From Aphanomyces cochlioides (lineage: Eukaryota; Oomycota; Saprolegniomycetes; Saprolegniales; Verrucalvaceae): a stretch of DNA of 64,000 nucleotides. Location: NCBI GenBank assembly GCA_019828595.1, contig JAHQRK010000013.1:1953501-2017500 (forward strand). Reading direction: 5' to 3'. Below the pieces are notes generated by a model. The model had not been told where the DNA came from and searched no databases. It saw only the letters and a program-made list of their open reading frames with translations. Below, piece by piece: positions 1-64,000 of the stretch; position 1 is the stretch's first letter; every line of letters begins with the position of its first letter. Position numbers and translations under genes: made by a program.

Positions 1-332
1 AAGCCCGTGAAGGGGATCTATTTCTCAAATGCACAGCACAATGCAAAGCTTCACACCAAAAATTAGATGGTAAATTTGATCCCAAAAGTAGCGACTTTGT
101 CATTTCCATGAGAGTTCGGTTGCAGCGTTCGATAATTCCATTTTGGTGAGGTGAATGCCGTGTAGTAAATTCTTGAACAATCCCACGTGATAAGCAAAAT
201 GAAGCAAAAGCACCGCCAGTGTACTCATTTGCATTGTCTGTTTTCACAAAGCGAACTTTCCTTTCACTGTATGCCTCCATTTTTGTTATGAAAGCCTTCA
301 GACAGTTAGTTTGCTCCTCGGAATCTTTGATT
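1..332 (-). pseudogene. Ty1/Copia integrase core fragment
   Basis: Reading the minus strand gives an open stretch with the Copia integrase signature: VKTDNANEY, then HSPHQNGIIER, then FWCEALHCAVHLRNRSPS. The DN..EY Asp and the Glu of the NG..ER motif are two of the three D,D,E catalytic residues; the first Asp would lie beyond the upstream break. The frame runs off the left window edge and stops matching near position 332, about 20 bp before the Crypton-like remnant. It is a truncated retrotransposon piece, not a host gene. Family assignment is firm; whether the rest of the element lies left of the window cannot be seen. Confidence 0.85.
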
Positions 333-354
333 TAACTGCAAATGCACTGACAAT

Positions 355-1870
355 GTGAAATGGCTCACAAGTCATGCTGACTATACCATTGAAACAGGGC
401 GTCCGTTAGAGTTCGCAGAGTATATGAATGCGATCAAGATCGTGCGGCAAAGCACGAACAATCATAAGAATGATCACTTAAGCCTTGGAAGTGTCACGAC
501 GCTTCAGTGGCACCAGATTGCCCGACTTGACGATATGATGAAATTGAGCTTTAGCGATCTATCCTACAATCCAATTCACCCGTCGACTTTGTTGTGTAAC
601 AGAGGAACGAGAAGCTCCCCGACAAATCATTTTAGCCTCGATGGATGATCGCTTGTACCCGCTGCTAAATTTAGCTGTCTTTATCGAGTATACCAACCCA
701 CCAGCCACAACAAATTCTTTTATCTATGGCAATGGATCGGACGGCCACAAAGTCATGCGTCAATTGTTGTCCAGTGCACTTGACCACTGCGAATTTCGTA
801 AATTGTTGGACGGCGATCTTGGTACCCACAGCATCAGGAAGGGCGCTGCCACATATGGTGCAAAATGTGGTGTGTCTAAAGACCACATTGAGCTTCGTGG
901 CCGCTGGCGTGGTCCTCGAAAGCAAGTCGATACGTACATTGATGTGGAAAGAGCTTTTCCCGACGCTCTTGTTGCTACTCGTTTGTGTGGTCCTAATGGT
1001 GCTAGTCGCTGTGCATTGTCCATGGTGGATTGGTGTACACCAGTCTTTAGAGTCGAAGACATGTGCAAGGCTATTTTCAAACAGTGTGGCTGAGTTGCTG
1101 TCTTTGCCTCTGATCTATGCCGCTGCTCAAGGAGTAAGTAGATTTGACTCTGAATTTGAGCTTATGCCTCGTACGTTGCGTGCCCGAATTCTCAGCTCCA
1201 TTAGAATTGCCACTAATATTTACCCCCAAGCCGAAGTGCCGCAGATTGTCTCGTTGGTTCCAGTGGATTTGATGGACAACTCAAATTGCTCGAGCTTGGA
1301 AATTCATTTGCACATGAACATGATCAATCGTCCAATGCATCGATCATTATGGCAGCAATTCGTGGTTTGTCTACTGAAATGAACGTTGTCAAGATGCGGA
1401 TTGAGGAGATCAATTGCCAGAATCAAGGCGAAATGATGTCAACAAGGTCAATGTTTCGATCTCAGTTGGATCGTATTCATTCATGTTTAAAAAGAAATGC
1501 TATCCAACCGGTTGTGCGTTCATCAATCCAAACGAGCAACATGGGCGATGCATCACTGGTCAGTGCAGTGGGAAAAGTGCAGTTGTCCAAGAGGCCAAGA
1601 GATCTGTACGAGCTTTTGAAGGAGTACGAATTTGGTTTGGGCGGCAACAAGCCCGCCAAACACTTCACAGAGAAGGAGCGTGGAGCCCAAAAGTTTGTCT
1701 TCTGCTTTCGTTTGAAGTTCTGGCTTCTTGTTGAGGGTTTACTGAAGCGTGGCCACACAAGCAACACGGCCATTGATGCAATGTATGCCAAACATGGCAG
1801 AGCGAGCTCCGTCACCACCATCTTGAACCTTCTGCGCAAGCTGAAGCCTAAGCCAAATGAGTTTGCATGA
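355..1870 (+). pseudogene. Crypton-like tyrosine recombinase, frameshifted
   Basis: Four pieces in changing frames read as one protein: frame 1 to about 595, frame 2 to about 1085, frame 3 to about 1280, then frame 2 to the stop at 1870. Piece one has a box-I-like segment (LQWHQIARLDDMM, with the Arg). Piece two has GTHSIRKGAATYG, fitting the HxxR box, followed by the GRW and YIDVERAFPD segment that would hold the catalytic Tyr. The remainder is a hydrophilic tail of the kind seen in oomycete Cryptons. Cryptons are DNA transposons that move with a tyrosine recombinase and have no terminal inverted repeats, so the element ends cannot be set. At least three frameshifts make it inactive. Introns could explain one of the frame changes, but I saw no convincing GT-AG pair. 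Confidence 0.7.
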
Positions 1871-1940
1871 ACTGGCGAGTAATACACTGTACACACATTT
1901 ACAACCACTCATACTTGGTGTGACTTGTAGTGTGATGCAT

Positions 1941-2535
1941 TGGAAGCCTACCAAAACCTACACAATTGATTTTGTGTAAAAATCACAAATGCGACATTTT
2001 TCGATTTTTATTACGGCACAAATTCGTGATTTGTGTGCACCTTCGACACAAAAAACCTCAATAATCCTATACAAGTTTATACAATTCATCTGCCGAAGTC
2101 TAGTGATTTCCCAAACCATGGATCAGCAGTGAATCGAGTGCGCAAGGTGTGAGAGAAATTGTTTCGTCGCGTGATTTATACATTGCGTACCATGCGCAAT
2201 CTGTCTGATCTGTCAGCAAAGATCTCGCGTTAATTTGGTTTCGCTCCTTCAATGATCTCCGAATCCGCACGGCTAGGATGCGCTTACGATGCCTGCATCG
2301 GCGATTCAAGAGCGCAGCAATTGGCCATGCTTGGTGCATTCTTACATGCCTGTCAGATGGAGACCACTCAAATTCAACCAATGGAATTTTATTGATAAAT
2401 GTGATTTGTGTGTGTTTTGATTGCACCACTTTTAGAACACTTGATGTCGAATTTAAAAAATGAATGCCTTATCCGGACAAAAATTCTACTTGACAGCTGT
2501 GAAAAGTGGTTTGTGTAGGTTTTGGTAGGCTTCCA
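1941..2535. mobile_element. MITE with 25-bp terminal inverted repeats
   Basis: Positions 1941-1965 (starting TGGAAGCCTACC) are the exact reverse complement of 2511-2535, giving perfect 25-bp inverted repeats around a 595-bp element. The flanks read CATT before GGAAGCC and ATTG after GGCTTCC. This fits a 3-bp ATT duplication if the repeat starts at GGAAG, but the true boundary is uncertain by one or two bases. No recognisable transposase lies inside; the ORFs there are short and unconvincing. It sits about 70 bp past the Crypton-like remnant. It looks like a non-autonomous DNA transposon of unknown superfamily. Confidence 0.75.
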
Positions 2536-3308
2536 TTGCCAACACAGTGATGGTCGTTGATTATCATTGTAAATAGTGTATTGTGTTTTCTACTCAAAAT
2601 TTCCTCCGGCGATTGGTTGAATCAACCGCCGGCAAATCGCCGTACCTCCGAAATAAAGTACAAATATAAATTTTTAAAAGGTTTTCAACCTTTGGTTGAA
2701 GTACGGTACACGAAATCGACGATGCTTTGTCGCTGCACTGGCGAGGCCAGTGACCTCTCCACTTGTTTTACGTTCAACGCAAGGAGCGCTGAGCTACGTG
2801 GAATTCCCTTCGAGGAGGGAAGGTTATTTAGAGTAATAGAGATAAAGTGAGATTTCCAGGTTCTCTCTCACAAACTTAGATCTGTTTTCAGCCAATCAAT
2901 TGAAAGTAGAATTATTTTTAGCTAATCATATCGTCCGGTCGATTTGCACGCGATTGGAAATATCGCCTGAAATTGGTAAATTTGGACGGAATTCACAATA
3001 ATGCATTTTGAGTAAAATCAAAAAGGAACCGATCTGCCTTCGAAAAAGCCAAATCTGCCAGGACGAACTTCGTAAGCTATGCAAGTGGTTCGCTCTTTGG
3101 GGGTCTTGAGATTTGTCGCCATGATTGTGTTGACGCCACAAGGCTTTCTGAGTGTCGCAGTGGTTTCAAGGAGGTGGAAGTAAATAAAGGTGGACAACAA
3201 TCCAAAGTGAGAAGGTCGAGCGAAGTCTTCAACGACATGTCGGCGAGCGCAACGTGGAGCAGTCAGTCTTTCGATTTGTGAATCTATGATATCGCTCTTA
3301 TATGACGA
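2536..3308. other. Intergenic, no supported feature
   Basis: I see no gene, RNA or intact repeat here. The short ORFs lack domain content. The sequence just before 3309 ends in GA, the form a reversed Helitron 5' terminus would have, but the preceding bases do not match the other Helitron 5' ends well enough to call another copy. Confidence 0.4.
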
Positions 3309-4518
3309 CTAGTGCCTGTGACCCGGCTTCGCTCGGGTGCGTGGAAAGGGCATAGTTGTCGCCGATTTCGTGAGGTGTATTACACTGCCTTCAGCGTTCA
3401 ATCATGATGCTGTAAAGAGAAGACTAATATTGAATAAATTGGCAATCTAAGTCTTATCTGACCCGGCATACACCGCATGGTAGCGTGCACTTAAGCCTAA
3501 TATGGAGTTCGACTAATTCTGAAGCACTAACTTAAGCGTTCTGCAGCCCTTACTACCTCAAAACACAACTTTTGCAGTCGCGTTCATACATTTAAGCACA
3601 CTGCTAAGTTGAACAAAGAATAATCTGGAGCTAATACAAGCTCAATGAAGCATTAATATAACCTTCCCGGTTTTTGTTTTATGCTACTACAAAATCTATC
3701 TTAGCGTGAACATCACGCATGTAGTTCGTGGGCATTCTGCAGTAGAAATGGTATCCCAGCACAATGCTTTAATGCAGTGCCTTTACCAGGCCTCTCTTGG
3801 GCGAATGTATGGACTTTTGATGTTGACACGATTGATTTATTAGTTAGAACTCTCGCTACTACAATGTATAGCGCTGACTTTTACAGAGCCTTTTCGATGA
3901 TTCTATTAAGAGTAGAACGGCATGGACTAAATCGGCAATCTAGACTATCTGGCACGCATGGTGGCGTGCATGTAAACCTAATGTAGAATTTGACTATTCC
4001 TAAAGCAGCAACCAACTTAAGCGCACTACCCTAACTACAGCAAAACCCAACGTTTGTTTTCGTGTTCAATTTACCACACTGCTGAGTAGAGCTAAGCGTC
4101 TTCCGCTGTTCATTGTCCCCAAACCCCCAGACCACTAAAATATACCAGTTTGATTCTGTAGGATGGTTGACATGACGACGGAGTTACAGCTCAATGATAT
4201 TTCGCCAAAACTCAAAAATTCTTGTCGTTCAATTCGTCACCCCTCCCCAACATCCAAAAATGCACAGTATTGTCCAATCAACAGACTTTTCTGAACTCCC
4301 GCGAGAGCTCCCATTTTATTTAATTATTTTATTACGATAAGTACATACAATTATCAAGTGTAGTGAGGAGAGTGGTATACTTGAAAAAGGCAATTTTTGA
4401 GTGTAGAACCACCAAAACAGGAAAAGGATGGTTATTTTGTCCAGTGGATGGTGGTAGAGCGGACGGACATTTTGAGTGTGCACAGACACACAGACTTTCT
4501 TTCCCTTTTATATAAGTA
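3309..4518 (-). mobile_element. Helitron A (non-autonomous)
   Basis: On the minus strand this ends with a hairpin (ACCCGAGCGAAGCCGGGT) followed about 10 nt later by CTAG at 3309-3312, the classic Helitron 3' end (hairpin then CTRR). Its 5' part, 4270-4518, matches the 5' regions of the other Helitrons here (a run of ACTTATATAAAAGGG then a GTGTGTCTGTGCAC motif). The 5' tip lacks the TCTAC seen in the other copies, so it is cut by about 5 nt at the junction with Helitron B. No protein is encoded. Inside are two diverged copies of a 250-270 bp unit, near 3370-3640 and 3885-4100. Helitrons transpose by rolling-circle replication using a RepHel protein supplied by autonomous relatives. Confidence 0.8.
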
Positions 4519-6815
4519 CTAGTGCCTATGACCCGGCTTCGCTCGGGGGGGGCAAGGTGAGTTGACGTGGCATGGTTATTGACTTGCCATATGTCAGCAG
4601 GTTTCGCTAAGAGCCTGAAGCGCTAACTTAAGCATTCGTCCAAGATGCTATTAAGCGTAGAAGAACACTAACCATTTTGGCTATCTAAGCCTAATCTGGC
4701 CGTGGATTCACCGCATTATGGCATGTACTTATGCCTTAGATAGAGTTCGACTAAGCCTGAACTGGTAGTAACTAAAGCGCATTGCAGCCCCAACTAACGC
4801 TAAGCAAACCTTTGAAGTCACGTTCATTCATTTAATCACAATGCTAAGTTGAACTAAGCTTTAAGCGTCATGTCACGCTCATCGAATCGTTTCCTGTGCT
4901 CATCTGACGTTACTTTTCAACATCTATCTTAGCGTTTATATCATGCATATAGTTCGTTGGCATTCATCTGTTGAAATTGCAAATCATTTGAGCTCATTTT
5001 GAATGCATGTCTTGACCCAGCTTCACTCAGGTCAGTGCAATGATATTCGACGTAGACATTGATTTACCATTATGAAACAACTTTCCATAAGCGTATAGCG
5101 CAGACTTCAAGCGATCATCGATGATTTTATTAAGCTTAGATGAATATTGACAAAATCGGCAATCTAAACTTCATCAGGTCATAGATCAACCGCATGTTAG
5201 CACGTTGTTTTAGTCAAATGTAAAATTCAACTCTACATAAAGAAGGAACTACTTAAGCACATTGCAGCCCTAACTATATGTACATCAAACTACAATCAGA
5301 GTAGACGTGTTCACGTTATTCATATTGCTAAGTTGCACTATGCGTAATCAGGCGTTCGTTTACGTGTAATATGAGCTATATCACCATGTAATATAGTACA
5401 TACTGTATATACTTATTACAGGGCAATCAATATCAAAGATGGCCTTGACCTCAGAGGTTTACAATCGCCAGAAGGGACAATTGTCCTCGTTAGCTAAATT
5501 ATGCATTGTTTCACTCGTACTGAAGCATTATTAGAGATATTTAGCAAGCCCGCAAACTGCACTTTTCCGACTCAAACTTCGATTGATCAGAAATATCCGA
5601 ACTTCGCTTTGCGGACTTGAGAGTCGGAAAAGCCGATCAGATGACAGACTTGTGATCACGGAGTCGGAAATGTGCTATGCAACTTGCCGCCCAATGCAAA
5701 GCACACAAAAGGGTTAGGTAACTCACATTAGAAAGAGAGGGATAGAACAAAGAAGATGAATGTGACGTTGGGAATTGTCAATCGGTCATTATGAACAGCT
5801 CTTCGGAGTAAATGAAGGCGAAGTCGTAGAGAGATGGAGGATCTCCGAAGCAACATAGCGCGATTATGCATTGCGACAAAACGAAAAGTGTTCAGTGTGT
5901 TCCAATGCAAACCTTGAACTTTAAATGCTAGCAACAGGGATATTCAGTTTGCGAACTTGCTAAATACACAAAAGTATGATATCCGACTCTCGGGTGAAGG
6001 GGGGAAATCGAACGAAGTTGGGAGTCTGGAAAGTTTGCAGATTTCAGACTTGCTCCTATTTACTGCAATCTAGCGCATACCTTATCGCATCGTAGTGCTG
6101 ATATTAGTGTAATGTGATACTCATCTAATCGATCCCAGCACTCAGCCTTTTCTAATATTGTATCTGTCTTAACGTTTTGTCGTTCAGCAGAAACAGTATC
6201 GCAGTCTAGCTAAGAACCTAAAAACCTAATAATCTGGGATAAATATTTTCATGCCATAGTTTTATATTATATTTTCGTCAATTAAGCAATTGTCGAGGCC
6301 TCATATGACTCAGGACGAATGCATGCCTAAGTATCAGACAAAACGTATACGTTATGTGAAAAGCCTTCGACGGTAGCTGCGTGAGAGTGCTTCTAAACAT
6401 TAAACCTATCGTCGCTGGTCAGCAGGTTTTTCTCCCTGTGTGGTAGTTTGGAGATGAGTGATCAAGCAGGATGGTTGACATGACGACGAATGCTCTGGTC
6501 AGAACATTACTGCCGCATGATTACTTTTCTGTCGTTCAATTGTCACCTCTCCCTATCATGTAAAAATGTACAGTATCGTCCAATCAACAGACTTTTCTGC
6601 TCCCATTTTATTTGATTATTTTATTACGATGAGTTCATACAATTATCAAGTATTGTGAGGAGAGTGGTTTACTTGAAAAATGCAACTTTTGAGTGTAGAA
6701 CCCCCAAAACAGGAAAAGGAGGGCTGTTTTGTCCAGTGGATGGTGGTAGAGCGGACGGACATTTTGAGTGTGCACAGACACACAGATTTTCTTTCCATTT
6801 TATATATGTAGTAGA
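4519..6815 (-). mobile_element. Helitron B (non-autonomous)
   Basis: The 3' end is CTAG at 4519-4522 beside the GC-rich hairpin; the 5' end is GA at 6814-6815, which reads TCTACTACATATATAAAA on the minus strand. It abuts Helitron A on one side and Helitron C on the other with no spacer. The first 250 bp inside the 3' end closely match Helitron D (gcaaggtgagttgacgtggc and onward). Two copies of the internal 250-270 bp unit lie near 4615-4865 and 5085-5345. A degenerate second hairpin near 5013-5040 (GACCCAGCTTCACTCAGG) may be an older 3' end. No coding sequence is recognisable. Confidence 0.8.
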
Positions 6816-7142
6816 CTAGTGCCTTTGACCCGGCTTCGCTCGGGTGGGGGGCAAGGAGAGTTGATAGGGTGTAATTTTTCAGGAATGCTTAAACGATCCA
6901 CGCGTCTGTAATACTAACTTCAATATACTACATAATCATCCCAGAAGTCATTTAGCTTTAAGTAGACTTACTGAATTGATTATCGAAGCTTATTAATACA
7001 TTGTCTGAACACGTATATGTATTTAAACCTAAGGCAATTTTTGCCTCTACCTTAAGTACTTTCAAATGCAGGAAATGAAGTAAAGTCAAAGGCAGTTTTT
7101 CTTCTACCAAAAGAGTTTTCAAATGGAGTGCCCCATAGAGTA

Positions 7143-8976
7143 CAGTATAACCTGTCAAGTGAAACACCTCCTATACTGAAACACCTCACAAGTTGAACGC
7201 ATTTTCATCCACCGATTCATTTCCATACGTTCCAACCTGCTAAGTGGAACAAAACAACCTTGCTTCTGAAACAGTCTTTTAATACTTAAATCAAGCTTTT
7301 TTTTATCAAATTCGCGGTATTTGTGACGTACATGGTTGAATTGAGTCTGTCAGAGAGATCGGAAATCATTGCCCTTGTTGAGAAAGGCACCCCCTACAAG
7401 TCGATATGCACCAAGTACAATTGCTCCAAGGCTATGATCACGCGTATCAAGAAAAGCAGGGATCAAATTGCCGCTCAAATCGCCGAAAACGGCGATCCAA
7501 ACTCAAAGAGACCTCGCCGCTTGGTTGGAGACGCTCTCGAGCTCGACCGACGCGTCTATATGTGGTTTTGTAAAGCAAGATCGACGAAAATCATAAGTGT
7601 TACTGGTCCCATGATTCAAGAGGCGGCCCGACGGTGTGCGAAGACCATGTATCTTTCGAACTTCACTGCCTCCAATGGCTGGCTCCAAAACTTTCGAGCA
7701 AGACACAACATTCAATTTAGAACACTCTCTGGTGAGTCAGCTGTAGTGGATATGACTGCAGTCAAAGACTGGCAAAATGTAATTGCCATGCTTGTAAAAG
7801 ACTACAGCCCACGCGACGTATTTAATTGCGATGAGACTGGTCTGTTCTGGCGTGGTATTCCAACGAAGAGTCTAATTGCGCGTGGCGAGGAATGTAAGGG
7901 AGGTGAAAAGGCAAAAGAACGAGTATCAATCCTGCTGACAGCATCATGCATTGGTGAGAAGCTACCGTTGCTCGTGATAAACAAATCGTTCATGCCAAGG
8001 TGTTTCAATAAATTGCTGCCCCTCGGAGTATTATGGTTTGCCAACTCGAAGGCATGGATGAATGGCTCGATCTTTTCAAGTTATTGTATGTGGCTCAACA
8101 AGCGAATAGTGATGAAGGTCGGCGGATTTTACTTGTCATCGATAATGCGCCATGCCACGTTGTCCCTGAGTCAAAGCTGACTCATGTAAAGGTTGCATTT
8201 CTGCCTTCAAATACTACTTGCGAAACTCAGCCGTTAGACGCTGGCATTATCAAGAATTTCAAGACAAAGTATCGCAAATTTCTGCTGGAATACATGTTGA
8301 CAATTATCGACGACTACACTGTTGATGCCGCGGTTCAGCTCCTCAAACGCGTTGACATGAAGATGGCCGTCGAATGGATGAAGTTGGCGTGGTCTGAAGT
8401 GTCTGATATGACGATTCGAATTTGTTTTAGCCATGTTGGCTTTCGAGCACTACGGCGAGAAGGTGATACTGATTTTGTGTGGGATTTTCAATCGAATATT
8501 GAACGCTTTGAGACCTCCATTGAGACCGATATTGAAAACGACGTCTCTTCGATGATGAACTCTCTTGGTGTGGCGAACGACAGTGTGTGCGTCGAAGAAA
8601 ATGTTTCAGCGTTCGACACCAGCACAAGCTCATGGGAATCTTCGATATTTGAACCAGAACCTGAAGTCGAAAGTGAGGATGAGGAAGATGGTGTGGTAGA
8701 AGCCCCACCGCCAACTCGAGACGTCGTGGAAGCCATTGACAAAGTAGAAATGTGGGCTCGCCATACTGGTATAGATCTCTCAAAAGAGCTCCAAGGCATT
8801 CGGCTGGCTGTAGCATTCCATCGTCGCAGTCTTCCAAATGGTGTTCTGGATGGATGGCTTGAAAATCAAGAAACCTCTTAAATGTTATATATTCCATCCC
8901 TCAGGTTTCGAAACACCTCGTATGTTGAACAAAGTATGAGTCCACGGAGTAGTGTTTCACTTGACAGGTTATACTG
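7143..8976 (+). mobile_element. pogo/Tigger DNA transposon with TA duplication
   Basis: Perfect 25-bp inverted repeats, starting CAGTATAACCTGTCAAG, lie at 7143-7167 and 8952-8976. Each is flanked by TA (7141-7142 and 8977-8978), the target duplication expected of Tc1/mariner-pogo elements. The single gene inside is a pogo-type transposase on the plus strand. The element is inserted in Helitron C and is 1834 bp long. Intact matching ends suggest it is younger than the Helitron it sits in. Confidence 0.9.
7332..8881 (+). pseudogene. pogo/Tigger transposase, one frameshift
   Basis: The product would be a DDE transposase that cuts and pastes the surrounding element. The first 60 residues form a helix-turn-helix (MVELSLSERSEIIALVEKG, then CSKAMITRIKK), followed by a CENP-B-type DNA-binding region (KARSTKIISVTGPMIQ, then NGWLQNFRARHNI). 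The DDE_1 core shows FNCDETGLFWRG, LLVIDNAPCH and TCETQPLDAGIIKNFK, which hold the three Asp residues of the DD-D triad. The frame changes once between about 8060 and 8105 (WFANSKAWMNGSIF to DEGRRILLVIDNAP), so the gene is broken between the first and second Asp. The C-terminal tail is acidic. ATG at 7332 was chosen because the upstream GTG has no initiator support. A small intron at the frame change is possible, but no clean GT-AG pair is visible. Confidence 0.85.
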
Positions 8977-9947
8977 TATACTTCGGAAAAGTAGAACATT
9001 AATCGAAGAGATTGGTTTCATCACCTGTGCATTTCATTTTCCTTAGCGTCTATCTTAGTGAGCTACTCTGAACGAATATGGGAAACATAGTGGCATGACA
9101 GTCAAATGAGGAATTGACTGACCTTCACAGTTTAGAGAACCCAACTAATGATTCAATTACGTGCACATATACTTCAATCGATTTGACGCAAAAGTGCTGT
9201 AGCAGGTTCGTTTGTATCAGGTTATGGCAAAATATCACTCATCTTAACGTAATGTAGCACTTATGTAGGCGCAATGTAGTTCTTGTATTGTGGGTTGAGT
9301 GGGAGTGCAAGAAGACCTGAATATGTATGATTGATGTGGTTCATGATGTTGAAGATAATTATGGACGGCAAGCGTCAACAACTCATTAACGCAGCTTCTC
9401 TCGACGGCCGAAGAAAGTCGCTATAAAGGTCTCGATGATATAGCGCATGTGGTCGCATCCTCATGTTTTCAATTGTACCTTCCCAATGCATGACTGCTAG
9501 ATATATTACTATGAAAGAGGTGCATTGTTCATGATTCAAAGTTGACTTAAATCGGAGAGAAGCAATGGAAGTATTGCTTCAGTGACGTCAGTCCGCTGAC
9601 TGCCATGTATTTACCCAAGTCTGATAGTGAAACTGATGTATGATTTGCTTGGCAAGAAGGATGGGATGACTGGAAAAGTTAGTGTTCACGATTTTTCCAA
9701 AGGTATAGTTCATCATGTATGGTTCTTGCTTGATTGTATCTGTCCTGCACATTATTTGAGAGACATGTAGTCTCAGCTTGGCGAACTAAAGAAGCCATCT
9801 ATAGTGTGTAATATGCACTGTGGAGAATAAACGTAAGACTAAATTATATGGTATGCGGTGCATCTTTGTGAAGTGATTTATCGTCGATGAAATAACACGA
9901 ATATAACGATCGAAGTTGATTACGAAAGCTAAATCGACATTAAGTAC

Positions 9948-10319
9948 TTATTCGTCTAATACTTGAGTATGAACTACGTTCTTGGTTGATCCGCCAGGGG
10001 CGTATACGTACGAATTTCTTCCCAATCCGACTCGGGAGCACGCGATGTATAGCTGAACATGTGAAAAGCATGGCGTTTCCAAGTCAATACCGACAGTCTT
10101 TAATGACTGACCTTGAGATTTGTTGACTGTCATGGCAAATGCTAAGCGCACGGGAAATTGTGCACGTGTGAAAATAATAATGGCATATGGCATATTCTTC
10201 ATATCAATGGGGATGCGGGGGATAAAGACTGTAGTGTTCTTTGCACATCCTGTAAGGACAATGGCCTCGATCATATGGCGCTTGAGTACTGTGACGCATA
10301 GTTTTTGGTCCATAGTCAT
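9948..10319 (-). pseudogene. Helitron RepHel, C-terminal helicase fragment
   Basis: This 123-residue open piece is the end of the PIF1-like helicase of a Helitron. It carries a RHMIEAIVLTG segment, then FPVRLAFAMTVNKSQGQSL (helicase motif V), then HVQLYIACSRV (motif VI, with its Arg), and ends with a TKNVV segment typical of the family's C-terminus. The Rep nuclease domain and helicase motifs I-IV are absent; upstream of 10319 the sequence no longer matches. It lies inside Helitron C in the same orientation as the Helitron ends, which supports those ends independently. Not functional alone. Confidence 0.85.
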
Positions 10320-11687
10320 CCTCAGTATGTATGACCCACAGTACGTATAGACTTTTGCATACTACCGGAGAAATGCTGGGATGTTCTCCAGAAGATCATC
10401 GCAAAAAGTCGTATAGTACGAAAGACTGTGCCAGATAATTAGGGATGTTTTCCCCTAGGGTTCTTTTCCGCTAAAAAACTTGAAAAACCCTAGGCATCCC
10501 CTTTCTCCGAAAAATATCAGAGCTTTCACGCACAGACGAAGACCACCCACAAACGACCAGCGTAGACAGGTGATATCGTATTTACAGGATAAAGTCTAAG
10601 GATTCCCTTTCGACCTCCTGAGGTACGCTGTCCGAAGACACGACGACGCAGACATACAAAAACATATTAATTAACAACTTAACGCTGGGCTACGACTCAC
10701 CTCGACGACGCAAATTCGAAACTGAGCTGACGGAGTTCATGTCAATTGTACTAATTTGACACCAACTAATATGATCATAATATGTCAGCGGCATTTATTT
10801 CACAAAATGGGCTTTTTAAGGTGGATTTGGTTGCATTTTGTCAAAATATATATTGGTGTGAAATTTTAAAATAATTTGACATCTCGTCGCTGTACGTGAT
10901 GACAGCTGACATGATGGGTGCAGTCGATGGCAAAACTCCCATTCTCCGGAATTTGTGGGCAATTTTATCAAGTTTTAGAGCATTTGTGGGACAAATTCTC
11001 CCAAATTTTCAAGAAAATCACAATTTTCTTGTCAGTTGTTTTCATACATTTTCATGACCACATATAATTTTTACGGATTTTGTGGGACAGAGTCCCACAC
11101 TATAAATTTATAGGGTTTTGACGATCGACGTCTTTTCTTTTGTGAAAGTGCCAAAATGACAGCCCCGAACTAGAGGAACACTGTTCTTGTAAAGCAAACT
11201 TCCAGATCTAGGAGCTAAGACTAATGCTTATACAGTTTGAGTAAGCTTTAAGTCCATAATTTAAGATAGCCCAGATTTGATCTGGGCAACACCATTCATG
11301 AATGAACCACCGCAGAGACACTGGTGTTTCATCATTGTTTATTATGTCACAGTAAGAGTCTATTTAACATAGTAAGCTCATCTTAGGGGCGTGTGCTACA
11401 TCTAAATATTGACTCTTCTCTGAAAGATCAATTGAACAGGAGTCGCCGAGTCCTTAGCTATTAGAAATGGCATCATCTGTCTGTGCGATTGTCTCGGCAG
11501 TTTATGTGTCTGCTGCTAACACGCTTTGCAAAAATACAGAAATTTTCTGTTCACTCAGACTCCATGAACCATTCAGTGCAAGTTACAATAATTTGCAGCT
11601 CAAACACGCTCGCTAAGGCGTTCAGACGTCTTTACTAGGCAAGTAGAATATGAAAGCACAGCCTATCCTTCCTTAATGATAACGCTG
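10320..11687. other. Helitron C body, no coding signal; one short hairpin
   Basis: No protein family was recognised on either strand. At 10441-10502 there is an imperfect inverted repeat: GGGATG and CCCTAGGG on the left, CCCTAGG and CATCCC on the right. AT-rich sequence at 10900-11110 holds several TGTGGGACA motifs and GTCCCACA. It may be lost RepHel sequence or an older, unrecognised insertion. Confidence 0.35.
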
Positions 11688-13768
11688 TTATCCCTTCGAG
11701 GACGACGGGTGCAAATTTGCACCAGATACACTGTTTGGGTTACAATTTGAATCCTAACTTTGCAACGACGACGACTCATGGAAATATAAAACGTCGATGA
11801 AGATCCCAGTAGTTTCAGCTTCAGTTTCACATAAATAGAACCTTAACATAGAACACTAAGGTGCCCATTTGGCCATTTGAAGATGTCTGTGATGTCGGGA
11901 CCATACGCTGCACCCATGCATGAAAGTGATACAATCGAAGTCGAAGTAGTTGATGTTACGACCACTCTGCACCGCATGGCAATGGATGGCTTTATCCTGA
12001 ATGATGAAGACTCCAGTGATGATAGCGACGAGAATGATGAAATACTCATTGACAATGAACAGGGATACATCCCCTTTGATAGTCAATTCAACAATCACGC
12101 TGAATCAGCTATATTACCCTTAAATTTGCGCCTCCAATTTATCCAACCGATTTCAATTTTCAGCCTTTTATTTACTTGTGACGATTTTGAATCTATTGCG
12201 ACGAATACAAACAAGTATGCAGTACTCAACTGTGCAATCTCGTGGAATCATGTGACTACGAAGGAGTTGAAAGTGTGGCTTGCAATTGTGATATTCATGG
12301 GAGTCCACCAAATTGCTACACCAGCAGAGTGTTGGAGACAAGATCCAAAGTCACCACGTTATCCATTTTGCAGCTACATGACAAGAGATAGGTTTAAGCA
12401 ACTTCGTCGATACATACACATATCCGATCCACAAGTGGCTTCACAAAACTGGTATTCAAAGCTCGATCCACTTGTTTCAAATGTCAAGTCAAAATTCAAC
12501 CAATATTACCTGCCACCGACCAATGTAAGTGTAGATGAAATGATGATTAGATTTAGTGGTAGGAGTGCATACACTGTCCGCATGAAAAACAAACCTATCT
12601 CGGAAGGATACAAGGTCATTGCATTGTGTGGACGTGGCTATTGCTATGCATTTGAACTGATATCCCGAGTTGAACAATCTAGCGTGGCTGCAAATCCTCA
12701 CATCAGTGACACTGGAAATATTGTGATACACTTGGTCAAGCAATTGCCATTCACGCAAAGGAAATTTAGCGTCTACATGGACAATTACTATTCCAGCATA
12801 CCATTATTTCAATTACTACGAAGAATTGGAGTTGGAGCATGTGGCACAGTCAGATCTAATTCCCGTCACTATCCACAGGACATGAAATTTAGGGGTCAAC
12901 GAAATGCCCAGTTTGATTGGAACACTCTTAAAAGCAAGCCTATCAATGGTGTACTTGTAGTTTTTTGGATGGATAATGGACCCGTGCAAATGCTCTCAAC
13001 AATTCATCATGTCAACAGTGATCAATGGTTCATAAATCGTACAAGACGACGCCCTCGTGTGACTTCAACAAATGCTAACACTGTCCGTCGAGTGTTTGGA
13101 GATGACCACACAAAAGAATTAAATATTCCCAAGGTTATTGACGACTACAACTACAATATGAATGGTGTGGACATATGCGATCAACTTCGTAGCTATTATT
13201 CATTGCAGCTTATTTCCAATCGCACGTGGCTTCCCATATTTTTCTGGCTGATGGACACAGTTGTGATCAATGCTTATCAAATATTTAAATTGCAAAGCCC
13301 GAGTAGCAATTTATCGCACAAAGATTTTCGTCTACAACTCGCCTGGCAACTCATTTTCGAGGGTACGACAGATCAAACAACGAGAAAACGCCGCAGGGAG
13401 CATGCTGCCAATCTTGATAGAACAGAAACTCCAATGAAAGCAACCTACTTGACCAAACACATGGTTGAATTACCAATGTGTCGTCTGCATCCTGCTGGTC
13501 ACTTACCTGTCTTCACGGCAACTCGGCTCCGTTGCTTTTACTGTCGGTTTAAGTTGAAAAGATCGCCGAGCAGCAAGCAAGCACCACAAACAGACGTTGA
13601 ATGTGGCTTCTGCCATGTGCCTTTGTGTATGTCGAAGAAGCGAAATTGTTTCTTCGATTTCCACCAAGTTCAATAAACATATGAATCATGACAATCTCTT
13701 TTGTACTTTGATTTTGTATTGAAATGTGATGCAAATTTGCACCGAATCATCCGTCCACGAAGGGATAA
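11688..13768 (+). mobile_element. piggyBac-like transposon with TTAT/ATAA ends
   Basis: The ends are 17-bp imperfect inverted repeats: TTATCCCTTCGAGGACG at 11688-11704 and its near reverse complement at 13752-13768 (one mismatch). Just inside each end is GCAAATTTGCACC; on the left this extends to the perfect palindrome GGTGCAAATTTGCACC. piggyBac elements normally start with CCC after a TTAA duplication. Here the outer four bases are TTAT on the left and ATAA on the right. The element holds one intact transposase gene and sits in Helitron C. Confidence 0.8.
11883..13676 (+). CDS. piggyBac transposase (PGBD-like), intact
   Basis: This single-exon 597-residue protein is a DDE transposase that excises piggyBac elements precisely. 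The N-terminus is acidic (DDSDENDE). The core has WRQDPKSPRYPF, VSVDEMMIRFSGRS (first Asp), FSVYMDNYYSSIPLF (second Asp), VVFWMDNGPVQMLS (third Asp) and NMNGVDICDQLRSYYS. The C-terminus is a Cys-rich zinc-binding domain (CRLHPAGH, CFYCRFK, CGFCHVPLC, CFFDFH), needed in the family to bind the inverted repeats. There is no frameshift or stop, in contrast to nearly every other transposase here, so activity is possible. ATG at 11883 follows an in-frame TTG at 11877 and was preferred as a normal eukaryotic start. Confidence 0.9.
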   Translation: MSVMSGPYAAPMHESDTIEVEVVDVTTTLHRMAMDGFILNDEDSSDDSDENDEILIDNEQGYIPFDSQFNNHAESAILPLNLRLQFIQPISIFSLLFTCDDFESIATNTNKYAVLNCAISWNHVTTKELKVWLAIVIFMGVHQIATPAECWRQDPKSPRYPFCSYMTRDRFKQLRRYIHISDPQVASQNWYSKLDPLVSNVKSKFNQYYLPPTNVSVDEMMIRFSGRSAYTVRMKNKPISEGYKVIALCGRGYCYAFELISRVEQSSVAANPHISDTGNIVIHLVKQLPFTQRKFSVYMDNYYSSIPLFQLLRRIGVGACGTVRSNSRHYPQDMKFRGQRNAQFDWNTLKSKPINGVLVVFWMDNGPVQMLSTIHHVNSDQWFINRTRRRPRVTSTNANTVRRVFGDDHTKELNIPKVIDDYNYNMNGVDICDQLRSYYSLQLISNRTWLPIFFWLMDTVVINAYQIFKLQSPSSNLSHKDFRLQLAWQLIFEGTTDQTTRKRRREHAANLDRTETPMKATYLTKHMVELPMCRLHPAGHLPVFTATRLRCFYCRFKLKRSPSSKQAPQTDVECGFCHVPLCMSKKRNCFFDFHQVQ

Positions 13769-15179
13769 AGTTGCTAAAAGCTCTTTGACCTCATTTTACT
13801 ATCTATGGCAGTGTAGTTCGTAGGGCCTCGAAGTGAGGCACTTTGAAGAGGGCTTGTACACATCATCACTCGAGAGTCAAAGCAACTTAAGTGTTTTACT
13901 TAGCTTTTAATGCCTTCAATACATGCGTTTTATTGTTCCCACGATTGTCCCACAATTTCCGTCTAAGAGTCAATTTGCAGTCAGAGCAAGTGGCAAAGAG
14001 ACTCGTTTCGATTCTCTCTGTCGTGTCATGAATCACTCTGACCTCTTAATGATTCACTTTGATACACGGTTCTCCTCTGAATGAGATTGTCGCTCTGTTT
14101 TCAAGTGGAGAGAGAGGGTTGACATGACGACCATACAGTTTTAGCTGACATTACATCAGGTGTTGTAAATTTTATGTCGTTCATGCATGTCACCTCTCCT
14201 GGTAGTCCAACAGTTGTGGGTTTGTGGGTGTGGGGCTTGTACTCATGAAATTCACTTTATTGTCCAATCAACAGACTTTTCTGGACTCTCGCGAGAGCTC
14301 CCATTTTATTTAATTATTTTATTACGATAAGTACATACAATTATCAAGTGTAGTGAGGAGAGTGGTATACTTGAAAAAGGCAATTTTTGAATGTAGAACC
14401 ACCAAAACAGGAAAAGGAGGGCTGTTTTGTCCAGTGGATGGTGGTAGAGCGCACAGACATTTTGAGTGTGCACAGACACACAGACTTTCTTTCGCGTTTA
14501 CATAGTAGTAGACTAGTGCTTTTGACCCGGCTTCGCCCGGGGGGCAAGGTGAGTTGACGTGGCATGGTTATTGATTTGCCATATGTCAGCTGGTTTCGCT
14601 AAGAGCCTGAAGCGCTAACTTAAGCATTCGTCCAAGATGCTATTAAGCGTAGAAGAACACTAACCATTTTGGCTATCTAAGCCTAATCTTACCGTAGATT
14701 CGCCGCATTATGGCATGTTCTTATGCCTTAGATAGAGTTCGACTAAGCCTGAACTGGTAGTAACTACAGCGCATTGTAGCCCCAACTACCGCAAAGCAAA
14801 CCTTTACAGTCACGTTCATTCATTTAATCACAATGCTTCGTTGAACTTTTACCATTATGAAGTAACTTTTCATAAGCGTATAGCGCAGACTTCAAGCGAT
14901 CATCGATGATTTTATTAAGCTTAGATGAATACTGACAAAATCGGCTGTCTAAACTTCATCGGGCCTTGGATCAACCGCATGCTAGCATGTTTGTTAGTCA
15001 AATGTAGAATTCAACTCTACCTAAAGGAGGAACTACTTAAGCACATTGCAGCCCTAACTATATGTACATCAAACTACAATCTGAGTAGTCGTTTTCTCGT
15101 TATTTATTACGATGAGTTCATACAATTATCAAGTGTAGTGAGGAGAGTGGTATAATTGAAAAGGCATTTTTTGAGTGTA

Positions 15180-18100
15180 CAGTGCACGCCATCTGTAGCC
15201 TGTAATCATGGTCCTGATAGGATCGATGTTGGACATCATTCGATCTATTGCTCTCCGACACATCTATTGCTCTCCGACACAGACACATCGAGCTCTGGGC
15301 AGTATGATCTTATCAAGACGTGTGCGAGTGGCAACTAAGCCTTATTGATCAACGACATGTTGATGCGGCGGTGAGATCGCTGTTTCTTGACGGCCCACTC
15401 GGCTTGCTCGTTTGACAGGCCATTGCGTTAAGCGTCCATGTATCGCCAGCACTTCCTGGCGTAGCGACGAATAGACGCCAACGTGGCATGCTCCATCGCA
15501 GCTTCAACCGTCGGGAGCAACTTCGCAAACGAGTAGTCACAATTCTCCCGGCATTAGTATTTGAGGGCACCCCAGTACATCTCGATAAAGTTCAACTCGC
15601 AGTGGAACTTGGGCAAGAACAGAGCGACGTGTCCAGTGGCTTCAATGGTCTCTTCAACACGGGACTTCTGCGACTTGAAATCAGGTTGCGATGCGAGGAG
15701 TTCCTTGGCTGTATTGAGTTTGAGACTGCTGTTCCATAGACCGCGCTCCTCGCGCACTATCTTAATTCCCTTGGGCGTTTCGTTGGGGGTCATCACCATC
15801 GGCTGCGTGATACGAACGCCATCCTTCTCATACCAGCCATCACGAAGCTTGGGTTGCTTGCCGCCTGGATGGAGATTCATGTTCGACGTGCTCAGTGCAT
15901 CAACAGCAAATGCACCGTGGTTGATACTGTTGTCAAAAAGAAAGACGCCAACGCATCCCGGATGTAACGCTTCTACCACTGGCAGCAACTTTTGCTGGAT
16001 CTGAAGAAGGAGATGATCTGCAGTCCACCAACCTTCTTCGTTTTTGCCAGGCGTGAGCTTCTCCATCGTTGCAAGTTCGGCGCCGTCCAAAACGGCTTTC
16101 ATACGGTCATGACATTCGCACAAAAATTCGGAGATCATGATGCAACGACCCTTGCCCTTCTTGCGCAGCGGTGGGTGCTTTGGATGAATCCACATCGGCG
16201 AATCGCCGTCGTTTGAGTAGAATAGCGACTCGTCGTGTACGATCAAGACATGCTCCTTTTCGCCGTTCTTGAGCTCAGGTTTCGTCTCGTTGGTCATGGT
16301 CTCGCCGTCGTACTTGGTCATGAGTTGCTCGAGGTTAAAGATGCGCTCAAGGAAGACTTTTCGGTAGGCCTTGACGTCGTCTCGTTCATGGCCATCAATG
16401 TAGACGCCTTTCTTGGCATTCATGTACTTGTACCCGAGCATATTGAGGAACCTTTGGCACGAGCGACGGCTAATCGTTCTTGTCGGAAAAAGGTCGTTTT
16501 TCCAAGAAGCGCTTTAGAGAGACGACTCCAATTTGCCTGGGATTGAGCGTCTGGAGAAAGCAGCGACACTGCTCTTGTACGTCGTTCTCACAAAGCATTG
16601 GACGAATCTTTTGGTTGTGACCACGTACAACTGGCGGGAGGAACAGATTCTTGCGATAGAAGTCGGCCCAACGGCGAATATTCTGGCCATAGTTTCTTGC
16701 TGACTTCTCCAAAAAGATGTCATGCGCCACCCTTTCACTCGCCGCGATCATGAGCTCGCCAGTCAGTCTTGCACACAAGTACATATGCACCGCTAGGTAG
16801 CGTTTGAGGTCGTGCGCTGAGAGCGTCGGGTGTGACTTGCTGGACGTGATTGGTGCGACAACAATGTCGTGGAGAAATTCGATTGCACGATTTATGTCGT
16901 CTATTGGTTCAACTTCTGCGCGACTGCTTGTACTTTTCAAGAAAACGCGTATGTCTTGAGAATGTAAAAATTGGTCAATACATGCGCTTGCTCTGCGGAG
17001 AAACGTACGCTTTGCTGCCTCATCATTTTTCGTCTTGTTGCGCCACATTGTGGTTCGGGAGGAGCTGTCATAAAAGAAACGCTGGTGCTTCGCCGCTTCT
17101 TCCTTATACGAGATAAACCACTTGCTTGAGTCTGCCTGGTCGACTGGTCTTGTATCCATAAACAACTCGTCCTCTTCCGAGCTGTCATCCTCGGCAAGGT
17201 CCGCAGTGTGGGCCTCGGCCATACCGGGCTCCATGACGTCTTAGCACAGAGATTAGGAAGATACACGAGCTCTGCATCATACCTTGGTCCTGAAATGCGA
17301 GGTCGTCGTTCTTCGGCTTCTTACGCGGGGCTTTTCTCGCCCTCTCGAGTTGCAGCGCCCGCTTACTCTTGAACACCATTGCCGCACGATGAGAGAATGG
17401 CACTTCTGGGATAATAAAAATAAAATAAAATAATGATCAAATAATAAAAATATAAAACAAATTCTGTTTCAATTTTTGTTTCATACTACTCTGGTCCGGA
17501 ATAATTGTCCCATTGTTAAAACTACTGCATTATCTTGATATTAGTATACCGATGAAAATAGTTAAACTCTGATAATTGATTTAACTTGAACTTTGCATTT
17601 AGTTAAACAGTTAAGCAAATAAAACGCTACGTTAAACTACATTTTCCTAGTACGTTAAATGTATCCTTTTAGCGCCATGCCGCGCCATGGACTTCGCAAG
17701 GCGCAAGCAAAGTAGCGGGAAGTCACAGACGCTTATTGTTGGTGATATTCGAAAGATTATCATATTTGCTACGATATTACATGAGATTTCTTTTGAACGG
17801 TGACCCGGTAATGACGAATATCGTTATCATAAACATCCCTCTTGATATGATCCTTTTTCCATCGCGATGCATGGTAGTTGATCGCTTGCACACACATGCA
17901 TAGTCAGGACAAGGAGAGTACTATTCTTAAGTGGCTAATGTGAAAAGAAGCCCCAATACCGGCGTTTTGAACGACCAGCGGAGGATTAACTAGCCCAAGG
18001 ACCGACACGACATTTTCGTCGATTCGTATCTTGACAACCACTTTGAATCAAGGCCGCCAGAATACATCCAATCAAAGTTGAGATCAAGAGCTTTCATTTA

Positions 18101-18397
18101 AGCCAATCAAACAAGGAAATGGATGTTTTGTTGAATTTAACCGCCAATCCGAAAACAATGGGACAATTAATATGGACCAGAGTAGTATCGGCACCTGACC
18201 ACGGTGTTAAGTGCTCAACTTTGACTTGCATGCATTTCGTCAATTTTTCGAATTTTTCAAATCGGATTCTGTCAGTCGCTTGGACTTGGACAAATAATCG
18301 ATTTACAGGCTTATTTCATCGAAATTATGATATATAGAAGTTTGTATGTGGGGTTTTGGGCAGCCATTTTATTACAGGCTACAGATGGCGTGCACTG
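15180..18397 (-). mobile_element. IS630/mariner-like transposon, 27-bp inverted repeats, TA duplication
   Basis: Positions 15180-15206 (starting CAGTGCACGCCATCTG) are the exact reverse complement of 18371-18397. TA flanks both ends (15178-15179 and 18398-18399). Joining the flanks recreates the uninterrupted Helitron sequence GAGTGTAGAACC seen in copies A and C, which proves insertion into Helitron D and gives the exact target. A single transposase gene lies on the minus strand at 15335-17379. The stretch 17380-18370 has no coding signal and probably holds the promoter and subterminal sequence. Confidence 0.9.
15335..17379 (-). pseudogene. Large DDE transposase (IS630/mariner-related), one intron, broken
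   Basis: The protein starts MVFKSKRALQLERARK and has a 43-bp GT-AG intron at 17240-17282 that restores frame (FQDQ to DVMEPGMAE). The catalytic part has VLIVHDESLFYSNDGD, FLFDNSINHGAF and FHCELNFIEMYWG, matching the DE / DN..H / NxIExxW pattern of the IS630-Tc1-mariner group but with a longer gap before the Glu. I recall similar large transposases from fungi but cannot name the family. Breaks: a 1-nt frameshift near 16475 (SDKN to TISRRSCQRF), and in-frame stops at about 15552-15554 and 15424. After these the frame continues with conserved-looking sequence (IRRYARKCWRYMDA) to 15335. It is recently dead: few lesions and perfect inverted repeats. Confidence 0.8.
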
Positions 18398-19316
18398 TAG
18401 AACCCCCAAAACAGGAAGAGAAGGGTTATTTTGTCCAGTGGATGGTGGTAGAGCGGACGGACATTTTGAGTGTGCACAGACACACAGATTTTCTTTCCCT
18501 TTTATATAAGTAGTAGATATAAGTAGTAGATAGATAAGTAGTAGATATCACTGTGGGCACAGCTACAGTAGTGTATAAAGTGTTCTCAACCAAAATCATT
18601 GACGGCATTCGTCGCCAGCAGTCCCCCTCAAAATACTATTCCAAACCTATTCTTCACCGTGAGCTGATCAGACTATTCATTCCTTCACGACGAGGAGGCG
18701 AATGACTTACTCTCCATAGGATATTCAGGGATTATTCATTTCCAATGAGCTTGCTCTAGAGTAAGTTATTCGAGTAATTCAATCAAAACATGGAGTGTTT
18801 ATTATGCATTGAGCTTACGCCTGTTCCTTCTTGATGATCTCTTGCACATCGCATTGAGGAGGTTGACCCTTTGCTACTGACAATTTCCTCAATTACATGG
18901 CCACTGGCTTCCCTGGTATTCCCAGTAGCGCACAGTCCGACCAACATGTGCGACCAAGAAATGAACCACTCGTGGTTTCGACGCAACCACGTCGCTCACT
19001 ACATACTGCTTACACGACAAATGGCTGCATTCAGCGAGTTCACCAGCATCATCACTTCTCACACGCTTCATGCTTCTTGAGGCGCACTAGCAGCTCTGCG
19101 ACCCGACCGTGGGAATGCGCCCCGCCAACAATTGACGACGCATGCCGTCCAACCATGCATCCTCTGACGTGACAAACAAAACCTATTCTGGATTTCAGCC
19201 GCAAAACACATCGATAAGGCGAAATCGCCGACTCAAAGCCAACGCTCAACTAAGCTACCGCACAAGACAGTTCTACGGTTCGGGAAGTATTTCATTTTGG
19301 TGCACATGGTGCATGG

Positions 19317-19919
19317 ATGCAGCCCTTGGTAGAATCAGCCCCCCCCACAAAACCGTCCTATCAAAAAGCACGTCCTGTTCGAGAGGTCTTCCACTTTGGT
19401 GCACAAGTTGACGACCGTACACCACCAAAAAGTGAGCATCCTCTCATGCGACCATTATCCCAGGGGAATTTTTACTGCCCAAAATCAGCTGAAAAGGCTC
19501 AACTTGCATCGAAGCGCTCCAATGAGGCAATGATAACAGGGGTTCCCAGAATTGACCCGACGACTTTTGTCTGGCCTTTCTTCATTCGACACTGGGTAGT
19601 CATCCCACGCTGCAAGGCCTTCCCATTTATGGTCCGCCATTGGCGCCTTCTCAACGATTTTGCTTTGCCCGCGAAGCCAATCAAGACGTTTCCTCAAATG
19701 AAACATATCCCCCTCAAAGGATGTATATCCGCGAATGTTCAGAAGCCCATGACGTCCAAGTGCCCTCGCCGACCTTACACGAAGGACCCCTTCACGTACT
19801 CCTTTTCCGAATGTGATCGCCCCACAAAAGATTACGCCCCCGCGTTTTTGGCTAAATGCCGTCGCGTCCATTCTCGACGCCCACCCCCCAAATCCATTAT
19901 ATGGACGAACCGTCATTAG
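19317..19919 (+). other. Unexplained 200-residue ORF inside the hAT element
   Basis: An ATG-started open frame rich in Pro, Lys and Arg. I recognise no domain, and the opposite strand is open for 143 residues over the same stretch, so openness may be compositional. It lies between two partial copies of the transposase tail, in sequence with several C runs unlike its surroundings. It could be captured host sequence, degraded transposase or chance. I do not claim it is expressed. Confidence 0.2.
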
Positions 19920-20124
19920 TGCCCGAACTAATGGACGTTGAGCTGGGCCAGCATTTACACTGACTCTGCAGTGGACAGCCCCCCCCCCCCTTTCATATTG
20001 TATTATGTTACCTCCGCTAGGTTAGCCCTATTACGCGGCCTGTGGCTGCATTGCGCCCGCCGAGAGAGTGTAACTTAACTGCGTAATAACAAAAAAATCT
20101 TGCACATTGCATTGAGCATTCGGC

Positions 20125-20415
20125 TTACTCTTGTTCCTTCTCCATGATCTCTTGGACATCACATATGCCCCATAGCTCAGCGTTTTCTTTCAAAAGTATC
20201 TGCTGCTCGAAAGTCTGCGGAGAAATTCCACGATGACGGTCAGAGAGGACCCATTTGGTTAGGGAAAATAGACGTTCCCACATGTTGGACGTCGGACGTA
20301 TGAAGCGGCAGTCTAAGTACATACAGTGCATCAACCGCATGGGCCGATTTGAACCGCTTCTTGGCTCTCTTTGGTAAAGCTTAATTTTTGTTTTTGATTG
20401 GCTAAAATTGCTCAT
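20125..20415 (-). pseudogene. hAT transposase C-terminal dimerisation domain, fragment
   Basis: The 96-residue frame contains CRFIRPTSNMWERLFSLTK, then SDRHRGISPQTFEQQI and LWGICDVQEIM. This is the hAT C-terminal (Dimer_Tnp_hAT) pattern with the conserved S/T-N..ER segment and the trailing W. It closely resembles the tail of the second hAT copy at 36014-36322 (FIRPTSNVCERFFSSAK). The catalytic RNase-H-like part and the BED finger are missing, so it cannot catalyse transposition. Confidence 0.8.
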
Positions 20416-20633
20416 TCCTTAATAATGATTGGGTAAAAATATCGTAAATTATTCATCTTTAGCGAATTATCTATTTTGCATGAATTTGCTATTGCATTAT
20501 TCATTTGAAGTGGAAGAGTTGATGAAGAATTATTTTCTTTGTAAGAGCGTTTACTTTTATCTATTTTATTCATTGATGAAAAATATTTTTTTTGGAATTA
20601 TTATTTGAGGGGGTCTGGTCGCCAGCATGTCCG

Positions 20634-20828
20634 CTAGTTTCGTTGTGGGATAAGTGGAGCATCCTTTCGCCTTTCTTCATCGGTGCTACTGCCTAGGTTG
20701 TACAGCTTAGCCGACATAAAGGAAGCAACGGTTCCTTTGAGTTTGTGGTGGGGCAATCTCTTCATGGAAACGTGGCGTCCCTGATACCAAACCGAGCTGA
20801 AAAAACCTGGTACCATCCAAACTGCCAT
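20634..20828 (-). CDS. Small 64-residue protein, unknown
   Basis: It has a normal ATG start and TAG stop. The product is short and basic, with MVPGFFSSVWYQGRHVSMKR, then PHHKLKGTVASFMSAKLYNL, and ends in an acidic/charged tail. The GFFSSVWYQ segment is somewhat aromatic but too short for a transmembrane helix. I cannot name a family; it has the look of a small conserved eukaryotic protein, perhaps mitochondrial. The hAT insertion site lies only 8 bp past the stop codon, so coding is untouched but the native 3' end has been displaced by 2 kb. It is divergent from the START-like gene at 21382, with about 550 bp between the starts. Confidence 0.45.
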   Translation of the reverse strand: MAVWMVPGFFSSVWYQGRHVSMKRLPHHKLKGTVASFMSAKLYNLGSSTDEERRKDAPLIPQRN

Positions 20829-21381
20829 ATATTACACTTGCGAATTTTATAATTTGTAAAGAGTATTAAAGACAAAGGATAAGTATCTCTGCTTGTATGC
20901 GATCTTAGAATTAAACTCTATAAATATATAAAATAGACTACCCTTAAACATACAGTACATTAATTTGTAAAGGTACCTTTACAAATAGTGTGGTATGTTG
21001 GTGGCACTGCACCCAGCCTGAGACGGTCGTACAGTGCAAGTGTAGATTGCATTTCCAAGCGTGCCTCAAGCCAATGAAACATGCAGATCTAACGACAGGA
21101 TGTCATTCCGGCCTCCATCCACTTTCTCGCCTTGAGGGTTGCATGTCAAGCTTTCAAATTTTTGAAACCCCCCCCCGACATGCACCTTGCAATGTACTGT
21201 AGATGATGACGCCACTTGCCTCTCCATCTGAGAAATAAGTTGCGTCAGGTTTGACCCAAAGATCAAATGTGTACTTTTCTCAACACAAATGTGTATATTC
21301 TCCGGGACAAACGTGAGATTTTCTATGCACATCATTCGAATGTCCCATTTTCGAATTTGCAGCGCCATGCTCAAGCGATCC

Positions 21382-22809
21382 ATGAGCAGCACGTCGCGCT
21401 TTCCCGCCTGCCCGCTCACAGTCGCTCAGGAAAAACAGTTCCGAGCTCAAGGCGCCGCGCTTCTCAACAAGTCGATTCGAGATTGCGAACAAACACTGGC
21501 GGATGTCGATCTCCACTGGAAATATGTCCGATTGCATCAAGGACTCAAAGTATACAAAGCCAAGACGAATCAAGCACCATCAGAACTCATGGTGACGGGC
21601 ATTGTGCGTGGATCACTCCATGATTTGATGAACTGTATGTATTCGGACGACAGTTTTTCCTTTCGACTCAATTCTGCACTTCTCATGCCGAAAGAACACC
21701 TCGACTGTGAAGTCCTCCATACAATCGATGTTCAAACAAGCGATGCGCCGTTTCGATACAATGGAATCAAATGGTGTGCGACGAAGTGGCCCGGTGGCAC
21801 GATGCACAAACCACGAGACTTGTGCTATTTTGAAACGACGGGAATCACACATGCACGAGATAGCCAAGGCCAAGTGCTCGAATATGGCTACAGCATCATG
21901 GAATCCATCGAATTGCCGCAATGCCCACATTTGGATGTCTATTCTATCGTCCGTGCCAAAGTCTCGATCCGCCACATTTTTCGAGAACTTCCAATTGGTT
22001 GCACCATGGTCTTGACGCACTGCACGATCGATCCAAGTGGCTCACTACCATCGTGGATGACTGACTTCAGCACGCTGCCACAATTGTTATCCGTCTCTCG
22101 CGCTGCAGAAGTTGCAGAGTCTATTTGTTTATCCAGAGCATCATTGGACAAACTCGCGACAGCGTCAATTTCTTCATCACGGAGCAGTTCACGTCTAAAT
22201 TTTCTATCCAAGCGCGAATGTGCCTTGTGCGGCAAAGAGGAATTCAAACTCGTCAAGAAACGTGTCGTCGAAGCTGCCGGTGCTGGTGTCAAAGTCACTA
22301 CTAAGCATTTCTGTCCACCATGCATTGCAACAGCACGCATTACACCACTGCCATTGCCCCCTCCTCCACCGCCATCTGCTGACCAAACGCCAACATCATC
22401 GTATTACGACCCATTGGCACGTTCGTGCTCTCTTTTGAGCAAGCCATCGTCCGCAACACTCTACAGTGACGATTTATCAGAAGACTTGTCCGAATTGTCG
22501 TCTATCTTGGAAGGTTCACTGCCACCGCCGCCGCCTATTCTCGATTTCGACGACGAAGAAGCTGATGAATCAGTCTATAGTGGTCTTGAATTTGACTGCC
22601 GGTCGACAAGTCTCTCGTCGTCAGAAATCACCGACACTGGATCATTTCTCCTGACCACGCAAGAGGATCTTGAGAGCGACACTTCAATCACAGCAAATAT
22701 GCTAGCCCAACAGCTCGTCCAGCTCAATATGACTCTCGACAACACGTACGACATCATGCGACGAACGCGCTCGCGCATGAATAGCTTGCAAAGCACTAGT
22801 TCCAAATAA
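21382..22809 (+). CDS. START-like domain protein with degenerate FYVE-type zinc finger
   Basis: This single exon codes 475 residues. Residues ~40-240 form an oomycete START-like (lipid-binding fold) region, with APSELMVTGIVRGSLHDLM, FRYNGIKWCATKWPGG, LCYFETTGI and VRAKVSIRHIFRELPIG. It is followed by Cys pairs (CALCGKEEFKLVKK, then HFCPPC) resembling a reduced FYVE finger, a proline-rich stretch, and an acidic Ser-rich tail with DDEEADESVYSGLEFD. The start at 21382 (MSSTSRFP) was chosen by alignment with the two intact relatives at 45491 and 48779; ATGs at 21289 and 21367 are also in frame. It is the most diverged intact member here. Function is unproven; proteins of this type are thought to bind lipids or membranes. 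Confidence 0.75.
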   Translation: MSSTSRFPACPLTVAQEKQFRAQGAALLNKSIRDCEQTLADVDLHWKYVRLHQGLKVYKAKTNQAPSELMVTGIVRGSLHDLMNCMYSDDSFSFRLNSALLMPKEHLDCEVLHTIDVQTSDAPFRYNGIKWCATKWPGGTMHKPRDLCYFETTGITHARDSQGQVLEYGYSIMESIELPQCPHLDVYSIVRAKVSIRHIFRELPIGCTMVLTHCTIDPSGSLPSWMTDFSTLPQLLSVSRAAEVAESICLSRASLDKLATASISSSRSSSRLNFLSKRECALCGKEEFKLVKKRVVEAAGAGVKVTTKHFCPPCIATARITPLPLPPPPPPSADQTPTSSYYDPLARSCSLLSKPSSATLYSDDLSEDLSELSSILEGSLPPPPPILDFDDEEADESVYSGLEFDCRSTSLSSSEITDTGSFLLTTQEDLESDTSITANMLAQQLVQLNMTLDNTYDIMRRTRSRMNSLQSTSSK

Positions 22810-23757
22810 GATAGTGATAGAACCATATTTAATAAGCTCTGGAACCATCTCTCCTCTCTTCAAATCCTCTCGATGGGTTTGCCAAAGGCAGCGATATCTC
22901 TAGTGATTTCAAGTCGGCTGACATCAGATTGTAGTTTGGGTTTTGTGCAGAACATCGTTTGAGTCATACTGACGCACGCCCTCGCTTTGACGTAACTCCC
23001 ATGCTGTGCATTGCTTCGGGCAAGCCCGCGGATGTCATGGTTGCTTTACTGAGCCCTTGAATCCAAAGTATTGGCGAGAACGAAATGGCTATCGGGCTAG
23101 CATGTCATCGGTGGGCATGCCCTTTGGTCAATGTAGTCGTCAAGTGAATGTGAAGCGAGGTAAAGTGTGGGTGGGTCATTGCATATTATGCAATGACTTG
23201 TGCAGATTTCGCTGTTCAGAGATGCTCTACCTGCTTGGCTTGGAGAAATTTTTTAGGGTTGCTGACAATGTGCCGTAAAGTTTAGACACTCTTTAGAACA
23301 CTTGGTCCAGTGACTTAGAACTTGCAGAATTCATATGATCAGTTTAGGCATTCACGTTATCAAGTCGCACAAGCAATGTCTAGCTCAGGCAAAAGAAAAA
23401 CATACTTGTCTTTCCTCTTGTGATAGCCACGACGGCATGGATGATACACTCTTCAATAAATTTCTCCTCTCGATGGGCAATATGATCGGCGTTGTCGTCG
23501 GCCAGCTGTCTTTGCTTATGTTTCCAAGCACTACCGCCTTGGTGGTAAATCAAGCATGACGACTTGTCATTCTATCTGACCCCGAGAGGGCGGACGAGCA
23601 TTTTGATCCGTGCAAATTGAATTGCTCCTTGACTTGACTCTTGACACAGAGGGCAAGACTGTATGCTTCTTGCCATCGCTGTCCAGCCTTGGCATAAAAA
23701 TGCCAACTTGAGTTGACTATCGACTCTTTTTGTTGGCCTAAATTCGAGCTGTTCACC
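22810..23757. other. Intergenic, no supported feature
   Basis: Downstream of the START-like gene I see no recognisable gene. ORFs at 23006 (GTG start) and 23335 lack domains. The segment ends at the Gypsy target duplication GTCCG; its continuation resumes at 29578. Confidence 0.4.
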
Positions 23758-23762
23758 GTCCG

Positions 23763-23976
23763 TGTAGCAAACTAGGCAGAGGAAGGCAAATTGTAGAATG
23801 AATTAGATCTCAACTTAACTTTAATCTAGCACATCCTTGTAACTTTAAGCCACATCCTATTGTCACATCGCTTTGGTTGGTGTTGAGGGGCGTTTACGCT
23901 AGTTTCCTAAGTCGTAAACTGCGTTACAGCATTCAGCCGAAGTCCTGAGCCAAACCGGTGGCTTAGGATCGCTATA
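23763..23976 (-). repeat. 3' LTR of the Gypsy element
   Basis: 214 bp, starting TGTAGCAAACTAGG and ending GCTATA on the plus strand. Identical to 29359-29572 except that the inner end is TATA instead of TACA. The change is at the inner (U3) edge. Confidence 0.95.
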
Positions 23977-26900
23977 TCCTCCCCGTGACGTCCGGCTGTC
24001 GTCGGGAAAGACGGCGCTGGAGGTCGTGAACTAGCTGGTTGAAATGAACGACGTGCTTGATGTTCTTTGTGAGTTCCCATGATGCTTCGCTTTCAGGTTG
24101 GCCATGCCACTTGATGAGATATTCGAGCTTGCGATTGAATTGTCTCTGCTTCAAGAGGCGTTCGACGATGAAGAGTTCTTCACCAGTTGAGTCATCGAGT
24201 ATGACGGGTGTTGCCTTGGGAATCGGTCGACTTGCAAATTTGGGATCGTTCGGTTGATAGTGTTTCAGGCGGTCGACATTGAAAACATCATGGAGTCTTG
24301 ACATTGATCGAGGCAACTTCAGGCGCATTGCGTTTTCATTGATTTCTTCAATGACTTCAAAGGGGCCGATGAATCGGGGAACTAGCTTTGGACGACCATT
24401 GCGATCTAATTGTTGTGCATGCTTCAAGGGCAAATCGCGGGTTGCAAGGAGAACTTGATCTCCAACTTTGAAAGTTATGTTTGAGCGCTTCTTGTCATAG
24501 AATGCCTTTTGTCTTGCTTGAGCCTTCTTCAAATTTTCTTGGGCAATCTTCACTATCTCTTGTCGTTCATCAGAGAAGTCTTTGGCAAAGTCATTTGGAG
24601 GCATTATACTATCTATTACAGGGTTTCGCAAAGTTCTTCCAGTGTCGATTTGAAATGGAGTGAGGCCAGTTGACGACTGAACAAGTCCTTGGTGAGCATA
24701 CTCTATCGTGGGTAAATGGTCAACCCATTCTTCTCCAAGATAGGACACTTGGCAACGTAGAGCATCTTCTAGTGTTCGATTTTGGCGTTCAGTTGCTCCA
24801 TCAGCTTGAGCACGACCCGCAGTTGTCATGGCTTGCTTGATATTCATGATTTGCATGAGGGACTTCCAGAAATTACTTGTAAATTTTGGGTCTCGATCAC
24901 TGATGATCACGCTTGGTAAGCCATGGTGGCGAACAACATGATCGAAAAACAACTTAGCGGTTTGCGGAGCATCGGCATTTGTTTGAGTTGGAATGTACTT
25001 AGCTCTTTTTGACAATTTGTCAACAACAACTAAGATAGCATCGCACGACTTGGATAGAGGTAGTCCAGTGATCCAGTCTGCTGAAATAGTATGCCAGCAT
25101 TCGTTAGGGGCTTGAATCGGAATCATTTTGCCATTGGCACGAAGACTATTTGACTTGTATCGACTGCAAGTTTCACAAGTTGCAACATAAAGTTTGACAT
25201 CTTCCAAGAGAGTATCCCAGTAATACCACTGAGAAATACTTAGCAATGTTCGTCTTGTTCCGGGATGCGCAGCAATGCTTGAGTCATGAGCTTGAGAAAT
25301 AACTTCAGTGCGCAGGATAACATCATTGGGAACATAAAGTCTCCATACTTGATCTTTCGAACGAAGGAAGTATAAGTCATCTTTTTGAACATATTTGTCT
25401 TGTATAGCAACAGAGATGTCTTTCTTGTAAGCTTTAATGTATCGCTCTTTCGTGTCTTGATCCATTTCGACTGTTGAATACGAAATTTGTCTTGAATGAT
25501 TGATTACAAGTCGTTGCGGAGTGGAAGCACATTTTTGACTTGACAGATCCTCCCCCAAAAATGGAGTTCCAACGAGCTTGGTAAGTTCACGTGAGGGGAA
25601 ACGGGATAAGTCAGGTGGAGTTTGCAAGGCATCAAGTCGTAGAGCGGCGTTTGCACAACGGATTCCGCAATTATGAACAGAAATCATCGTCGCAAAGTTT
25701 GAGGCATCTCGTGGAGGTCGCGAAAGCGCATCGGCAACGACATTAAGTTTGCCAGGCCGATGATGCAACACAAAGTCAAACGCACTGAAAAAGTCGAGCC
25801 ATCGAGTCAACTTAGGCGTGAGAATAGGAGTATCCATGAACCATTTACACGTGGAGTTGTCCGTGTAAATGTCGAATCGAGTACCATGAAGGTAGTGACG
25901 CCACTTGCCGAGTGCAAGCTTGATCGCGTAGAGTTCTTTTTCATGAGCAGGCCACTTGACTTCATGAGGGCCAAGTCGCTTAGACAAAAATGCGATCGGT
26001 CGATCATTGCTGTCCTTATCCAACTGGGATAAAACTGCCCCACAACAGTATCCTAAGGCCTCAGTTGTTACGATGAAAGGCTTGTCGTAGTTGGGCAGTT
26101 GTAAAACTGGAGCTTGTTGAAGTGCAATCTTGATCGTTAAAAAGGCTTGTCGCTGATCTTCAGTCCATGACCACGGCGTTTTTGGCTTCATCAATTCACT
26201 TAAAGGGCGGACAATGTCCGAAAACTTCGGAATAAACTTTCTGTAAAAGCTCGCAAATCCGATGAAACTCACTAAGTCTTTAGTGCACTTAGGTTCAGCC
26301 CATTGTTCGATTGCACGAACTTTTGACTTGTCAACGTGTAAGCCGTCTTTGGAAATTGTGTGGCCGAGAAAATCGACTGAGTCGAGGGCAAAGGCACACT
26401 TAGACGGACGAGCGTACAACTTTTCAGCTCGTAAAACATCGCAAATTGCTTGAAGGTGATGGATGTGGTCGTCGATTGACTTAGAGAAAACACAGATATC
26501 ATCCATGTATACAACGGCAAAGGGGAATTTATCGAAGAGGCGACGCATAAGTCGGGACCAAATTCCTGGCATTCCGGCCATTCCCATGGGAGCAACAACC
26601 CATTCATAGACTTCTCGATGAGTACGAAAGGCTGTGTATTTTCTTGCTTTTGGTTCAACAAGCATTTGGTGATATCCAGACGCTAAGTCGATCTTCGTAA
26701 AGACTTTGCTTCCATGCATGCGATCAAATAAGTCTTCGATGTTTGGCAAAGGGATCTTTGGGATCACCGTTTGCGAGTTGACATATCGATAGTCAAGAAC
26801 CCAACGTATTGGAGTGTCGGGATTCGCTGTTCTCATCCATTCGCTTCTTGACTTCATTTGGCCGTTTTCATCTTTCTTGGGGACTCCAAAGATGTTCGAA

Positions 26901-27152
26901 ACCCAGTCGCTGTTGGACAATTGAATCCATCGGAGGCAGTGCGTCGGGAAGTTCTTTAGGAAACACATCTTTATACTTTGTTAGGAGTGTTTTGATGGCA
27001 GGGTGAAGGTTTTCTTGAACTTCCTTGACTGTCGTAATCTTGAGAATCCATCCGTCGCTTGAGTTGTCGCTTTCTTCCTTGACTACACTTCCATTGATCG
27101 ATAAAATCTTGTGATTTCTCCAATCCACAATGGGATTAAAGCGATGGAACCA
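23972..27152 (-). pseudogene. Gypsy pol: RT, RNase H, integrase, chromodomain
   Basis: Two pieces. The first, 26868-27152, starts just after an in-frame stop (TAA at 27153-27155) and runs through FPKELPDALPPMD. The second, to 23972, begins at SDWVSNIFGVPKKDENGQM. Between them the N-terminal part of the RT fingers is missing and the frame shifts. The remaining RT has the active-site box VVYMDDICVFS. RNase H reads FIVTTEALGYCCGAVLS, with Glu where an Asp is usual. The integrase has an HHCC zinc finger (HDSSIAAHP to CETCSRYK) and a D,D,E core (SADWITGLP, IISDRDPKF, ATERQNRTLE). The C-terminus is a chromodomain (EELFIVERLLKQ, then YLIKWHGQPESEASWE), which in chromoviruses guides insertion to modified chromatin. 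Confidence 0.92.
23977..23990 (-). other. Polypurine tract of the Gypsy element
   Basis: The minus strand reads ACGGGGAGGA immediately before the 3' LTR, the expected position and composition for plus-strand priming. Confidence 0.65.
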
Positions 27153-27155
27153 TGG

Positions 27156-28594
27156 TTATCCTAAAATCACGTCAAAGTTCTTCGAACCCAGATCCCATTC
27201 CGTAAACGGTAAGTTGGGAAAAGACATTCCTTCGAGAACGAGAGAACCTTCAGCTTCATTTACTCGTTTTACGCCAGAGTTTTGTCCGTCAAATCCTTCA
27301 ATGATGGCTTCTTTTTCCCGAATGACTTGGTCACAGAGGCCAGGACGGCACAAAAGGTTTGTAGCACCGCTGTCAATTAAAATCTTTACCGGCTTTCCAT
27401 CCAGTTGACCTTCTGAAATCATCAGTTGATTTTCCGTTGGGACTTCCTTGTACTTGCTTTGAGCAACGTGCGTGTTGATCACTTCAATTTCTTCTTCTTC
27501 ATCGCTGTCTTCGGCTTCTTGAACTTGAACATTGTGTTGTCGGTTAGTTGGACGAGATGATTGTGTTCCAGAGAAAGTCACTGCTCTGTTGTTGTGGTTT
27601 GAACGGCGGAAATTGTTGTTTTGGTTGTTCTGGTGAAACCGTTGAGAGTTTCGGCAGACATTGGCTAGATGGCCTACTCGACCGCACTTGTAGCAGGTTC
27701 GAGGACCACGCTGAGAGTTTCGATTCATTTGCGCGTTATCGACTTCCATGTCATATTCGTCACGCTCTGGCTGCGGTTGACGGAAGGAAGAATAATGTCT
27801 TGAGTCTTGATTGTTTGGTCGTTGTCGCTGGTCATTGCCTTGGTGATTGCGTTGGAATCGTGGTCTGTGGTGTTGGTCACGGCGTTGCTGGTGGCGGGAG
27901 TCTCTTCCATTGTTTCCGAGAGTGAAACTATGCGCTCGCTCAAAGTCTAGAGCTACTTGAATGGCTTCGGTTACTGATTCACATCTTCTATATTGAACTT
28001 CTTCTCTTGTTCTTGTAGGCCGCGTTGGAAAAAGGATATCTTGTCGCGCTCGGTCATGTCTTGGACTTGAGTGCAAATACGGCGGAACTTGCCGACATAG
28101 TCCATTAAATTGGCGCAGTTAGCTTGCTTCAACTCGTAGAGTTGGTCGCGGATGCGGTCTTGTAAGTCATCGGGCTCGAATTCATATTGGAGTTCTTCTT
28201 CGAGTTCGAGGAGTGTTTTTGGTGGTTCGCCACTAGTGCGTAGGCGGTCTTGACTCCAGGCTGCTGCTAAGCCCCGAAAGTTGGCTACGACCATGGCAAT
28301 GCATCTTGTATGCGTCTCTTGATTCAGTTTAGGGTCGATGTTTTTCGCCTTGAAATATGTGTTTACTTGATGTATGTATAGACTTATGCTTTTGTCCATT
28401 CTTCCGTGATACTTCGGCATTGTAAGGCCTTCAACTTTGCATTCTTGACCACGTCGACTTTCTTCAAGTCGCTTGTTGCTTTCTTTTTGGACTTCAACTT
28501 GAAGGGATTGTGTCTTGGAGACTTCTTCCAAATTTTTCTCTAATCTATGAATTGTTTCTAACATTGTTGCAAATAATTGCTCTAATTCTACCAT
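27156..28594 (-). pseudogene. Gypsy gag, zinc knuckle and protease
   Basis: Gag starts at ATG 28594 with a coiled-coil-prone helix (LEQLFATMLETIHRLEKN), then a retrotransposon gag core (YLHQV-like segment, FRGLAAAW, FRRICTQVQDM). Near 28010-28030 the frame must shift by one base to pass from FFQRGL to RTREEVQYRRCESV. Then come a basic RQ-rich stretch, the CCHC knuckle CYKCGRVGHLANVC, and the aspartic protease with ILIDSGATNLLC. The frame ends at a TAA directly after NFDVILG, where relatives read through into PWFHRFNP. In other Gypsy elements gag-pol frame changes can be programmed, but a stop inside protease-RT is a lesion. Confidence 0.88.
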
Positions 28595-28725
28595 CTTCTT
28601 TTTCTGATATTATTTTTTTTTAAAGTGTTTTGTTTTGAATTCTTTTTCTAACTTTGTTCTATTTTCTTTTTTTTTGCTGTCTTTTTTGTTTTCTTAAAAA
28701 GACTAAGCTATTCTTTTTCTATTTT

Positions 28726-29094
28726 TTAACTTTTCTTCGTCTTCGACTTGGATTTCGCTTTTTCTTGATTTTGATTGACTGCTTTCTTCTTGGGGCGGGC
28801 TGCGCGGTAATTGATGATGTCGCGGTCGAGCGTCCCACTGATCAGATTTTCGACTTGAGTGTTGCGCCGGATAAGGTTATCCGTAAGAGCTTGAAATACG
28901 TTGCGCGTGTCGGAGTTTTTTGCTTCAGGGATTAGGGCACGCAGTTTCTTGATGACCACGCTTTGGAACGAGCAGAGTCGGTAGATGTCAGCACGCAATT
29001 TGATCGCTTCGCTGGGAGTCGAGAACAAATCCGCGATAGATTCGGCAGCCGCTAATTGGTGTACGCTTGAAACGCGATTGTTGCTTCTAGGCAT
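28726..29094 (-). CDS. Extra ORF between 5' LTR and gag of the Gypsy element
   Basis: A 122-residue frame with ATG at 29094, placed between the primer-binding site and gag. It is predicted helical (SVHQLAAAESIADLF, then RNVFQALTDNLIRRNTQ) and ends in a lysine-rich tail with KAKSKSKTKK. I do not recognise it. It could be an additional structural protein, an upstream part of gag separated by the purine-rich spacer at 28595-28725, or a captured host exon. Most Gypsy elements lack a separate ORF here. The frame is intact although gag-pol is broken. Confidence 0.55.
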   Translation of the reverse strand: MPRSNNRVSSVHQLAAAESIADLFSTPSEAIKLRADIYRLCSFQSVVIKKLRALIPEAKNSDTRNVFQALTDNLIRRNTQVENLISGTLDRDIINYRAARPKKKAVNQNQEKAKSKSKTKKS

Positions 29095-29340
29095 ATATAG
29101 ATCACTCTTAGACTGTGGTATGGATTATTCACAAGACTAGTACTTTACTCCTTCAGTCGAGTGGCGATTCTGCTCAAAAGAGACTAACAACGCGGACCCA
29201 CTCGTGGAGAAATACTGTGATGTCGAGTAAAATGACCACACAACCGCTTCGAGAAGACAGTTGAAATACCTTGGCAAACAAGGTTGAGGGACAGGGACAG
29301 AGAGGGACACCCAGGGACAGAGGGGAAAAGGTAAAGGTAA

Positions 29341-29356
29341 CCAAGAAGTGCTACCA
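29341..29356 (-). other. Primer-binding site of the Gypsy element
   Basis: Two bases inside the 5' LTR the minus strand reads TGGTAGCACTTCTTGG. It starts with TGG, as expected for pairing with the CCA end of a tRNA. The tRNA was not identified. Confidence 0.65.
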
Positions 29357-29358
29357 AA

Positions 29359-29572
29359 TGTAGCAAACTAGGCAGAGGAAGGCAAATTGTAGAATGAATT
29401 AGATCTCAACTTAACTTTAATCTAGCACATCCTTGTAACTTTAAGCCACATCCTATTGTCACATCGCTTTGGTTGGTGTTGAGGGGCGTTTACGCTAGTT
29501 TCCTAAGTCGTAAACTGCGTTACAGCATTCAGCCGAAGTCCTGAGCCAAACCGGTGGCTTAGGATCGCTACA
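29359..29572 (-). repeat. 5' LTR of the Gypsy element
   Basis: 214 bp, TGTAGC to GCTACA on the plus strand, giving perfect 6-bp terminal inverted repeats with TG...CA ends. Transcription would run leftwards from here. Confidence 0.95.
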
Positions 29573-29577
29573 GTCCG

Positions 29578-30286
29578 GGGGCAAGACCTTTCCTCGTTCT
29601 TTTCAAAGTGAATCTTCAAGGGAATAAGTCCAACGACGCCAGTAAGATCCTGTAAAGGAAGACAAAGTCATCGCAGTGGTCGTGTCGTCAGATTCAACAT
29701 CTGCTATTGATTGTCAGGAAAATATTGCTCAAATCTGCCCCACTGCTCTGGAAAACAATGTTGGTACAAACAACTTTTAACGATCGTAACGTGTTAATTG
29801 CGAAACAACAACAACTACAAACAACTTTTAAGAGATAGATTGGGGGCTACATATACGATAAGACGGGGCGATTCCCATCGTTGTGGCCGGCTTTCCATTC
29901 CCGTAATTATTGCCCTGCTAAAATATATCAACTTTTCAACTGTCTGGGGCAATGATGCCAGTGAATCTAGGCTCCTTAAGCTCAAATTCCCCTTCTGCCA
30001 TCATAAGCACAAAATGGTCGTTGAATCTTGACTTAGAAATGATGGCGAATCTTCGTCGTCCGGATAAAAGTCAAAGCCGTGGAAAAAATACAATAATCAA
30101 CGTTAGCATGCTCTTGGGCTATACTAGTATTCTCGCAGGAAAAAGAACGTTCTTTCAACGTCATCGGCAATCGAAAGCAGCTCAAAACAAGCTAGAACAT
30201 ACCTCTCGTGGCCTAGAGCTTGATAGACAAGATATTGATATCCGGATATGTACTTGACTATCATTGATCCAAACTTGATTTATTTA
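29578..30286. other. Intergenic, no supported feature
   Basis: This is the continuation of the sequence interrupted by the Gypsy element. Small ORFs (29798 and 29952, plus) have no recognisable domains. Confidence 0.35.
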
Positions 30287-30448
30287 TTTTGTATCAAAAG
30301 CACAATAATAACCTGTATAAGAGCGCGTTCTGTGGCCACGAAATATCATAATATTTTTGTGATATCGTGAAAAAATCCATTTTCATGAAATTGGAGTTAG
30401 TTTTTTTGCCAAAATAAGAGCCCAATATGGGAGTATATGGGCCTTGTA

Positions 30449-32236
30449 CAGTGATCCGGGAAATATAAGACCATGGGCGATTCTTCGCTGATTGGTCAAT
30501 TTCAGCCTCCACATGGACTCCATGTACTGCAATAAATTGTACCCCTTCAAATTGAATAGTGCAATTTAGAAATGAGTACGAAATCTGTATTGAACAAGAT
30601 TGTAAGACTTCATATACTTTGAAACTTGCTAGAGTTTACAAATTACACAGTTTGTCATGCAACCGATCCGAAGTCATCGGATTTTTGAAGAAATAGGGGA
30701 AACTCTATAATTTTATATTTGCTGCATCCATTTCGAAGATGTCTCAATGAACAAGCCGTCGCAATGCAACACGAAATGCACACAGTGTATTGATTCAATG
30801 AACTTTTGGCAACGCTTTTCTAAAGCTAGATCTTATTGTTTCGGGAGTGATTGCCTCCCAAGCCGCAATCGCCCTTTTAATTGTCGCCATTCACTTTTCT
30901 TTGGCTGTTCGCTGAGTGGTCGTCTCAGCAAGCCACATTCGGCGCAACACACTTTTGAAAGGGCCCATCACGCCCACGTCAAGAGGTTGCAATACAGATG
31001 TGCAATTCTTGGGGAGAGGACAAAGGTATGAGCTCAGCTCCTCCTCCACAATAGAGTAACTTTGATCACTCACATGAGCAGCAAAATTGTCAACAACAAA
31101 TAGTGTTGGGCCTCGCACTTCAGATCTAAATAGTGTAAATATATGTATGGCTCCGTCTATGTACCTCATAAAATCAGACAAGAAATATTTCCATCCATCA
31201 GCGTCCATCCATGCTTTCTTCTGAACAAAATACGCATGGGGTTGAGGATAATGTTGGAGTTCATCTTGTTCAATATAACCTCCCTTTTCACCCTTGATGA
31301 TGAAGAGTATGGGGAGTTTTCTCCTGTAATTAGTGTTAGTAAAAATATAATGTTGTGACACTAAATACTACCGTTACTGCGGGCTGATAGCACCGCTGTC
31401 AATCGTGAGGACGACTTCTCACTCGAGTCTAATGAAGTGTCTTGGTCAATTTGGGTCCAAAGATAGCGAGGAGGGGTATCGTAGAAGATACCCGTTTCAT
31501 CTACGTTAATGATATTTTCACTCGTAATGTACCGATAATTGTTCCAGAATTCGGAACAGAATTTCTCCTTTAAATCTCGGAGCTCATCACGCGACAACGG
31601 GAATGATGACGTCGCAGCACGCCGCCATGAGAAGTTGTTGCGTAGAGCAAAATCTCTGCAAAGAGATTCCACATTTTTGTAAGGATCGCCAACACACTCG
31701 CAGGAAGCGATGTAGTTTTGCAACCACTCTTGGTGGTGTGACTTAAGATACTGCACCATGTGAAAGGTGCTCAATGGTCTTCTCTTCTCTCTTAAGTAGA
31801 CCATGAACTCGAGAAGACTCTATGCAGTCAACAAAGATACAATAATACAATATATTATTTTCCTTACTTGGGGTTGTGGGAGAATACACGGTCTTCCAGC
31901 TCCTGGAGTCCTTTTGGCTTGTGGTTGAAGGGAATTCAACACTGTCGCATTCCATTTGCGTATCGTTTCTTTGGAGATTCCAATTGTTTCAACCACAGTT
32001 TCTAGTCCTTGTTCTTCGACGGCACGTAGAACCTTCAGCTTGTACGACGCGGTGTAAGAGCGTCGCAGTTTGTTCAACTTCTCGCTGTTTTCTGACATCG
32101 GTCAGAAACGTTATGGCCATGAAGCGATGTTTGACAACCTGTCATATCTATCTATTGTTAAATTTTATATTATTAAATTTGAGGGTTAGAAAATGGGGTA
32201 GGGTTTGTCCATGGTCTTATATTTCCCGGATCACTG
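30449..32236 (-). mobile_element. Second pogo-group transposon, 28-bp inverted repeats, TA duplication
   Basis: Positions 30449-30476 (starting CAGTGATCCGGGAAATATAAG) are the exact reverse complement of 32209-32236. TA flanks both ends (30447-30448 and 32237-32238). The element is 1788 bp long and holds one transposase gene on the minus strand. It sits inside the Harbinger-like element. Confidence 0.9.
30891..32098 (-). pseudogene. pogo-like transposase with one clear intron
   Basis: Exon 1 (31868-32098) starts MSENSEKLNKLRRSYTASYK and has a helix-turn-helix (VVETIGISKETIRKW). A 48-bp GT-AG intron at 31820-31867 joins PQPQ in frame to SLLEFMVYLREKRR. The DDE core has IINVDETGIFYDTPP, TLFVVDNFAAHVS and SVLQPLDVGVMGPFK, the DD-D pattern of pogo. 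A second GT-AG candidate of 48 bp (31324-31371) lies between SARSNG and RRKLPILFIIKG, but splicing there leaves the frame one base off, so the gene carries a frameshift or the boundary has mutated. The end at 30891 may not be the original C-terminus. It was probably active recently, since the inverted repeats are perfect. Confidence 0.8.
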
Positions 32237-32905
32237 TACTTCCATTGGTTGTTAAGATTGTTACACGTCCCACTTTGGCAACACTTTCAGCAATCGCAAC
32301 CTCCCACGAAGAAATGGAATCAACAAGGCTTGCAGCAAAAGAATCCATGAGTCGAAGGCTCACTGTCTGAGCAGGGAGCCCATTTTATTAGTAGTCTTTG
32401 CCACGAAAAGAGGCCATAAGCTCAAGAAAGACTGTTCGTTTACCAATTTGAAATATCTCACCTTACGAAACATCTCACACACTCACCAATTCTGGTCGTG
32501 TAAAGATGAAAAATATGTGTTTGTGAACAATTACATGTAGCATCAATGCTCCAGGTGGTCCATTGCGTTTAGGTAGGAGATTGTTAAGTCGGACATTGCG
32601 GGTTGGAGTCCCGACGAGAGCATTTTGCAAAAATTTATTTATCGGGGTTCATCTAGCTGCTTTGTACTCGTGAAGCGAGAAGGAACAGTCATTTGGACTT
32701 TTAGGCTACACTAGACTTCATCGTGCGTTGAATGAGCAATACCGTGACGTTCACAACAATGAAATGGCAGACGAGGTCGATAGATGTAGTTTACGTATCG
32801 GAGCCACAGATATCAATCGACGAATCACTCCGACGACTAAACTTCACACTAGAAACTGCTATGGGTTCTTGCTGTTCTCTACAGTCTTCAAGAGCTACAC
32901 CTTGT

Positions 32906-32976
32906 GATTGTAGAGTCTTTCATCGCTTATCTTGTCGCCAACCACCGCAAGATAAGCGATGAAAGACTCTACAATC
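32906..32976. repeat. Perfect 29-bp stem hairpin
   Basis: The left arm 32906-32934 (GATTGTAGAGTCTTTCATCG...) is the exact reverse complement of 32948-32976, around a 13-nt loop. First of three foldbacks in this stretch. Confidence 0.9.
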
Positions 32977-33006
32977 AATCTACAGTCTTCAAGATCTGTA
33001 GCTTGT

Positions 33007-33116
33007 GATTGTAGCTTTCTTTATCGCTCATCTTGCGGTCAACCACCGGCTCTACTTGCAACACGAAGCAGAGCCGGTGGTTGGCGACAAGATAAGCGAT
33101 GAAAGACTGTACAATC
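33007..33116. repeat. 47-bp imperfect stem hairpin
   Basis: The arms 33007-33053 and 33070-33116 pair with few mismatches; the inner 14 bp (CAACCACCGGCTCT) pair perfectly. The outer part is homologous to the first hairpin, whose loop contains the same CAACCACCG. Confidence 0.88.
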
Positions 33117-33406
33117 ACAATCTACAGATCTTGAAGGCTCTAATTTCTAATCTCATATCTGCAACTTAGTGAATTCACAGTCAGAGACAGTTATTAGGAC
33201 TTCAGGCTACACTAAACTGAATGAGGAATGCCTCGGCGTCAACAATGAAATTGCAGATGTGGCGTTTCCCTATCAGAGCCACCGGCATCATCGATGAATC
33301 ATCTCAGCAACTTCACTTCAAAACAGAAACTCCTGTGATTATTCGCTGTTCTCTAAAGGCTTCAAGAGCAGCAGCTCGAAATTGCAGTCCTCTCAGTAAC
33401 CGACCC

Positions 33407-33467
33407 ACCCGAAGAACACTAAGTAGAGTCGAAGCCAACCTCCGACTCTACTCAGTGTTCTTTGGGT
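33407..33467. repeat. 25-bp stem hairpin
   Basis: The arms 33407-33431 (ACCCGAAGAACACTAAG...) and 33443-33467 pair with two mismatches around an 11-nt loop. It lies in a diverged duplicate (about 33190-33510) of the module holding the first hairpin (about 32700-32960). A short palindrome AGAGCTGCAGCTCT follows near 33483. Confidence 0.85.
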
Positions 33468-33829
33468 GTGTCTCTGCAATCAAGAGCTGCAGCTCTTGAT
33501 GGCTCTAAGAGAATAGAAAGTAACCATAGCAGTTTCTGTTGTGATGCTTAGTCGCCAAGGTGACTTATCGATTGATTTCTCAGCTAATCCTCACTTTGAG
33601 TTGCTAATGTATAAACAGAAACGACTATTTTACAGTTAGGTAAGGTAGGGCCTTGCAGCGATTCCTCTAACTTCGGCAAGATTAGCATTAGATTAACCTC
33701 TAACGCGCATCTTTTGACTTCTCTAGCTCAATCCATGTCGTGATATCAAGAGCCATAGATGGAGATTGAATTGAACAATTTGGAGTCTACAAGGTGGACC
33801 ACATTTCAGCAAAACGAAAAAATACACCC

Positions 33830-33893
33830 TCCTATGGGAATCGAACCCGCAACATTCGGGTTCACTTGATGTAGCACTAACCACGCGGCCAGC
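33830..33893 (-). repeat. tRNA-derived SINE head
   Basis: The minus strand reads TGGCCGCGTGGTTAGTGC (A-box-like) at 33874-33891 and GGTTCGATTCC (B box) at 33837-33847, with the spacing of a tRNA internal promoter. No acceptor stem can be formed with the flanks, so it is not a working tRNA. It is followed by a T-rich tail typical of a SINE. Its body and end were not defined. Confidence 0.6.
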
Positions 33894-34205
33894 ATCGCAT
33901 TTTACGAAAGATAGTCGTGAAAATATTAACGTTAGTACAGTTTAAATGCAGTGGTATATGCACCCTCCCATCAGGATTTATCCTCCTGTAACACACTTTC
34001 CAGCTGTTGTCTAAAACAGCTGAGGTACAAAAGCGAGCATAATGAGCCCTTAATTTGACCATAATTTGCTCTCTGAAATTGTCTGTCTTTGTGGTGTTCG
34101 GTTGTCAACAAAATAGTATGATATTTCTTCAAAATATCACAAAAATATCATGATAAAAATGTATCGGTCTGACCTTGTATATTTCTCTGGCTGGTCTGCG
34201 AGTGT

Positions 34206-34481
34206 GTGGATGGTTCCCTTCTGCTAGTGATTGCGAATTGGTACGCGGTTACTTATCTTTGCTCCGAGCCTTCTCGAACTTCCATACTGTCTGGAGCAGC
34301 TTACGTCAACGAGATATTGGACGCCACAGTGAACAAGTATCGAGCCCATGAGTTGTTACGCATGGACACTGTCGTATTTCACTCGCTCCTAATTATCCTT
34401 GAACGTCGAGGTTGATTGCAATCGACCAAACATATTTGCAGCCGTGAGAAGCTGATGATCTTTCTCTATATTGTCGGGTAA
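34206..34481 (+). pseudogene. PIF/Harbinger transposase N-terminal fragment
   Basis: The frame reads LRMDTVVFHSLLIILERRG, an in-frame TGA where Trp is expected, then LQSTKHICSREKLMIFLYIVG. This matches the start of Harbinger nucleases (F..L...L...G-L..S..I...EKL.IFL..VG). The DDE core is missing. It has no ATG start and one nonsense codon, so it is a remnant of the element bounded by the inverted repeats at 30287 and 34791. Confidence 0.65.
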
Positions 34482-34771
34482 GAATCCTTCTCAGCGTCCC
34501 ATTTCGCACGCGGACACCCAACCTTCGATATTGCATGAGAAACACTGGTGGTGATCACGAGTCATTTCAGCTCCGATATCCGGAAAGCGATATATTTATT
34601 CGGATTATTGATTGACCTTATTGCAGTCAGATGAGCAACCGAACGCATACAAAATATCATGATATGTCCGATATCACGCTTTTCTCTATATTTCCCCAAA
34701 TCAATTTCATGATATTAAATATCATGATATTTCAGTGACCACCGAACGCGCTCTAATAATACAGGTAATTA

Positions 34772-35017
34772 TTGTGCTTTTGATACAAAATTGTGAGGAA
34801 CGGTTTGAATCGACCAAGGTTTCGAATCGATTCCGAATCGAACGGGCTTCTCTGATTGGCTAGAATTGAAAATTAAAATTATTCAGCCAATCAGAATCGA
34901 TCAGCCACCTAACTCACGCAAAACACACACTGACACACACCACTTCAGTATGATGAAATCGATTTGAAAATGAATTCGCTTTTTGGTCAAAACCACAAAT
35001 TTGGTTGAAAATGACAA
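34772..35017 (+). mobile_element. MITE family M1, copy a
   Basis: 246 bp, starting TTGTGCTTTTGATACAAAATT and ending GGTTGAAAATGACAA, flanked by TA on both sides. It shares the GCCAATCAGAATCGATCAGCC core with copy b at 41457 and, more distantly, with family M2. No coding. Confidence 0.8.
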
Positions 35018-35800
35018 TATATTTCAAGATACAACTGTCAACGTAAAACTACCAACGGGACATTAGAAAAGATTTTAAATTACAAAGGATATTGAGTTAT
35101 GAACTAACAGCTGTAAAATATTTAACTCGATATTTTTTTTAAAAATATCGAATTAAAAAGTATTTTTTGTAAGAGAGGTTTTGGCCACTTGTATGGGGTA
35201 CTCTTTCACGGACTGGAGCTTTATGAGACTACCACTACTATAAATGCATGCTTTGTATCAATAAAACCGTCTGTCTACAATAACACGTGCTGTCGAATCA
35301 ATAAGTTGTTGATGGCCTGACAATAACATTGTTGTAATATCTTAAATTTAAAAGGATATCAAATTTCAAGTTAATATGGATGAGCTCCAGGAGTTGACTT
35401 GACCATCCATCCAACTCTAACGAGTCCCTCTGTTCGATGACACCTCCATGGATCCAACTCATGTGTCAAGGCCAGTCAAGATTCAAAGCGAGGCATGCGA
35501 AGGAATGAACGATGCCATTGGATGGCGCTCATTTTTTAATTGACGCCCTTGGGGATTCCCAATAATACCATCAATGTCGCCGACAAAGTCGTCTTCAATT
35601 CGATTTATGTTGCCTCCGCTGGCCGACCCACAACGGAATCAACTACACGAGCTGGGCAATCAATTGCTTCATTTTGCCTTTGACGAGTGCGCACGATCGA
35701 CTTTGAACGAAAGTCGCTATTGGGAATTCCTTCGGTCGTCCAAGGGACACAATATCTTTGAGGCGAAACCAGGCGCTTCATCCGATCTCATGCTCTCTGG

Positions 35801-37130
35801 CAGACCTTGGAAAAATAAAACTTCAAACCTACTCATAGCTCAACATGGAGGAGATAACTTATTCAATACCATCGCCGCCGCGATAAATAACTTTCTCGGG
35901 CAAGGTCAAAGAATAACTTATTCATCGCGACAGGCACTGACGAGTTATTACTCAAATAACTTTGGTGAACTCATGCAAAATGTATTCATCATTATAATCA
36001 GCCACTACATGAATCACTGGGCTTGTTGGTCAATACGTAGGGCCTCAGAAACGTCTGAGAGACCCCAGTACTCATTGTTGGCGTAGAGAAACATTTGAGC
36101 TTCAAAATTGCGTTGCAAAATCGATCGGCGCCGGTCGCTGAGCGCAAATTTCGCTGACGAGAAAAATCTCTCACACACATTCGACGTTGGCCGAATAAAT
36201 CGGCAACCAATATGCATACCTGTATTGGTCTTGCGGCGCTTGGATCGCTGCACAATCGACATGCCTTCATCGCTTTCCGCACTCATCCAACAGATGACAT
36301 ACACTCTGACACTCGTCATCACTCATACTTGCCTCTGATTGGCTCAAAATTCTCACAACCCCATTTTCAAAATTCTCGTTGTGCACGACGTGCGCGGACG
36401 TTGACAAGTATCGAGCGGCGGACGGGTACTGCTCAATAACGGTATCGAACACACGGCGGACATCACTCACACTGACATCCTCACCTTGTAGATACAATGT
36501 AACCTCATTCAATCGCTCCATTTCGACTTGGAGGCGCTCGAGCTCGCGGCGTCGCGCCACAGTCGGCATCATTGAGTCCACCGTCGCGTCACCCATTTCA
36601 ACCAGGTACTCATTGAGCTCGCCGAAACGTTTCACCATATCGTAGCACGAATTCCAGCGCGTTTGCTGGCGCATCTTTGGCACAAGGGAGGTGTGGCGGC
36701 GGAGCTTTGCCGATAGGATTAGACCACGTAGCTTCTTCATAAGGGTGTTAATTAGTGTTAGAACGTCTTCAAATTGACTCAGATAGTCCACAACAAAGAG
36801 ATTGAAGCGATGGCTTGCACAGCCAACTAGTGGAACACGAGCTTCACGCGCAAAAGCACCATTCGTCGAGCAATTGTCACCAACGAGCGCCACCACATTG
36901 TTCCACGTTTTTCCGTATAATTCCAAAACATAATCCGTATAATCGATATGGGCTCTTGCATCCAACTTGTCTCGTCGTTGATTGGTGAAAAAGATAATAA
37001 CACCCTTTTATAGCCAATAGAATTCAAGGATAGAAAAGTTGCAAAAATGGGGACGATCCAGACGACCAACCATCAAAGATAAGAGCAAATTTCGACGGCA
37101 GCATCGCGCAAATCTTTTTTCCAGGGCTTG
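35801..37130 (-). mobile_element. Second hAT element, inside a START-like gene
   Basis: The ends are CAGACCTTGGAAAAA on the left and TTTTTTCCAGGGCTTG on the right, short imperfect inverted repeats. No 8-bp duplication is visible: the left flank is CTCTCTGG and the right flank CGTGACCA. That fits a deletion adjoining the element. It belongs to a different hAT family from the one at 18619, since the termini differ. Confidence 0.7.
36014..37095 (-). pseudogene. hAT transposase remnant
   Basis: The pieces read in order FALIFDGWSS (first catalytic region), VLLSFSPINDE, then a long frame 36267-36965 with VVALVGDNCSTNGAFARE, VPLVGCASHRFNL and RWNSCYDMVKRF. The C-terminal dimerisation part follows at 36014-36322 (FIRPTSNVCERFFSSAKFAL, then YWGLSDVSEAL). 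The catalytic Asp of the DNCSTN box is present. Several frame changes lie upstream of 36965 and between the last two pieces, and the BED finger was not found, so it is inactive. Confidence 0.82.
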
Positions 37131-37895
37131 CGTGACCAAGTGTCGTCGCTCACCAGTTTGAGCAGCCTCCACTCGTCCGAATATTCTCTCGGAGCGTCCT
37201 CGCGACTGGGCAAGTTGGCTGCATTGCCCATCCTAGACTTGGACAATGAAGACGACGAGGTCGATTCCGTCTACAGTGCGCTGGAATTCGACCTGCGATC
37301 CACCAACAAGGCCCATGATGATCTCCACGAATCGCCGAGTGAACTCGAAGCTTTGCACCCTCGAGACAGCAAGACCAACAACCAGGACAGTCTTGGCGCG
37401 CAGCTCTCGTTCCTCGCCGCACGCATGGACGATACGCTCTTGCTTCTACAACGCCAACAGACCCAAATAAACTATCTTGCTAGCTGTGACCGCGTTGAAT
37501 ATCTCAAAGTTAATATCTATCTGTCAATCCTTCATCTTGGACGTGGCAAGCGGGGGGCGGCGGCGGCGGAGGGGGCGGCGGCGGCGGAGGGGGCTGCTTT
37601 CAATGCACTCTCTGCACGTGCGAAACTTCGACACGGCGGCATTTTGATGCCACTCGTCGCGCGGGCGGCTTTCACCGTGTATGTGAATCTTGCACCAACA
37701 ACGACGGCATGCAATGGGACGGCTGGCAGGTCGAGAATGTCGACATCAACTCAGCGCCATTCAACGCACGTCAGATTCGAGATCGACCATGGAATGCCAC
37801 AACAACTCCACCACGTGACGCTCTAGATTCGAACCATGCGGGGGAAAACGTTGGTTTCTTGTCGGTCGTGCTCATTTTTCCTTTCCAGCTGTCGG

Positions 37896-38787
37896 ATGAC
37901 GACTGCGACATCACCGATGAAATCGTCTGCGTCGAGTCGAGTCCTCTTGCCTCCATTGACAGTGACGGAAGAGAACGAAATGCGCCATCGACTGCTCCAT
38001 CAAATCCTTTGCCGAATGTGCCAGATCTTCGCGCAACGTCAACCGCTACTGGGACTTGGTCCGGTCGTCAAGAGGACACAAAATCTTCAAAGCCAAAGCT
38101 GGCGCTCCATCCGACGTCATGATCTCTGGCATTGTCCATTGCAGACTCCACGATGTCATGACGTGTCTCTATGCCGACAACATCATGGAGTCCGTGGACT
38201 TGCCTCTGTGTGCCCCGCATGGCAACTCGTCGGTCGTACGGACCAAGGTGTCGATATCCTTCTGGTCGCAAGCACGATGCGTGCTTTGCCGCTCCAAAGG
38301 CTCCAAGCTCGTCAAGAAAAGCGTGATTGAGAGCAGTCAGGATGGCAGTCACTCAATTCGAGCTACACCGAGATATCTCTGCACGGCGTGCTTGATTCCA
38401 ACTCCGCCACGTATCGTTCCTCGTCTACATACAATGTCCACGTTGAGCAGTTTTCCCTCGCCCAAATATCCGTTTGAGGTCGCGGCTTCTCGATCGAAGA
38501 GATTCGCGGCATTGCCCATCCTTGGCCATGACGACGATGAGGGCGAGTCGATCTACAGAAGCCAAGGATTTGGATTGAGATCAACGCAAAACTCGTTTGT
38601 GAACGTCCGGGAGTGCTTCAAGGATGATAAAGAAGCGCAAGCCATGAACTCTCAAGACAACAACGATGGCCAGAATCATCTCAGAGCCAAGCTGTCGTTT
38701 CTCGCGGCTCAGATGGATGACACACTCGAGCTTCTCCAACAGCAAAGAACCCACATTGATAGTCTTACTGGCTGTGGGCGCTGTTGA
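37896..38787 (+). pseudogene. START-like family pseudogene with internal deletions
   Basis: The 5' end (MTTATSPMKSSASSRVLLPP) matches the start of the gene at 45491. A frameshift near 38040-38060 leads into a frame with GHKIFKAKAGAPSDVMISG. Two internal segments are gone, both joined in frame: after LYAD the text jumps to NIMESVDLP, losing about 80 residues, and after TKVSIS it jumps to FWSQARCVLCR, losing about 75. The zinc-finger Cys pairs (CVLC, CTAC) and the acidic tail remain. The stop is at 38787. Homology with the region behind the 45491 gene continues for about 1 kb downstream. Confidence 0.8.
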
Positions 38788-39323
38788 ATTTCTATAAGTT
38801 AATATCATCTGTCTACTGATTGTATCTTGGAGACGGCGAGCAGGAGTAAGAATCGCAGTGAGGAAGGCGTATGCTACAGACGACCTGTGACTCGTTTCCC
38901 TCAATCGAGATGCCTTCGCTTGTCACGATCTAGAGCTAACTACAGTGAAAAGATAAGACAGCCAGCTAAGGCTAAATGTGTTGCGAGTCGACCTTCTTGG
39001 CCTCATAAGTCGATTGACAATCTATTTTTAGATGGAGTCAGCCAATCGAAATTTGCCATTTACGTTTGATAACCAACCTTCCATTGCAGTTGTAATGGCT
39101 GTGTGAATGTGCGATGAATGCAGTGGCAGCGCACAATTGAGAATAGCTCATTGACGCGTCGTCAGGGCTTTACAATTGATCCACTGCAGCCGTGTATTGT
39201 GTCCGTCAACTCGCATTTGTATTTACTGATTTCCCTCCGATGGTAAATTCTGTAAATTAATAATATTACAAGGTATTATATTTGACAGTTGCAGCCTATT
39301 TTTGTGTATTTGATACTATTTTA
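38788..39323. other. Duplicated 3' flank, no gene
   Basis: Similar to 46892-47180 downstream of the intact gene (shared TTAATATCAT, AATCTATTTTTAGAT and others). It is part of a segmental duplication. Confidence 0.6.
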
Positions 39324-39571
39324 TTGTCAATTTCATTCGAAATTGTGAGGGGGGTCTGAAATGTATCGATTTTCAAATCGATCTGCAAATCGCTCAGCCA
39401 ATCAGAATCGAGTATTTACCTAATTCACGCAAAACACACCCAGACACACGTGTAATTAATTTGGGACTTTTGCCATACTTTCAATTTATACTTGACTTTA
39501 GTATGATCGAATCGATTTGGAATAGAATTCGATTTTGGTAAAAAAATACCAAATTTGGGTGAAAAAGACAA
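39324..39571 (+). mobile_element. MITE family M2, copy a
   Basis: 248 bp, TTGTCAATTTCATTC to GGTGAAAAAGACAA, flanked by TA. It is inserted in the duplicated flank and is absent from the corresponding place near 47.2 kb. Confidence 0.85.
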
Positions 39572-39951
39572 TATTTGCTGCAAGAATTTATACCTGCATT
39601 TATTTATTAAATCACGGAGTTTCGAAGTGGGAGGGAAATTAGTAATTTTCTTCACTCGAATATCGACAACTCTGGACTTACGTTTCCACGAGCAGCGAGC
39701 GATCCAGTTGATATGTTCACGAAGTAGATTGAATCTACAGTGTGCGAATGAAGCAAGATGTTGACGTGACATCTTCTTCGGGGCAAATTTCAACGACAGC
39801 TTGTTGAGAGAGCACTAGTGAATGCCCACGGGTTGATCAACGCCAGGTTTGATGTAACAATAGAAGCTAGAGCCTATGCCTTTTTTTCTAGCTGGCATAC
39901 TGTGTACTGAGCTCATAAGACGCACGTATTCTGTGCACTAGCTTCGCTCAC

Positions 39952-40200
39952 AATGACCAGTTTAAGCAGCCTCCACTCGTCAGAATATTCCCTCGGTGCG
40001 TCCTCGCGACTGGAAAAGTTAGCTGAAAATGCCTGGACAATCAAGACCAAGTCGATTCTGTTTACAGTGGAGACAGCAAGGGCCACCATGATAGTCTAGG
40101 CGCGCAGCTCTTGTTCCTCGCAGCTCGCATGGACGATACGCTCATGCTTGTACAACGCTAAAAGACCCAAATGAACTATCTAGCTGTGACCGCGTTGAGA
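39952..40200 (+). pseudogene. START-like family, C-terminal fragment
   Basis: Starts ATGACCAGTTTAAGCAGCC and matches the tail at 37140-37490 (SSLHSSEYSLGASSRL) with deletions, then AARMDDTLMLVQR followed by a stop. Only the last ~90 residues of the family are represented, with frame damage. At 40430-40560 there is further similarity to the Cys-bearing region near 37590-37690, equally decayed. No function. Confidence 0.6.
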
Positions 40201-40768
40201 ACCTCAAAGTTGATATCTACCTGTCAATCTTTCATCTTGGACATAGAAGTGAAGGATGGGTGGATGGAGATATATCAACGTTTGTGGATTTGTTTCACGG
40301 TTCTGACTGGAATTGTTGGTTGGGAGGCCATCTCAATGCGTTTGCACCACTGCGTTTGCCTTTTTTTGTAAAACAACTGTCAATTTGTCCCGCCAGCTCC
40401 CTTTCACGATCTGAACGTAGTTGGCCAAGTCGGCGGTATAACGTTATCTCGTCAGCTAGCCGCTTTCAAAGCACACTCTGGTCGTGTGAACCTACGATGC
40501 GGCGCATTCACGACACACGTAGCCGCTTAGTACATCCTTAGCTTTCACCGGGCGGCACTGGGGGCAATGATAGCTCACTCAACAACCTTCCAAGCAAGTT
40601 GGATTCACGACTACTGGATTGCCGCTTGAGCTCTAGAGCTAGTTCCCTTTATCTTGGCGCATTTTCAATACAACTTGACACTGATGGCGATGCTCATGAG
40701 CCACTGCGAAGAAATGCAGTAGTCACCCAGTTTTCACATACCACTCTAAACTTATATCCTGTATAATA

Positions 40769-41005
40769 TTGTCTTTTTCACCCAAATTTGTATTTTTTTA
40801 CCAAAATCGAATTCTATTCCAAATCGATTCGATTATACTGAAGTCAAGTATAAATGGAAAGTATGGCAAACGACCCAAATTAATTACACGTGTGTCTGGG
40901 TGTGTTTTGCGTGAATTAGGTAAATACTCGATTCTGATTGGCTGAGCGATTTGCAGATCGATTTGAAAAATCGGACCCCCTCACAATTTCGAATGAAATT
41001 GACAA
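40769..41005 (-). mobile_element. MITE family M2, copy b
   Basis: 237 bp in reverse orientation (TTGTCTTTTTCACCC to GAAATTGACAA), flanked by TA. Its right-hand TA (41006-41007) is also the left target TA of the next MITE. Confidence 0.85.
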
Positions 41006-41007
41006 TA

Positions 41008-41365
41008 GAGAGTTTTCGGAAACACAACATTTTAGATTCAGATTCAGATCCGATCTGAAATTTGATGCGGGCCAAACGTGTATTTCGGAAGGTTTTTAGA
41101 TTCGATTTCAGATTGAAAACGGGCTTTTGTCATTAACCAATCAGAAGGCAATTATCCTACCTGAAATTTAAAATCTGGTTTCAGATCCAGACGCTGTATC
41201 TCGAAAATGTACACAAGATTCAGATCACCCGTGTGTGTGTACCAACGTGTATTTGGGGCAGTTGTTTGGGGCAAACTAAATCTTGAGAACAATTTTATAC
41301 AGGAAATATTATTTTACAGAGGAATTAGCTTGAATCTGAACTGAAAAACGCGTCCGAAAACTCTC
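41008..41365. mobile_element. MITE family M3
   Basis: 358 bp with 13-bp perfect inverted repeats GAGAGTTTTCGGA and a TA duplication (41006-41007, 41366-41367). The interior repeats AGATTCAGAT motifs. No coding. Confidence 0.8.
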
Positions 41366-41456
41366 TAATAACGTTATGATTTTATTTGACATATATGTTT
41401 TGACAGTACTTAATATTAATACGTCAAACCTCTGAAACATAATATTTCGAATCATA

Positions 41457-41672
41457 TTGTGCTTTTGATACAAAATTGTGAGGATTTCCGAATCGAACGG
41501 GCTTCTCTGATTGGCTAGAATTAAAAATTAAAATTATTCAGCCAATCAGAATCGATCAGCCACCTGACTCACGCAAAACACACACTGACACACACCACTT
41601 CAGCACGATGAAATCGATTTGAAAATGGATTCGCTTTTTGGTCAAAACCACAAATTTGGTTGAAAATGACAA
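41457..41672 (+). mobile_element. MITE family M1, copy b
   Basis: 216 bp, TTGTGCTTTTGATAC to GAAAATGACAA with TA flanks. Shorter than copy a by an internal deletion near the left end. Confidence 0.8.
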
Positions 41673-41814
41673 TAATACCCATGATATAAATTTTGAAATA
41701 TGCTTGAGGCGAAAACTGGGCGACTACGATTTATGTAAACCGAACACAAGTGGGACCAGATTTGACCATATATCGAACATAAAGCCTTCGATACGAAGTC
41801 TTTGTCTCACTAGA

Positions 41815-42010
41815 CTGTGTTCACAACATAATATACGCACACGACAAAAAACCGACAAATTTCAGACTTTTGATTGGACAACCGACACAAAATCGTTCTC
41901 TGATTGGTTGTAAATTCATTTGAATCAGGTGATTGGACGAGGAAGTTGTCGCGGCCGACACATATCGTTAACATTTAACATGTACAGCGTTTGATTGGCT
42001 AAATTACCAA
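41815..42010 (+). repeat. Stray copy of the Crypton leader
   Basis: This stretch resembles 43270-43470, the sequence just upstream of the second Crypton gene: ACGACAAAAAACCGACAA versus ACACGAAACCGACAA, then GATTGGACAACCGACA, CGTTAACATTTAACATGTAC and TTGATTGGCTAAATTA. No recombinase follows it. The remaining sequence from 41673 to 43264 shows no gene. Confidence 0.6.
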
Positions 42011-43264
42011 ATCTCAATGTTTTGAATTAATTGGTCTGTTGTACAAGGTGCAGATTGAGTATCATCGTTATAGAAACCTCAATGAATGAAATCAACGAGT
42101 TATCTTTTGCATTCTGCACTAGACTCTCCATAGCCATAAAGCGTTTGATAGTGGACTGTAAACTTTTTGATTTGTATTTTGCGTTTCACAGCGGTCTATA
42201 AACTACATGACCACGTGTGATGAGTCTAAAAGATGCTTCCCGGTTTATCTAATGCATGATCAAAACCGTGTGCCTTAAGCCGCTAAAACATGAGGCGACA
42301 TTGGAATGAGACCTCTATTTTCGTGCGTGGTGCTCTCGATGATAGATTGAGAGCACTAAGCATGAATCCGAGTTTGGCTTCAAGTCGCCTGATTTCGCAG
42401 CGAGACGTTTATGCATGCTCTAAACATGTTGTAACTCTAAACTAGTGCCAGTATTACGTAGTTGTGTTTCAGCGCATGCTCAGTGCGTCGACTATTCAAG
42501 ATGACGGCATTTGTTCCTGTTCAACACTTTCAAAGGCATCGTTCTTGGTAGTAAATGCAATCAACATGCCTTACATCAAATCTATGGTAAGCTGGCACTA
42601 GATCAGAGTTGCGTCGTGTTCAGAGCATGCCTGCATTATAATCTCACATCAAAATCGGGGGATTTTGAAGCCAAACTTGGAATCAAGGTTTGTCTAGCTT
42701 CAACATCGCCTAATATTTAGACAACTTTGAGTACACGCTCTCTATCATGCAGTCGATGACCTGAGAAGTATCTTACAGATCATGACCGTTGGACACATAG
42801 TTTATATGAGCATCATTAAACGCTGGATAAGAAGTGTCGCCTACAGTAATTTATCGGCCACTTGTATGTCAATAGAATCGACTACTCTTTATACTCTGAC
42901 TCTACATGCTTTGCGGCATGCTGCATGTTTTCAGAAGGCAATAACTTGCGTCGGCGTTATAGGTTTCAACTTAATTAGACTAATTCAATATGCATTTAAT
43001 GAAGACTGGTTGTGACATTCACAAGAACCTAAATAATTGACGCATGATCTCATTCTAGGGAATATGCTCAATAACTGCATGTTGAATTAATCGAACTGGG
43101 TTAAACTATCACGCTGACACAAGCCGTTGTCTTCTACAATCGCGCAGCATAGCAAACACATGTAGTAGAGTTGGAGTATGAGGCCTCAACTCGAAAGGAT
43201 GTCGATTCCATTGCCGACAAAGTCAATCGAAATACTATTCTTTTCGACCAATCATAAAATTGTT

Positions 43265-43500
43265 GGATAAAATTGTCGTGTTTCCGATTTAATCTATACA
43301 TAATATATACACGCGACACGAAACCGACAATTTTTAGCTCTTTGATTGGAGAACTGACAAATATCTTTTTTTCCATTGGACAAAAAAACACCTGTCCAAA
43401 GCATTGGTCGCTCTCGCTGTCGCGGCAGGAACATATTTCAACATTTAACATATACGTGACTTGATTGGTCAATTTTAAGCAAGAGTCATCGCCACTCATA
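43265..43500 (+). promoter_or_regulatory. Probable Crypton leader/promoter
   Basis: Sequence directly upstream of the recombinase ATG, with repeated GATTGG (CCAAT-box) motifs and ACATTTAACATATAC. Its conservation in the stray copy at 41815-42010 suggests it is part of the mobile unit. No transcription start could be determined. Confidence 0.4.
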
Positions 43501-43507
43501 CTTTGAA

Positions 43508-44954
43508 ATGGACGGGGTACCTTCAAAAGAAGCAATCCAAGAGTCCTTTATCAGTGCGTCCACGCGGCGGACGTACCGAACGTATCAGCACCAGTTCTTG
43601 GAGCACTTGCAAGATGGTGGTAAGGACCCGCTGACAGCCACCAGCGACGACTGCACCGACTTTCTTCACCACCTATACTCACTGGGGAGAAAAGCCAGAA
43701 CCATCGATTGTGCCAAGACAGCCATGGTGGCGATGTTTAAAGATCGAAAAGTAGATCCAAACCCAGCACAAGCAACGGACACGAAACAGTATGTCGTGGG
43801 TCTACAGAAATACAACAGGCATCACAATATCGACGAAGAAAACAAATGCGCACCCTCTCAGTGTACACGAGCTGTCCATACTGATGAATTCCTTTGGTGA
43901 TTTGAACCCTTTCCTTGGAGCGATGTTTCGCTTTTTATTCTCTGTGTGCTACTTGGGATGCTTTCGCATCAGTGAAGTACTGTCATTGAGGTGGTCTGAC
44001 TTATCGCGGGCTGAGTCTGAGAATGGGCCTTACGTATCTGTGAGATTGCGATGGCACAAAAAGGCCAGTGTGGAGAAAGAATGCCAGATTTACCATCTTG
44101 TCGATGAGCTGTCGTTTCCATGTTTGCGTGTTTGTGGCTTCCACCAAGATTACGTGTCGGCAGTACGCACGGCCATAATTCACATGGTTGACAATGCGTA
44201 CGTGTTTCCTCAAATCATTGGTCTCCAGGGTGGTAGAATCAAGGTTTGCTGGGACAAACCGATGGAGCAAAACTACTTGAGACGACGAATTAATGACATT
44301 GTCGAGCGGTCACCCGAGTTGTCAGTGAATGTGTCTCTGCACAGTATGAGACGAGGTGGTAGCTTTTATCGTGTATTTGAGTCTCGTGAAAGACGATTCA
44401 ACTTTCGAGAGCTCATGGCCTGGTGTCGTTGGGGCGACGCGAAGACAATGTGTGAGTATCTCGTCACCAAGAACCTAAGCGATGCAATCAACCCGCGCAA
44501 TCTGTTGAGTAGACCGAAGTCCACGGGCTTCGTTGTGTCGTCCAACAACTCGACTCCTATGACCGCTGAAGCAATTGCCGACTTTATTATCAAATCACTT
44601 CAAGAGCAAGACGCTCTTCTCGTGGTCAAGAAACTACCAACCATCAGCAAGCAGACGACTCTGAACTCATACGTTGTGCCTAGACTTATACCAAGTGCGC
44701 ACTCTGCCCAGGAAGCATGGCAACAATGGTTCTACGCTGATGTAGCCAACGGCCGGCCTTGTGCGTTGAAGGATTTCACCAAAGCCATGGTCAAAATGGA
44801 CCGGAAGAAATACTCCGAGCGACAGACAATTGCGACTGCGTTTTCGAAGTTTCAGAGCTTCGAGCTCTTCGCAAATGCCTTTGCTGGCCACACTGAGACG
44901 TACACGAGTCTTCTGAAGGAAGTTAGCAAGCGTAAGAGAGATACTTCTTCGTAA
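43508..44954 (+). pseudogene. Crypton tyrosine recombinase, single frameshift
   Basis: The N-terminal SAM-like domain begins MDGVPSKEAIQESFISASTR, with RTYRTYQHQFLEHLQDGG. Near 43845 the frame shifts by one base (from IDEENK to AHPLSVHELSIL). The catalytic domain follows, with GCFRISEVLSLRWSDL (box I Arg), a Lys-bearing RWHKKASVEKE strand, LHSMRRGG (HxxR) and AKTMCEYLVTKNL (nucleophilic Tyr). The C-terminal tail is basic (KEVSKRKRDTSS). All catalytic residues are present, so one base is the only visible lesion. It differs clearly from the Crypton-like remnant at 355-1870. Confidence 0.85.
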
Positions 44955-45490
44955 TTCATGCATGCCTTTGAATTGTCTTGTTCAGTGCAGACAGTAGATT
45001 ACAGTAGATTGAATTGAATACAGTAGATTACAGTAGATTGATTGAATAATAACCAATGAAACGCATGTCGGATGGGATTGTCGTATCGCCCATTTTATCT
45101 ATACATATATTTATGTGTGTAAGACATGTTCCAGGAATCACAAAGCAAAATCATTCAAACTTTCAAACCACTCGGAAGTCTCACTCCCACATATTTTCAA
45201 CATAAATTTGACATAAATCGCACTACTGTGGAATGAACTTTGCAACACAGACACTACCATGGATCATGCTGTGTGTCGCAGCTCTATCCATTACGCGCGT
45301 TAAAAGTGCCAGAGACTGTCCAAATCTGCCCAGGAAATGCTAGTCAAGAGGCGAACTGCGTGCAGTAAACTCGACACGGTCAGTCGAGCTGAACCGATGA
45401 AAATCACTCGAATTTCGTTCATCCTATGTGTAGATTCTATAGCAAGATGAACCTCCTCTTGAACCACGACGTGCTCATTTTTCGATTGGA
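44955..45490. other. Short gap with a simple repeat
   Basis: At 44995-45045 the unit ACAGTAGATT is repeated four times with variations. The remainder is the 5' flank of the next START-like gene; no other feature is seen. Confidence 0.5.
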
Positions 45491-46891
45491 ATGACATCAC
45501 CAACGAAATCGCCTGCCTCCAGTCGAGTTTTATCGCCTCCACTGACTTTGGCAGAAGAGAATCAAATGCGACAGCTTGGCCGGCGATTACTCGATCAAGC
45601 GCACGCCGAGTGTGCCATCTCGACGCTGAACGTCGACCGCTACTGGGACTTTGTTCGGGCAACAAGAGGACACAAAATCTTCAAAGCCAAAGCTGGCGCT
45701 CCATCCGACGTCATGATCTCTGGCATTGTCCATGGCAAACTCCACGATGTCATGACATGTCTCTATGCCGACGACAGCCACTCCTTTCGTGTCCACTCGG
45801 CGCTTTTGATACCCAAAGAGTTCATCGATGGCGAGATTTTCCATGCGATTGACGTGGCCGACGACGACCATCCATTCCGCTTTACAGGACTCAAGTGGTG
45901 CGCGACGAAATGGCCGGGCAGCGCCATCAACAGACTGCGGGACATGTGCTACTTTGAGTCGACGGGCATGGTGCAATCGATGGACCCAGTGACGGGCCAG
46001 CTCTCAATGTTTGGCTACAACATCATGGAGTCTGTGGACATGCCCCAGTGTGTCCCCGTTGGTAACTCGTCAATCGTACGGACCAGAGTGTCAATTCGAC
46101 GGATATTTCGAGAGCTTTCCATCGGATATACACACGTGATGACGCATTGCACGATGGATCCTTTGGACTCGCTCTCTTTGTCCTTGTTGCGGCGCAGGAA
46201 CTTGAGCGCCTTACCCGATTTCCTGGCGCTGTCCCATGCTACGGAGGTTGCTCAGTCGATTTGGTTTACACAACGATTACAGTGCTCAACGGAAAAGCGA
46301 AAGACATCCTTTTGGTTGCAAGCACGCTGTGCACTCTGCCGCTCTAATCGCACCAAGCTTGAAAAGAAGAGCGTGGTTGAGAGCAGTCGAGACGACAGCC
46401 ACTCAATACGAGTGACGAAGAGATACCTTTGTACGATGTGTTTGACGCAAGTTCCGTCAAAGCCTCCACGCATCATTCCACGCCTGCAACTCGATGAAAT
46501 CATTGTACTTCCAACTGATCCAGAGCTTGTTTCGCTCACAATGTCCCAGTTGAGCAGTAGCCACTCTCCCAAATATTCCGCCGAAGCGTCTTCTCGATTG
46601 AAGAGATTCGCTGCATTGCCCGTCCTTGGCTTTGACGACGACGATTGTGAGTCGTTCATTATTGCCGAGGAACTTGGCTTGAGATCAACGCAGAACTCGT
46701 TTGTGAACGTCCGAGAATCCTTCAAGAATGATGAAGAAGCACAAACTATAAACCCTCAAGACGACAGCGATAGTCAGAATCATCTCAGAGTCAAGCTGTC
46801 GTTCCTCGCAGCTCAGATGGATCATACACTCGTGCTCCTCGAACAACAAAAAACCCACTTTGACCGTCTCACTAGTTGTGAACGCTATTGA
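45491..46891 (+). CDS. START-like/zinc-finger family protein
   Basis: Intact single exon of 466 residues. The START-like region covers residues ~45-235, with RYWDFVRATRGHKIFKAK, SDVMISGIVHGKLHDVM, FRFTGLKWCATKWPGS, MCYFESTGM and VRTRVSIRRIFREL. The reduced zinc finger follows at ~280-325 (CALCRSNRTKLEKKSV, then YLCTMC). The acidic Ser-rich tail ends with a conserved amphipathic helix (KLSFLAAQMDHTLVLLEQQK). The start is the first ATG and matches the paralogues. It has exactly the same length as the gene at 48779 but is closer in sequence to the pseudogene at 37896, with homologous flank beyond the stop. It may bind lipid or membrane, as inferred from the fold only. Confidence 0.82.
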   Translation: MTSPTKSPASSRVLSPPLTLAEENQMRQLGRRLLDQAHAECAISTLNVDRYWDFVRATRGHKIFKAKAGAPSDVMISGIVHGKLHDVMTCLYADDSHSFRVHSALLIPKEFIDGEIFHAIDVADDDHPFRFTGLKWCATKWPGSAINRLRDMCYFESTGMVQSMDPVTGQLSMFGYNIMESVDMPQCVPVGNSSIVRTRVSIRRIFRELSIGYTHVMTHCTMDPLDSLSLSLLRRRNLSALPDFLALSHATEVAQSIWFTQRLQCSTEKRKTSFWLQARCALCRSNRTKLEKKSVVESSRDDSHSIRVTKRYLCTMCLTQVPSKPPRIIPRLQLDEIIVLPTDPELVSLTMSQLSSSHSPKYSAEASSRLKRFAALPVLGFDDDDCESFIIAEELGLRSTQNSFVNVRESFKNDEEAQTINPQDDSDSQNHLRVKLSFLAAQMDHTLVLLEQQKTHFDRLTSCERY

Positions 46892-48778
46892 ATTTCATTA
46901 AGTTAATATCATGGATAATTTATCTGCTCATTGGAGAAGGCGAGAAGAGGTGAGACTTGCAGTGGGTGGAGGGGGCAGTGCGAATTCTTTTATCGTTGGG
47001 TTTGTCGACTCACGGTAGTTCTGTCACCACCTATGCTAAAGACGGACGTCCTGAGCCTTGCTTTACAGTATCGAGCTACGATAAGCCAGAAAACACAAAG
47101 ACCAAAGGCTGAATGTGCGGCTTGTTGACCTCGACAATCTATTTTTAGATTAACGTAGCCAATAAAAATTCGACATTTACGTATGATGATAAACAACAGA
47201 CTTGAAAAAGTTTATGGGTCGATGACATCGCACGTTTGAGACTATCTATTTAAAAGAGTCGCGTTTATAAATGGTCGACTCAAGTCGTGCATCAAGTCGC
47301 TTTTGCGTTCAGATTTCGCCACTCGAAGCGACAACTGGATCGAGGTTAGTCCATGGTTCGACTACGTTTCAGCGAGCAGCAGAGACCAAGTAGGAGAATG
47401 CACGCCACCTTATTGTTGGTATAACGTTTGCTAAAGTCGAGACGAGTAAAAAAATGGTGGAAATTAATCCTGACTTTCCGCAATGTCTATACCTCACGTG
47501 AACAATTCATCGTACGATGTACTTTGTCCAAACTGGGCACATGAATGTCAAGTTGACATTATCGCGAAATAGATTGAGTCAACATCGTGGCAAGACTTGC
47601 CAAGGAACACGATAATAGTTTGTCCAAGATGTCCGTGCTTGACCTGATGTCATTCGTCTTTTGGATAAATTTCAACGACAACTCGTTGAGAACATTAGAG
47701 AAAGCCCAGGGTTCATCAACGCCAGGTGTGTGTTCAGCTAGAGAATGTGCCTTGTTTCTACCACAAGCATATCTTGTATAACGTTATTGACAGCTGTGAG
47801 GTCGCAACATCTTGGTCATCTGGTGAGTACCAGCCTCCGCTTGCATGAAAGCTTGCCCACTGATTAGTATTGCCTGATTTGCTTTTGGATCAGACAGACT
47901 TCACAACAGTGACGCCACTTGTTCATCTACATCGTCCGGATAAGAAAACTGCACATTTCCACACGATGGGAAAGAGTCTGCGCCCAGCGCCCAGTGTAGC
48001 CCTCTCAAGAAATCAAGACTCGGTGCTTTGATTCCATCTTGCTAGCTTAAAACGGTGCTCAAAAATTGCATGCGCACGCCATGGCTTCTTCTACGTGGTC
48101 CTTACCACTCGCGTATCCGGATGAATGTACTCTATTTGTCGCATACAATAAATTATAGAGGTTATATATCAAAATACAAAGGTTATTAATTTTTGAGATC
48201 ACTTCAGCGCTGAATGCGCGCAGGCAGAAGATGTTTAATGTATCCTCCGCAGTACTTGCTCTGCGTTATACTACTTGCATCGTCTGGTCATCGTTTTGGC
48301 ATATACCGTCGGGATGTCTACACATAGCTCGTTGGGCATATTCGACAGTTTTATGACAAATTATACGCTCAAATACAATCTGATACAAGTTTGCCTTCGC
48401 GGCATCTGCAAGTTAGTTCAAGCCCTTTGACGTGACACAAATAGTGACCGCAACGAAAGAGTTTCGCTTCTCTTAAGGGGCTACTATCGCATCGAGTGGA
48501 AAAGTGGAAAAGCTCTGGATTGGAAAAACTGTGTAATTTTATGTAGCAATTTTTCGTTATTACAAAGAGTATACGTTTTTCAAGGTGAAGCACATGTGAC
48601 GACTGTCGTCGGTGCAGACGAGATCCAGTCAACGTGACTGACTTATCCCCCGCAGTGCCCGCCTGTCTGATGCCGGTTTGTCCGACCAACTTTGAGTTTT
48701 AGGTGCGAAATAAATGACCCAGACGTCGCCAAGCATGCCCCAGACACTTATTTTTCCATTCACAACAAATTCTCAACC
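46892..48778. other. Long intergenic stretch, duplicated in part
   Basis: 46892-47180 and 47670-47770 match sequences behind the pseudogene at 37896 (38788-39070 and 39788-39900). The rest shows no gene or RNA. ORFs at 47587 and 48369 lack domains or a proper start. Confidence 0.5.
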
Positions 48779-50179
48779 ATGGCAAGATCCCCATCGCCAA
48801 CTAAATCCCAAAACTCGAGTCGACTGAAGCTGCCTCCGTTGGCACCGTCACAGGAGAATCAACTGCGTGAGCTGGGCAATCAATTGCTTCGTCAAGCCTT
48901 GGACGAATGCGCAAGATCAACTTTGAACGAAAATCACTATTGGGATTTCGTCCGGTCGTCCAAGGGACACAACATCTACGAGGCCAAACCAGGCGCTCCA
49001 TCCGATCTGATGATCTCCAGCATTGTCCACGGCAAGCTCCACGATGTCATGACGAGTCTCTACACCGAAGACAGCCACACATTTCGAGTCCACTCGGCGC
49101 TTATGATGCCCAAAGAATTCATCGATGGCGAAGTTCTCCATGCTATTGATGTCGCTGACGACGACCATCCATTCCGCTTTACAGGACTCAAGTGGTGTGC
49201 TACCAAGTGGTCAGGCAGTGCCGTGAATAAACCACGCGATATGTGCTACTTTGAATCGACGGGCATCGTCCAAACGATCGATCCCGCCACTGGCCAGCCA
49301 ACTACCTTTGGCTACAACATTATGGAATCGATTCACATGCCATGGTGCGCCCCCCTCGGCAAGATGTCCTTTGTACGAGCCAAGGTGTCGATTCGGCGCA
49401 TCTTTCGGGAGCTTCCGATCGGGTGTACGCTTGTCATGACGCATTGTACAATCGATCCACGTGGAGCGCTCTCTTCGTTGTCGTGGTGGCGCAGTGACGT
49501 GAGCTCCATGCCACATTTGCTAGCAATTTCGAGGGCGAGTGATGTTGCAGAGTCAATTTGGCTCACCCAGCAATTGCATCCGTACATTGAGAAGCAAAAG
49601 ACATCGTTTCTAGCACATGCTCGATGTGTGCTCTGTCGCCGCAGTGACTCCAAGTTGGAGAAGAAACGCGTGATTGAATGCACTTCAGAATCAGGGCCGT
49701 CGATTCGAGCAACAAAACGCCATTTTTGCTCCATGTGTTTGGTTCGAAGTCCATCCTTGCCCCCTCGTTTTGTCCCGCCCGTCCAACTTGATGACCTTGA
49801 CGAACCTCAAACCGACCCAGCACTTCTGTCGCTCACAATGTCTTATCGGAGCAGTCTCCACTTGTCACAATACTCTGACGAGACGCCTTTGAAATCAAGC
49901 AAGCACTCTGCCGTTCCCATCCTCGATCAAGACAGCGACGACGATGACGGCGATTCAATCTACAGCGGTCTTGAATTCGATCTACACTCGACCACGTCCC
50001 AAGAGGCATTCGCTGAGCTGGAAGAAGTCGAAAGAAACCCGCAAGGCAGCCATGACAGCAGTCATCCATATCATAGCCTGAGTGTTCAACTTTCTATTCT
50101 CACAGCGCGCATGGATGAGACGCTTGTGCTTCTACAACAGCGAAGGGTCCAAATGGCATCAATCTGCTCGAGCTCTTGA
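48779..50179 (+). CDS. START-like/zinc-finger family protein
   Basis: Intact single exon of 466 residues starting MARSPSPTKSQNSSRLKLPP. An upstream in-frame start at 48692 was rejected because the paralogues begin here. The START-like region has YWDFVRSSKGHNIYEAKPG, SDLMISSIVHGKLHDVM, FRFTGLKWCATKWSGS and VRAKVSIRRIFRELPIG. The zinc-finger remnant is CVLCRRSDSKLEKKRV, then HFCSMC. The acidic tail has DSDDDDGDSIYSGLEFDLHS and a final helix with LSILTARMDETLVLLQQR. Closest relative in the window is the split pseudogene at 35574. The family is amplified in Saprolegniales; the role is unknown, plausibly lipid or membrane association. Confidence 0.82.
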   Translation: MARSPSPTKSQNSSRLKLPPLAPSQENQLRELGNQLLRQALDECARSTLNENHYWDFVRSSKGHNIYEAKPGAPSDLMISSIVHGKLHDVMTSLYTEDSHTFRVHSALMMPKEFIDGEVLHAIDVADDDHPFRFTGLKWCATKWSGSAVNKPRDMCYFESTGIVQTIDPATGQPTTFGYNIMESIHMPWCAPLGKMSFVRAKVSIRRIFRELPIGCTLVMTHCTIDPRGALSSLSWWRSDVSSMPHLLAISRASDVAESIWLTQQLHPYIEKQKTSFLAHARCVLCRRSDSKLEKKRVIECTSESGPSIRATKRHFCSMCLVRSPSLPPRFVPPVQLDDLDEPQTDPALLSLTMSYRSSLHLSQYSDETPLKSSKHSAVPILDQDSDDDDGDSIYSGLEFDLHSTTSQEAFAELEEVERNPQGSHDSSHPYHSLSVQLSILTARMDETLVLLQQRRVQMASICSSS

Positions 50180-50493
50180 ACTCACAAGCTACCAGCAAAG
50201 CTCATTCCGGTCATTTAAGGGGAAACATTGGGAATTGATTGTTTCGCAAACTCCTTACTCTACCTCCATCAAATACGCTGTGTCTTACGAGAGTAAGAAA
50301 GGTCTAAGCGACATCTGGAGCGAGTTCAATGCAGCCAGATGCGTCCGCGTTCTTCCCCGTGCTTGTTTGCAGTGCGACGATATTTAATTAGACAGGTATA
50401 AATTATAGAAGTTTTATTTCACAAATTAATATGACAGTATATAAAATTATGGAGTATTTTTCAAATCCTTCCACGAACATCAATCTCTCTATC
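50180..50493. other. Gap upstream of ARMC6
   Basis: Nothing recognisable apart from an AT-rich stretch at 50390-50460 that may hold the ARMC6 promoter. Confidence 0.3.
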
Positions 50494-52094
50494 ATGGCGA
50501 CCGCCAAGCCAAAGAAGATAATCTCCCAGGAAACATTCAACGAATGCGTGCGTGAAAACATGGAAGAATTCGACATGTTGGAAACTGATGCTATTGCAGA
50601 TGCCGTCACTCAGTTTGAATCCCAAGGCGTGGATCTCAGTGCAATTGTCAAAGGGCTCGACATTGTCCATCCAGTGGTCGAAGCGCTACAAGCAATTCAA
50701 TATGCAAGTGGTGATGTGTCCGTCCATCTTCTTGCACTCCAAGAGCAATTTCGATCAGTGGAAGACGGTGTCGCGGCGAAAGAACTCGCAGGACGAAACC
50801 AAGGACCGTCGATCCTGTTGGATCAATTGTCCACGACCACACGTGATGCTCGTACTAATATTCAGCTCCTGCTCACGCTTCAGTCTATGGTACATACGCG
50901 CACTGGCGCGGCGTTGTGACTCAAGGTGTCCTTGAATTAGGTGACTGGGGTCAAAGACAACCAGAATGCAGTCGGGGAGCCTGGCATTGCACTCATTTAC
51001 GACACGTTTCTCTCATCGAACGACGTTGAGACGCAAGATGCAGCTTTGGGAAGCTTCAAGGCTATCTGTGCTCGCAATGAGCGCACCAAGAAACTCTTGA
51101 CGACGCATGGCGTCATAGCCAGACTGGTGGAGCTTTTCCAAGAGCGCGATGGCACCAAATCAACTAAACCAGTTGCAGAGCTCATTCGTGTCTTGACCAT
51201 TCACGACGATAGGTACACGTCGATCTACCTTGCGAGTCATTCGTTGTCTTCGTAGCGACTCGATCTTTTCCCAGACGCACGACATTGTCAAAGCTTTTGT
51301 CGAGCAAGGTTTGATTGAGCTAATCGTGCCTTCGATTCGCCGCAGCTCGCCGCCAGAAGCAACGTGGCTAGCCGTGCTCAAGCAAGTTGCCATCACTGAA
51401 GACAATTGCAAGAAGCTCGTCGCTGCTGGTATCCTCGATCTTGTGCACCTGCATAAAGACGTACAGCCATGATGTGTTTGCCGTGGCTCATGGATTCGTA
51501 GGATCGAGCACTTTTGACGTATTCGTTGGGACTGCTGCGAAATTTGGCCGCCGTGGATGAGTACAAATCGGTCGTCACTTCGACGAGCATGGAATGGATT
51601 CTAGCTACCATGGCGCAAAATCCGACAGAAGTGCAGATTCAGACCACAGCTTGCGCTACGATTGCCGCGGTGTGTCTCCGCTCGCCAGCCAACTGCACTA
51701 GTGTAGCTCAATTGGGAGCCCATCGATGGATTGGCAGTGCAATGGTTCAGTTCCCATCCAACATTTCGCTTCTTCGGTGAGTTCCACGACAAAGAATGAC
51801 GAGCGAACATATTGGTGTAGACAAGCAAGTCTTGCAATTCGAAACATGGTTGTGCGGAATCCTGAACTTCGTCAGGTCGTTTTGGAGGACCCAGTTGTCG
51901 AAAAACAGTTGAGAAATGCAATGCCGTTGCGAGGTTGTGGTGATGAAGCATACGCTGCACTGCGGGATCTCGGAGCGGACGTGCCTCTCGCAAGTATTGG
52001 TCAGAGCCAGGCGAATTTCAATCCTGTCATGGAATCGTCTAAACAACTCATGTCCTCTATTCAAGAAAATGCCCATGCGCCATTTGAAGACTAA
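50494..52094 (+). CDS. ARMC6: Armadillo repeat-containing protein 6 homologue
   Basis: Five exons (50494-50889, 50941-51212, 51256-51460, 51502-51776, 51821-52094) separated by GT-AG introns of 51, 43, 41 and 44 bp. Every junction keeps the frame and the total is 473 residues, close to the length of animal ARMC6. The N-terminus has the family signature ISQETFNECVRENMEEFDM, then VTQFESQGVDLSAIVKGL. Armadillo helices follow (LLTTHGVIARLVELF, LKQVAITEDNCKKLVAAG, LGLLRNLAAVDEYK), and the C-terminus has EAYAALRDLGADV. The start is the ATG giving MATAKPKKI; an upstream in-frame ATG at 50431 is less likely. ARMC6 is a poorly understood soluble repeat protein that probably mediates protein contacts. 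It converges on RAD6 with 53 bp between the stops. Confidence 0.88.
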
Positions 52095-52147
52095 CTGATT
52101 GGGGAAAAGTTGTAAAACCCGTGGATTAATATATGTTTGCAATACAC

Positions 52148-52609
52148 TTACGCCATTGCGACCCAGCTTTGCTCGACAATTTCTCGCACGCGTCGGTTGT
52201 ATTCCCGTCGGTTTTCTTGAAACAAGCGCGCCGCTTCTGAATTTGCGGGTGAGTTGGGATTTGGGTCACACAAGAGCGACTGGATGGACGTCAAGATGGC
52301 CGAAATGTCGTAGATGGGACTCCATTGATTCTGCAGAATGTCGAGACAGATTTGTCCGTCGTTATAAATGTTGGGGTGGAACATCTTAGTCACAAACTTG
52401 ACGGAAGGTGCCTTGTTCGGGTAGTCTTCGCTAAACTCGAGGATCAAGTTAAAAGTGCCTCCCTCCCACGGTGTGTCGTCTGGGCCAAAGATCACGGCTT
52501 GCCAAACCATGATATTGTTGTCGAGGGGAGCTCCGCTCACACCTGACGGAGGATCGTTCTGAAGCTTTCGGAAATCCCGCATTAATCGTCGTCGCGCTGC
52601 TGTGGACAT
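52148..52609 (-). CDS. RAD6: Ubiquitin-conjugating enzyme E2, RAD6/UBE2A type
   Basis: An intronless 153-residue E2, the usual length for this family. It starts [17 protein letters not shown], nearly the canonical RAD6 N-terminus. The UBC fold shows [16 protein letters not shown], with the HPN motif and the catalytic Cys in ICLD, followed by [18 protein letters not shown] and [19 protein letters not shown]6 enzymes pass ubiquitin to histone H2B with Bre1-type ligases and to PCNA with Rad18 in post-replication repair. The long acidic tail of yeast Rad6 is absent, as in animals. An upstream in-frame start at 52702 would add 31 unrelated residues and was rejected. Confidence 0.95.
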
Positions 52610-52949
52610 CTCGCTGGGTGGTTGCTCCTCCAATCTCTCAATTGACAAATGAAAGCTCTTTTCAGAATCGAGAACCATGCATCGACTCGTCACGGCGACC
52701 ATATGATGATATCCTGCACAACAAAATGGCTCGCGGACGATGTCTGCCGCATATCGAGTGCTTCAAAGCATGACATCGGCATCAAATTCAGTCATGCATA
52801 CTAGTTTCTCCTGCGAGGAAAGCGGGAAAGGCCAGATTCGGCTGCAATCATGCCGCCGCCGGCTGTGTCTTCGCGCGCTATTTGGTAAATAGTGTCCTAT
52901 CCACAAATACCAATAAATAGTATTAATACCTTGCTTTAACGCCATCATA
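52610..52949. other. RAD6 upstream region
   Basis: It probably holds the RAD6 promoter. No motif stands out, and it ends at the first of two inverted MITEs. Confidence 0.35.
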
Positions 52950-53196
52950 TTGTCAATTTCATTCTAAATTGTGAGAGGGGTCTCAAATGTATCGATTTTT
53001 CAAATCGATCTGCAAATCGCTCAGCCAATCAGAATCGAGTATTTACCTAATTCACGCAAAACACACCCAGACACACGTGTAATGAATTTGGGACGTTTGC
53101 CATACTTTCCATTTATACTTGACTTCAGTATGATCGAATCGATTTGGAATCGAATTCGATTTTGGTAAAAAATACAAATTTGGGTGAAAAAGACAA
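52950..53196 (+). mobile_element. MITE family M2, copy c
   Basis: 247 bp, TTGTCAATTTCATTC to GTGAAAAAGACAA, flanked by TA. Confidence 0.87.
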
Positions 53197-53269
53197 TACT
53201 AAACTTCTATAATATACTTTTTGCTTACTTGAAGAAATGACATTCTCAAAATGTTTTTAAAGTGAGGTA

Positions 53270-53517
53270 TTGTCTTTTTCACCCAAATTTGTATTTTTCT
53301 ACCAAAATTGAGTTCATTTCCAAATCGATTCCATCATACTGAAGTCAAGTATAAATGAAAAGTACGGTAAATTGGCCAAATAAAATTCACGTGTGTATAG
53401 GTGTGTTTTGCGTGAACTTGGTAAATACTCGATTCTGATTGGCTGATCGATTTGCAGATCGATTTGAAAAATCGATACATTTGAGACCCCTCTCACAATT
53501 TAGAATGAAATCGACAA
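53270..53517 (-). mobile_element. MITE family M2, copy d
   Basis: 248 bp in the opposite orientation to copy c, with its own TA duplication and only about 70 bp of spacer between them. Together they form a large inverted repeat. Confidence 0.87.
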
Positions 53518-54035
53518 TATTCATATTAAATAGTGTGTTTTAGAAAGTACATTATTTTCAAATCTAGGAAATAGTGCAAGGTAGAATTTATTCTTAAATT
53601 GGAATGCTTGTGCTTCCGTCCCGGAGCGAAAAATGGCGGGAATGATTTCTAGAACAGTCGAAGAAAGAAACCCAAGAAGTGAATCCGATGGCGGTGACGG
53701 TGTCGCGACGGTAAAGGAAGGCCATACGTTGCTAGTTTGACCCAACGAGGCAAGCAAGGCACGGGAAAGATCTCGTATTTCGAGTGGGAAAGTACATGTG
53801 CGTCCCTCAAGGCACCTTTCACCATGCCTGCAGTTGCAATGTCAAAATCTCATCTAGGACAGACGCAATGTTGGTGCTCCAAGCTCCAGGGACGTTGGTA
53901 TGGCTTATCATGTAGTGCACTGAGGAGACAAATCGAAACGCCCTTTTCCCTAGCCTCCAACACCGATTGCATTGCGATCTTCCGGTTAGATTGCTCTTTG
54001 TTGTTCTGGCCATTTCCAATGACGGCAAAGAGTGA
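53518..54035. other. 3' flank of the mannosyltransferase gene
   Basis: No supported gene. A 156-residue open frame on the plus strand (53737-54207) overlaps the last exon of the mannosyltransferase and is an antisense shadow. Confidence 0.4.
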
Positions 54036-55542
54036 TCAGTTTTTATGCAACAGCTTATCAAGTGCAATCTCCCGCTGCTGCAATTGTGCTATCCCAACAG
54101 CACTATGTATCCGCCGCTTGATGGATTCAATATCTTGTTCCCGCATGGGCTCTGAGCCACGATTAAACATGCATTCTTGGGGCCAAAAGCCATCAGGATT
54201 GGAATAGTCTTCAGGCTTTGTCAAACCCTTTGATCTTGTGCGGTGTTTCGAAACGTGGCGTGGTATTTTGGCCAAAAGCTCTTGTGTCCGCTCTTGTGCA
54301 TCTCGCATGGAGTGAATATCGTTTTTGCTGTATGGATTGAAGATGTAGCCACCATTGATATGGAGTAAGACACCCTTGGCATCTCGAGATGGCATCCATT
54401 GCGCTAAACCACCTGCAAAATGTGTAAGGACAGCAATGAAGATGACTATGTACCGCAAAGCGTCTCGGGATGCTTTTCCATGTCTCGTGGCATTGCTGCT
54501 GCAGAATTAGCCCATGGGCTGAAGAAATATGGCAGTTGTGCGAGCTCGAATGAAAGCCAAAACAGTTCCTTGTCACCATACGAAAATTCAATACTGTATC
54601 GGTCATGAAGGAGTAATTGCCACATCACTTCCGTGGCAAGAGGTGCTTTGGCTTTGTTGACGACAACGATGGAAGAATCCTGCTCATGACCTGAATCCCC
54701 GTTCCACGCCAGTGTGTTTTCCAAATGCACTGATGGATTTCTCCTCAATCCAAATTTGGCATAGTCGAAGCTTTCAATGAGTGCCCTGAGGTTTGTCCTA
54801 CAATTGCGATGAGATCAGTGCGTGAGAATGCAAGACTTGCATGCGCTGAAATCGAACAATCGCAAGATGGTTCAAGTACTCTGCTTTGGCGACTTCCCGA
54901 TCGTAGAAAAAGACAGTCCCAGTCTGCTTGTACCTACAATGGGAGGGTCAAAGAGCTGCTCGAGTATTGAAGTACACAATACCCTGGAAGATCCCACAGT
55001 CGAGCGGGGTCTTGAAAGAGCAAGTCGTCGGCATCCAAGATAATGACTTCATCCAGCCTTGTATGAAGTAAGGCCAGAGGCTTGAGCCAAAAGCTGCGAA
55101 ACCCGTTGGCTTTTGATGCCGGTAATTTACCAGAAAGAACAAAGCTCTTGCAAGCATCAACGATTTCAACGTTGGCGTCGATCATGTATAGAATGCGTTG
55201 TGAGGACGCTGAGAGTTCGCCATTGCAATGATACATTTGAACCAAGTCGGTGTTTCCGAGTGCTCGAAGTTCCTGCACAAGAGACGCTGCCATAGGAACC
55301 ATCGCATCAAAGAGACACACAACGATGCCGCGCTTGATGTGCGAAAAGTCTTGAAAGAGTTTGATGTCGGTAAGCCATTGATCCTTGCTGATCTTCAAGT
55401 AAACTTCCTTTCCATCAATCATCGGCATGGAATTGATGACATAAATGTATACAATCAACAGGAGGACAATGCAACCCATCAGGATTGGCATGATCCGAGT
55501 CCGAGCCGGGGACTTCGCCGTCCCATGCCTCGACATCAACAT
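54036..55542 (-). CDS. MNN1/TTP1-type alpha-mannosyltransferase
   Basis: Four exons (54976-55542, 54880-54926, 54454-54797, 54036-54412) joined through GT-AG introns of 49, 82 and 41 bp. All phases agree and give 444 residues. A short basic N-tail is followed by one membrane anchor at residues ~18-37 (IMPILMGCIVLLLIVYIYV), so it is a type II Golgi-type glycosyltransferase. The lumenal domain has KRGIVVCLFDAMVPMAASL, FWLKPLALLHTRLDEVIILD with the DxD-like DADD (~171-174) that binds metal and GDP-mannose, then GTVFFYDREVAKAE, SFDYAKFGLRRNPS, EQDSSIVVVNKAKA and FSYGDKELFWLSFELA. It probably adds alpha-mannose to glycoproteins. The small second exon was found from frame and motif continuity. Boundaries are inferred without transcripts. 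Confidence 0.82.
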
Positions 55543-55864
55543 GTTGCCTGCCTGTGGTTGACGATGCCATGGACTGTAATTAGTCTTTAGACGTGGATAA
55601 TGTATGGTTCGTGAACATTACCATGAATTAGTGTGAATAGTCGTAATGAGCAGATTCGCGACTTCAATGAGATTGATCACTGCTGGAAAGTTATCTTGCG
55701 CATAATTGCATGGGGAAGAAGCTGATCGACTCCCAAGGTGGATAGCACACTTGACTCACTTTTCGGCATAGTTTATGTGTATTTTTCAACAAAATGAAAT
55801 CAATAAAGCGCTTATGATTCAATCTCTCGAGTGGTTCCGAGCAGTTTATTGATTTATGTATTCG

Positions 55865-56113
55865 ATGAAGCGATGGGTGAGCTTCTATGCGCTCACTATC
55901 TTTGGTATCGTCGCATGGTTCTACATTGTGCTTTATCTGGTGCAAGTCAGTCGAACAACCACCTGGAGCTCGCAGAATGATTTGTCTTCATGATGGCGTT
56001 GTGCCAAATGGTGGCGATGGCCTCGATGCTCGTGCAAGAAATTCGTCTCTTGGGCAGTCACGACCCTATCCACATGTATTTCATGCAAGGACGAGCTGCC
56101 CAAAGTGTCAAAT
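55865..56113 (+). pseudogene. Truncated mannosyltransferase copy, divergent from the intact gene
   Basis: Starts MKRWVSFYALTIFGIVAWFY, another signal anchor, and after a short gap reads MICLHDGVVP and then, in a different frame, ASMLVQEIRLLGSHDPIHMYF. This is the equivalent of VCLFDAMVPMAASLVQELRALG in the intact gene. A stop and one frameshift interrupt it, and nothing of the DxD domain follows. It is oriented head-to-head with the intact gene, about 320 bp away. Confidence 0.7.
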
Positions 56114-56408
56114 GAAATGACCCAATTGCCATATTTATTTTCGCAATGGGAGCGGCTTGATCGAGTTGTTCATGTTTTGCTTTGTGCGCTGAAAAGGATT
56201 CAAGGTGATTTGGCGCAGTAAATTCCACATCGACGGTATCAACGTCCTCTGCTTCATCTAAATGGTGCGCGTGACATTTCCCACAAATGTCCAAGACAAT
56301 CGTTTCCATAACGTTAGATACATTTTCAATCCATACGCCAAACATGTCTTGGATATTACCAACATGGATGAGTGACGTGAAAAGCTGTCGGCCAAAATCC
56401 CAAGTCAC
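56058..56408 (-). other. Open frame of unknown nature
   Basis: 116 codons with no ATG start. The text looks protein-like (FGVWIENVSNVMETIVLDIC, then HHLDEAEDVDTVDVEF), but I recognise no domain. The last ~18 codons are antisense to the mannosyltransferase pseudogene. It may be an exon of an unrecognised gene, its upstream part lying toward 56620, or an accident of composition. Confidence 0.25.
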
Positions 56409-56758
56409 GTTTCATAACAACACGTCCTTTCGAAATCCTTGAAAAGAGCCCATGATCCCGACAATTTAGGGGGTGATTTATGTTTGTACACCGCTGGTCT
56501 GAGGCTATAAGATCTCAAGATCTCGAAACTATGCGGCGAAAAATCAACCACGAGTTTTATATTGCACGGAAACTCGAAGCGCGAAAAGAAACAACTACAG
56601 CACCAGACAACCAGCTTCAATTTGATCGCCTTTAAATCAAATTAATCATTTCACAAAGAAAAACGTACTTTAATCTCAAATATGATTTCGACGAGTAATC
56701 CAAATAAATTTGATTAGCAAGAGTGGGGTCGATATTGCAAGCTAAAAGAAATGATAGC

Positions 56759-59078
56759 TTACTTGTCGGGCGAGTGAGAACGTTTCTTGGGACTTTCTTC
56801 GATTGCATTTCGGTCCCAATCACTTTCTTGTCCCCAAAGTGCTTTCCTGCATAATACTTTTATTAGGAATTTCCATTGTCAACCAAAGTCACAAATCCAA
56901 GTGATTTTCAACGTGATGGATCCACATGGGAATGACAAAATCCATGTCTCCTTCGTCGTCTTCAGTTTCTTCGTCTGAGTCTTCGTCACTGCTAAAATGT
57001 TCGTCGTCAACGCGATTGTTGTGGTAAAACCAGCTGTTGTCCTCGCGTTGCTGAATGAGGCGATATTCGTTGGGTTCACACACACATCCTCGAATGGGAA
57101 ACCGCCTTAGTAAATTTGCGAGCGCAATTCTGCGGGGATGGCAAGCATGTTGCATTGCATGGAGCATACAGGCTTGGGGGGACTTGTTGGCAAGCAAAGC
57201 TTTTACAACTGCTGTGTGATGATTTTGGACTGCCCAATTGAGAGCGTGCGAGGTCCATGGTTTGTTTTGAAGGAGAAGGAAATGCACAACTCTCAAATGT
57301 CCTCGTTCTGCTGCCTTGTCCAATGCGTATGCAGTGCATCCTTCTGTGCGCTGCGTGTGTAGATAGTTGACCACTTTTAAATGTCCGTTTTCTGCGGCAC
57401 CATCCATAGCCCGAACCGTGCAACCTTCTGATCGATGTGTGTGCAAAAAAACTACAAGACGCGATAACCCGTGTCTCGCCGCAATATCCATGGCTGCCGG
57501 GGTGAAACAATCTATCAGGTGATTAGAAGCCGCCAAAAATTTTGAGATACCATTGAGACCCAGCATGTGATGAAGTTCTACAAGTTGCCGTTTGTTTTTC
57601 TTCACGAGAAGATTTACCACCAGTGGGGAGCTTAAATGTGGATATTCCTTAATCATCCACGAGACAATTGCCAATTCATTTGATTCAACAGCAAGCACAA
57701 GAGCTTGAGTAGTCAATAGCTGAGGTCGGCGTGATGCAACAAGCTGGATTAATGCCTTCTTGCCTCGTCGAATCAGAGCAGACAAAAGCCGTCTAGTCAA
57801 GCCTTCCTCACGATTCCTCAGGACAAACTCTACAGTTTCCACGTGGTTTGCCTCAACGGCATCAACAATGGCCATTCGGTGGCAACTAGCGTCATTTTCT
57901 TTGTCATGGAGGTACTTCAATGTATCCAAGTGACCGTAAGCAATTGCAGCAGACATTGCTTCCTTAGAGCACCATGCTGACGCTCCGTCCTTCTTGTACA
58001 CAAATTCAATCATTGAGGTGTTTCCTTGAGCTGCAAGGCGATCAATGGTCTCGGGATGCGACCATCCTTCGGTGCGGGTTGACGACAGGAATTCCACAAC
58101 ATTTAAATGGTTGCCCAAGGATGCCGCCGTGAGCGCTCGCTCGGTGCATCCTTCTGTCCGATTGTTGTGCAGGAAGGATACAACGTCCAGATAGCCATGT
58201 TCAGCCGCTTGATCCATTGCATGGCTCGTGCAACCTTCAGTTCTGTGTTCGTGGAGGTATCGTACTATATCGAGGCGCCCACACTTGGCAGCATAGTCCA
58301 TCGTCGTGATGTGGAAAAAGCGATCCATTCCCTGGGTGTGAAAAAGGTGGATGATATCGAGTAGGTTGCGCTGAATAATGACTTGCATGCATTCGTATGG
58401 ATGGCTCACATTGGGATGCAGAAGCTACGCAGAGCAAGCATTGCAACATGTGGCATACAAGAGAGATACCTCATGCTCTACGAGGTATTTGATGCATGCT
58501 ACTCGGTTGGCCAAGTCACTGGTGGAGGGTGCACGTAGAATACCAATCAAGATATCTTTTGAGCATCCTTCGGTGCGGTTTTGATGCAGAAATTTGACAA
58601 TATCCAGGTGTCCGCGTGCAGCTGCCCTATCCATTGCTGCCTTGGAGCAGCTGACGTCGTGTTCGTGAAGAAACTGCACAATCTCGAGTGTGGCTGTCTC
58701 TGCGGCAAGGTCTAGAATGTCTCGCGAATTTGCTGCTGTGGTATAGCGGCTGTCATGTAGTTGTAAAGCCCTGTTTGCCTTCGACGTACACCGCAGGAGC
58801 TTTTGAACAAGTGCCAATTTGCCTTCGCGAAGAACATTGATCCAAATTCGAGCTTTTTGGTTGCTGATGTACAGAAGAAACATGAGCTCGTCGCCGCGGA
58901 ACGAATCAATATTCTTGTCCCGCTCAAAGAAAGGGACAAGGCATCGAAATATTCCTGCCTGGAAATCCGTGATGAGATGCATGAGATCAGCGTCAAATAA
59001 GACAGCCATTGAAGTCTTGGGGGCTGCACTGAAAGACCGGAGACGCTTCTTGCGGATCTGTGCATACGACGAGCGCAT
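56759..59078 (-). CDS. Ankyrin-repeat protein
   Basis: Exon 1 (58470-59078) starts MRSSYAQIRKKRLRSFS and joins exon 2 (56893-58424) through a 45-bp intron that keeps the frame. A further 46-bp GT-AG intron (56847-56892) leads to a small last exon, 56759-56846 (KALWGQESDWDRNAIEESPK); without it the protein would stop at 56889. The model gives 742 residues. At least ten degenerate ankyrin units recur with the pattern AMDxAAxxGHLxVVxFLHxxRTEGCT, a form common in Saprolegniales. The acidic tail has DEDSDEETEDDEGDMDF. Ankyrin stacks bind partner proteins; the partner here is unknown. The N-terminal 60 residues are unlike ankyrin and unassigned. Confidence 0.8.
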
Positions 59079-59269
59079 TCTCGTCCCTTCTCGTTGGAGC
59101 TGTCGGGAAAGAAAAAGTGCGCGTGAATCTAAAAATATGGAATAGTTTTAAAATCTATTTGAAATATACTTCATCACGTTAGAATGAGGACAAACTTATT
59201 TCAAAAGGATTTCAAATAGTTTTGTTTAGGTATATTCAAAACAATTTTTTAAAACAGGGATCTGAAGTT

Positions 59270-59333
59270 AACATCCATGTTGAAATATTTTTTAAATAAC
59301 GAAATATTTAAAAAATATTCCAACATGGATGTT
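59270..59333. repeat. 28-bp imperfect hairpin upstream of the ankyrin gene
   Basis: The arms 59270-59297 (AACATCCATGTTGAAATATT...) and 59306-59333 pair with one or two mismatches around an 8-nt loop. The surrounding 59140-59360 is rich in TTTTAAAAT and GAAATA motifs. Confidence 0.75.
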
Positions 59334-61229
59334 TTGGTTGGAGGTCTATTTTGAAATATTTTTAAATGTGCTGACGTTTTATCTCGGTGCATCTGACTCA
59401 AGTGTCATCATTGCGGTCCGACGAGTTCTGCCCAGCATTGCCTCCTCGACTATTGACATGGCAACAAGAAATACAAGAGTGCCGCTATGGATTGATACTT
59501 CGGACTCTTCAGTAGACGAGTTTGGGATGCAACTTCTGTCGTCGCCCCCATCATTGCCCTCTTGCGGCACATGGCGCTGTGGAGCAACATGAAAGAATGA
59601 AGTCGCTGGCCAGTATCGCCCGCTAGCTCAATCTCATGACGCCATCAATTGAACGATCAGGTTGGGAATATCGTGGGTCGGACAGCGTATACGTTTATCA
59701 GCTCGAAAATTCAGCTTTGGGATCGTAGCTGACGTGGAAACGCACTCGCCCCCAAGAAGAACTGACTGCGAAGCGGGCGGTAAGAGGGGACATTGCGTAG
59801 CAGCCTCATTTTTTCAACGTCATGATCTCTTCGGCACCTATCCCACACTGAAAGAGTACCTTGCTTGATGGATGGCAGAAACGTCAGTCGGGCCCGACTC
59901 TTTCTTGGTTTTGTCGTCGGGCAACTCGTGTACACTGCTCGTGTGGACTCGACGGAATGCAGTCTAAACGCTCATATCAGCGCCACCTTGCTCAAACCAT
60001 GTCGTTTGCTTTGATTTCTCGTTGCATAAGAGCCGATGGAAGTCCGAGCGTCATGGGGAGCGATTGATTATGTGCTGACTTGGCATGCACGTACAATTCA
60101 GACAAATGTGGCGCTGACGACGCGGATTGCAAGGATGATGTTGAAGTCATGGGTGCATATCAAATACATCGTTGTTCGTTTGCGGCGCATTCGAGAGACT
60201 GGGCTTTCCAATGTGTAGTCACGTCCTTCAAGTAAACGAGCAACGGAAGGGTGCATACCACACCCAAGTTGGAGCAATCAACTCTCGCTGCTTTTTGTTG
60301 CCGGTCGCACGCGAAGGCTCCGTCGTACGTAGTTCGTCGTGATAGAAACCGAAGGAGAGAGAGAACGACTATGATACATTCGTATGTTCAGTTTCTTTAC
60401 TCATCGATGAGTACATCGCTCAATTATCTTCGTGAACCACCACGACCTCTTGTTTGTCTTTAAGGGGCTCAGTTCGACGCTGTTTTTCAAAGTAGCGTCG
60501 TCGTGATGACCAGATAAGGCGACAACCGCAACGAAATTTCCCGCGAAACCCAAGTGTAACGAGAGCAATGTCGGTGGCGAAAATGGCACTGCTTTTGTTC
60601 ATGGAGTGGAGCTCAATGGGGAAGATCTCTCGTCCATCTCATTGCGTGAAGTCCCTCACGCTGAAGAAAATCGATGGAAAGAATTCGCTATGCTTCTTTT
60701 AACCCCTTCAGTCCATGCATGGACTTGTTCCAACCGTGTTGTCGCCCAGCCAGCTAAAGCTGGTTTTGTGTGCACCTGAAGCGCACGCAGCCTAGTGTCA
60801 TACTTTTCGTCTCCAAGCTCAGTTTGACATGAAGCAGGAAAGTAGCTCCTGTGTCTTGTCACGCAGTGCTCGAAATAGACGCTTTCAAGTCTTCGAGTCA
60901 ATGCAGGTTGAGCGAGGTGAGTTGATCATTTGTTGAAGTCGTCGTCGTTGCAAAGTTTGGTAATGGCAGTCAAATTGTTGAGGCATCATGGGCAATGGCA
61001 TTGTCTCTGGCTTGAGATGGGGTGAATGGCGTGAGTCTTGGACACAAATCCGCACGGGACAGCCGCCCACAACACTCTCCATTGGCCAGAGGTCAGCCGG
61101 TCGGTCGCTTTGATCAACTGGTGGTCCAGCCATCGACGAAAACCATGTCATACGCAGCAGCCAAGGAGAACGCTCGGTGGCACGAACGTTCAGGTATAGG
61201 CACTGACTCATTCGCAAATTTGCAAGCTC
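59334..61229. other. Intergenic, no supported gene
   Basis: ORFs at 59329, 59662, 60036, 60885 and elsewhere are short, lack domains and mostly lack ATG starts. Some stretches (59650-60200) look coding in composition but change frame often; they may be a decayed gene I cannot name. Confidence 0.3.
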
Positions 61230-61571
61230 ATGGCGAGCATGGCTATCTACCACCCCACGACACTGCCGCTCAAAACACAGTCATTGCGCGACAGGAAACG
61301 AAAGCGTCACGACGCCAAGGACATGTCTTCAGATATTGCAGCGCAGTGGAGGCTCCTCCAGTCCATCAAGCAATACAACCAGCACTTGCGTCGGCTCTTG
61401 AATGAAAGCCCAGCGATCGAGCCGACGACATCGCATGACGTTGTGTTTCAGTATCCCATTACGCAAGCCGAGCCGTTTGATGCGGAAACCACGAGGCAAA
61501 TCCTCGCCTGGTACTTCTCCCAGGACGACGACCGCGACAACAACGACAATCCCAGTTTGTTGCCTATTTAA
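61230..61571 (+). CDS. Small hypothetical protein
   Basis: 113 residues with an ATG start. It has a basic patch (SLRDRKRKRHDAKD, possibly nuclear), a predicted helix (AAQWRLLQSIKQYNQHLRRLL), then AEPFDAETTRQILAWYFSQD and an acidic Asp/Asn run (DDDRDNNDN). No family is recognised. Two overlapping frames on either strand are also open, so coding status is not certain. It was chosen for its normal start and its helix and charge pattern. Confidence 0.45.
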   Translation: MASMAIYHPTTLPLKTQSLRDRKRKRHDAKDMSSDIAAQWRLLQSIKQYNQHLRRLLNESPAIEPTTSHDVVFQYPITQAEPFDAETTRQILAWYFSQDDDRDNNDNPSLLPI

Positions 61572-62810
61572 ACTGTGTGATAACCAAGCGTGCTTCATGT
61601 TGTCATGTGATAATCGAGTGTATTTACAGCAGCGACCCGCGTGGAAGATGGCCGCAACGACGGCTGGAGACGCTCCCTCGGCCAGCACTTTTATCTTGTT
61701 CGGTTGTGTTCGTTAACATAGGCATGGATGGCTTCCCGATCAATACAGTTGGGAATATCAAAGTCACGTCCTGGCGTACTTGCCAAGCAGCTGCGTTTTG
61801 GTTCAGGACGTACTCTTTCTCTGTCAAAACTCGACTAAACAGTGCTTCATCTTTGTTTATCCGACCACATCGTGCGTGCTATGCTATGGTTGCTGGTTTT
61901 TGTACAGGCTATAGCGGCAATACTAGCGCCAAGCTTGTGATAAGATGCGAGCTGTCATTTCGTGCTGTCATTTCGTGCTGCCCCGAGCAACTCGCGTGAC
62001 GGGGAGTAATAGTTTTCATAGTGGCATGTTGTCAACGACGCACACGCGCAAGAAACGCATTTTGATTGCTCCACGATTCGTGTGTAGCAGTTAGCGATAG
62101 AATTATCTTGGGGAAAACCAAATGAAGGCTGTCCTATGGCTCTCTCAAGCCAACAATGAGAGCGCCAACTCTGTGGATGGAATGAAATAATCGTTTGACA
62201 GTACCTCACAAGCGTTCATTCTTTGCATTAACCCAGATGCGCTTTCAAGGACAACGTTAGTTTAGCTGGAAGGAATGTTCACGCAAATTGTAAACTCTGT
62301 CGACAGAGCTTTCACGAAGCTGTATCAATAAAAGCTCAGGGATCACGTCACGCGGACGTGGAAGGTTTTGCCATTTCACAACGAGCATTTTCACCCAGGC
62401 CGTGCAATCCTTTGATTGACACGTCTTGATATCCTGCAATTAAATGGAATAATTGGGAGGTGCTTGATGTAGGCAAGACTCGTTGTCAAGTCAGTGAAAA
62501 TGCCACGGTGCGACTTAAGCCGTGGTTATTCCAGAGCCTCTGCAAAGCTTTGCCAAGATCTTGCATGGATTTCGTCATGCGATGAGACAAGCTTTGCGGA
62601 GTTACAAGATGTCTCAATATGAATACTGTTTAATTTAATAATATTTGGAAGTTAGCAGTGCCAATCAAATAAGATGTATTTAAGCAGGTTATTGATTTTA
62701 ATAGGATTAACAATTTGAGATATGATTGTCCGGATAATTATGTTTATCCGTATGGTATATTATTTTTTGCGCAAGCTCACGAAATTCTCGAATCCTGTGG
62801 AAGAGAAGAG
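61572..62810. other. Intergenic, no supported gene
   Basis: Nothing recognisable. The last 200 bp are AT-rich. A frame in phase with the HECT gene is open from 62673 without an ATG, preceded by TTTAAGCAG, so a spliced upstream exon of that gene is possible. Confidence 0.35.
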
Positions 62811-64000
62811 ATGGAATCGGAAAGTACAGCAAGCGAAGGAACGCCTCTAGGTCAAATGACGCCGTCAGATGCCGCGGCATTGAAGGAAAAGTTTCAGCAG
62901 ATGTATGCTGAGTTGATCTCCAAGGGAATGAGTCCAAATGATGCTGTGGCAGAAGCATTGACGAATCTTCATCGGACAACAGCGACTTCACAACCTCCGG
63001 CGCCAGTGCAAGGCGAGGAAAACGAAGCAGCTAGCCAAGACATGGAAGTTGAAGAAATTGTAAAGCCTGTGGCGTTAACTCTGGAGCTCGTGCGCACGAA
63101 TTCGTTAGCCCTAGCTGAAATGAAGAAGCTTGTCTACGATGCTTTTTCCGACTCAGAGCTCATGAATACGCTGTGCTTTCCGAACCACTCGCGACCAGAA
63201 ATCCAGCATGGACTTGCTATCTTGACGACAGATACAGTATTGTCCAACATCATGACGAATGCATTGCATTCGTGGGTCAATCAAACGTGGACAAACAGCA
63301 AAAAATGGACCCAACCGTCTGACCTACATCAGTTTTGGGTTGTCTTGGAACATCCTTTGCTATTTGACCCTGAATATCGACAAGTTGTGGGGGGTATGGC
63401 GAAGTTGATGTACTACTTGAGCGACTCCATGAAGGCGAACATTCAAGACAGATGGGCGACGACTTACGATTCCGATTCGTTACATCGCTTGGTGGACGTC
63501 TTCCATCAATATATTACATTGTCACTCATGGGATCAGAGCTCAAGATGGATATGATTTTTGCCACGTGTGAAATGCTCAGCATACTGCACCGCATCAACG
63601 AAAGTATCAAGCCATTTTGCAGCTACACTGATTTTTACAATGACGCGGTTAACTCAGAGCTGAATCTGCTTACAGACTATGCCAAATCGGCAATATTTAT
63701 GGTTCGAAAGCACCAAAACGTGGTTCTCCATCGTGAATTGAGTGAGTTGAGCTTTTGCGACTTTCCGTTTGTATTGGATGCTGCTTCCAAGAGCTTGATA
63801 TTACATTTTGACGCGGAATACCAACAACGCACAACAGTTAATGATTCTATCCGAAATTCGATCGCAAGCTTGGAAAATCTAATGCCGTATTTGGTGCTGC
63901 GTGTGCGACGAGAATTTGTCATTCCCGACGCGCTTCAACAATTGGTTCAGGTGTCGTCAGAGCAGCTGAAGAAGCCATTAAAAGTCAAATTTATTGGTAC
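62811..64000 (+). CDS. HECT E3 ubiquitin ligase, 5' part (cut by window end)
   Basis: Open for 396 codons with no stop before the edge. The N-terminus has a UBA-like helix pair (LKEKFQQMYAELISKGMSPN, then DAVAEALTNLH). A long helical middle follows (LVRTNSLALAEMKKLVYDAF, FWVVLEHPLLFDPEYRQVV, KMDMIFATCEMLSILHRINE) with the layout of the E6AP/UBE3A group. From residue ~360 come the first HECT elements: LVLRVRREFVIPDALQQLVQ and SSEQLKKPLKVKFIG. HECT ligases accept ubiquitin on a catalytic Cys near the C-terminus, which lies outside the window. ATG 62811 is the first in frame, but the frame is open further upstream, so the start is provisional. Confidence 0.8.
   Translation, partial: MESESTASEGTPLGQMTPSDAAALKEKFQQMYAELISKGMSPNDAVAEALTNLHRTTATSQPPAPVQGEENEAASQDMEVEEIVKPVALTLELVRTNSLALAEMKKLVYDAFSDSELMNTLCFPNHSRPEIQHGLAILTTDTVLSNIMTNALHSWVNQTWTNSKKWTQPSDLHQFWVVLEHPLLFDPEYRQVVGGMAKLMYYLSDSMKANIQDRWATTYDSDSLHRLVDVFHQYITLSLMGSELKMDMIFATCEMLSILHRINESIKPFCSYTDFYNDAVNSELNLLTDYAKSAIFMVRKHQNVVLHRELSELSFCDFPFVLDAASKSLILHFDAEYQQRTTVNDSIRNSIASLENLMPYLVLRVRREFVIPDALQQLVQVSSEQLKKPLKVKFIG

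Follow-up and report, generated by a model that had tools for sequence, protein, structure and literature searches.

A head-to-tail array of four Helitrons

The window, by which we mean the whole stretch of 64,000 nucleotides analyzed here, lies on contig JAHQRK010000013.1 of Aphanomyces cochlioides. It contains four minus-strand Helitrons (A, B, C, and D) of one family, fam1, arranged head to tail. The array, its flanks, and its nested elements are listed below.

3292..3308, minus strand: host 3' flank of the array, TCGTCATATAAGAGCGA, with T and then TATA
3309..4518, minus strand: Helitron A (fam1), 1,210 nt, non-autonomous; 3' CTAG at 3309-3312
4519..6815, minus strand: Helitron B (fam1), 2,297 nt, non-autonomous; 3' end adjoins the A 5' end
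6816..14512, minus strand: Helitron C (fam1), autonomous type with an internal deletion; two segments of DNA transposons are nested in it; joined exactly to both neighbors
7143..8976, plus strand: Tc5/pogo-like transposon nested within C and flanked by TA at either end; carries DDE_1 and HTH_Tnp_Tc5 domains
9948..10319, minus strand: helicase C-terminal remnant in C; ORF with weak Pfam helicase matches and a DNA match to the copy on contig C4
10941..13971 (approximate ends), plus strand: segment missing from the relatives of C; holds a piggyBac-type transposase
14513..18517, minus strand: Helitron D (fam1), about 0.8 kb without the 3.2-kb element nested in it; exact join to C
15180..18397, minus strand: TIR transposon nested within D and flanked by TA at either end; its TIR is CAGTGCACGCCATCTGTAGCCTGTAA; weak DDE_3 match
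18518..18545, no strand assigned: the initial ~12 nt of the Helitron 5' end, present two more times, and beyond them host DNA, as read from the sequence

An earlier note on this DNA had placed three junctions at 4518/4519, 6815/6816, and 14512/14513, and all three lie there. At 6815/6816 (B/C) and 14512/14513 (C/D), CTAG runs into TCTACTAC with no intervening base, giving exact joins of CTAG to TC at two of the three window junctions. The A/B junction reads CTAG followed by TACTTATA; A is without its five initial bases, TCTAC, which accounts for the loss of about 5 nt that the note had described. The 5' terminus of D is position 18517. All four copies share both ends, as had been claimed: a search for the 29-nt 3' end that allowed up to three mismatches returned four window matches with at most two mismatches each and none in 100 shuffles, and the 5' 122 nt is present in four copies, the remaining three being 86 to 95% identical to that of B. 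Solitary copies elsewhere share the termini of the window copies, so the concern that the true termini might lie at different positions is answered.

The note's further claim, that a single copy holds a RepHel remnant, agrees with our finding that, among window ORFs of at least 110 aa, none resembles a Helitron protein remnant apart from the ORF at 9948-10319 in C. The Pfam helicase matches of this ORF are weak and below the cut-off, but the stretch of DNA in which it lies shares 92.6% identity with a C4 copy of fam1, and that copy has a full Helitron_like_N domain. By coordinate overlap, Helitron_like_N matches lie inside nine fam1 copies, indicating that autonomous members encode Rep/helicase; C retains only the helicase remnant. 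The Tc5/pogo-like transposon is missing from the relatives of C. The piggyBac-type transposase (DDE_Tnp_1_7) occupies 11877-13676, and its named protein matches include Phytophthora, Pythium, and several fungi at approximately 37 to 52% identity.

Helitron hallmarks of fam1

The 5' TC is present as TCTACTAC at B, C, D, and most copies facing host DNA, and is lost in A. The 3' CTRR end reads CTAG in 4/4 window copies and in 25 of 30 fam1 3' ends. A hairpin is predicted before the 3' end of all four window copies, with a ACCCGAGCGAAGCCGGGT-type stem that stops 12 nt short of the terminus; it folds only slightly to modestly better than shuffled sequence (z of -0.2 to -1.9). The base after the fam1 3' end is T in 28/30, and the base at position -1 is A at every one of the 26 intact host-facing 5' ends (16/16 in fam1 and 10/10 in a second family, fam2). 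The fam1 count derives from 31 5' matches after removal of 9 with degraded ends and 6 in junctions, the 5' end on contig C14, ACTACTAC, being taken as intact; the fam2 count derives from 26 matches minus 11 in junctions, 4 degraded, and 1 unread. Judged from these flanks, fam1 appears to insert between A and T without target duplication, in the canonical Helitron1 style.

Kinship of the units

The window units represent at least three separate subfamilies and are unlike in length and interior; each has relatives in other parts of the genome. A has a full-length relative on contig C26 (90%). Over its whole length, B matches a solitary copy at 97% identity (contig C3), rising to 99% in its 3' 260 nt, and segments of C are 92 to 97% identical to copies on contigs C4, C17, C19, and C33. 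D matches relatives on contigs C14, C26, and C19 at about 91% over approximately 600 nt. The four units are not all equally distinct, since the 3' ends of B and D share 95% identity over 300 nt.

Close relatives among the fam1 copies stand in different surroundings. The 3' end of B is 98% identical over 122 nt to a copy standing before a fam2 element; that of D is 98% identical to a copy before fam2 and 97% identical to a solitary copy; and C19:80225, which stands before a fam1 element, is 99% identical to the solitary copy on C17. Near-identical fam1 copies thus stand variously in host DNA, ahead of fam1, and ahead of fam2, which points to separate insertions. Discordant partners also occur among the 10 fam1-fam2 loci: at C26 and C33, the fam2 copies are sisters (100/100 support) and the fam1 copies fall in different groups, while at C9 and C34, the fam1 3' ends match and the fam2 copies are separate. 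C2/C7 show the same discordance as C9/C34 with weaker support. A composite fam1-fam2 unit spreading as one was rejected on account of this discordance and of the varying fam1 lengths between loci.

Private divergence in B amounts to 13/1540 and 7/1059 in overlapping stretches that are not summed, versus 26/1303 in C, a count that omits one of four segments (8/330) because it is badly aligned for C17 and C19a. If anything, this suggests that B came after C and may have inserted between A and C at a site with G before and T after the cut, which would count against landing at a resident 5' end.

Frequency of fam1 insertions at Helitron 5' ends

Head-to-tail joins, which the earlier note had proposed to count, recur among the fam1 copies found, with 16 of 31 fam1 3' ends located at a Helitron 5' end. 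Eleven of these joins are exact, three have small losses or additions, and two carry an 8-nt spacer; every stacked pair that was read is head to tail. The 31st 3' end (C19:81776) came from reading beside fam2, a slight bias without which the count is 15/30. By chance, approximately 0.00015 such events would be expected for 31 insertions on 57 kin ends. The fam2 3' ends, which are mostly CTAG, have a Helitron after them in only 1/23 cases although the same 5' ends were available, and fam1 directly after a fam2 3' end was found in 0/23.

Likewise, the 5' end of a third family, fam3, follows a fam1 3' end in 0/31 cases although 410 fam3 5' ends exist. The first ~90 nt of fam1 and fam2 are related (score of 34, against a mean of 8.3 and a maximum of 17 in 500 shuffles), while fam3 has no likeness to the fam1 and fam2 5' ends (9.0 against 9.2 for shuffles). 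Should the fam3 copies postdate the activity of fam1, this too would explain why no fam1 element was found on them.

Target-site preference

TATA lies within 16 nt of 11/15 fam1 host sites, compared to 4.8% of sites with A before and T after the cut, a motif that was chosen only after the flanks had been inspected. It occurs at 4/22 fam2 and 2/18 fam3 host sites. TA precedes the cut at 12/16 fam1 host sites, compared to 19.5%, and stands on the 5' side of all five intact fam1 copies that precede fam2. The 5' ends of a subgroup, fam1a, and of fam2 contain TATA; those of fam1b are without it. The genome offers approximately 142,000 sites with TA before the cut, T after it, and TATA. TTAA occurs at 10/18 fam3 host sites (19 flanks were taken among 100 of 273 places, yielding 18 in host DNA and 1 junction), and the fam3 5' end contains CTTAA.

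With a fixed-position fam1 profile, kin 5' ends rank at 85 to 99% among A+T-rich sites and the fam3 5' end ranks at 83%. Such a profile mostly reflects A+T richness and is too weak as proof of mimicry. No sense ORF of at least 60 aa starts within 300 nt at 9 of the 15 fam1 host sites, namely, those with 1.1 to 1.5 kb of 3' flank. A role of TATA as gene promoters was rejected on this result (9/9 sites tested).

Origin of the array

We consider it likely that the array grew by separate transpositions, in each of which a fam1 newcomer joined the 5' end of a resident Helitron. The 3' CTAG of the incoming fam1 element would have been joined to the resident 5' terminus, between A and TC, in the same orientation. 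To excise, the fam1 transposase must presumably recognize and nick fam1 and fam2 5' ends; the same transposase could nick the 5' end of a resident, to which another excised element could then be joined by its 3' end. This would be the circle-closing reaction of Helraiser performed in trans. The taste of fam1 for TA and T around the cut followed by TATA, which most kin 5' ends carry, probably contributes.

The earlier note had offered two readings: read-through yielding a concatemer, and repeated insertion beside a 3' end already present. Its repeated insertion is supported here; the concatemer and the 3' position are not. That four units were laid down at once, by rolling-circle read-through or insertion of a multimeric circle, would explain the exact joins of CTAG to TC, is the usual reading of such arrays in the portions of the literature consulted (PMC5876387, PMC4067079), and has a parallel in fam3 arrays of the same genome, which have such junctions and near-identical units where read. 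We nevertheless regard it as highly improbable, because the window units are of more than one subfamily, have unlike interiors, and are each related to independent copies; the near-identity of units by which a concatemer is recognized is absent from this array. Furthermore, the fam1-fam2 junctions unite different families, which could not have been copied from one element. Newcomers inserting after the 3' CTAG of a resident would leave the same final structure, and the T that follows 28/30 3' ends supplies half of the A-and-T rule. Landing there would, however, require a cut between G and T, since the preceding base is always G, against the A seen at every intact host-facing 5' end, to which the resident A before TC conforms. 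The resident 5' end is therefore favored over the 3' end, and the near absence of Helitrons after fam2 3' ends, with fam1 never among them, also makes insertion after CTAG very unlikely.

Plain mimicry supposes that fam1 merely likes TATA-bearing sites, that kin 5' ends resemble them, and that other insertions were lost by selection. It draws on the TATA bias of fam1 host sites, the TATA of fam1a and fam2 5' ends, and the TA before fam1-fam2 pairs. Yet with so many matching sites in the genome, the 57 kin ends would, absent a further factor, be expected to receive about 0.01 of 31 insertions; strong loss through gene damage is without support at the nine host sites devoid of a nearby sense ORF; and fam1b 5' ends are targeted (C in the window, C19) even though they lack TATA. 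We judge mimicry alone to be unlikely. Unequal crossing-over or segmental duplication of a junction could explain why the junction regions of A/B and C/D match at ~95% to either side of the join and why two C26 junctions share the 8-nt spacer, but duplication of these window junctions is unlikely on a tree of moderate support, and we give this origin very little credence. An assembly error is scarcely credible, given that such junctions recur at 16 places, on numerous contigs and between varying partners.

Returning to insertion at resident 5' ends, we tentatively propose that fam1 may be a self-stacking Helitron, whose transposase would prefer fam1 and fam2 5' termini as landing sites and join them in trans, with arrays as a natural outcome. 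Host motifs echo the own 5' end in both fam1 (TATA) and fam3 (TTAA), so recognition and target choice would be one activity. Against this idea, the fam2 and fam3 host-site profiles give the 5' ends of their own families no high rank among A+T-rich sites (38 to 52% and 69%, respectively). In the IS200/IS605 family (IS608), the target sequence is the one needed beside the left end for the next excision, and a resident left end stays a target. IS608 is an analogy only, as it is prokaryotic, has no helicase, and uses a different transposase. Stacking hints at a connection, open to testing, between target choice and recognition of the 5' end, and stacking on existing copies would spare genes from new insertions.

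Relation to known Helitron arrays

Helitrons lying next to each other have been described before in bats, maize, and fungi. Helibat/Helraiser resembles fam1 in its 5' TC, 3' CTAG, hairpin, A-and-T target, and A+T-rich 3' target side, and Helraiser circles contain exact joins of CTAG to TC, according to the part of PMC4778049 that concerns them. For these elements, adjacency is described as one of three ways in which 39 new 3' ends arose among 395 copies, in an account whose relevant part gives it no rate of its own; fam1 differs in having about half of its copies stacked, for the most part on a second family. In bat, silkworm, and maize, Helitrons have been reported in tandem or in direct contact, some of them only distantly related, and the tandem arrays are ascribed, in the section on them, to bypass of the termination signal (PMC4067079), whereas we ascribe the window array to separate insertions. 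In Fusarium, one FoHeli4 lies 2 bp upstream of the 5' end of another, and for three tandem copies in Metarhizium, the relevant passage leaves 5'-end insertion versus circle replication undecided (PMC5148889). Unlike fam1, the FoHeli elements are Helitron2-type, FoHeli1/2 target sites are cut between TNAT and A, and these are single cases in the portion of the study describing them (PMC5148889). Head-to-tail arrays have served as an argument for rolling-circle transposition (PMC5876387, in the part dealing with them); the separate insertions that the window array appears to record call for a different interpretation of end-to-end Helitron arrays.

The Aphanomyces genome seems to hold both kinds of array, one of unlike elements joined by separate insertions and one of like units with regular spacing, and side by side they show how stacked and concatemeric arrays can be told apart. 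The second kind is represented by fam3, with 179 head-to-tail junction matches in regularly spaced arrays and near-identical units in two arrays, each read in part; these are concatemer-like, unlike the window array. Tandem arrays of centromeric Helitrons exist in plants. They resemble the fam3 arrays, and the window array differs from them in its unlike units; PMC5148889, in the part consulted, mentions the plant arrays in one line.

Organization of the array

The searched genome comprises 76.2 Mb in 94 contigs, with the window at C5:1953501-2017500. Four minus-strand Helitrons of one family, here called fam1, lie head to tail in the order A, B, C and D, and one further element is nested in D.

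3309-4518, minus strand, Helitron A (fam1)
4519-6815, minus strand, Helitron B (fam1)
6816-14512, minus strand, Helitron C (fam1)
14513-18517, minus strand, Helitron D (fam1)
15180-18397, 3.2-kb TIR element nested in D, with TA on both sides

Each of the four 3' termini consists of a GC hairpin, 8 nt, and CTAG, and the 29-nt 3' end has four matches in the window versus none in 100 shuffles. The earlier note described CTAG as touching the next 5' end, and the B-C and C-D junctions indeed both read CTAG/TCTACTAC (a slash marks a junction or cut point). Its reported loss of about 5 nt at the A-B junction corresponds to the missing first five bases of A. Two DNA transposon segments, one of the Tc5/pogo type and one of the piggyBac type, are nested in C, which retains a helicase C-terminal remnant. 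Approximately 5.6 kb present in a relative on contig C4 is absent from C between matched segments and, judged by that relative, spans most of the Rep/helicase gene. Beside D, ~12-nt units from the Helitron 5' terminus are tandemly repeated (18505-18545).

Stacking is common in fam1

The fam1 3' end occurs 30 times genome-wide with at most 3 mismatches, and C19 carries one further end with greater divergence (n = 31); the 5' end has 31 matches, and nine copies contain a Helitron_like_N match. A second, short family, fam2 (5' TCTATATAATTAAAGG, 3' hairpin ..AGCTCAGCTAG; mostly ~0.75-0.9 kb in copies with both ends known), has 26 5'-end and 23 3'-end matches. The two families are clearly related over the first ~90 nt, and the 38 exact occurrences of the hairpin GCGAAGCCGGGT followed by CTAGT all fall in one or the other.

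Counted over the assembly, as the earlier note had suggested, 16 of the 31 fam1 3' ends are stacked at the 5' end of another Helitron, and for the remaining 15 the 70-nt flanks show host DNA. Four stacked ends adjoin fam1 (three exactly, one short by 5 nt), two adjoin fam1 through an identical 8-nt spacer (C26), and 10 adjoin fam2 (eight exactly, one with 3 extra bases, and one eroded); C19 carries a fam1/fam1/fam2 triple. All 16 are head to tail, and the fam1 flanks read contain no head-to-head Helitron pairs. Chance would place ~0.00015 of 31 insertions on the 57 fam1 and fam2 (kin) ends. Among the 23 fam2 3' ends, in contrast, just one has a Helitron after it, namely a fam2 element that has lost 5 nt (Fisher p 0.0002 against fam1).

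The two spacer-bearing copies (L016 and L017; C26:467884 and 471661) end in CTAC rather than CTAG and share an 8-nt tail, ATTTGTAG, that separates them from the following element. This could mean that a new 3' terminus arose 8 nt downstream, with an old duplication as a possible alternative.

Separate insertions rather than one copying event

Adjacent or tandem Helitrons are known in bats, silkworm, maize, Fusarium, and Metarhizium, according to PMC4067079, PMC4778049, and PMC5148889, and such arrays are often attributed to termination bypass or rolling-circle products, as in PMC4067079 and PMC5876387. The earlier note likewise offered a rolling-circle read-through concatemer, but the units fall into separate tree groups and have close relatives that are solitary or at other loci. 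A tree of the 3' ends separates A, C, and a B/D group well, a divergence that speaks against formation at once; B and D split inside their group with moderate support and share 95% identity across 300 nt. A solitary copy on C3 matches B from end to end at 97% identity, and across the 122 nt compared the 3' end of B is 98% identical to that of a copy preceding fam2. The nearest relatives of D are one copy before fam2 (98%) and one solitary copy (97%), while the copy at C19:80225, which stands before fam1, matches a solitary C17 copy at 99% identity. Partners are discordant between stacked fam1/fam2 loci: C26 and C33 carry sister fam2 copies, yet the adjoining fam1 copies come from different groups, and the converse is seen at C9 and C34 and, with weaker support, at C2 and C7. 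A single read-through cannot yield this pattern. These sequence relationships indicate that the window array is the product of separate insertions, not of one copying event.

C26:362910-364601 and C33:194952-196696 (L058, L067, and L068) carry similar composite fam2 units, each containing two fam2 5' regions and each standing behind a different fam1 subfamily. This composite probably moved as one, since the 3' host flanks differ between the two loci.

Arrays of the kind expected from either a concatemer or later unequal exchange are those of a third family, fam3 (5' TCTATTACTTAAGG, 3' ..GGGGCGTAGCCCTGGCCTCACCCTAG), which are long, regularly spaced, and head to tail.

C1:2706413-2747518, fam3 array, unit ~1.4 kb
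C10:1596079-1622646, fam3 array, unit ~1.9 kb
C35:301520-317175, fam3 array, unit ~1.95 kb
C89:1177841-1192118, fam3 array, unit ~2.0 kb
C12:3792046-3805368, fam3 array, unit ~4.2 kb

With at most 3 mismatches, fam3 gives 273 matches to its 3' end, 410 to its 5' end, and 179 to the junction, which reads CTAG/TC in all 100 of the 179 that are among the matches listed. At least 29 3' ends follow in succession on C1, mostly ~1.42 kb apart among the matches listed. Near-identity refers to the stretches read on C1 and C12 (L098 and L118), the other arrays being recognized by spacing: three C1 units are 99.8-99.9% identical, and the 1608 nt compared between C12 copies spaced by 4193 nt are identical. 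Short 5'-terminal pieces of fam3 are also tandemly repeated at C1:1026604-1027014 (~127-nt spacing) and C3:62997-63209 (~92-nt spacing).

The resident 5' end as the probable target

Intact 5' ends facing host DNA are preceded by A in 16/16 fam1 and 10/10 fam2 copies, and the base after the fam1 3' end is T in 28/30, which makes the A/TC boundary of a resident element a canonical target. Insertion there would leave CTAG/TC behind. The earlier note alternatively proposed repeated insertion beside an existing 3' end; repeated insertion is supported, but landing after a resident CTAG would require a G/T target every time, and the intact ends facing host DNA follow A in 26/26 cases. In front of an inner unit of a longer array, the base would already be G. 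Private divergence (B, 13/1540, and 7/1059 in an overlapping stretch; C, 26/1303) is a weak hint that B was possibly inserted between A and C.

TATA lies within 16 nt of the host site in 11/15 fam1, 4/22 fam2, and 2/18 fam3 insertions, versus 4.8% of A/T sites, and TA precedes the cut at 12/16 fam1 host sites versus a 19.5% background. Among kin 5' ends, those of fam2 and fam1a contain TATA, and those of fam1b lack it. The genome has ~142,000 TA/T-plus-TATA sites, so this motif on its own is about three orders of magnitude too weak to account for the stacking. A position-fixed target profile mainly reflects A+T content, and those of fam2 and fam3 show no preference for their own 5' ends. None of the 31 fam1 3' ends precedes a fam3 5' end, although there are 410 of these, as expected if kin ends are recognized; a younger age of fam3 would also account for the absence.

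In the inferred mechanism, a resident kin element would be nicked at its 5' end by the transposase, and the 3' end of another element would then be joined there. Such a join would equal the circle-closing join of the bat Helitron Helraiser, as described in PMC4778049, made here between two elements. In a literature search covering few subscription papers, we recognized no measured preference of one Helitron family for kin 5' ends, which is no proof of absence.

At fam3 host sites, TTAA lies within 16 nt in 10/18 cases versus 6% (L099-L117), and the fam3 5' end itself holds CTTAA. A second TCTA stands immediately before that of the 5' end in 4/16 intact fam1 copies (L011, L018, L020, and L033) versus ~1.2% of A/T sites.
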